DNA of 39,428 bases. Source: Microcaldota archaeon (lineage in GTDB: Archaea > Micrarchaeota > Micrarchaeia > Anstonellales > JAGGTN01). The notes beneath the pieces were generated by a model. It worked only from the letters and a program-made list of their open reading frames with translations. It had not been told where the DNA came from and searched no databases. This document shows positions 1 through 39,428 of this stretch, one piece after another. Positions within the stretch are counted from its first letter, which is position 1, and each line of letters begins with the position of its first letter. Made by a program: the position numbers and the translations under genes. The stretch covers positions 1 through 39,428 of the forward strand of contig JAGGTN010000017.1 in assembly GCA_021163645.1 (NCBI GenBank), read 5' to 3'.

Positions 1-620
1 ACCAGATTCTCAATGTAACTAGTGCCTCTCATCTTAAGTACTTCAAGAGCCCTAACTCTCTTCTCTCTCCTTTCAAGATTATACAGCATTATTAAACCAT
101 CAACTAAAAACTGTTCTGTTCCAAACCGAAGTTCATTCCTACCAAAGTATGGTAACTCATAAGTCATGATAGTAGTACAGTTTAATCCAGAAATAAGAGT
201 AATAAATTCCTGGATTGTCTGTCTATATTCTAAAGCATTATTAAACCCAAGACGCAGCACTGTTGCTGAATCGATAACGATCCTCTTTATCCCATCATTT
301 AAATTGCTCTCAATAAGATTAACGATCTCTGTTATACTAATCGATTTCGGTTTGACAATCTTTATTTTTGATTCTGATATCAACTTATCAATATCATTCC
401 AATCAAAAGTAGATTTCAAATTCTTTATCAATGAATCTTCTGATTCCACTAACGTTATGAACAATCCTGGCTCTCCATTCTCAGCTCCATAATACAAATA
501 CTGGAAACCCATCAACGTCTTGCCAGTTCCAGGCCCTCCACATAATGCAACCGTATGATTCGCAGGTATGCCACCATTTAACATCTTATCCAAACCCATT
601 ATCCCTGTCTTGATTTTCAT
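1..620 (-). CDS. KaiC/RadA-like RecA-superfamily ATPase, truncated by window edge
   Basis: Own translation from ATG at 620: MKIKTGIMGLDKMLNGGIPANHTVALCGGPGTGKTLMGFQYLYYG...; Walker A GGPGTGKT; GGTGA ribosome-binding site upstream. Confidence 0.85.
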   Translation of the reverse strand, partial: MKIKTGIMGLDKMLNGGIPANHTVALCGGPGTGKTLMGFQYLYYGAENGEPGLFITLVESEDSLIKNLKSTFDWNDIDKLISESKIKIVKPKSISITEIVNLIESNLNDGIKRIVIDSATVLRLGFNNALEYRQTIQEFITLISGLNCTTIMTYELPYFGRNELRFGTEQFLVDGLIMLYNLERREKRVRALEVLKMRGTSYIENL

Positions 621-727
621 TTATTTCACCTTATGCTAGTTATAATAGTGTTAAGCTTAAAAAAGATTACTATAACATAGCCTTGAATATCACAAAACAT
701 CAAAGATATAAACAGATAAAAAATCAA

Positions 728-1342
728 CTATTTATAAAGTGATGCGGCGATAGCGGCAAATCCAGACCAGATTGAACCAAATATCCCCGTGAACATCAAT
801 GAAAAGATATAGATTAAGAACATTATATAGAAGTAAGAGTTATAAGAACCTTCCTCAGCGATGTTTTGACCAATAAAAACAACTAATATAGCAAAAGCAA
901 TGGTCGCAGCAATCATCCCTCCCAACGCTCCTAATGCAAATGAGTGCCAAATAGGCCGTTTATATTTTGAGACTGTTCTCCATCCAAGGACCACACAAAG
1001 TATAAAAGCAACAAATGTTATCCAGAACGGAAATTGGAGAATAGGAACAGACGAATATAACATATCTGAGTAAAATAAATTAGCACTTAATCCGATTATA
1101 TATTTGATTGAAAGTGTAGAATATTCTTCTATAGTATAGTATTTGAGATTTACATAATCAACGATAAAAAAATATAAGACGAAAAATGAAAATGCAACCC
1201 CGATAGCTAATATCGGATATAATGGTTCAAGAAAAGATAAAAAACCTCTTTTAGTTTTGCTACTTTTTCTTTTCATCTTTTTACCACCTTTTTTTCTCAT
1301 CTTAATCCGCCTTATAAAATATCTATAAGTATTATCTCTCAA
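728..1342 (-). CDS. hypothetical multi-pass membrane protein
   Basis: ORF track; several hydrophobic segments after a basic N-terminus. Confidence 0.6.
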   Translation of the reverse strand: MRDNTYRYFIRRIKMRKKGGKKMKRKSSKTKRGFLSFLEPLYPILAIGVAFSFFVLYFFIVDYVNLKYYTIEEYSTLSIKYIIGLSANLFYSDMLYSSVPILQFPFWITFVAFILCVVLGWRTVSKYKRPIWHSFALGALGGMIAATIAFAILVVFIGQNIAEEGSYNSYFYIMFLIYIFSLMFTGIFGSIWSGFAAIAASLYK

Positions 1343-1363
1343 AATTCAGAAAAATCAATTTCT

Positions 1364-1654
1364 TCATTTCTTACCCTCTTTATTATGTCCTTCATCAAGC
1401 ATCTTGTTAAGTCTTTCAAGCTGCATATCTATCGCTTTTACGCGAGCGTCTAATATCTCTTTAAGCTCATTCAATCTCTTCTTTGCCTCTTTCTTAGTTG
1501 ATTCTATAAGAAGCATACCATGAAATTGATATATCTTCCCTTTGGCCTTTTCAAGCTCTTCCATCGTATGTTTTATCTCATCTGCCTGAGCAATAGATTG
1601 CTGTTTCTGCATGTTTAATATCTGCTCCTGATAACGCAATTGGTCATGATCCAC
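1364..1654 (-). CDS. pfdB: prefoldin beta subunit-like protein
   Basis: Short coiled-coil protein with a prefoldin-like central part, located in an archaeal Pcc1/RpoP/L37Ae neighbourhood. Confidence 0.6.
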   Translation of the reverse strand: MDHDQLRYQEQILNMQKQQSIAQADEIKHTMEELEKAKGKIYQFHGMLLIESTKKEAKKRLNELKEILDARVKAIDMQLERLNKMLDEGHNKEGKK

Positions 1655-1673
1655 AAAAACACCTCTTTAACAT

Positions 1674-1931
1674 TTATTTCAATTCATCATTTAATCCATC
1701 CCATATCGATAATAAACGCGTTAAACTATTAAGAACCGCTCTCAAAACAACAGAATCCTTTGCAGTAATCACAATAACTACCTGATTCCCTTCTTTATTA
1801 AATTCAACTACTGCCCTACTAGTCTTAGATGCTTCTGGTAAAAGTAATTTATACAATTCATCTTGACCCACCTTATCCTTAGTATCTATCTTAAGGATAC
1901 ATTCATACTTAAATTCAACCACAAGCACCAC
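1674..1931 (-). CDS. pcc1: KEOPS complex subunit Pcc1-like
   Basis: ~85 aa; TSRAVVEF...VVIVITAKDSVVLRAVLNSLTRLL pattern typical of Pcc1. Confidence 0.7.
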   Translation of the reverse strand: MVLVVEFKYECILKIDTKDKVGQDELYKLLLPEASKTSRAVVEFNKEGNQVVIVITAKDSVVLRAVLNSLTRLLSIWDGLNDELK

Positions 1932-1947
1932 TCATACATAAATATGT

Positions 1948-2088
1948 TTAATCTGTTGAAATCTCACGAGCTATTGGAGCACGTTTTTTGTATACTATTC
2001 TATACCCACAATACGGGCACCTTATAAACTTAGGATCAAGAACTTTTATCTCTTTACGGCATTTAGGATTCCCACAGATATACATCAT
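1948..2088 (-). CDS. rpoP: DNA-directed RNA polymerase subunit P (zinc ribbon)
   Basis: Not in ORF track (46 aa). Own translation [46 protein letters not shown] with CX4C...CPYCG zinc ribbon; between Pcc1 and L37Ae. Confidence 0.88.
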
Positions 2089-2114
2089 ACCACCCATTCA
2101 TTTTCTTTCATTAT

Positions 2115-2366
2115 TCATTCTTTATTAATACTTTCCTTATAAACAGCCATCTTCCGTGACATCTCTACACCAGCAGGCGTCCGATAACTATACATACCAC
2201 CAGAAAACATCGTTTTGCATGAATTACAAACCCACACTGACGCAGAAACCCTTTTAACAGATTTCTTTCCGCATCTCACACATACGTATCGTTCATTCTT
2301 GGAACTAATGAGTTTATTGTATCTTTTCCTTACCTTTGTGCCTCCGCGTATTTGTTTTGATACCAT
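2115..2366 (-). CDS. rpl37ae: 50S ribosomal protein L37Ae (eL43)
   Basis: CVRCGKKSVKRVSASVWVCNSCKTMFSGGMYSYRTPAG zinc-ribbon motif. Confidence 0.9.
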   Translation of the reverse strand: MVSKQIRGGTKVRKRYNKLISSKNERYVCVRCGKKSVKRVSASVWVCNSCKTMFSGGMYSYRTPAGVEMSRKMAVYKESINKE

Positions 2367-2426
2367 TTCATCACCATTATTCTCAGATACTTTTATTCTT
2401 TAACAATTATTCCATATTATGCATTA

Positions 2427-3233
2427 TTATGCTTTTAAAACTATGCTCTTAAGGTCTTTTGATTTTTCAAGCGCTTTGTTGATTATATATTCTATTTCTT
2501 CTGCTCTAAAACTACCTTCAAGACCTTTTTGAAGCGCGCATATATTTCCTTTTACGAATGATACTGTCATTCGCGCACTTGCATCTGTCTCTTCATTCTT
2601 ATCAGCATCAAGTAATATCTTACCATCTACCTTAGAAAACGTACTAGTAGTCACAACATCTTTATAATCCAGTGGTTTATCATACTCCCCCCATACTATC
2701 TCTCCATCTTCAATCTTGGGCAATCTTGTATCTGTTATTGCACCCATGGAAGCGAGAGCAGCAGCATCTATAAGATTACCATCATGGTCCAACACATATA
2801 TATCAAGAAACATAGTCAAAACTTTACCTTCTTCAACAAAAAATGAATCTATATCAATAATTTCACTTGCACGTATCCCCTTATCCACAACCCTAGCCAG
2901 CTCAATCGCATTCTCTCTCGGCGGCCCTGATTCAAATTCAGGAGACGCTACAGGTAAAAATTCGGCAGATGTAATGAATACGCCCTGTTTCGGCCTATCA
3001 GGATATGGGGCCCCAATAGTAAATTTAACAGATGCGAGCACCTGTGTTTTGCCAAGCCTAGCCATCGCAGAACCATCAGGACCAGCATTCAAAACCCCTT
3101 TCAATAATGTTATTGGGCGATATTCATCCAATCCACGGCCATCCTCTCTTTTTCCCGATTTTATCATATTATCAATAACATCCTTTTTTAATAAATCCAA
3201 TATTTCAGTCATCATCATCACCTCATTAATCAC
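2427..3233 (-). CDS. rrp42: archaeal exosome RNA-binding (RNase PH-like) subunit Rrp42
   Basis: RNase PH fold: GKREDGRGLDEYRPI...LGKTQVLASVKF; operonic with Rrp41/Rrp4. Confidence 0.92.
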   Translation of the reverse strand: MINEVMMMTEILDLLKKDVIDNMIKSGKREDGRGLDEYRPITLLKGVLNAGPDGSAMARLGKTQVLASVKFTIGAPYPDRPKQGVFITSAEFLPVASPEFESGPPRENAIELARVVDKGIRASEIIDIDSFFVEEGKVLTMFLDIYVLDHDGNLIDAAALASMGAITDTRLPKIEDGEIVWGEYDKPLDYKDVVTTSTFSKVDGKILLDADKNEETDASARMTVSFVKGNICALQKGLEGSFRAEEIEYIINKALEKSKDLKSIVLKA

Positions 3234-3973
3234 AAATCAAGCACAACTGATTCAGTTGGCTTATTTTTATATCCTTCTTCCAGTGCTTCCTTTTGAATCT
3301 TATATAGGTATTCTGTTGAATCCATTCCCATTTTCAATAACTCTTTAAACTTATCGATAGGCAGATCTCCTTCCATCTGGAGTAATAATACGTCTTTATT
3401 TCGATGTGTAAATGCCATTGCTAAATCAGCATTTCCTTGAGAATCCTCTATATAATTAAGGTCTAATACTAGTGTGTCCTCAATAATGCCTCCAGCAACC
3501 GCTGATACCATGTCTTTCATTGGTATCCCTGCATCTGCAAGAGCAACAGAAGCCGCAGTAACAGCAGCACACCGTGTACCTCCATCTGATTGAAGCACAT
3601 CGATGAATATCTCAATCATAGTTCTTGGAAACTGCTCAGCTAAGATAACATTCTGGAACGTATCGCTCACTACCTTTGATATTTCAATACTCCTTCTCGA
3701 AGGTCCTGACCGGCCATGACCCTCCTTACCAGCAAAGGGCGCCATATTATATCTTGCCCTAACAACCGCCTTATGAGGATCAGCTATATGTTTTGGTAAA
3801 CATTCTTTGGGACCATATACTCCAACAAGAATCTTATTATTGCCCCATTTTATGTATGCAGAACCATCTGCTTCGTTTATCACATGAGCCTTTATACTAA
3901 TCTGTCTAAGATCATCAAATGCTCTGCCATCTACTCGTTTACCATTCTTTATTAATGGTCCTTCATAATCCAT
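3230..3973 (-). CDS. rrp41: archaeal exosome catalytic subunit Rrp41
   Basis: KRVDGRAFDDLRQI...RSGPSRRSIEISKV...DVLQSDGGTRCAAVTAAS. Confidence 0.95.
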   Translation of the reverse strand: MDYEGPLIKNGKRVDGRAFDDLRQISIKAHVINEADGSAYIKWGNNKILVGVYGPKECLPKHIADPHKAVVRARYNMAPFAGKEGHGRSGPSRRSIEISKVVSDTFQNVILAEQFPRTMIEIFIDVLQSDGGTRCAAVTAASVALADAGIPMKDMVSAVAGGIIEDTLVLDLNYIEDSQGNADLAMAFTHRNKDVLLLQMEGDLPIDKFKELLKMGMDSTEYLYKIQKEALEEGYKNKPTESVVLDL

Positions 3974-4033
3974 CTATATCACCTCAATATCATAAAATCT
4001 TTCTCATTATCCTGTCTTCCAACTCAATCATGT

Positions 4034-4636
4034 TCAATTGACTTTCTTCTTATTAAGATATTGTTCCATACGATTGGTTAAACCAGGAATATGCGCTTCC
4101 TTCACAACCTTACCTATGCTTTCTACAGCAAGCTCAACATTGCCATGAAAGCTTATCCAAACAAGTCCATTATTCCCAACTACAATATCACATCCTGTCT
4201 TATCCTTGATAAGTGAAATCATTGAATTATTCCTACCTAAAATTCTTGGAACCTTAACAGGGGGTACCTTAATAACGATTCCTTTACGCAATCTCCTAAC
4301 ATCATCTATTGTTATATTCTTAACCTCATCCACATGAGATATCTTAGCAGTAATAATATCATTATAATCCAGATCAAATCTTATGCCTCTAGAAGATATA
4401 CTTACATCATATGGCATGTTCACAAATATATTATACCCTGAAAATCTAACATCTGATACCACTCCGATAATAAGATCACCTGGTTTAGGATCATATGGTC
4501 CTTTAAGCGGAATCAATCTCTTTCTTTTTATTCCTAATACTGTTGTGTATGTTTTACCATTTTCTATATATCCATAAGGCATCTGAACTGGTTTATCATA
4601 TAAAACATCACCTGGTAATTTTATCTCATCATTCAT
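4034..4636 (-). CDS. rrp4: exosome RNA-binding subunit Rrp4 (S1/KH)
   Basis: S1 then KH-like domain (PRILGRNNSMISLIKDKTGCDIVVGNNGLVWI). Confidence 0.92.
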   Translation of the reverse strand: MNDEIKLPGDVLYDKPVQMPYGYIENGKTYTTVLGIKRKRLIPLKGPYDPKPGDLIIGVVSDVRFSGYNIFVNMPYDVSISSRGIRFDLDYNDIITAKISHVDEVKNITIDDVRRLRKGIVIKVPPVKVPRILGRNNSMISLIKDKTGCDIVVGNNGLVWISFHGNVELAVESIGKVVKEAHIPGLTNRMEQYLNKKKVN

Positions 4637-4675
4637 CGTACCACCTCAAATATTAAGCTTATTAAGCATTTATAC

Positions 4676-5368
4676 TCATTCAATGATTTTCGTCTCAACA
4701 CTACCATGCGTCATCTTATTGATTCTATCATAGAATTCTAACTGCAACCCAGCAGGCATCTCAACAACTGCTATAAGAGAACCAGTATTTGTCCACTCTT
4801 CTTTCTTTATACCATACTCTTTTAAAATACCATACACACGAGTCGCTTGCTCAGCAGGAACCTTAACAGCAATCTTAACCTTTTCAAAATGGATTGGGAG
4901 AACTGGTCTTAATGCGTTAACAACATCCTTAACCTGAATCTCTGGTTGCTTAAAAGGATCAATATGAATCTTCACCTTCTCCAACGCATTCAACAATCTT
5001 ACCTCTGGAATTGGTGCTTTTGTCCGTGGGTCAATCGCCTCACGCAAGATGATTGATATTATCTTTTTCTTCTTCTCTTCAATGAGTTTTTTACGCATGT
5101 CAGTAGTTAATGGTATCTCCCCATGTTTTATTATTTCATCTGCTATCCTATAAGGATCTGTTGTACCAAAAACAGACCTTAACACTTTTTCATCATATCT
5201 AATGCCTTTACGTGCATCCTTAAATATTTCATCTGTTATAAGTATCTTTGATATCCCTGGTATTTTACCTTCCTTGTAATCATACACAAGACTCTTATCA
5301 ACATAAATCTCAAATCTATACCCTCCTTTATCATAATGAATCAACAATGCTTTATCTAACGAAGACAT
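4676..5368 (-). CDS. ribosome maturation protein SBDS/Sdo1
   Basis: EIFKDARKGIRYDEKVLRSVFGTTDPYRIADEIIKHGEIPLTTDMRKKL. Confidence 0.93.
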   Translation of the reverse strand: MSSLDKALLIHYDKGGYRFEIYVDKSLVYDYKEGKIPGISKILITDEIFKDARKGIRYDEKVLRSVFGTTDPYRIADEIIKHGEIPLTTDMRKKLIEEKKKKIISIILREAIDPRTKAPIPEVRLLNALEKVKIHIDPFKQPEIQVKDVVNALRPVLPIHFEKVKIAVKVPAEQATRVYGILKEYGIKKEEWTNTGSLIAVVEMPAGLQLEFYDRINKMTHGSVETKIIE

Positions 5369-5677
5369 ATCCTCACCTTACTATTTCCTATGCGTTATGT
5401 CTTACTACTTTAGCAGACGATTGAATCAAATAAAAATAAATAAACAATTAATTAACAAGGTATTTATTTATTTGCTCATGATTATTTGACGATTATCGTT
5501 TGTAGGTATTTTCTATTTTGTTTGTTAATCCCTCTTGCTTGTCTTTGTTATTTTTACAATTTTGCTCTTTTTGTTTATCTATTTCCTCTTTCTTTTTCGC
5601 TTGCTAAACCTTAATTTACTTGCTTTTTTTAATCTGTTAATTTAATCTGCTCTTTTGCTCATTTCATGCTCTTTTGC

Positions 5678-6385
5678 TCATTTCAGATACTTCTTTATTT
5701 CCGATTCTGTTAACACCTTAAACTTCTTTTTCTTCATAGTAGCATAAGCTATTTCTATATTAGACATTGTAAGTTTACTATCTTCTGATTTCTCCAATGC
5801 CTTAATAGATAATCTAATCAAATCATCAATACTCATAGTTTCCTTATAACTCTTGTTGAATATCTCCTCAACAATCTTCCTGCCAGAACCTATCGCACTC
5901 GCATGATACCCTAAAAGTGCTCCGCTGGGTTCTGCTTCAAATAATCTTGGTCTATCATCTATCCCACCAATCAATAATGATACCCCAAAGGGCCTAGCTC
6001 CACCATACTGGGTATATAACTGCATGACATCACACACATTTCTAGCGATCGTTTCAACATAAGGAGATTCATTATACATAACTTTATATTGTCGGACTTC
6101 ATCTCTTGCCATATCTATCAATCGTCTCGCGTCTGCAACGAGACCGCTGGCTGTGGTCGCTATATGCTCATCCACGATAAATATCTTTCTCAACGATTCT
6201 GGAATAAGCAATTTTGATTGAATATTCTTGTATGCCACAAGAACAACACCCTCTCTTGATGTCGCGCCAATCGTTGTAGCGCCCAACTTAACTGCCTCTT
6301 TAGCATATTCTACCTGAAATAATCTCCCATCTGGGCTAAACACTGTTATCGCCCTATCATAAGCCTGTGGAGAAACTGGATACAT
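5678..6385 (-). CDS. psmA: proteasome alpha subunit
   Basis: YDRAITVFSPDGRLFQVEYAKEAVKLGATTIGA signature. Confidence 0.95.
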   Translation of the reverse strand: MYPVSPQAYDRAITVFSPDGRLFQVEYAKEAVKLGATTIGATSREGVVLVAYKNIQSKLLIPESLRKIFIVDEHIATTASGLVADARRLIDMARDEVRQYKVMYNESPYVETIARNVCDVMQLYTQYGGARPFGVSLLIGGIDDRPRLFEAEPSGALLGYHASAIGSGRKIVEEIFNKSYKETMSIDDLIRLSIKALEKSEDSKLTMSNIEIAYATMKKKKFKVLTESEIKKYLK

Positions 6386-6521
6386 TATATCACCTCTTAT
6401 CTTTCCATATTATATTTCCATAACACAAATAAAATGCAGCCTATTGATACCTCAAATGTTTATTATGTTTTAATATGTAATGTTTATAAATATTTGCAAC
6501 TTATTCAATTGCCTGGTTTGC

Positions 6522-8306
6522 TCATCTGGCTCCGCCTCCTCCACCTCCGCCTCCTCCTCCGGTCCCGCCAAATGAGCCAGAAGAATAACCATAACCAGAA
6601 CTAGTAGGTGGGGCATAATGAGGAGTTACACTACTCGATAATGAACTCAGTATAACAGGATATGAATAAGCAGGATAAAACTTACTACTGGCTATCTCCT
6701 TCTTTGGCACTATTGTTTTCATAGCTTTGATTGTCTCTTTAGCAACACCAAAAGCGACAGCATACGTCATATAATAGTCCCATAATTTAACTGTTTGAGG
6801 AGGATGGTCACGAAGCAGTGAGAAATCACTTAAATATTTTTTATAATTAGTAAACTTCAGGTTCAATAATCTACCTTCCTTTGTCCATCTTGAAAACATC
6901 ATCTTCTTAGACATACCTACAAATAACAGTATAAATATCAGGAAAAATACTATCCCGAATGCTGTCATTAATACATCCAAAAATATTGCAGTTAATTCGT
7001 TCATAAATACACCTATGACTATCATAGCAATTAATGAAAAGAATAGAAAAGAACTCATCACACTCTTAAACAAAACATAACCTGTTTCATCTATATACTT
7101 ATTAACATTAGATTTGATTCCTGATTGCCATTTGTCAAACCAATCATAGAAAGACTTATTCTTAGATAGGTTTTTTATTACAGACATGGCAATCTTCCCA
7201 GAACTATCTATGTTTCCTTTCATCCAATAATAAACAGACAACTCGTGCGGTTTTAGATTGACTGGTTCCTTTCTTTTATTCAAAACAAATACAATATCTT
7301 CCTTCATTTTTCGTGTGTGCTGGATATCAAGATAACCCTTGTAAACTAATGAGAGTATAGTCGCTGACAACCCGCGTTCTATATGTTTGAACTCCCCACC
7401 TTCAACAAACATAATGGCTTCAGCAGGGGTGAACCCTTCGACTGGCTCTCTTTCATATATGCCATGATAACCTACTTCTATCCCAGAATACTCCCTGCCG
7501 TACTTCTTAAATAGATACACAAATATAACAAAAGGCGATACAAGGATTATAATCGCCAAGAACGATGTAAGATAACTGAGTTTTTTATAAAATAAGACCT
7601 TATTATACTCTTCCTGCTCGATTCTTATAATATCCTCTTTTGTATATTTATAATCATGGAAATAGTATCCATTATTATCAAACCAATCGTTTGGCATCAA
7701 AAGGTTTATCTCAAGATACGTATTTGTTGGTTGGTTGGTTGATAGAATTATCCTATCTGATTCGTTTTTTATTCTGATATCAATATCCCATGGATGAACA
7801 AAGTAAGCAGTATCTCTCACATAACCAGGAAGGATAATCACGACCGTAAGATTAGTAGGCTTATCCCATTCGTCACCCCATAATTTGTAATAGAATTGAG
7901 CTGTGTCATTATGAATTGCTATATAATATGTATCATATTCAAAATGAGCAGTGACAACCGAATGGCAGTTATGATCATTCAGCTCTAAAACAAGCTCCTG
8001 ATCCCCTGAATATGATTCTTCGGGTGTATCATACCTGAAATCACACGAAGCACCTTTACAGTAACCTGTCGGATTTAATATCCTCATATCCACAGGTTTC
8101 TGAAGGTATAATTCATGGAAATAGTCATCGTAATAATGCTCATCACAATCATATAGATCATAGGTAATCTCTTCTGTCACATGAATGGAACCATTTGTGT
8201 TGAGTAGGTATTCTAGATGCGCACTAGGTATACTGTAATCCTTAGAATACGTAAACGCAGTCATCAAGATTATTAACGTGAGAAGAACATCTAATTTGAA
8301 TGACAA
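6522..8306 (-). CDS. DUF2207-like membrane protein with Gly-rich C-terminus
   Basis: Signal/TM, extracytoplasmic beta-rich domain, TM segments, SGSFGGTGGGGGGGGGGAR tail typical of DUF2207 proteins. Confidence 0.75.
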   Translation of the reverse strand: MSFKLDVLLTLIILMTAFTYSKDYSIPSAHLEYLLNTNGSIHVTEEITYDLYDCDEHYYDDYFHELYLQKPVDMRILNPTGYCKGASCDFRYDTPEESYSGDQELVLELNDHNCHSVVTAHFEYDTYYIAIHNDTAQFYYKLWGDEWDKPTNLTVVIILPGYVRDTAYFVHPWDIDIRIKNESDRIILSTNQPTNTYLEINLLMPNDWFDNNGYYFHDYKYTKEDIIRIEQEEYNKVLFYKKLSYLTSFLAIIILVSPFVIFVYLFKKYGREYSGIEVGYHGIYEREPVEGFTPAEAIMFVEGGEFKHIERGLSATILSLVYKGYLDIQHTRKMKEDIVFVLNKRKEPVNLKPHELSVYYWMKGNIDSSGKIAMSVIKNLSKNKSFYDWFDKWQSGIKSNVNKYIDETGYVLFKSVMSSFLFFSLIAMIVIGVFMNELTAIFLDVLMTAFGIVFFLIFILLFVGMSKKMMFSRWTKEGRLLNLKFTNYKKYLSDFSLLRDHPPQTVKLWDYYMTYAVAFGVAKETIKAMKTIVPKKEIASSKFYPAYSYPVILSSLSSSVTPHYAPPTSSGYGYSSGSFGGTGGGGGGGGGGAR

Positions 8307-8596
8307 AATAACACCACCACCTTTAACTTTCGGTTTATCTGATTTTACTTGAAATATTTTGCCTGAATTTTTACTTAATTTTTACCTGAATTTTTACTTA
8401 ATTTTTTTACTTGGAACTTTTTACTTAACTTTTACTTGAAACTGTCCAAAAGATGCATTACTTGGCAGACTCCAAAAATCATCGATTACTATTCTGATGA
8501 ACTTACCTAAGATCTCACAAGTTGCACCTCCCATAGTTACGTTATATCTAATACTATTTTAAATAGTATCGCTACCTAGTAACAATTTTATATTTT

Positions 8597-9214
8597 ATGG
8601 TTCAAATTATATTTATGACAACGTTCATGTTTGAGATGATGGGGGCTGTTTATAATAAATCTGACCTTTTCGGTATAACCAAGGAAACGTTAAAAGAATG
8701 CAGACATAACATTGATGATAAACTCCTGAAAAAGACGTATGACGAATTCGTAAATGGGAACATTGATGAAAACTATTTTTGGAAAAAATTAAGTATGGAC
8801 AATTATATGATGCCACGTAAATTGATTTTAGAAAAGATTGAAAACTCATTGAATAATGATTTTCTTGAAGTACTCCCTTCTCTTTCAGGAAATCGAATAG
8901 TAATTAAAGGAGATATTCCTCAAGAATGGGGAGAACATATCCTAGAATCTACAACAGTATCCTCGATGATACAATCGTATGTATTCTCAGGTAGTCTTGG
9001 CAAGAATGTTAATGATTCTGAATTCATCAAAACATTAATAAACAAGCTAGGTAGTTTGATATGCATCGAAACAAACAAAGAAAATTATATAAAATTAAGA
9101 GATGCAGGGGCAGATGTGATATTACTAGTAAGGGAACCAACTACGATTGATGGGTTAAATCCAGAGATAACAATAAGCAACCTTAGGCAGATAGAAGAGA
9201 TTTTTAGGACATAG
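8597..9214 (+). CDS. HAD-superfamily-like protein, catalytic motifs apparently degenerate
   Basis: Order of HAD-like elements: N-terminal hydrophobic strand, cap region with FVNGNIDENYFWKKL, C-terminal LICIETNKENYIKLRDAGADVILL; no N-terminal DxD. Confidence 0.5.
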   Translation: MVQIIFMTTFMFEMMGAVYNKSDLFGITKETLKECRHNIDDKLLKKTYDEFVNGNIDENYFWKKLSMDNYMMPRKLILEKIENSLNNDFLEVLPSLSGNRIVIKGDIPQEWGEHILESTTVSSMIQSYVFSGSLGKNVNDSEFIKTLINKLGSLICIETNKENYIKLRDAGADVILLVREPTTIDGLNPEITISNLRQIEEIFRT

Positions 9215-9252
9215 GAGATAAATAGGTTATTAATACGAAAGCGGGTGGAAAT

Positions 9253-9918
9253 ATGGAAGATGAGGAGAATGATAAGGATAAGCAAGAAACCATAGATAAA
9301 TATGAATATGATTCTGTAATCATCATGAATCTTGAGGTCATTAACAAACAAGAACCATCAAAAATGATAAAACAAATACTGACTAATTTTGGAGAGATAA
9401 TTAACTTTGACATGACAGATATATATAAAGATTTTATCAAGGGCAGGATAAATGAAACACGATTCTGGAGGCTGTTGGATATTAAGAATTATTCCAATAT
9501 TAAGGAATTCATAATAAGAGAACTTGATGACCAATTAGAAAATAAATATAATATATTAACTGAATTGACGCGAATTTTTAAGATAAACATAATCCATGAA
9601 TTTCCAAAAGAATGGTTTGATGAGATATCAGAAAAAAATAATATTACTGGTATATCATTAAAGGATATCAACGAAGAGCCTTACTCAAAAGGATTCTATA
9701 ATCAAATCATAGAAAATATAAGAACCAATACAGGAATAGAAGATAAGATATTATTAATAGACAATGATATCTCGCGTATGAAAAACACTGATAGTCTTAA
9801 AATAAAAACATGTTTGATCCTCAACAAGCCGCTCGTAAAACCTGATTGGTATCCAAACATACTGGCCCCTGATTTTTCAAGCCTTACCAATATTAAAAAA
9901 GCCATTCAATATTTTTAA
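9253..9918 (+). CDS. HAD-superfamily-like protein, paralogue of preceding ORF
   Basis: FIKGRINETRFWRLL, INIIHEFPKEWFDEISEK, DKILLIDNDISRMKNTDSLKIKTCLIL; no N-terminal DxD. Confidence 0.5.
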   Translation: MEDEENDKDKQETIDKYEYDSVIIMNLEVINKQEPSKMIKQILTNFGEIINFDMTDIYKDFIKGRINETRFWRLLDIKNYSNIKEFIIRELDDQLENKYNILTELTRIFKINIIHEFPKEWFDEISEKNNITGISLKDINEEPYSKGFYNQIIENIRTNTGIEDKILLIDNDISRMKNTDSLKIKTCLILNKPLVKPDWYPNILAPDFSSLTNIKKAIQYF

Positions 9919-10047
9919 ATTTTTATCATTTCTATTGTTTGTTGGCTTTTCTGTTAAGTTTGATATAAATAAGATATAACACAGGAAACTTACAAAAAGA
10001 AAATTTTACAAAGAAAAACTTTACAAAATAAAAAAAGAGATGTCAAT

Positions 10048-11127
10048 ATGGTATTAGTATATAAGATAAAAAAAATGAATGCTCAAGAATTGAAACACAT
10101 CATCCCAATAGATTACTCATATAAACCAGAAACAAATAAAAATTATGTTTATTTTGCAGTAGATAAAAAACAAGATTACATAAAAATATTAAAAGACATT
10201 AAAAAGAAGATGCAAATACAACAAAAAGATGTCATTACCCTTGCAGATAAAAAACTTAAAAAAATAGAAAAGAAGCCACATAGCATAAAGGAGATACTTA
10301 AAAACAAAGGTATCAATATAGACATTTCATCTTTTGAGGTAATAAAAGACATAGCAATAATTGATATTCCGAAAAAGCTCAATATTAAAAAGGAAACAAT
10401 GAATGAAATTGCTGATGCAATCATGAGAGTTCACCCTCATGTTAAAACTGTCTTACGCAAGGCAAGTGCGATGGAAGGAGAATGGAGGGTAAGAAGATTA
10501 GAACTGATAAAAGGAGAGGAGAAAACAATTACAACATACATTGAAAACGGATGTAGATTTAAGGTAGACCTTTCAAAGATGTATTATTCAACACGGCTAT
10601 CTCCAGAACGCATGCGGATTGCCAAACTTGTTCAAGAATCCAAAAAGAACGAACAGATACTAATTCCATTTGCGGGATATGGGCCTTTTGCCATAACGAT
10701 AGCTAAATACAACCCATCATGTAGAATTGCTGGAATTGAAATAAATCCATATGCTGTAGAATATTTTAAAGAAAACATCAGACTAAACAAACTTGAAAAT
10801 ATCGATGTATACGAAGGTGATGCGCGGGCAATAGTTAAAACCAAATTTAATAGTTGGGCGGACAGGATAATCATGCCTCTCCCAAAAAATACAATTGATT
10901 ACCTATCGGATATAATCATAGGAGCAAAGGGTGAATCTATCATTCACGTATACGCATTCTCAGATAGAGAGAGGATGTTTAAAGACGTTGAAGAAAAACT
11001 AGATAAAAAGATAGGAAAGGAATATGATTATCAAATCATCAATAAAAGAATAGTAAGACCTTATTCTCCATTTGTATCTCAAGTTGTTATGGATATTAAA
11101 ATAAGACGAAAAAATAGGCAACTTTAA
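10048..11127 (+). CDS. Trm5/TYW2-like tRNA methyltransferase (class I SAM-dependent)
   Basis: GCRFKVDLSKMYYSTRLSPERMRIAKLV, FAGYGPFAITIAK, AGIEINPYAVEYFKENIRLNKLENIDVYEGDAR, ADRIIMPLPK. Confidence 0.88.
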   Translation: MVLVYKIKKMNAQELKHIIPIDYSYKPETNKNYVYFAVDKKQDYIKILKDIKKKMQIQQKDVITLADKKLKKIEKKPHSIKEILKNKGINIDISSFEVIKDIAIIDIPKKLNIKKETMNEIADAIMRVHPHVKTVLRKASAMEGEWRVRRLELIKGEEKTITTYIENGCRFKVDLSKMYYSTRLSPERMRIAKLVQESKKNEQILIPFAGYGPFAITIAKYNPSCRIAGIEINPYAVEYFKENIRLNKLENIDVYEGDARAIVKTKFNSWADRIIMPLPKNTIDYLSDIIIGAKGESIIHVYAFSDRERMFKDVEEKLDKKIGKEYDYQIINKRIVRPYSPFVSQVVMDIKIRRKNRQL

Positions 11128-11362
11128 CCCTTGTACTATCATTATTGGTAAAAATTTTTAATTGTAAACAAACAAAGAAGAATACAAAAGGATTATAAAC
11201 ATGATTATACATAAAATAATAACATTAAGTAAAATCAGAAACGTGAATTTAAATTTAGGAGCATATTACATGAACCTGCGGTTCATGGCTATCCAGAAAA
11301 ACTGGATATTACATGGTTTATACTTTATACTCAATCAAGAGATATAACAATATGGTGATTTT

Positions 11363-11923
11363 ATGAATAAGGGATTGAAAAGCATATTTACTAAAAAGGA
11401 TATGGAATTGCCTTTTAACAAGAGCAGAAAAAGAAGGTTCAATGACTTTATTAAAATACCTCTTCTGATAGGCATGCTAGGTTATACAATAATGACGTCT
11501 ACTAACTGCGCTGGAAAACTTGAATATAGAAGGAATGATATTATTGAAAAAAAGAAGGTTGGATACATCAAAAATAATGATTTCAGAATGTTCTTCAAAA
11601 ATTTCCTTAAGCTAGCACGCAAACAACATCATGCTAAAAAGGTATGGGTACTGATTCAAGATAAAACTGACCTTAATAAATTAAGAACAGATCTCTATTA
11701 CGCACTTAAAAAAGAAAACTACAAAATCACAGATTATGATGAGATTGATGGCATGTCAATATTAAACATAAAAAGAGAAGGAAAAGAGTACAGTTTAAAG
11801 ATAATATTTGGTAAATCATATAAATACATTTACTATGGTAGTATTGGGCAAGGATCAATAATATCACAACCAATAATTGGGTATAAATGTGCAGTGATCA
11901 AAGCTGAAATAAACGAAAAATAA
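11363..11923 (+). CDS. hypothetical protein
   Basis: ORF track; one possible hydrophobic segment; no recognised motif. Confidence 0.5.
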   Translation: MNKGLKSIFTKKDMELPFNKSRKRRFNDFIKIPLLIGMLGYTIMTSTNCAGKLEYRRNDIIEKKKVGYIKNNDFRMFFKNFLKLARKQHHAKKVWVLIQDKTDLNKLRTDLYYALKKENYKITDYDEIDGMSILNIKREGKEYSLKIIFGKSYKYIYYGSIGQGSIISQPIIGYKCAVIKAEINEK

Positions 11924-11932
11924 CAATAAAAA

Positions 11933-14602
11933 TCAATCATCAAACATGAACAAGGTCGTTTGTCCGCTATACTTCTTTTTCTTTTCTTCTTCTGGATCTC
12001 TTGTTTCTAATTTGATATTAAAATTCTGTTTGAGTTCTTTGTCTTCTCTCTCAAGCAATGTCAGGGGTATTTGATTGAGAGCTTCTTTATGCACGTTATC
12101 ATTTTGCTCTAGAATATTAGCTATCTCCATCGAACGAATGATTACATCTCTCGGTATCCCAGCGAGCTTAGCAACATGAATACCATAACTCTTATCTGTC
12201 CCGCCCCTTACAAGCTTATGTAAAAATACTACATCGGCACCAGAATCCTCAACAGCAACATTATAATTAACTATATTATCATATTTTAAAGATAATAAAT
12301 TTAATAGATGATAATGCGTTGCAAACATGGTTTTACACCTTATTTTGGTAGATAGATATTCTGAAATCGCCCACGCCAACGCCATGCCATCATAAGTTGA
12401 TGTGCCCCTTCCAATTTCATCAAGAATAACCAGTGACCGTTCTGTTGCATTATTGAGGATGTTAGCCGTTTCTACCATTTCCATCATAAATGTTGATTGG
12501 CCTCTCGTTATATCATCCCTTGCCCCAACACGTGTGAATATTCTATCAGTAATTCCTATTATAGCTTTTTCAGCAGGGACGAAACTACCCATGTGAGCCA
12601 TCAGAGTTATCAAAGCAATCTGCCGAAGAATAGTTGATTTGCCAGCCATGTTGGGACCGGTAACAATCGCCACCAATTCTTTGTTATTAAGATGAATATC
12701 ATTAGGAATAAACGCATCCACCATTCGTTCAACAACTGGATGTCTTCCTTTATAGATATCAATAATGTTCTCCTCTGTTATAACAGGCCGTGTATAACCA
12801 TACAATCTAGATACATAAGATAATGATTGATATGTATCAAATTCACCTAACCATAAACTCAATCTTTTTATCACATCACTATATTCTGAGATTTCATCTA
12901 ATATTTTCATAAAGAGATTATACTCTACAGATTTTATCCGTTCTTCTGCATTAAATACCATTGCTTCCTTTTCTTTGAGTTCAGGAGTTATGAACCTTTC
13001 ACTGTTTAACTGCGTCTGCCTACGGATATAGTAATCTGGAATTTTGATTTTACTAAGCTGTGATTTTGATATTTCAATATAATATCCAATTATTTTATTA
13101 TAGCCTACTTTGAGCTTTGACAGACCTAATTTTTGACGCTCTTCTTGCTCAAGTTTAGACAACCATGACTTTGTATTATGAATTACCTCTCTCAATTCAT
13201 CAAGTTCCTTACTATAACCTGACTTGATTACATTGCCATCACGAACAAAGGATGGAGGATCATCATTAATACCCTCATCAATTATCCTTTCTATCTTATC
13301 CAATATTTTAGTATCAATGTTTTCTGGGCCTAATAATCTTCTTGGTAATCTGTATTTCCTTGATAACGTATCAGACAAATCCTTTTGACTTCGCTTCTGC
13401 ATTGTTATCGTCAATATTTTGATAAGTGATTTAAAATTCACTAACGAATCTCTAAGAGCAATGAGATCACGTGGTGAAGCAGTACTTAAGCTTATTCGCG
13501 TCGCTATTCGCTCCAAATCATAAAATCCTTTCATAGATTCTCGAATCTTGTCAAGAAGTATCGGATCTCCTACCAATGATTCTACACAATCTAATCTTTC
13601 CTCAATCTTATTGATGTTCTTAATAGGTGATAAAACCCATTTCCTAATCATCCTAGAACCCATAGGGGTTATAGTTTCATCTATCACTGATAAGAGCGTT
13701 CCATGTTTAGATCCATCTATTTGATTCTTCACCAAATCAAGATTCCTCTGAGTTATAGCATCAACTATCATATCGTTCCCTGGAGAATAATATGAAATCT
13801 TATTGAGATGTTTAATCGGTTTGCCAAGAAGGGTATACTCCATATAAGATAACAACCCCCCAATCGCACTCAACGCTAATGGTTTATCTCCTATTCCAAA
13901 CGCAGCAGGATTATCTACATTGAGATGTTTTTTAATAAGATATTTTGCATTTTCAACATCAAATTTGTAACTTTCAATATAGGTTGGTTTTATACCATAC
14001 TCATCTATCAGCTTCTTTCTCAATTTCTCCCTCAATCCATCACCATTTGATTTATCATCTGGGAGAAGTAGTTCCCTAGGTGAAAATCGTTCTATCTCAG
14101 TATCGACATCATTAAGACTGTCAAGCTCTGTCGCATATAACTCACCTGTTGAAAAATCAGAGATTCCTATACCATATACATGATTATCTCCCTTCTCCTT
14201 TGACGGTCCTACGATGGATAAGATATAATTGTTATTCTTACTAAGGAAATTTGACTCAAAAAGAGTTCCTGGTGTAACTACCCTAACAACACCTCTTTTA
14301 ACCAATCCCTTAGCTTTCTTCGGATCCTCAAGCTGTTCACAGATAGCAACCTTATATCCCTTTACGATAAGCTTGCTTAGGTATGTATCCAAAGCACGAT
14401 ATGGTATCCCAGCAAGAGGTGCTTTCTTATCCCCTTTCCCACGAGACGTTAGCACTATTTGAAGCTCTCTTGAAACTATCTTCGCATCATCGTAAAACGT
14501 CTCATAAAAATCTCCCATCCTGAACAAAACTAAGCAGTCAGGGAATTTATTCTTAACATCCCAATACTGCCTCATGCCAGGAGTAAAATTAGAACTAACC
14601 AT
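11933..14602 (-). CDS. mutS: DNA mismatch repair protein MutS (bacterial-type)
   Basis: MRQYWDVKNKFPDCLVLFRMGDFYETFYDDA; TGPNMAGKST; LDEIGRGTSTYDGMALAWA. Confidence 0.97.
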   Translation of the reverse strand: MVSSNFTPGMRQYWDVKNKFPDCLVLFRMGDFYETFYDDAKIVSRELQIVLTSRGKGDKKAPLAGIPYRALDTYLSKLIVKGYKVAICEQLEDPKKAKGLVKRGVVRVVTPGTLFESNFLSKNNNYILSIVGPSKEKGDNHVYGIGISDFSTGELYATELDSLNDVDTEIERFSPRELLLPDDKSNGDGLREKLRKKLIDEYGIKPTYIESYKFDVENAKYLIKKHLNVDNPAAFGIGDKPLALSAIGGLLSYMEYTLLGKPIKHLNKISYYSPGNDMIVDAITQRNLDLVKNQIDGSKHGTLLSVIDETITPMGSRMIRKWVLSPIKNINKIEERLDCVESLVGDPILLDKIRESMKGFYDLERIATRISLSTASPRDLIALRDSLVNFKSLIKILTITMQKRSQKDLSDTLSRKYRLPRRLLGPENIDTKILDKIERIIDEGINDDPPSFVRDGNVIKSGYSKELDELREVIHNTKSWLSKLEQEERQKLGLSKLKVGYNKIIGYYIEISKSQLSKIKIPDYYIRRQTQLNSERFITPELKEKEAMVFNAEERIKSVEYNLFMKILDEISEYSDVIKRLSLWLGEFDTYQSLSYVSRLYGYTRPVITEENIIDIYKGRHPVVERMVDAFIPNDIHLNNKELVAIVTGPNMAGKSTILRQIALITLMAHMGSFVPAEKAIIGITDRIFTRVGARDDITRGQSTFMMEMVETANILNNATERSLVILDEIGRGTSTYDGMALAWAISEYLSTKIRCKTMFATHYHLLNLLSLKYDNIVNYNVAVEDSGADVVFLHKLVRGGTDKSYGIHVAKLAGIPRDVIIRSMEIANILEQNDNVHKEALNQIPLTLLEREDKELKQNFNIKLETRDPEEEKKKKYSGQTTLFMFDD

Positions 14603-14727
14603 AAGTTAGATTATATATAAAATGGCTTAAAAAGGTTGCTAAATCATAGCAATTAGAGTAAGTGTTTAAAATTTTCCTATTATCCTTATTTTTCATTATG
14701 CAAAGCAAAAACCATTTGTATCCAGTC

Positions 14728-14942
14728 AGATTGGCTTATATTGGTTTTTATTGGGTTGGTTCTTTTTTTGTTTTGTTTGGTTTGGTTGATTGGTTGGACT
14801 TGGATTGGATTGATTTGGTTTGGGGCTTGGTGATTTGTTTGTTGGGTTTGTTTAGTTTTTGTTTGGGTTCTTTTTTGGGTTGGGTCGGAATTGGGTTGGA
14901 TTGGTTTGGTTTTGTTTGGTTTGGGGTTTGATTGGGTTGGTG
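14728..14942. repeat. G/T-skewed low-complexity intergenic tract (tract A)
   Basis: Direct reading: TTGG/TTTGG/GGATT words; shares 31-nt and 41-nt exact words with tracts E and C. Confidence 0.8.
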
Positions 14943-15082
14943 ATTGGATTTGCCATCATAAAATTGGCGAATAAATGAGAAGGGTTTTACGCGTTGTTCC
15001 AACACCTTAAAATCATAAAAATCAGTTGAATTAAATATAAAAAATTTAAATGTTTACTATATATATCGCGCTCGCATAGATT

Positions 15083-16402
15083 TCACATCGGTGGTATCTT
15101 AAACTTACCTGATTTCAACATCTTCTGGATATTACCGCGCATACTACGATTCCTTTTCATCATATTCAACATCTTCCTCATCTTTTCAAATTCCCTTATC
15201 ATAGATTTCACGTTTTCTGGTGGGACCCCTGAGCCTTTTGCTATTCGCTCTATACGGGTACGTGAATGCTTAATAAGATTGACATCTTTTTTCTCATCAG
15301 GAGTCATTGAGTTTATCATCGCCTCATACCTTTTGAGTTTGAGCTCGCTCTGATCCATCAATTCTTTCGGCACATCAGGCGCGCCAAACATTCCCATAAC
15401 TTTCTTAAGTGGACCCATCTTCTTAGCTGCTTTTAGTTGCTGATAAAACGTTTCAAAATTAAGCTCTTCTATGGATTCTGGTTTTATTTGCTCTTCCTCA
15501 GCAATCTTCTTTGCTTTTTCAAGCAGTGATTCAAAATCAGGGATACCCAACAACCTACCAACGAACTTTTTAGAATCATAAACCTCAATATCTCCTATTT
15601 TCTCACCATGACCTAGAAATGCAATATGCGCACCTGAATGTGCTACAGCACTTAACGCACCTCCTCCTTTTGCACTACCATCAATCTTAGTCACAATAAC
15701 CCCATTAATTCCAATAGCAGTATTAAATTGTTCTGCCTGTTTACCCGCCACCTGACCTATATCTGCACTAACTACAAGGAACTTTTTATCCGGCTTAAAC
15801 TCATCATTAATGATACGCAACTCCTCAACGAGCTTATCATCAAAAGCACTCCTCCCTGCAGAATCTAGAAGGATCACATCCTCCTTTGCATTCTTCAAAG
15901 CATATCGAACTATCGTTCTGACATCTGTTTCACCTTTAATACCATAGAAAGCGCAAGGGACCTGCTTTGATAATTGCTCCAGCTGTTCATAAGCAGCGGG
16001 TCTATCAACATCACATGCCACCAAAGCAGTGGTAAGCCCTTTTGACTTATAATAATAAGCCAACTTAGCTGCTGTCGTTGTTTTACCAGACCCATACAAA
16101 CCGCATAGGAGAATTTTCTGTTTTCTTAGTTCAGGTTTATAGGACTCACCAAGAAACTTTACAAGTTCATCATAAACAACCTTAAGGACATGCTCTCTCA
16201 TTGTTAAGCCTTTTAATAACCTTTCATCAAGAGCATTTTTCTCAATCTGTTTAGTCAATTCAAAAACCAATTTAACATTAACATCTGCAGATATTAAGAC
16301 ACGTTGGAGTTCTTTCACAACCTGTTTAACTACTCTTGCATCTACTATCGGTGCGCCTGAAATCCGCGCAAGAATATTTCTTAATCCCCTCCCTAAATCC
16401 AT
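15083..16402 (-). CDS. srp54: signal recognition particle 54 kDa protein
   Basis: GLYGSGKTTTAAKLAYYYKSKG, DSAGRSAFDDKLVEEL, TKIDGSAKGGGALS, C-terminal M domain. Confidence 0.96.
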   Translation of the reverse strand: MDLGRGLRNILARISGAPIVDARVVKQVVKELQRVLISADVNVKLVFELTKQIEKNALDERLLKGLTMREHVLKVVYDELVKFLGESYKPELRKQKILLCGLYGSGKTTTAAKLAYYYKSKGLTTALVACDVDRPAAYEQLEQLSKQVPCAFYGIKGETDVRTIVRYALKNAKEDVILLDSAGRSAFDDKLVEELRIINDEFKPDKKFLVVSADIGQVAGKQAEQFNTAIGINGVIVTKIDGSAKGGGALSAVAHSGAHIAFLGHGEKIGDIEVYDSKKFVGRLLGIPDFESLLEKAKKIAEEEQIKPESIEELNFETFYQQLKAAKKMGPLKKVMGMFGAPDVPKELMDQSELKLKRYEAMINSMTPDEKKDVNLIKHSRTRIERIAKGSGVPPENVKSMIREFEKMRKMLNMMKRNRSMRGNIQKMLKSGKFKIPPM

Positions 16403-16431
16403 TTAATCACTCATTGTATCTAAATAATTCA

Positions 16432-16505
16432 TCAATCATTTCATCATCCATCACAAGCCAAACCAACCAAACCAAAGAAAAAAATTAATCAACCAGCAAA
16501 TTGCA
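16432..16505. repeat. short C/A-skewed intergenic tract (tract B)
   Basis: aatcatttcatcatccatcacaagccaaaccaaccaaacc... resembles starts of tracts C and D. Confidence 0.55.
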
Positions 16506-16628
16506 AAACCAACATCGCTTAATGGTCAATCCCACAAAAAACAAAAAAGTTACTTCAATCTGAATGTTGAGCATTATCAACCGATTTGATAACTATAATT
16601 TAAAAATCAAATTTTAAAAATCAATCGC

Positions 16629-17777
16629 TTAGCGGTTCAAAACAATAGCAGCCTTATGGCATATCAAATACATCGCGTAGTACAAAGGAGCCCTGACTGT
16701 TTTACCTATTGGTATTGGAGCAAATGTTTGGTCATTAAGGACCAGTTTTGGAACCTCCTCAATTATCTTTATCTTGATTTCTTCACTCCCATCAACACCT
16801 GTCTTGCCATAACCTCCAAAAACAACAGCATGTTTCAGAGGATCAAATTTATCAAGGGCAGATACCTTAAACTTAACTGCGCATAAACTGCTACCACCAT
16901 GAAGTGTATTAGGCACTCTTATAAGTCGATGGATATCAGTGGTCACTTGAGTATCAATATCATCAGAAAACCTGATACTTACCTTATTGATTACCTCTTT
17001 TAATTTATCCTTATTATCCATTACAAGAGACCAATTACCATGCGCTAATGTTCGATGCCATGCATCAACAAAATCCTTTACCTTAGCTTTCCGTGGCCTA
17101 AACATCTCTGGATGATTATAAACATATTTTGCAATCCTCCCACGCCACCCTTTCTGATTCGTATCTGGGCCTATGTATCTCCCTTTACCTTTATCATAAA
17201 TGAACGCATTCACATCCAACATAGTCCCCTGTATGTAATCAACTATCTGCCTTCTTGCATCTGAACTAAGTTGTATAACCCTGTCATCATTAAGATGAAC
17301 ATGATACCCTTTCCCTCCACTAAAGTTTATAGATAAATCCTTCTTTGAATATCCAAAATCAGAAATAAGGAATTCCTCAATTAACCTTATCGTCCTATTC
17401 TTAACCTCTTCTAACTGTTCTTCGGTAGGGAATCTTCGCCCACCAAGATCAGCATCCAAATCAAATACAATATCAGCACCTTGCCAATTCTTAGCTTCCA
17501 TTGGTCTGTTGGATGGAAATTCATAATAAGCAGTAGAATAAGAGATATATAAAGGAGTATCTTCAATTAAATACGTCCTCAATTTATCAACGGAATCAAA
17601 AGACATGTGGCGCACAGCAATCTTTTTTTCCCAATTGCCAACCCCAAACTCCCTTTTATCAATATCAGGAACACTAACCACATACCTTTTATAAAATTCA
17701 GAAAATTTATATTTAACAAACTTTATCGTATCCCAAACATCTTTGCTCTTATTTTCTTTACTTATCATAAAAATCAC
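16629..17777 (-). CDS. priS: DNA primase small (catalytic) subunit PriS
   Basis: GADIVFDLDADLGG; INFSGGKGYHVHL; DTQVTTDIHRLIRVPNTLHGGSSL. Confidence 0.95.
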   Translation of the reverse strand: MIFMISKENKSKDVWDTIKFVKYKFSEFYKRYVVSVPDIDKREFGVGNWEKKIAVRHMSFDSVDKLRTYLIEDTPLYISYSTAYYEFPSNRPMEAKNWQGADIVFDLDADLGGRRFPTEEQLEEVKNRTIRLIEEFLISDFGYSKKDLSINFSGGKGYHVHLNDDRVIQLSSDARRQIVDYIQGTMLDVNAFIYDKGKGRYIGPDTNQKGWRGRIAKYVYNHPEMFRPRKAKVKDFVDAWHRTLAHGNWSLVMDNKDKLKEVINKVSIRFSDDIDTQVTTDIHRLIRVPNTLHGGSSLCAVKFKVSALDKFDPLKHAVVFGGYGKTGVDGSEEIKIKIIEEVPKLVLNDQTFAPIPIGKTVRAPLYYAMYLICHKAAIVLNR

Positions 17778-17790
17778 TCATAAATCATTT

Positions 17791-18822
17791 TTAAGTTTTT
17801 TGCTTTTTATTTTTACTCTTCTTGTTTTTATCTATCATAGATGCTTTCTTTCTATATTTTAATGGTGAAGAAATACCACATTCTGCTACGCATAATCCAT
17901 ATGTTTTCATACTTTTACAGCTAGGCATACCATAATTCCTTTTGATAAGATAATCCAATTGATACTCTGTTATATTAATGTCAAAATTTGGTGCTAATGA
18001 AAATAATCTTATTATCGAATCTTTGCTCATCTTTTTTTTATTGAGATAAACTGCGAGCGCCCATCTTTCAATATGAGATAATTTTTTATGTGCTTTTAAA
18101 TCATCGATTAATCTTTTGATACAAGGGGGGATAGAATATTTAACATTTGCATCTGCTGGTTTGGGCAAATTTGATTCAATTTCTTTCTGAAGCTTTTCTG
18201 ATAACCTTATTATATTATCAGGTAAAGATACATTCCTTGGTAACATAGCCACGCGTTTATGTATTGCCTGCTCGATAAGAAAATATCGTTCATTTTCAGT
18301 TATATATACATACCCACCATACAACTGTTTATTGCTTAACGAATACTTTGAAATATTCGGAGCTATAGAAACATACTGCGTATAATGAATTTTATATCCA
18401 ATTTTGGCCTTTATGAAATCAAGATTCAAATCATCAAGCAGACGTGAAACATACCGTATAAGCTTTTCATCTCTCTCATCAGAACGAAAATATTTCATAC
18501 ACCTTTTCGCATAATAACTAGAAAATCTACTAGTATAATAAGGGTTATCCAACAGGGATAATAACATTCTAGATATTGGATAAATCAACAACTTTTTTTT
18601 AATATCATCATCCGACAATGCAGTGAAAGGTTCCATCTTGATATCCGTCAACCTTTTATTCTCATAATCTTTTCTTGTAATCCCAGTAAAGACAAGTTGA
18701 TACGCAGAATTGATTATCTGACTATCACTAAATACATTAATATTTTTAATAAACGATTTGATATCATCATCCTTACTTACAAAAGGATATTTTGCATAAA
18801 AGATTAGTTCTTCTCTTCTCAT
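17791..18822 (-). CDS. priL: DNA primase large subunit PriL
   Basis: Cysteine-containing C-terminus (PPCIKRL...GMPSCKSMKTYGLCVAECGISSPLKYR); adjacent to PriS. Confidence 0.88.
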   Translation of the reverse strand: MRREELIFYAKYPFVSKDDDIKSFIKNINVFSDSQIINSAYQLVFTGITRKDYENKRLTDIKMEPFTALSDDDIKKKLLIYPISRMLLSLLDNPYYTSRFSSYYAKRCMKYFRSDERDEKLIRYVSRLLDDLNLDFIKAKIGYKIHYTQYVSIAPNISKYSLSNKQLYGGYVYITENERYFLIEQAIHKRVAMLPRNVSLPDNIIRLSEKLQKEIESNLPKPADANVKYSIPPCIKRLIDDLKAHKKLSHIERWALAVYLNKKKMSKDSIIRLFSLAPNFDINITEYQLDYLIKRNYGMPSCKSMKTYGLCVAECGISSPLKYRKKASMIDKNKKSKNKKQKT

Positions 18823-18905
18823 GATATCGCCTTTGATAACATTGAAACGATAAATTCAATAAATCTGATAAATCCGACAGATTCCTATTAAAATCGTATT
18901 ATAAA

Positions 18906-20606
18906 TTATTCATTTTTTTCTATCATGTTATCAATCATTTTAGAAATTTCAACCTTCTTCTTACTCATTTTATTCACATCTCTCTTAACCTGTTTTAACG
19001 AAGAGGATGCATTAATGAGTTCTTTTACTTGTTTATCACCTTTAAGCGACCGAAGTAAATTTATCTTTTTCTGTATCTCTTTTAACTGGTAAAGAATACT
19101 ATTCTTTTCGTTATCAACCTCTTTCATCAAAAGAAGCATATTCTTGAGATTATCTTTTACTGCTATGAGTTGATTATATTCTCTGGATAATGTTTCAAGT
19201 TCTTTTATTTTTTTATCAAAGCCAGCTGTATTCTTTTTAATCAAATCATCGGATTTCTTTATGGTTTCATTCAAGTTTATAATATCATTAGCTACGCTCT
19301 TACGTAGATTTTCTAATGAATTATTATAATAAATTACTTGTGATTTCAATGAATTGTAATTTTCAATGAAAGGAGAAATCTCACCTATCATTTTATCCAT
19401 CTCCTGTTTAATCTGATCTACAGAAATTTTTAAATCAGACTTCATCTTATATACATGGTTCAATAGAACATCAAGATCATTCTTAATCTTATTCGTTTTC
19501 TTCTCAATCCTTGATACATCTTTGATAGATTCCTTTGCCTTTTTATAATCCAACAGTAATTTATCTATGTGTTCTATATCCTTCTCGACTTGCCCTGTTA
19601 ATTTACGAATGTCTGACATTCTAAGTTTAAGATACGAATCATTTAATTGTTTCAATTCATAGGAAAGTTTTTTCTTTCTTCCTTCCACGTCATTTATCTG
19701 CTTTCTTATTTGGGCAATCGTCCCTGATAACTTATCCAACCGATTATTAAGTTTATCGATATAACTATTTACATTTTTCGCTTTAAATTGTTTTACAAAA
19801 TTATTGATTTCATTCTCCTTATTAACTATTCGGCTTATCTTATATTCCAGCCCTTTCTTCATAATTACAAGTTCATTTACAACTTCGTTAGATTTATAAA
19901 GGGCGGGTAGGAGATTATTCATTTCTGAAACACGTTTGTTTATCTCTTTTATATCCATTTCCAATTCCGAATACCTATTAAACATATTGCTTATTTTTTC
20001 ATCAAATTCATCTCGTATCTTATTTATCGTCCTTATTTGCCTATGTTTTTTCTCAAAATCATCAAACTTCGATTGCAATCTGTTTAACTCACCCACCGAT
20101 TTACTAATCTTCTCTTCCAATTCATCATAACTGATTTTGATACGCGTGAGTTCCATTCTAGGAGCTTCTATATATTCACTAAGTTTTTTCTTAGCTTTTC
20201 GCAACTTATCTATCCTATCATACAAGTCACCGTACTGTTTATCAAATGTCTTAAGAAATTTTTTAATCTCAGATTCTGATTTGGATACATCCTCTGCATG
20301 CATTTCAACAGTTGAAATAAGCCTTGCAACCTGTGAAGATAATAGTTGTATCTGCTCTCCAACATTACCTATCCTCTTTAATATCTCTTTTTCTGATTTT
20401 GCAGTCCATACCAGATACGCATGGGTGAACTGATATTTGATTTTTATAATTCCCTGACTTTCAAGAATTGATGACCAGTCCTCAACAACATCTACCGGTA
20501 AACCCAATAATGCAGCTGCATCTTCTATTTCAATCTTCTTCTTTTCATGAATCAATCGTATTAACGAATCTATACCTGTAGTTATCAGAATATCACCTGT
20601 TGCCAT
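18906..20606 (-). CDS. N-terminal winged-helix-like domain plus long coiled coil
   Basis: Short HTH-like N-terminus then ~480 aa of heptad-rich sequence. Confidence 0.6.
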   Translation of the reverse strand: MATGDILITTGIDSLIRLIHEKKKIEIEDAAALLGLPVDVVEDWSSILESQGIIKIKYQFTHAYLVWTAKSEKEILKRIGNVGEQIQLLSSQVARLISTVEMHAEDVSKSESEIKKFLKTFDKQYGDLYDRIDKLRKAKKKLSEYIEAPRMELTRIKISYDELEEKISKSVGELNRLQSKFDDFEKKHRQIRTINKIRDEFDEKISNMFNRYSELEMDIKEINKRVSEMNNLLPALYKSNEVVNELVIMKKGLEYKISRIVNKENEINNFVKQFKAKNVNSYIDKLNNRLDKLSGTIAQIRKQINDVEGRKKKLSYELKQLNDSYLKLRMSDIRKLTGQVEKDIEHIDKLLLDYKKAKESIKDVSRIEKKTNKIKNDLDVLLNHVYKMKSDLKISVDQIKQEMDKMIGEISPFIENYNSLKSQVIYYNNSLENLRKSVANDIINLNETIKKSDDLIKKNTAGFDKKIKELETLSREYNQLIAVKDNLKNMLLLMKEVDNEKNSILYQLKEIQKKINLLRSLKGDKQVKELINASSSLKQVKRDVNKMSKKKVEISKMIDNMIEKNE

Positions 20607-20659
20607 ACAGTATGAATAGATTATAAGAATTATAAATATTACTATTGTTTAGTATAACA

Positions 20660-21808
20660 ATGAAAATAAGCAAAACCAGCAAGAATCCACTTGAAGTAAT
20701 AAAAGAGCAAAACCTATTACTAAAACGATTTGGTGAGAAAGGATTAGTAGTATATAGGTTAATAGGAGCCGAAACTACTATCGGTGAGCTTATGGACGTA
20801 ACAGGGCTCAATGAATCTGAAATAATGAAAATCCTTGAATTTATGGAAGAAAATAGGATGATTGACATCATAGGAGAACAGGCCAAAAAAGCAAAGGAAG
20901 AAAAGGAAATAAAAGAAACAAAAAGCATTAACGAAATACCGCAAGAGGAGGGAGAAGAAGAGGAAGAAATAAAGCCCACAAAACCTCCCAAAGATCTCGT
21001 AGGAGAAAAACCAAAAAATAAACAAGAAGAGGAGGGAGAAGAAGAGAGAGAGGGATTTAGAGAGACATTATCACCAATCGAACAAATGATTTATGATAAA
21101 TTCGGCAAATCAGGTGTTAAAGTATATAATATGATAGATGGTGAAAAGACCGCAGAAGAGATACTTAAAGAGGCAGGAATAAGTGAAGTCCGACTCGTAG
21201 AGATACTCGAATTTTTAGATAGTCAAGGGATAATAAAACTAGAAAAACCAAGTGAAAGAAAACCCAAGATAAATGAAATCGCGCCGATAACCGCTAGAGC
21301 TGAGGAGGAGGTTACAACAGAAGTTCCAACAAAAGAAATAATCCCTATCGATGTACCAATCAAGACAAAACTTAGCTTTTTAAAAACGATGAAACTCAAA
21401 ATGGATTTGAGGTTTAAATTAGGCAAGGATAGCGTTAAGATTTATGATAAGATAAACGGAAAGAAAAATGTTATTGACCTTGCAGTTGAAGATAAATTAT
21501 CTATATACTTTATCGATGCAGTGCTTGAATTCTTAGCAGACAGAAACGCCGCCATGTTTAAAACCCTTAAAAGAGAAGAGATAAGAGAGAGATATGGTAA
21601 TGAAGGTCTTACAATATATAAAAAATACGGCAGAGATGGTATATACATATATGAACTTATAGGAAAGATCCCGTCATTTAGAGAATTGGTGAATATTAGC
21701 GGAATGAATCCTGAACGCGTTGTTGATATATTTATTTATATACATAAAGTATTAGACATTGATCTCCCAGTATCAAGAGATATGTTATACAAAGAATTAG
21801 GATTGTGA
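20660..21808 (+). CDS. protein with four winged-helix-like repeats separated by acidic linkers
   Basis: Repeats such as RFGEKGLVVYRLIGAETTIGELMDVTGLNESEIMKILEFMEENRMIDI, KFGKSGVKVYNMIDGEKTAEEILKEAGISEVRLVEILEFLDSQGIIKL; ATG at 20660 likely start (track start is 20645). Confidence 0.65.
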   Translation: MKISKTSKNPLEVIKEQNLLLKRFGEKGLVVYRLIGAETTIGELMDVTGLNESEIMKILEFMEENRMIDIIGEQAKKAKEEKEIKETKSINEIPQEEGEEEEEIKPTKPPKDLVGEKPKNKQEEEGEEEREGFRETLSPIEQMIYDKFGKSGVKVYNMIDGEKTAEEILKEAGISEVRLVEILEFLDSQGIIKLEKPSERKPKINEIAPITARAEEEVTTEVPTKEIIPIDVPIKTKLSFLKTMKLKMDLRFKLGKDSVKIYDKINGKKNVIDLAVEDKLSIYFIDAVLEFLADRNAAMFKTLKREEIRERYGNEGLTIYKKYGRDGIYIYELIGKIPSFRELVNISGMNPERVVDIFIYIHKVLDIDLPVSRDMLYKELGL

Positions 21809-21810
21809 AT

Positions 21811-22281
21811 TTAATTCTTCATCCGTTCTAACTTATGGACAGCCATATCTTCAAGAACTTGCTTCTCATAAACTGGATTCGGTTTTAAATCAACATCACT
21901 AAGTTGAACCAAGCCAAGAATATCAATAGATTTGGCCAAGAGTTCTTTTTCTTCTTTTTCACTATTTTTACTCTCTACTATGATGTAAAAAAACTGAGTT
22001 ATTTTTTTTATGCCTGCTTTTTTGATTGCCGTATCGAAATTATCATCACAAGCAAGCCATAATAAGAATTCATTACTATAATCAACTGCTCGGTTCGTTC
22101 TGTTATTAAATGCGTCCTTTGTATTAATATATGCCTGAAGCAATTGCCTTTCAGATACAATAATTTCTGGATTCACCAATTGGATTATCATTTCTATTTT
22201 TCCAAAATCCTTCTTTAACCTATGCAAATTCAAGAACAATTCATTTGGTTTCTGATTTGAAAGAGCTTTTTTTATTATCAT
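21811..22281 (-). CDS. KEOPS subunit Cgi121-like
   Basis: LVNPEIIVSERQLLQAYINTKDAF...YSNEFLLWLACDDNFDTAIKKAGIKK pattern of Cgi121. Confidence 0.6.
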   Translation of the reverse strand: MIIKKALSNQKPNELFLNLHRLKKDFGKIEMIIQLVNPEIIVSERQLLQAYINTKDAFNNRTNRAVDYSNEFLLWLACDDNFDTAIKKAGIKKITQFFYIIVESKNSEKEEKELLAKSIDILGLVQLSDVDLKPNPVYEKQVLEDMAVHKLERMKN

Positions 22282-22356
22282 ATGATTACTTCATCACAAT
22301 AGTTTTATAAAGATTCAGCGAATAAAAATCAAAAACATACGAGCCCGGAGGGATTT

Positions 22357-22388
22357 TTGGGCCATATTGAGATTGATTCTCAATATGA
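22357..22388 (-). other. tRNA-Arg intron 2 (T-loop, 56/57), 32 nt
   Basis: GGGU-UCU-CAUAUUGAGA(AUCAA)UCUCAAUAUG-GCCC-AAA: 10-bp inner helix, 4-bp central helix, two 3-nt bulges; splicing gives UUCAAAU T-loop. Confidence 0.9.
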
Positions 22389-22407
22389 GAACCCTCAACC
22401 TGCTGGT

Positions 22408-22560
22408 TTCCTCTTATTCACCACTCTTAATATCATCAGATTAACTTCTTTTGCTCTTTTTACGTTTCTTGTCATTTCTCGTTACATTTCTTCTTGATCC
22501 TTTTTCCGTTCCTCCTTTTTAGTGCAGGTTTTTCTTTCTTGTAAGAAAGAAAAATGTGCT
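22408..22560 (-). other. tRNA-Arg intron 1 (canonical 37/38), 153 nt
   Basis: Outer helix GCUGG/CCAGC, central 4-bp CUUC/GAGG, 3-nt bulges GGA and AAA (relaxed BHB, no clear inner helix). Confidence 0.85.
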
Positions 22561-22666
22561 CCGAAGCCAGCCGCGCTATCCAGGTTACGCTACGGGCCCG
22601 CAACAAATACATTTTATCTTTATAAATATTTAAATGTTTCAATTTTCCAAATTGAAATTTAATTGA

Positions 22667-23197
22667 TCAATCTTTCGCCTTAGCATAACAAATTTCTTTC
22701 TGGTAATCCATACTGACTAATTTCAATATCTTGTTTTCTTCGATCTCTTGGCATGACTGATTCATGTGCGTTATACTAGCTAAATCTATCAAACAATCAT
22801 TCTTAATAGACTTGCGATCAATCCTTTTACATATATCAACTAAACTGTTTATCTGTACTTGGTATGATTCATCATTTTTCTTTTTATACATTTCTTGATT
22901 GGCAGCTACAACCGCTATCATATGATAACAATCATTATTGAATTTTTCAACGTCGTTCTCACATATATCTAAAGCAATAGATGGATTATCTGGATTAATC
23001 ATATACTCATAGCTTGCTTTTCTCATGTAACAGTAATCTTTATTATATGCATCATGATACTGTTCACAATCTTGTTGGGGTGATAATCCAGTACAACCAC
23101 TAATACTTATAAACGCAAATAAAGCGAATGCAAACGCGAGGATAATTATTATATAAGTTTTCATTAATCTCATCTCCATATTATCATTCCCAGTCAA
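22667..23197 (-). CDS. predicted secreted lipoprotein, Cys-rich
   Basis: Hydrophobic signal followed by ISISGCTG lipobox-like motif; probable start at MKTYIIII or the upstream Met. Confidence 0.6.
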   Translation of the reverse strand: MTGNDNMEMRLMKTYIIIILAFAFALFAFISISGCTGLSPQQDCEQYHDAYNKDYCYMRKASYEYMINPDNPSIALDICENDVEKFNNDCYHMIAVVAANQEMYKKKNDESYQVQINSLVDICKRIDRKSIKNDCLIDLASITHMNQSCQEIEENKILKLVSMDYQKEICYAKAKD

Positions 23198-23264
23198 TCA
23201 AATAATTATCAAACATACACAATATCAAATCATCAATCATTTCATCATTCATCATCAAACCAGC

Positions 23265-23460
23265 CTCCCTCAAAATCCAACATCCTCGACGAAAAATCAA
23301 CCAAGCCCCAAACCAAATCCAATCACACAATCCCAACCAAAAACCAAACCAATCAAACAAACCAAATCAATCCAATCCAAGTCCAACCAATCAACCAACC
23401 CAATCACCAATCCCATCCGACCACAAATCAATCCAATCAAACAAACCCCGGTCCAAGAAA
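23265..23460. repeat. C/A-skewed low-complexity intergenic tract (tract C)
   Basis: Contains reverse complement of a 41-nt word of tract A (23358-23398 vs 14782-14822). Confidence 0.8.
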
Positions 23461-23473
23461 AAACAAAAAATCA

Positions 23474-24700
23474 TTACCTTCCAGTCATCTTATGACTCTC
23501 AAACATCCTTGGCTTATTCAACAATCTAAGGACCACTCTTCTAATACTCTCTGGTGGATAACCCAATTTAATAAATCTCGTATGGCCTCTAACCCCTCTT
23601 CCGCTCGCAGACAACGTAATAAGACCTAACATTTCTAAATCATTCAAATAATCTCTCAACCATCTAGATGTTCTCGGATGTTTAGAATATTTCTTACATA
23701 ACTTCTCATACATTTCGTATACCTCGCCTGAAAACAGCACATCATTTTCACCATATTCACCTATCTTACGATACCTACTTCCTTCTAGCATCAAATTTGC
23801 TATTGCTAACAATACTAACTGTTGATGCTCAGGTAATGTTGATATGATTTCAGCTGCTAGGTCTTCTTCAACACTCCTTCTCGCATCCACAACCTCTTTA
23901 TCAGTCACCTTACTTTTATTTTTATCATCTGATATCTCACCTGCTCTTAAAAGTAGTCTTAGCCCATATCGTGCATCACCCGTCTCCTGAGCTGTGACTG
24001 CTGCTACAAGATTAATCGCTGAATCAGTAACTGCCTTCTTCTTAAAACCTATCACTGCCCTTTGTTTGAGAATTACTTGAAGTTGAACAGCAGTGTAAGG
24101 GGCAAATATCATTTCCGTCTCGTAAAGACTGCTCTTACTCCTCGAATCCAGACTGTCTTTAAAAGATAATTTGTTTGATATACCTATCATAGATACACTT
24201 CCATTCTTAAGTTCATCATTCGCTCGTGTTAGTGAGTAGAGCAAATCATCGAGATCCTTTACCATATCAATTTCATCCAATACGATTACCAAACGAATCT
24301 TCTTCTTATTTATCCATTTTAATAATTTCTCATAAAGGAATGGCAATCCAAACCCTGACTTGTTCAACTCTGGCATGAATGTTTTTGCTATCTTCTGGAC
24401 TACCCTATATCTTGTGTTATACATCCTACAATTAACATAACACATTTTAGCGGTCTCTTTTCCCATGTCTATGAATTTAACCATTACATGTTTTACTGAG
24501 GCTGTTTTACCAGTACCTGTTTTGCCATATATAAAAAGATTATGTGGTTGCTGATCATTCAATGCAGGAGAGATAACTTTCATGATTTTCTCTATTTCCT
24601 TCTCTCTGAAAGGAAGGATTTCAGGGATATAATTAGGCGATAGAGCATCCCTATCTAAAAATACAGTAGGCTTGGATAGTATTTCATCAAAGCTAGGCAT
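23474..24700 (-). CDS. cdc6: Orc1/Cdc6 replication initiator
   Basis: NLFIYGKTGTGKTASVKHVM; VIVLDEIDMV; C-terminal winged helix. Confidence 0.95.
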   Translation of the reverse strand: MPSFDEILSKPTVFLDRDALSPNYIPEILPFREKEIEKIMKVISPALNDQQPHNLFIYGKTGTGKTASVKHVMVKFIDMGKETAKMCYVNCRMYNTRYRVVQKIAKTFMPELNKSGFGLPFLYEKLLKWINKKKIRLVIVLDEIDMVKDLDDLLYSLTRANDELKNGSVSMIGISNKLSFKDSLDSRSKSSLYETEMIFAPYTAVQLQVILKQRAVIGFKKKAVTDSAINLVAAVTAQETGDARYGLRLLLRAGEISDDKNKSKVTDKEVVDARRSVEEDLAAEIISTLPEHQQLVLLAIANLMLEGSRYRKIGEYGENDVLFSGEVYEMYEKLCKKYSKHPRTSRWLRDYLNDLEMLGLITLSASGRGVRGHTRFIKLGYPPESIRRVVLRLLNKPRMFESHKMTGR

Positions 24701-24783
24701 AGAAAGGTTTATAAGTAAAAGGCTTTTTAATCTTTATGTTCTATAAAATAACATAACAGAATATTTAATAAGAGGTGAGTAAT

Positions 24784-25152
24784 ATGGGAATATTGGAAAA
24801 GCTTACTGGTGGTTTTGGAGGAAATAAAAATATGAACATCGAAGAATATATAGATACAATGGAAATGGAAGAGATTGATGCACTACATGAACCAGCAGAT
24901 ATGTACATCAAACCAATCGCTCTAGAAAGAGTTGAAGACGTTGATGTTATTATAGATGAACTTAAAAAAGGTAATATAGTACTTCTAAATGTATCAAGAA
25001 TGATACGCTGGCCATCAAAACTCAAAAATTGTATAACATCACTTAAAACCTTTTCAACAAAGATAAATGGAGATATTGCTAGGATAGACGATGATAAGAT
25101 TATGCTAACTCCTAGAAGGATCAAGATTATTAAAAAGACAAAGAAAAGATAA
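24784..25152 (+). CDS. sepF: SepF-like cell division protein (DUF552)
   Basis: N-terminal amphipathic helix, YIKPIALERVEDVDVIIDELKKGNIVLLNVSRM; GGTGA site upstream of ATG 24784. Confidence 0.85.
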   Translation: MGILEKLTGGFGGNKNMNIEEYIDTMEMEEIDALHEPADMYIKPIALERVEDVDVIIDELKKGNIVLLNVSRMIRWPSKLKNCITSLKTFSTKINGDIARIDDDKIMLTPRRIKIIKKTKKR

Positions 25153-25171
25153 ATAATTAGATTTAATTCAT

Positions 25172-25948
25172 TTATTTATTCAGTCTATTAGCTTTAAGTA
25201 TCTTATTTATCTCGCTGAACAAGCCAGTCAATACCTTTGATTCTCTTTTACTTATTATCGTTCGACCAATGATATTATGAAAAGCCTGTTTCATTTTTGA
25301 CGGGAAAGTCAATCTGTCAGACATTAGTTCTACAAGATTATCATACATCTTAAATAGAACTTGTTTATCATCATATGATGCAATCTTATATCGCGTCTTC
25401 ACATTTTCAATACCCTTTACCTTATCCCTATTTCTCATTTTACTTACTTCATATAATACAACAGCAACTGCATGTGATAAATTCATAACAGGGTATTCTT
25501 CGGATGTTGGGATATACATGAATGAATCACATAAACCATATTCCTTATCATTAAGGCCTTTGCTCTCCCTACCAAAAACAATTGCAATCTCATTACTCTC
25601 TGATTCCCTTATAATACTTAATATTTCACTGATAGGCCTTGAGACCCGATAATTTTTCTCATATCTTACTGGAACACCAGTAGTCCCAATAATATATTGA
25701 CATCCTTTAACAGCATTTTCTAACTTATCAACGATATTTGCATTATCTAATATTCTTCTTGCATGTTTAGCGAACATATAAGCAGTATCATCAAGGGCTT
25801 TGGGCTTAACCAAGTATAGATTATCAAAACCAAAATTAGCCATAACCCTTGCAACTGAACCTATATTGATAGGAAATTCTGGTTCGACCAATACTACCCT
25901 AACATTAAACTTGATTCTAACCACCCCAGGCATATCTCCTCTCATCAA
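25172..25948 (-). CDS. SpoU/TrmH-family RNA methyltransferase, TrmJ-like
   Basis: VVLVEPEFPINIGSVARVMANFGFDNLYLVKP; IVFGRESKGLNDKEYGLCD; MNLSHAVAVVLYE. Confidence 0.9.
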   Translation of the reverse strand: MMRGDMPGVVRIKFNVRVVLVEPEFPINIGSVARVMANFGFDNLYLVKPKALDDTAYMFAKHARRILDNANIVDKLENAVKGCQYIIGTTGVPVRYEKNYRVSRPISEILSIIRESESNEIAIVFGRESKGLNDKEYGLCDSFMYIPTSEEYPVMNLSHAVAVVLYEVSKMRNRDKVKGIENVKTRYKIASYDDKQVLFKMYDNLVELMSDRLTFPSKMKQAFHNIIGRTIISKRESKVLTGLFSEINKILKANRLNK

Positions 25949-25966
25949 ATCCCTATTATTTAATTT

Positions 25967-26659
25967 TTACAATTCTCTCCGAATAGGTAAACATTTTGTT
26001 CCTTTAATAACATACAACACCTCAAAAAACAGAGCCCTCTTAGATATGATTGATAAATCTAGGTTCTTAGAACTTGAAAACCTAAACAGATCATCAATAT
26101 CATTATTTGAACTAACCAGTAGATAAAAAACACCATTATCAGTTAAATGATTATTAACATGAGCCAAGAACCTATCTATGATCTCCCTGCCTTTGATCCC
26201 TCCATCTATATCAATATCCTTTTTATCATCACTTCGCTTATATACTGTTATGTCCTGCTGGGTATCTGATAGAGATTCAATAGGAACGTATGGCGGATTG
26301 AAAACAATTATATCTTTACCTCCACAAGGAACCTGATCAAATAAATCTGATTGAAAGACTTCCATTTTCATATTATTCAATCGTGCATTCATCTGAGTAA
26401 GTTTAACTGCAGATGGATTAATATCTACAGCAGTTACATCAAAATACTCTGCTAATAAAAGGCTTATTAACCCGGTACCACAACCTAACTCAAGCGCTTT
26501 TGATTTTACTTTTTCATAATTTTTATATTCAACAGAACATTCACTAAGAGATTCACCTAATTCTTCTTTTAATGTTTCAAATAAAAGAAATGTATCCTCT
26601 GATGGGGCATACACACTATCATTTAATTCTAAGTGATAACCATACATATCAACAGTCAT
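25967..26659 (-). CDS. HemK/Mtq2-like N5-glutamine methyltransferase
   Basis: ALELGCGTGLISLLLA; VFNPPYVP motif. Confidence 0.88.
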   Translation of the reverse strand: MTVDMYGYHLELNDSVYAPSEDTFLLFETLKEELGESLSECSVEYKNYEKVKSKALELGCGTGLISLLLAEYFDVTAVDINPSAVKLTQMNARLNNMKMEVFQSDLFDQVPCGGKDIIVFNPPYVPIESLSDTQQDITVYKRSDDKKDIDIDGGIKGREIIDRFLAHVNNHLTDNGVFYLLVSSNNDIDDLFRFSSSKNLDLSIISKRALFFEVLYVIKGTKCLPIRREL

Positions 26660-28320
26660 ATTATCAACACGCTCAAATCAATCTCACAAGCAGATACAGG
26701 CATCTGAATTCCAAATTTTTCCAATACATTTGGATGAACCTCCCCAATAAATCCAATCTCTTTATCATCAACAACGACATTCGCACATCGCCCAGGGATA
26801 AATGTCGGATGATTCATTCTCTTTATTTCTATATGATATCCTAATAATTTCATCGTCTTTGTTAAGATACGTTTTGTATCGGTAAAGGTTATCGATTCAC
26901 CAGACATGATGAATGAAAACATTTTATGGTTTACAAATATATTCTCATTCCTATCTGTACTACCTCTTCTAACAACATCAGAAATCTCAAATAATTTTAT
27001 TGGGTATGACCTTTCCCTATTAATACTTAATGAGCGAAGGAGTTCTGGTAGAAGCCAATATCTTACCATATTAACCTCTGTCGCTTTTGCTTTACTTATT
27101 CGCACATACACTTTACTATCAGGCATATAATTTGTCATATCAAATTGATATATTTTTGATGTTAATCCAAGAGTAAATGTTTCAAGGAACTCAAAACCAA
27201 TCATAATCTCTCTCATACGGTCTATCATAATTTCCTGATTAAATATATTTCCTATTGTAAATACAGGGCTCATTCGTGGCTCCAACCTATCATAAGTATA
27301 GGCCCTTCCTATATCATCAACGACATCTATTGGATGGATGATATCCACACGATACGGAGGGATTAATATCTTATTCTGTTTGATTATATAACCCATCTTC
27401 ACAAGAAAGTTGTTCATTGTTTTTTTATCCATCTTATCAATACCCAATATTTCAGATACATATTCTGGTTTGACATCAATACTCTCATAATTAAAATCTG
27501 GTGTGGTTGTAGTCTCTTTTTCATATTCTATTTTTACAGACATGATTTTACCTCCCATATCCTTAAACATACATGCGAGAATGTTAATCACATTCATAAC
27601 AGTTATCTTTCTTGTGCCTGTTACCTCAACAAAAAACTCCTTTGTATCCACTGTGATACGCCCTGATGTTTCTGAATTGATGATGGGAGGCATTGATAAA
27701 ACATCATTCTTAGAATCTACAAGAACAGGATATCGCTCTTTATTTTTAAGGAGATGAGCATATTCTCTACCAGTAGGATGTTTTGTAAGAATATCATCAC
27801 CTGTCATCTCTTTTAATGCTCCTAATGGAATGAATTTTATCATTTTTGGAATATACGCTGTAAATATTATTGGTGGTTTAATCTTATTCGATGGATATAT
27901 TCCAATCGCTGCTGCTTCCCTACCGCGACATAATGTATCATGTAATTTTTCTTGAACATATATCATTTCTTTAAGTTGTTCCTCTGTTATTTTTAACCCC
28001 TTAACCAAGAACCCACCAATATAAGGTCTTATACCACGTAATGACTGGTCAACCTTAATCACCCAATCTGATTTTTCATCTACCTTATATTGTTTTGGAT
28101 TTTCGATATCTAGATAATACCTGATAGCGCGTGCAAGACCGTATGACGACAATAGGTCTGGTCTGTCAGGAGTTATCTCAATCTTATATTCATCATCTGA
28201 GACACTATCTAATTCCATCCCAAACTGGAACAATAACTCCCATAACTGTTTATCATTAAGTTTTTTACCGAGCAATTCACTTAACTTATCCTTTTTAATA
28301 TCTAATATCGGCATATTCAT
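26656..28320 (-). CDS. pheT: phenylalanyl-tRNA synthetase beta subunit
   Basis: EITPDRPDLLSSYGLARAIRYYL; B5-like domain; archaeal length. Confidence 0.95.
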   Translation of the reverse strand: MNMPILDIKKDKLSELLGKKLNDKQLWELLFQFGMELDSVSDDEYKIEITPDRPDLLSSYGLARAIRYYLDIENPKQYKVDEKSDWVIKVDQSLRGIRPYIGGFLVKGLKITEEQLKEMIYVQEKLHDTLCRGREAAAIGIYPSNKIKPPIIFTAYIPKMIKFIPLGALKEMTGDDILTKHPTGREYAHLLKNKERYPVLVDSKNDVLSMPPIINSETSGRITVDTKEFFVEVTGTRKITVMNVINILACMFKDMGGKIMSVKIEYEKETTTTPDFNYESIDVKPEYVSEILGIDKMDKKTMNNFLVKMGYIIKQNKILIPPYRVDIIHPIDVVDDIGRAYTYDRLEPRMSPVFTIGNIFNQEIMIDRMREIMIGFEFLETFTLGLTSKIYQFDMTNYMPDSKVYVRISKAKATEVNMVRYWLLPELLRSLSINRERSYPIKLFEISDVVRRGSTDRNENIFVNHKMFSFIMSGESITFTDTKRILTKTMKLLGYHIEIKRMNHPTFIPGRCANVVVDDKEIGFIGEVHPNVLEKFGIQMPVSACEIDLSVLII

Positions 28321-28395
28321 TCACCCTTTATTTCTCTCATGCTATTTTGATTTTATTTTATCTTTTAATCTCACTGTCATATAATAATTAAATTC

Positions 28396-29955
28396 TTATA
28401 ATTTAAATTCAGGTATTTTATAATTTCTCAACCAATTAACATCACAAGTGTGTCCAATTAATTTTCTAATATCATTTAAATTATACATAAGCATCGCTAA
28501 TCTCTCCAATGCAAGACCCCATGCAATTACAGGAACATTAATATTATATGGTGCAAGACTTTCTGGTCTAAACATCCCTGAATTACCAACTTCTATCCAT
28601 TTATTTAAGGTATTATGATACGCAAAGATTTCTGCTGATGGCTCTGTATATGGATTGTAGGTCGGCTTAAATCTTAGTTTATTTATCCCCATTTTATCAT
28701 AAAATTCTCTAATATAACCAAAAAGATCTCTCATTGTAAGGCCATCTGCTGCAATAAACCCTTCTATCTGATGAAATTCTGGAAGATGAAATTTATCTAT
28801 TGCTTCATTCCTAAATACCCTCCCAATTGAAAAATATTTAACAGGAGGAGAGATACCTGCCGCGAGAACCCTGAATGAAAGGCATGTAGTATGCGACCTA
28901 AGAATCAATTCTTTTGTAACATTTTCATCCCATAAGAATCGCCAGCCTTTAGATCCAGTTGTACCTCCTGTTTCATGGACCTCTTTAACCTTCCTAACAA
29001 GTTCCTTATTGTATATCTTACCTTTTATCCCTAAATAGAAAGTATCTTGAACATCACGTGCAGGATGATCCTGTGGGATAAACATAGCATCCATATTCCA
29101 AAAGACAAGATCTACCCAATCTCCTTTCATCTCTTGGAACCCCATCTCCCTAAAAACATCCCTAACATTCTCAGATACTAACCTTAACGGATGTTTTCTA
29201 CCTCCATCTATATCAGGAACTGGCGATTCAACATCGTAAGCTCTGAATGATTTCCCTTTCCACTCTTTATTAATTATCACGTCACGTGTGACACGATCGA
29301 TAAAATTAGTAGAAATGGTTTTGATCGCATTTTTCATCTTTTTACTAAGAGGAGTCAGCTTGATTGTGAGTATCTCTTTCTCCTTTTTTTCTATCAACCC
29401 TCTTTTAATGAGCTCTTTCTTCACTTTATCATCTTTAATATCATTGACTTGCCCAGTACTGCTCATCATGATTTTCTGAAGCACTTTCTTAATAGGTAGA
29501 GCATGAGAATAATCATACGACTTTTTTATTGTTAGAAATCCCTTATCAACAGTAATGAGGCCTAATTTCTTAAGTTCTCCTAATGCGATATTGGTTTCAG
29601 ATTTATCCAATGATGCCTTTGAAATTTCTGATACTCTTACACCTTTACCAACACTCCTAAGCCATGAAAATAACCTTTCTTCAGGAAGGCCTTGTTTGAC
29701 TATTTTTCTGCCCCTCTCTGTTATAACATAGACAACCTGATTTTGTTTAGACAGTTCAACAAGCCCTTTATTTTCAAGGTACATCAACGCTCTCTTAACC
29801 CCTACTTCATTCATTTTTACATTGTCTTTTTCATTCTCTTTCCTAATCAACTGCTCATTAGTAACTACCTTACTATCTGCCTGATAGAGAAATAATCTCT
29901 TAAGAAGTTCTATTTCATTTCTACTCAACATATTAATTATATCTTTATCTTCCAT
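28396..29955 (-). CDS. pheS: phenylalanyl-tRNA synthetase alpha subunit
   Basis: N-terminal HTH; HPLRLVSENVRDVFREMGF; FHQIEGF; class II motif 3 WGLALERLAML. Confidence 0.96.
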   Translation of the reverse strand: MEDKDIINMLSRNEIELLKRLFLYQADSKVVTNEQLIRKENEKDNVKMNEVGVKRALMYLENKGLVELSKQNQVVYVITERGRKIVKQGLPEERLFSWLRSVGKGVRVSEISKASLDKSETNIALGELKKLGLITVDKGFLTIKKSYDYSHALPIKKVLQKIMMSSTGQVNDIKDDKVKKELIKRGLIEKKEKEILTIKLTPLSKKMKNAIKTISTNFIDRVTRDVIINKEWKGKSFRAYDVESPVPDIDGGRKHPLRLVSENVRDVFREMGFQEMKGDWVDLVFWNMDAMFIPQDHPARDVQDTFYLGIKGKIYNKELVRKVKEVHETGGTTGSKGWRFLWDENVTKELILRSHTTCLSFRVLAAGISPPVKYFSIGRVFRNEAIDKFHLPEFHQIEGFIAADGLTMRDLFGYIREFYDKMGINKLRFKPTYNPYTEPSAEIFAYHNTLNKWIEVGNSGMFRPESLAPYNINVPVIAWGLALERLAMLMYNLNDIRKLIGHTCDVNWLRNYKIPEFKL

Positions 29956-29974
29956 ACAATCAATCCCTAATCAA

Positions 29975-30290
29975 CATCATTCATTTCATCATTAATCATC
30001 AAACCAACTTAACCAAATCAACCAACCTAAGCCAAACCAAGCCCAAATAAAAAATCAAATAAACATCATCAACCAAATCCAAACCTGAACACCAATCCAA
30101 GACCCAAACAATCCAAGCCCAACATCATCAAACAAAAAATAAAAAACAATCCCAACAAACCAACCAAACCAAATCAATCCCATCCAACCCCAAATAAAAA
30201 ATCAAATAAACATCATCAAACAAAAAACCAAAAACCAACCCCAACCAACCCAACCAAAAACCAACTAATCCAACCAAAAATCAATCATAC
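29975..30290. repeat. C/A-skewed low-complexity intergenic tract (tract D) with internal 31-nt direct repeat
   Basis: CCCAAATAAAAAATCAAATAAACATCATCAA at 30042-30072 and 30188-30218. Confidence 0.8.
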
Positions 30291-30397
30291 ACATCCTCTG
30301 ACTTGCTTGCTCTTAATACATTTGTCATTCATCCTTCGCTTATCTGTAAACTCCTCTTTATCTATGATTTATCCAAGAATTAAATTTATATTAATTA

Positions 30398-30550
30398 TCA
30401 CTTCCTCCTAAAAAATCTTTCAAAAATACTAGAAGGTTTATTCATACGTTTGAGTACATAAGTCCTATGAATATCAGGATTCAATATAAGAAAACTCAAG
30501 ACCCTTTGTTTCTTTTTAGTTGATTTACGTTTATCATACATCTCATTCAT
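30398..30550 (-). CDS. possible small basic protein (50 aa)
   Basis: Own translation MNEMYDKRKSTKKKQRVLSFLILNPDIHRTYVLKRMNKPSSIFERFFRRK; not in ORF track; no homologue recognised. Confidence 0.35.
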   Translation of the reverse strand: MNEMYDKRKSTKKKQRVLSFLILNPDIHRTYVLKRMNKPSSIFERFFRRK

Positions 30551-30650
30551 ATTCTCGCACCCTTATCATCATGCTCATAAACATACACATTATTCTGCTC
30601 TTCCATGTCAAAGTAAGTTATGAGCAAATAATTTTATACGTACTTATTTT

Positions 30651-31436
30651 TTATTCTTTACTTATATATCCTTCTTTAAGAAGCATATCTAACCCTTCCT
30701 CTACCCTTGCCGGAGTAATATTATATATATTCGCAAATTCACTTACATTTATCTTTCCCCTATGGTTCTTCAACCATATCAATAATTCTTCTTTAAGCGT
30801 CTCGTTGGTCAGGCCCTCAAGTTTTCTTATACGTAAATTGAGTTTATCTATTTGTCTCTCATAATCTGCTACAAGTTTATTATTCTTATCCAAAAGATTA
30901 TATAATTCATCTCTCTCCTTCTTTGTATTTGTATATTGTTCTTTAAGAAGTTCATACTTATTAGATAGAATTGCATAATTATCTGTAAATAGTTCTGAAA
31001 CAACAGACAATGATTCAAGAACTCTTCTCATAATGCTTTTCCAGTCAATATCATATTCAGATAATATTAACAACACCTTCAATGTCAAAGCAGATACATC
31101 TACTTTGCGTTTATTCATATTAATCTCTTTAGGGATTGAATATTCTACGTCAATACCGTCTTTGCGAAATATATACTTTGTATACAGATAAGGTTTGCCT
31201 TTGATATCCTCACGCTCGACGTTCATCGCAATTATCTCATTCTTCTTCACATCAATATTCGAGAATCCTAACTGTGAAATCTCTTTCATCACATGACTAA
31301 GAGTAGTTTTAAGTTTGGCTTTCACTGTAAAATTCTTAATAATATCCTTCCTTTCTTTTTGTCTTGCTTCTTTTGTTCCATTATCTTTCTCATTCTCTTT
31401 TCCATCTTTCTTTTTCCTTATCCGTATTCTTCTCAC
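30651..31436 (-). CDS. basic/coiled-coil protein with C-terminal winged-helix-like segment
   Basis: RKKKDGKENEKDN N-terminus; central coiled coil; GKINVSEFANIYNITPARVEEGLDMLLKEGYI. Confidence 0.55.
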   Translation of the reverse strand: MRRIRIRKKKDGKENEKDNGTKEARQKERKDIIKNFTVKAKLKTTLSHVMKEISQLGFSNIDVKKNEIIAMNVEREDIKGKPYLYTKYIFRKDGIDVEYSIPKEINMNKRKVDVSALTLKVLLILSEYDIDWKSIMRRVLESLSVVSELFTDNYAILSNKYELLKEQYTNTKKERDELYNLLDKNNKLVADYERQIDKLNLRIRKLEGLTNETLKEELLIWLKNHRGKINVSEFANIYNITPARVEEGLDMLLKEGYISKE

Positions 31437-32957
31437 TTAATCAACCTCCAACTTAGATATCTTATCAGATTCCACACCCATCTTAACTCTCTGTAATTCA
31501 GAGAACAAACTAGTAATATCAATGTCTCTTATCCCCAACTCTCTCAGAAATGTTATCACAACTGACCGTGCATACCCAAACTTTTCAAGGTCGCTGATTA
31601 TCTCAATAATATTCAATCGATTATCATTCTTCTCAAACTTCATAGATATCTGAGCAACCTGCTTATCAGTCAACCCAAATTCTAACAGTTTACGCCTAAA
31701 TGATTCCTTTTCAAATTCCAAATCCATCTTATCACCAACCAAAATATGTATTGTTATCAAAGGCTCCTCACCATCTATCCTACTCAACAAGAAGATATTT
31801 GAATATGATGTGCGCTTATAATATGCTTGATAGACAGCGCATTCACCTACACCAAACCGTCCGATATGCTCAGCTATGAAATCAGAATAATTCAGCGACG
31901 ACCGGACATAATCCTTAAACTCCTTAAAGAGCAATCGCATAACAAACATTGTGCCAACATTAGAGAATATCGCTTTATTAACATCGGTTGGATTTTGGCT
32001 CGCAACTATCAAACTGAACTGATACTTCCTACCTTCCCGAACAATCGTAATCAAATCACTACGTTCATCCTTAGCAATCTTCCATGCTTCATCAGCAACG
32101 ATAAATAGCTTGATTCCTTTACCAGGATGCCAACCTTCATCTCTCATCATTTCCTTGATAAATTGAAGGATTGTCAGGCCTGCTAGACTGCGTATTTGTT
32201 CGGAAGGTAAGCCATGAAGGTCAAGACACACCAATCCACTTGATATCAACTTATGCACTTTTAGTGTTGATTTCTTAGCAAAATAATCATTACCTGGGAT
32301 TATAAATTTTGACAATACTGATATTGCTTCATTGATCTCATCTCTCTTCGCCTCACTCTTCTCTCTTCTCTTTATCTCATTTAGATTTTTGATAACATCC
32401 TTTAATAGAGGTGGCTCTCTTTTCTGATCCTTCTTAACAAGATCAAACCCTTTTTCCTTATAAGCATTCTCTATCGCATCCTCAATCGCACGCTTCTGTG
32501 ACGCTGTATGACCCAAATCAGTTAATATTTCAAGTGCAGTCATTATCTGTTTCGCTCGATCAAGAGGTTTCATCCCCGCGAGGTCCAAGAGATTGATATA
32601 ATCACCTTTACCCAATGATACTACCTTACCACCAACCTGTTTCACCCATTTATTATACTCTCCTACCCAATCTAATATCAATGCATTGGTGTTCCAAACA
32701 AGATTAGCACGCGTTAGGAATGTCTTAACTAGATATGACTTACCTGCTCCTGTAACACCAACAACTGATATGTGGGGATTGATCAAATTTTTAAAATTCC
32801 AATAATATGGAACATTTAATATGCTCGTCCTAGCAAGATAGACTGCTTCGGTGGGATTACTCATTAATAATTCTTTGTTGGGTTCTGGTGGATGCACAAA
32901 GAAACATCTAGCCCCTAACTCACTGCTTAATACCTTTTGTGGACGAAGTATTCCCAT
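31437..32957 (-). CDS. VirB4/HerA-like conjugation-type ATPase
   Basis: HISVVGVTGAGKSYLVKTFL (Walker A); IKLFIVADEAWKIAKDERS (Walker B); LIVASQNPTDVNKAIFSNVGT. Confidence 0.85.
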   Translation of the reverse strand: MGILRPQKVLSSELGARCFFVHPPEPNKELLMSNPTEAVYLARTSILNVPYYWNFKNLINPHISVVGVTGAGKSYLVKTFLTRANLVWNTNALILDWVGEYNKWVKQVGGKVVSLGKGDYINLLDLAGMKPLDRAKQIMTALEILTDLGHTASQKRAIEDAIENAYKEKGFDLVKKDQKREPPLLKDVIKNLNEIKRREKSEAKRDEINEAISVLSKFIIPGNDYFAKKSTLKVHKLISSGLVCLDLHGLPSEQIRSLAGLTILQFIKEMMRDEGWHPGKGIKLFIVADEAWKIAKDERSDLITIVREGRKYQFSLIVASQNPTDVNKAIFSNVGTMFVMRLLFKEFKDYVRSSLNYSDFIAEHIGRFGVGECAVYQAYYKRTSYSNIFLLSRIDGEEPLITIHILVGDKMDLEFEKESFRRKLLEFGLTDKQVAQISMKFEKNDNRLNIIEIISDLEKFGYARSVVITFLRELGIRDIDITSLFSELQRVKMGVESDKISKLEVD

Positions 32958-32966
32958 GATGGCACC

Positions 32967-33758
32967 TCACAACGCAATATTACTAAATTCTGTTTCAGAT
33001 GCAGGGATAAATGTTTCCCATTCAAAAATTCTTTTCATATCCTCACCTATTAACTGATGAACCTCAACGTTCAACGCGTTACCAACAACTGATTTAACCT
33101 CATTACCCTGAGATTTTGCTCTAATGATTGCTTCCTCTTTTGTCGTTCCTTTAGCCGTTGTCATCATATAACAAACAACCTCCATAGGTTTCTCACCTGA
33201 TGTTAATCGTTCGAGTTGTCTGTTCCACATGGTGATCTCACGATTTAATCGCATCACATCTGCCTCCTTTGTCGAATCATTGGACGCTACCAACTGCGCC
33301 CTCTTAGTTTCACACCAACTCCTCTTCGCCTTTATCTCATCAATCGCATCGCTCAGATTGATGTTTCTGACAAGGACCGAAAACTTAACAATCGATTTCA
33401 CAGAACTGATCGCTCTCTCAAAATATTCAGCAAACAGCCCTCGCTGTTCAGTATTCATTTCAGTTATTGATTCAGGGATTATAGCAACATAAAAAACACT
33501 TGCATAATAATCCTGACCTGATTTCTTAACTATGATGTCCTGGCTAGGCGGTATTTCATACTGTCCAAATCGTTCTGATAACCCAATCATCTTAAATACA
33601 GAAGGCATCACCACATAGCCATACTTCCACAAGATAAATGTCAAGAACAATAAAACCGATGTAATGGATATAGCAACAACATTAAATGTAAATATGGCAA
33701 GCAATAATGCTATCCCACCTCCAGCTAATGTAATAAATGTAATCGTTTTTCCATTCAT
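32967..33758 (-). CDS. membrane protein, candidate VirB3/PrgI + VirB4 N-terminal-like
   Basis: Two N-terminal TM segments then soluble domain; immediately upstream of VirB4-like ATPase. Confidence 0.5.
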   Translation of the reverse strand: MNGKTITFITLAGGGIALLLAIFTFNVVAISITSVLLFLTFILWKYGYVVMPSVFKMIGLSERFGQYEIPPSQDIIVKKSGQDYYASVFYVAIIPESITEMNTEQRGLFAEYFERAISSVKSIVKFSVLVRNINLSDAIDEIKAKRSWCETKRAQLVASNDSTKEADVMRLNREITMWNRQLERLTSGEKPMEVVCYMMTTAKGTTKEEAIIRAKSQGNEVKSVVGNALNVEVHQLIGEDMKRIFEWETFIPASETEFSNIAL

Positions 33759-33828
33759 TAAATCACCTTATTTTTCAAACAATCCTATATTAAACAAACA
33801 TATTAATCTCATCACCTACTCAAAAGTA

Positions 33829-34887
33829 CTATATTATTTCAATTGGAGTAGTTATAAATTCGGCTCCAAGCACCTTTGTCAATTGGATAATCGTGACTAT
33901 TGTTATGAATAAGGATATAATCGGCAATATCACAGACATATAAAATAATGAACCTTCTACATTTGCAGCTGCACCAGTTAGGTGATATGTTGATTCTACC
34001 AGGTCTTTACGGTATTGTGTCATTGATGTCATGTTAGAAAAACTGCTTACACTTCCAGGAGTGCTCAAGTCATAGAATGTTAAATTCTCATAATATTTTG
34101 ATGTAAAATTCGTTATGTCATTGATCGATGAGTATAATTCATCAACATCCGACCGCATAGCAACGACATTTATAAGAGGATAAATTATATACAAACCTAT
34201 CGCAATAGCTATCAACAACCCGCCTACCTTTCTTGTAACGAAAAAGGAGCGGAATATTAAACCTAACGGCAGAAAGACAGTCAAAGCTGTTAAGTATGAA
34301 AACCTTAACAATAAAGCATTAGCAGTGAGTAAGGATTGGTACAATGTTGTCCTGTTAATAGTTGATGATAATGCTTTTGAAATATGAGAAAGACCGCTGA
34401 ACGGTTTATAATCAACAATTCCTGTATGTAATTCAATATCAGATGCAAATGATAATGTATCTATTGATTTTGATAATTCATCAGTGAATGTAAAACTACC
34501 TGTTTCAACATTCTGTATCAAACATTCTGAATAAGATGCCAATGTGAGATTTTCATTGGAGTATGATGAAGAAATGGGCCTGTACCATCCAAGCATATCA
34601 GATCCTGATAAGCACGTGGCTGTAGCATTGGTTGGCAGAAGATCGTAAGAAACAGTGGTAAGCATGGCAACAATCAATCCAAATGCGCCAAGAAGAGCAG
34701 CATTTATAAAGGATTGTAGAATTTCCTCTTTCCCAAAATTCTTCATTTTTTTTGAATTAAGGGCAAAACCCAACCCCAACACAATACCTGCAAATACTAT
34801 TGATATGCCCACAATACTTAGTGCTATCTCAAATCCACTTCCACTTTCCCCTATCTTAAAACTATCTATGATCTCAAATATTCCCAT
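33829..34887 (-). CDS. polytopic membrane protein, candidate VirB6/TrbL/CedA-like
   Basis: Multiple TM segments with large extracytoplasmic loops; gene context. Confidence 0.5.
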   Translation of the reverse strand: MGIFEIIDSFKIGESGSGFEIALSIVGISIVFAGIVLGLGFALNSKKMKNFGKEEILQSFINAALLGAFGLIVAMLTTVSYDLLPTNATATCLSGSDMLGWYRPISSSYSNENLTLASYSECLIQNVETGSFTFTDELSKSIDTLSFASDIELHTGIVDYKPFSGLSHISKALSSTINRTTLYQSLLTANALLLRFSYLTALTVFLPLGLIFRSFFVTRKVGGLLIAIAIGLYIIYPLINVVAMRSDVDELYSSINDITNFTSKYYENLTFYDLSTPGSVSSFSNMTSMTQYRKDLVESTYHLTGAAANVEGSLFYMSVILPIISLFITIVTIIQLTKVLGAEFITTPIEII

Positions 34888-34939
34888 GTCAAACCTCCAC
34901 TATCAAAAGCTAAAATGAAACGAAAATTAAATGAAGTAA

Positions 34940-35317
34940 TTACCCACCAACAGGTACGTTATCACTTGAAGGACCTACTTGTTGTAATGATTCATACGCT
35001 GATTCCCTTATCATAGTTGAAGCGCCGATTATTGCAGCCATCACAACACCTCCAATCAGCAAACCCACTGCTATACTAACCCATTTTCCTCTACTCTCTG
35101 AGGGCATCGTCTGTGAAATACCAAATACGATTGCTGCTAGTATGATTAGAACTAATGATAACCCAAGCCCAACGTTAGTGAGTGTGGTGCCCAAACTCGT
35201 GATCTTAGATTCTAGCTTAACAGTTGCATAGAATACTCCTGTTAGAATAAGCATTACTAATGGGAGATACATGCTTATCATGTGTAACCTTAATAACAAA
35301 AGATTTCTATTTATCAT
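34940..35317 (-). CDS. small membrane protein, candidate VirB2/CedA1-like subunit
   Basis: ~125 aa with three hydrophobic segments; first gene of the VirB4-like cluster. Confidence 0.4.
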   Translation of the reverse strand: MINRNLLLLRLHMISMYLPLVMLILTGVFYATVKLESKITSLGTTLTNVGLGLSLVLIILAAIVFGISQTMPSESRGKWVSIAVGLLIGGVVMAAIIGASTMIRESAYESLQQVGPSSDNVPVGG

Positions 35318-35445
35318 GATACATCACAATATAATAATAATAAAAAGTTTTATAAATGTTTATTTAAGGAAAAAGAAATAAAAAGATAAATAAGTATTTA
35401 CAAATACTCTGATTCTCCGAAATTTTTTGACTCTTAACTCAATAA

Positions 35446-35545
35446 CTTAATTAGTTGGTTGGTTTTGGGTTGGATGGGATTGGTGATTGGTGATTGGGTT
35501 GGCTTATATTGGTTTTTATTGGGTTGGTTTTGGGTTGGGCTGATT
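35446..35545. repeat. G/T-skewed low-complexity intergenic tract (tract E)
   Basis: Shares TTGGCTTATATTGGTTTTTATTGGGTTGGTT with tract A (35499-35529 vs 14731-14761). Confidence 0.8.
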
Positions 35546-35772
35546 CATAGGTTCACTCATTGAATGGGTCAAATATTTTTAAGAGATACAAATAATCAAA
35601 GTGAAAGATTACAATGATAGGCAGTAAAAAATCATAGTTTGAAAGCAAAGAGCATATTAACAGCTACGATACATAGTTATCATTGTACAGGATAGATAAA
35701 ATAAATAATTGGAATTACAAAGAATAAAAACATCAAAATAAAAAAAGATGATGTAAGCCTCAGGAGGGATTT

Positions 35773-35843
35773 TTGGGCCACTTTTCTTTTTTAGCGCAGG
35801 TTTTTGGATGTCGCCTTCGCCTGCGACACCGAAAGAAAAGTGC
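35773..35843 (-). other. tRNA-Thr intron 3 (T-loop 56/57), 71 nt
   Basis: BHB: GGGU-UCG-CACUUUUCUUU ... AAAGAAAAGUG-GCCC-AAA; splicing gives UUCAAAU T-loop. Confidence 0.92.
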
Positions 35844-35862
35844 GAACCCTTGACCTCGTCCT

Positions 35863-35936
35863 TTTTTTGAACTTTTCTTTTTTTAGCGCAGGTTTTTGGA
35901 TGTCGCCTTCGCCTGCGACACCGAAAGAAAAGTACA
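35863..35936 (-). other. tRNA-Thr intron 2 (anticodon loop 37/38), 74 nt
   Basis: Outer helix CGUCC/GGACG; inner helix ACUUUUCUUU/AAAGAAAAGU; relaxed central pairing UUGG/UCAA; core near-identical to intron 3. Confidence 0.88.
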
Positions 35937-35957
35937 TACCAAGGACGCGCTCTACCA

Positions 35958-35999
35958 TTCCAGGCCTTTCTGAAAACTATCTGATTTCAGTCTAAGGCA
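35958..35999 (-). other. tRNA-Thr intron 1 (D-loop, after nt 17), 42 nt
   Basis: BHB: UCAG-UCU-GCCUU ... AAGGC-CUGG-AAU; splicing gives canonical D-arm GCUCAGUCUGGUAGAGC. Confidence 0.88.
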
Positions 36000-36081
36000 G
36001 ACTGAGCTACTGAGGCTTAAACTAAGTATTGAGATATATTATTAACAAAAGTTTAAAAAGATTCATGATTGAAAAGATTTT

Positions 36082-36351
36082 ATGTTTCAAGTCATCATTC
36101 AAGGAAGAGTCCAAGGTGTTGGATTCAGATGGTTAGTTGAAAATATTGCAAAAAGATTAAACATCAATGGATATGTAAAAAATCTATCAGACGGCTCTGT
36201 TGAAATAATGTGCGATTGCGATAAGAATAAACTAGATATATTCTTGAATGAGATAGAGAAAAACATCTCAGCACCGGTCAGGATAGATAATATCATCATC
36301 AATAATGTATCATCAGACAAACGGTTTGATGGATTTACCATTAGGTTTTAA
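36082..36351 (+). CDS. acyP: acylphosphatase
   Basis: IIQGRVQGVGFRWLVENIAKRLNINGYVKNLSDGSVEIMC signature. Confidence 0.95.
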   Translation: MFQVIIQGRVQGVGFRWLVENIAKRLNINGYVKNLSDGSVEIMCDCDKNKLDIFLNEIEKNISAPVRIDNIIINNVSSDKRFDGFTIRF

Positions 36352-36444
36352 TCTCCAAATGTATCCTATGTTTATTAAACCCACATATTAAATTCACTTA
36401 CCATATCTGAATTGTCTCTATCCCAATCATTATTAGTTAATCTA

Positions 36445-37446
36445 TTAATCCCTTACTCCCTCACTAGTGATTTTGAATATGACTTCACCATCAGGCAGAT
36501 GTGGTGAATCAACCAAGCGAGCCACCCTTTTTTCATTCTTGCTTTTTCTAAGATAAACACGGAATGTAGCCGCATGACCTAATACATGCCCACCAATAGG
36601 AGTTGTCGGATCACCAAAAAGTATTCCTGGATTATCCATTACCTGATTAGTAACCACTACCGCCAGGTTATATTTATCTGACAATTGCTGTAATGTATGA
36701 ATATGCTTGTTAAGTTTCTGCTGACGTTCGCTCAATGCGCCCCTTCCAATATAATCTGCCCTAAACTGTGATGTTAATGAATCAACAATCAATAATTTAA
36801 TATTATGGTCCTTAATGAAATCTTCTGCTTTCTCGACCAATACTATCTGATGGTCAGAATTTATGGCTTTTGCTACATGTATTTTTTTGAGTGCTTCATT
36901 TGGGTCAAGACCCAATGCCTCAGCCATACCTGCAATCCTTTCTGGCCTAAACGAACTTTCAGTATCTATGTACAAAGCTTCACCATTAAGACCGCCCTTA
37001 TCAACAGGCAATTGCACATTCACACTCAACTGAAAACATATTTGAGATTTTGATGAGCCAAATTTACCATAGAATTCTGTTATCGACATTGTTTCTATTC
37101 CTCCTCCCAGCAATTCATCAAGATGTTTTGAGCCGGTAGTGAGCATACCTATTTCTTTACGCCTTTCAAGAATCTGGTCAGCAGATTCAAAAGACATATC
37201 TACTCCTCCTTTTGCGCTCTCTATAATCTTCTTAGCTGCATCGACGGACACATCAGCAATCTCTGTCAATTCATAAGGCGATGCTGCAGCTATCTTCTGC
37301 ACGTCATAACCTGCTGCTTTTAACTTATCTGCCTTTGCTGGACCAACACCAGCAAGGTCTTCTAAATCTACAATTATCTTTGCTCTCTCTTTAACCTTTT
37401 TCTTAATCATAAAATCACCATTTCCAAATTCAATTTTATTAAGCAA
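36445..37446 (-). CDS. radA: DNA repair and recombination protein RadA
   Basis: HhH N-terminus; [17 protein letters not shown] (Walker A region); [28 protein letters not shown]. Confidence 0.97.
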
Positions 37447-37725
37447 TTATTTATTCTGAGGGAAGACTAATAATCTAAGATTACCAATTTTTAACGTATA
37501 AAATTCGTTACCATTCTTGGATACGTTTTTCCACATAGCACCGACATTAACAAGCATTCTTTTGCCATCCCTATCCGTCACAGATTGGACAACACGAAAG
37601 TCTGGTCTTGACCCACCTGTATTATAATTACTAGTTGAGGTTGATTTACTAGAAGGATTATCTGCTTTGTTACTCTTACCTGAATCTGTCAGTGCTTCTT
37701 CCAACTCTAAGATGTCCTCATCCAT
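37447..37725 (-). CDS. small protein, DUF736-like C-terminal domain
   Basis: MLVNVGAMWKNVSKNGNEFYTLKIGNLRLLVFPQNK; start at ATG 37725 supported by GGGAGGTG site and upstream TTTATAAATTTTT. Confidence 0.55.
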   Translation of the reverse strand: MDEDILELEEALTDSGKSNKADNPSSKSTSTSNYNTGGSRPDFRVVQSVTDRDGKRMLVNVGAMWKNVSKNGNEFYTLKIGNLRLLVFPQNK

Positions 37726-37829
37726 ACAATACACCTCCCAAATCAATACTAACAATATTATGGCTAGAAAAATTTATAAACCAACGTAGATAGTGCGTTT
37801 CCAATAAAATATTGAGATAAAATAACATG

Positions 37830-38300
37830 CTATTCTGGTTTGGGCTTCTTATAGAATATCCTCAACCACCAAGGTTTACTCTTCCATTCGTCCAAATGAT
37901 ACTCATAAACCCTTAACGATTCTATCCGCTTCTGCTCATCTAAGATTTTTTTGCGGTTTGCCAATATATTTGCTTGTGCTAATTCAAGGCTCAAATCATC
38001 TACTTCATCAGATAATGAATCAACACGCTCATTTAGCAAATGGATATCCCCATCAAACCTATCAACCTTATCCTTAATCTTTCTTAGTTCTGATCGTAAC
38101 GAACGGGTGGAACTGTTAAGCTTGCTCATATAAACCTGATTACCAACAAACACACCTAATCCAGCCCCTGTGGAGAATCCAACACTGATTAATATTCCAT
38201 AAGTAATTATTTTCTTTATCCTGCTATCCATACGATTTTCATGTGCTCTTTCCTTTTCTAAAATATTATTTACAACCATGTATAATATATGTATCTCCAT
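37830..38300 (-). CDS. membrane-anchored coiled-coil protein
   Basis: Single TM (IITYGILISVGFSTGAGLGVFVG) followed by coiled coil. Confidence 0.55.
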   Translation of the reverse strand: MEIHILYMVVNNILEKERAHENRMDSRIKKIITYGILISVGFSTGAGLGVFVGNQVYMSKLNSSTRSLRSELRKIKDKVDRFDGDIHLLNERVDSLSDEVDDLSLELAQANILANRKKILDEQKRIESLRVYEYHLDEWKSKPWWLRIFYKKPKPE

Positions 38301-38368
38301 TTTTTAAAACCTTTTGGATATTGTTATAATGTATGGTTTGAAGATTATTTCATAAAATTGAAACGGGT

Positions 38369-38413
38369 AAGCACACTTTTTGCCCGATGAGCAAAAAGTG
38401 CACTAAAAAGGTA
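38369..38413 (+). repeat. free-standing hairpin resembling the tRNA-Arg intron 5' portion
   Basis: CACTTTTTGC(ccgatga)GCAAAAAGTG perfect 10-bp stem followed by CACTAAAAAGG; shares TGCACTAAAAAGG with the tRNA-Arg intron. Confidence 0.6.
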
Positions 38414-38620
38414 GAGCAAGGATGCTTCATTATGGCAATCAAAGATTGCAACTTGGCGAATTGAATATTTGCCATCCTTCAATAGCTATAAAATTCTCCA
38501 TGCTGCTTCATCATATTTGCCGTTCAACATCCTTTCTTCTTCTTTTGTAAGAACATATTGAACACCTGCTTTTTAGAATGAATGAACATTACATCTTTAA
38601 AAAAACAACACCTATCATTG

Positions 38621-39425
38621 CTATAAGAGTTTAGCGAGGTTTCTTATATCTTTACCAGCCACATGTGTATAGATTTGGGTTGTTCTCAGGCTTTTATGCC
38701 CAAGTAATTGCTGAATATACCTGATATCAGCTCCTGCCTCCAGCAGATGTGTGGCAAAGCTATGCCTTAAAGTGTGAGGAGTAACCTTCTTTTTAATCCC
38801 TGCTTTTCTTGCAGCATTTTTTACTATTTGCTGAATCGTTCTTTTGTTGTATTCGCCACTGTTTTGTGACATAAAAACCAACCCTGTTCGTTAATACCAT
38901 AAACCTTTAACACTTCCTTCAATCTGGGATGCACACAACCCTCTCTTTTCTTCCTTTAGCTGTTTTAATATGAATGGTGTCTCTACCAAAATCTATGTCT
39001 TGCCATTTCAGATTTCTAACTTCTTCTAAACGCAAGCCGGCATAATAAAGAAACATCAGAATAAGCTTGTGCTTGATGTTCACGGTTACTTTTATCATTT
39101 TGATTATTTCTTCTCTGTTTAGTACTATTGGCAATCTCAAATCTTTCTTGGCCAGTGGTATTCTCTCTTCAAATTTTTCATTTAGCACATTTTCATAGAA
39201 GAATTTCAGAGCGAAATAAACACTTCTCATCGTTGATCTGCTCTTATTTGAATAAGAAAGCAAAAATCCTCTTGGTGTTTTCCCAGATTTCAAAAACCTT
39301 TTCACAACCGAAATATAAGATTTGCCTGTCTGGTAGGAATACTTCCTTAATTTCACCTCTTCTATGAGTTTGCCTATCAGCTCATACCTCTCTTGTGGGG
39401 TAAGCTTTTTAACATTTAGAGTCAT
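38621..39425 (-). pseudogene. XerC/D/XerA-like tyrosine recombinase, frameshifted
   Basis: N-part YYAGLRLEEVRNLKWQDIDF and C-part [41 protein letters not shown] in different frames; connecting frame reads [16 protein letters not shown]. Confidence 0.8.
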
Positions 39426-39428
39426 AAA

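Follow-up and report, generated by a model that had tools for sequence, protein, structure and literature searches.

The question raised by positions 22340-22599 of this DNA is whether a tRNA gene interrupted both beside its anticodon and inside its T loop can be a functional gene, and what the inserts that interrupt it are. We examined it in a contig of 39,428 nucleotides (the window, meaning the whole stretch analysed), which belongs to a MAG of the phylum Micrarchaeota (0.89 Mb in 57 contigs, 88.6% complete), and in related genomes of the phylum.

The locus reads as a tRNA-Arg(UCG) gene of 260 nt in total, running on the minus strand from 22599 to 22340, with an intron of 153 nt at position 37/38 and one of 32 nt in the T loop at position 56/57. 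Exon 1 (39 nt; 22561..22599, minus strand) supplies the 5' strand of the acceptor stem, the D arm and the anticodon arm up to G37, and matches an intact homologue in a relative. Intron 1 (22408..22560, minus strand), assigned from the sequence, has a canonical BHB with the central helix CUUC/GAGG, the bulges GG^A and AA^A, and the anticodon stem as its outer helix. Exon 2 (19 nt; 22389..22407, minus strand) runs from A38 through the 3' strand of the anticodon stem, the variable loop and the 5' strand of the T stem to UUC. Intron 2 (22357..22388, minus strand) shows a relaxed bulge-helix motif, in which an inner helix of 10 bp, CAUAUUGAGA/UCUCAAUAUG, accompanies the central helix GGGU/GCCC and the bulges UC^U / AA^A, with no base pair in the outer exon helix. 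Exon 3 (17 nt; 22340..22356, minus strand) consists of AAAU, the 3' strands of the T and acceptor stems, and G73; like exon 2, it was delimited from the sequence and by homologue comparison. A BHB was required at both introns, and was present in strict form at 37/38 and in relaxed form, without the outer helix, at 56/57. The spliced exons were also required to form a canonical tRNA, and they do, with all stems perfect or wobble-paired. By eye, an A/T-rich, putatively promoter-like stretch (22600..22640, minus strand) contains TTTATAAA, which starts 27 nt before the gene. The group I intron covariance model found no match in the window.

Evidence that the gene is real came from in silico splicing, in which each BHB-compatible insert of at most 120 nt was removed from the window and the product was submitted to ARAGORN with one anticodon intron allowed. 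Among 7811 single-BHB splices a tRNA emerged solely at the Arg locus, the two matches being one-base register variants, and 24 dinucleotide shuffles of the window, each tried with about 8000 splices, produced none. When ARAGORN scores were relaxed, a looser scan by single splices gave 23 matches in the window, mostly noise, and evidence was taken from the strict scan only. In the window, the Arg tRNA was seen neither by ARAGORN without intron removal nor by Rfam at gathering scores, and ordinary annotation would therefore overlook the gene. ARAGORN shifts the 37/38 intron by two bases and reads the anticodon as UCA; this selenocysteine assignment was rejected as a register shift, since the strict BHB and the intact homologue both give UCG.

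That homologue (locus L013 in the relative G001) shows 95% identity over all 75 nt and has the anticodon loop CUUCGGA. The Arg(UCG) homologue of a further relative, G008, has the same uninterrupted anticodon loop and carries different introns, in the D arm and in the T loop at 59/60, which argues that introns at this gene come and go. The initial annotation had described two introns, a 10-bp hairpin, a GGGU/GCCC central helix and UCU/AAA bulges, and every one of these elements held; so did its claim of a canonical tRNA-Arg(UCG) after splicing, which both homologues support. It had named an intact Arg(UCG) gene elsewhere in the genome as one part of a refutation, and none was found by BLAST of the mature sequence against the genome, within an assembly that is 88.6% complete.

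The genome encodes one splicing endonuclease, a 422-aa protein of the epsilon2 type, whose named relatives are mostly from Candidatus Micrarchaeota. It aligns over nearly its full length (residues 32-422, E 5.9e-119) with the ARMAN-2 epsilon2 enzyme 4FZ2, and counted along this alignment the catalytic Y236, H251 and K282 and the specificity-loop Y160/K161, whose roles in the epsilon2 endonuclease are taken from PMC12397907, are conserved. It thus has the three-unit chain, the catalytic Tyr-His-Lys and the specificity-loop Tyr-Lys by which we defined the type. The epsilon2 enzyme has been reported to cut BHL and hBH motifs (PMC4033280). The RtcB ligase was found in two pieces, each at a contig end, and with this split the genome contains both endonuclease and ligase.

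The window contains another disrupted gene, tRNA-Thr(GGU), at 35755..36016 on the minus strand (ends approximate), with three introns. Removal of a 42-nt D-loop intron (35958..35999, minus strand; inner helix 5 bp) gives a product that ARAGORN calls tRNA-Thr(ggt). The 37/38 intron (74 nt) and the T-loop intron (71 nt) are near-identical copies, so transposition of an intron within one gene is suggested, and their core also occurs in the Arg 37/38 intron. The T-loop intron lies at 56/57, the same site as Arg intron 2, and the two share the end GGCCCAA|AAAUCCC. An acceptor strand GCCTTAG was considered for this gene and rejected; the true acceptor is GCCTCAG, upstream of the third intron.

Across the genome, tRNA genes were resolved by Rfam matches, T-arm patterns and one- or two-intron splicing. 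Twenty-seven of the 28 resolved genes are disrupted, and the sole intact one is initiator Met. They hold about 36 introns, with one in each of 19 genes, two in seven (Arg UCG, Arg UCU, Lys UUU, Lys CUU, Glu UUC, Met CAU and Ser GGA), and three in Thr GGU. Fifteen of the introns lie in the T arm, namely twelve at 59/60, two at 56/57 and one at 53/54; at 59/60 the central helix is built from the T-loop sequence UUCRAA itself, and the T stem serves as outer helix. The count depends in part on manual reading, it lacks some isoacceptors, and not every Leu anticodon is settled; the missing tRNAs may be more fragmented still, or the assembly may be incomplete. As a separate observation, tRNA-Lys(CUU) at C23:23035 of this genome (G000; locus L037) has two apparent introns, one of 13 nt and, in the T loop, a C/A-rich one of 239 nt. 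In 84 genomes of the order, the number of Rfam-recognisable tRNAs per genome ranged from 1 to 44, a spread from which hidden tRNAs are likely to be common in the order, with assembly gaps contributing. Low counts were seen in G049 (2), G063 (1), G066 (3), G045 (5) and G076 (5), whose tRNA sets are perhaps even more disrupted. The initial annotation had inferred genome-wide intron richness from a second multi-intron tRNA in the 39 kb; the inference held, and so did the second gene, with three introns rather than two. It had not recognized the 153-nt Arg intron as one member of a conserved family whose introns occur across the phylum.

The members of this family share a module composed of a 3-bp helix (GCA:UGC), an internal loop, a pyrimidine-purine hairpin, the trinucleotide ACU and a purine tail. 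In the window it occupies 22509..22559 on the minus strand within Arg intron 1 (65.5 bits, E 4.6e-15; fold z -4.0), 35873..35935 on the minus strand within the Thr 37/38 intron (51.4 bits), and 35781..35843 on the minus strand within the Thr T-loop intron (54.4 bits), all three being training copies of the model that scored them. Searched exactly, the core AACCTGCRCTAAA has 16 occurrences in the genome and its reversed control 0; with one mismatch allowed the numbers are 22 and 1. Seventeen copies aligned to the module structure gave a covariation score of 0.217, compared with 0.078 in shuffles, and single copies fold accordingly. A first covariance model, built from these 17, recovered 26 copies in the same genome, 21 in G008, from which none of the training copies came, 15 in G004 and 13 in G024. 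In 69 distinct copies, 97% of the cells are paired and seven of the nine pairs show compensatory changes, including those of the first helix, nearly invariant in training. With a second covariance model and a threshold of E <= 1e-5, 303 genomes of the phylum were searched and 30 contained the module; 18 of these belong to other orders. Held-out copies, from genomes of other orders and in neither model, are 99.7% paired with both-sided changes in 8/9 pairs; they were chosen by models containing those pairs, so some lean is expected, and slid structures reached 40-68%. Exact-core matches in G031, G045, G017, G069, G008:C2:87008 and G013:C135 lack the hairpin and, by eye, resemble coding or unrelated sequence; they were set aside. 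No published account of such a module was found in the literature searched, which is weak evidence.

Copies of the module lie mostly at three kinds of site. In the tRNA introns of its own genome the module starts 1-3 nt past the 5' splice site; it also lies directly behind tRNA 3' ends (for example Leu, Pro, Val and Trp in G024), and it occurs in inserts of the 16S and 23S rRNA genes that look like introns and have flanks identified by Rfam. By a crude motif test of 122 copies, 89 have tRNA-like arms nearby on their own strand and 37 on the opposite strand, compared with 28% at random window positions, and the module follows the tRNA strand wherever the neighbouring tRNA was resolved, save at one unresolved locus. 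About 13 copies in the genome lie in standalone repeats or other intergenic places. One such repeat of about 140 nt, outside any tRNA seen, is in the window at 38354..38491 on the plus strand (module 38371-38416, 30.5 bits, E 3.6e-6).

Several further occurrences were noted in passing. Inserts with the module that are probably introns are L189 and L199 in the 23S rRNA of G004 and L219 and L241 in the 16S rRNA of G097 and G275. Standalone repeats of about 140-165 nt recur in G000 at C15:5482, C23:17139, C49:4323, C44:21794, C7:18960, C55:10167, C13:28723 and C51:10876, and one 134-nt copy folds at -45.8 kcal/mol (z -3.9) with the closing stem AUAUUGAA/UUCAAUA. Tandem arrays are present behind tRNA-Leu (G024:C130:5216-5417) and in an apparent tRNA intron (G004:C16:7131-7299).

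The purine tail mirrors the purine strand of the hairpin in sequence, and does so only along the length of the pyrimidine-purine tract. Agreement of G and A between the two gave a phi of 0.87 at the mirror register and of -0.17 to 0.17 at neighbouring registers, a value reached in 0/5000 shuffles; in held-out copies phi at the mirror register was 0.73, again with 0/5000 shuffles. The covariance models hold no correlation between tail and hairpin, and therefore selection of copies by the models cannot produce the mirror agreement. Tail identity was 92% (852/924) within the pyrimidine-purine tract, compared with 28% in the rest of the hairpin and 70% for shuffled tails, and a tail G stood over the C-G layer in 115 of 149 cases, compared with 28% after shuffling. 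The mirror orientation excludes a simple in-register Watson-Crick pairing of the tail with the pyrimidine strand. A purine-motif triplex calls for a third strand antiparallel to the duplex purine strand, with A over U-A and G over C-G, and the module satisfies this by sequence only. The mirror tail thus carries the signature of a fold-back triple helix, as an inference from sequence alone; physical association has not been shown. RNA-only purine-motif triplexes are held to be weak, and for that reason a DNA-level cause or a protein-stabilised form stays possible.

We consider it very likely that the locus yields a functional pre-tRNA-Arg(UCG), both of whose introns are cut by the splicing endonuclease before RtcB joins the exons; transcription, cleavage and ligation are inferred, without RNA data. 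The best-supported mechanism would be two-step archaeal tRNA splicing by an enzyme of broad specificity. The 56/57 intron holds T-stem bases 51-54 and, by inference, would have to leave before the T arm folds; its removal would need an enzyme that tolerates relaxed motifs. The 37/38 intron is one member of the family spread through tRNA and rRNA genes of the phylum. Its module is probably a hairpin with the purine tail folded back along it, which most likely contributes to forming or protecting both the processing site and the intron once excised, and which may mark a lineage of mobile introns; these roles are inferred. A possible route of spread, offered as speculation, is that RtcB joins an excised intron to another RNA end and that the product then returns to DNA. 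On a bolder reading, the module would be a natural purine-motif RNA triple helix at the heart of a lineage of mobile introns, one that has colonised tRNA and rRNA genes and the 3' ends of tRNAs throughout the Micrarchaeota; we hold this reading to be possible but less likely than not.

Other explanations of the Arg locus were weighed against splicing. It could be a decayed tRNA pseudogene with insertions that is no longer expressed, as ARAGORN and Rfam miss the tRNA and a single gene carries two insertions. However, its stems are perfect or wobble-paired, its exons are 95% identical to the intact homologue, it is the sole Arg(UCG) gene found, and 26 other tRNAs of the genome are disrupted at BHB positions, so that we regard decay as very unlikely. 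Equally hard to sustain is the proposal that what interrupts the T loop is no spliced intron but an inserted DNA hairpin, REP-like or of another kind. In its favour are the perfect 10-bp hairpin with a short loop and the standalone hairpin repeats of the genome. Against it, a 4-bp central helix together with the UCU/AAA bulges is formed by the ends of the insert, the 56/57 site of tRNA-Thr also holds an intron, one with an identical end, and in twelve further tRNAs an intron interrupts the T loop at 59/60. Several points count against the preferred reading of two spliced introns. It has no RNA data behind it, RtcB is in two pieces at contig ends, and some expected tRNAs are missing from the genome; the 56/57 motif also lacks an outer helix, so that its cleavage relies on the relaxed specificity known from the ARMAN-2 enzyme and untested for the enzyme of this genome.

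For the module itself, a DNA feature remains a possible alternative to an RNA triple helix, in the form of H-DNA or of a transposon hairpin in single-stranded DNA. H-DNA classically forms at polypurine mirror repeats, the weakness attributed to all-RNA purine-motif triplexes favours this view, and so do the standalone repeats in intergenic DNA. Against it stand the agreement of module strand with tRNA strand, with its one unresolved exception, the position of the module start where RNA is processed (the 5' splice site or the tRNA 3' end) and the presence of the module in rRNA introns. The module could also be a guide or other known small RNA (C/D or H/ACA) lodged in introns and trailers, and guide RNAs can ride in archaeal introns and tRNA trailers. 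This is unlikely, as only tRNA and rRNA families reached the Rfam threshold in nine scanned loci and nothing in the window exceeded it, and by eye neither C/D boxes at conserved positions nor an ACA pocket could be seen. For the core of the Thr introns, identification as a C/D RNA or an IS200/IS605 end was likewise dropped, with no boxes seen and Rfam blank; transposase genes were not searched.

Multi-intron tRNAs as such are already known. Archaeal tRNA introns average 0.21 per gene, and in the richest archaeon, Pyrobaculum calidifontis, 71 introns lie in 46 genes with at most three per gene (PMC8450103). The tRNAs of Thermoproteales share with those described here several BHB introns per gene, at canonical and noncanonical positions, and near-identical introns at different sites that suggest transposition (PMC8450103); the Micrarchaeota genome differs in phylum, in endonuclease type, in its heavy use of the T loop and in the structured module at the intron start. 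Closer are the noncanonical tRNA introns of ARMAN-1/2 (PMC4033280, PMC12397907), with the same phylum, epsilon2 enzyme type, multiple introns and relaxed motifs, whereas no conserved intron module and no near-total tRNA disruption are described in the relevant sections of those papers; ARMAN intron sequences were not compared. Introns in 16S rRNA genes are shared with the archaeal BHB rRNA introns of PMC4496867, but here some rRNA introns of relatives carry the module of the tRNA introns. Natural RNA triple helices in which the third strand matches the duplex layer by layer are known from MALAT1/ENE and the telomerase pseudoknot, and these are of U.A-U or minor-groove types. In contrast, the module would have a purine third strand that comes from the 3' side of its own hairpin and folds back, placing A over U-A and G over C-G. 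What is new seems likely to lie within the introns, in a structured module found throughout the phylum.

With nearly every resolved tRNA gene requiring splicing, translation in this organism depends on one endonuclease and one ligase, and tRNA disruption may account for the low numbers of tRNAs that standard tools recover from many Micrarchaeota genomes. Should the module prove to form a triple helix in RNA and to be linked to the spread of introns, it would provide a searchable structural hallmark for archaeal introns, and the old question of how tRNA introns move would become directly testable.
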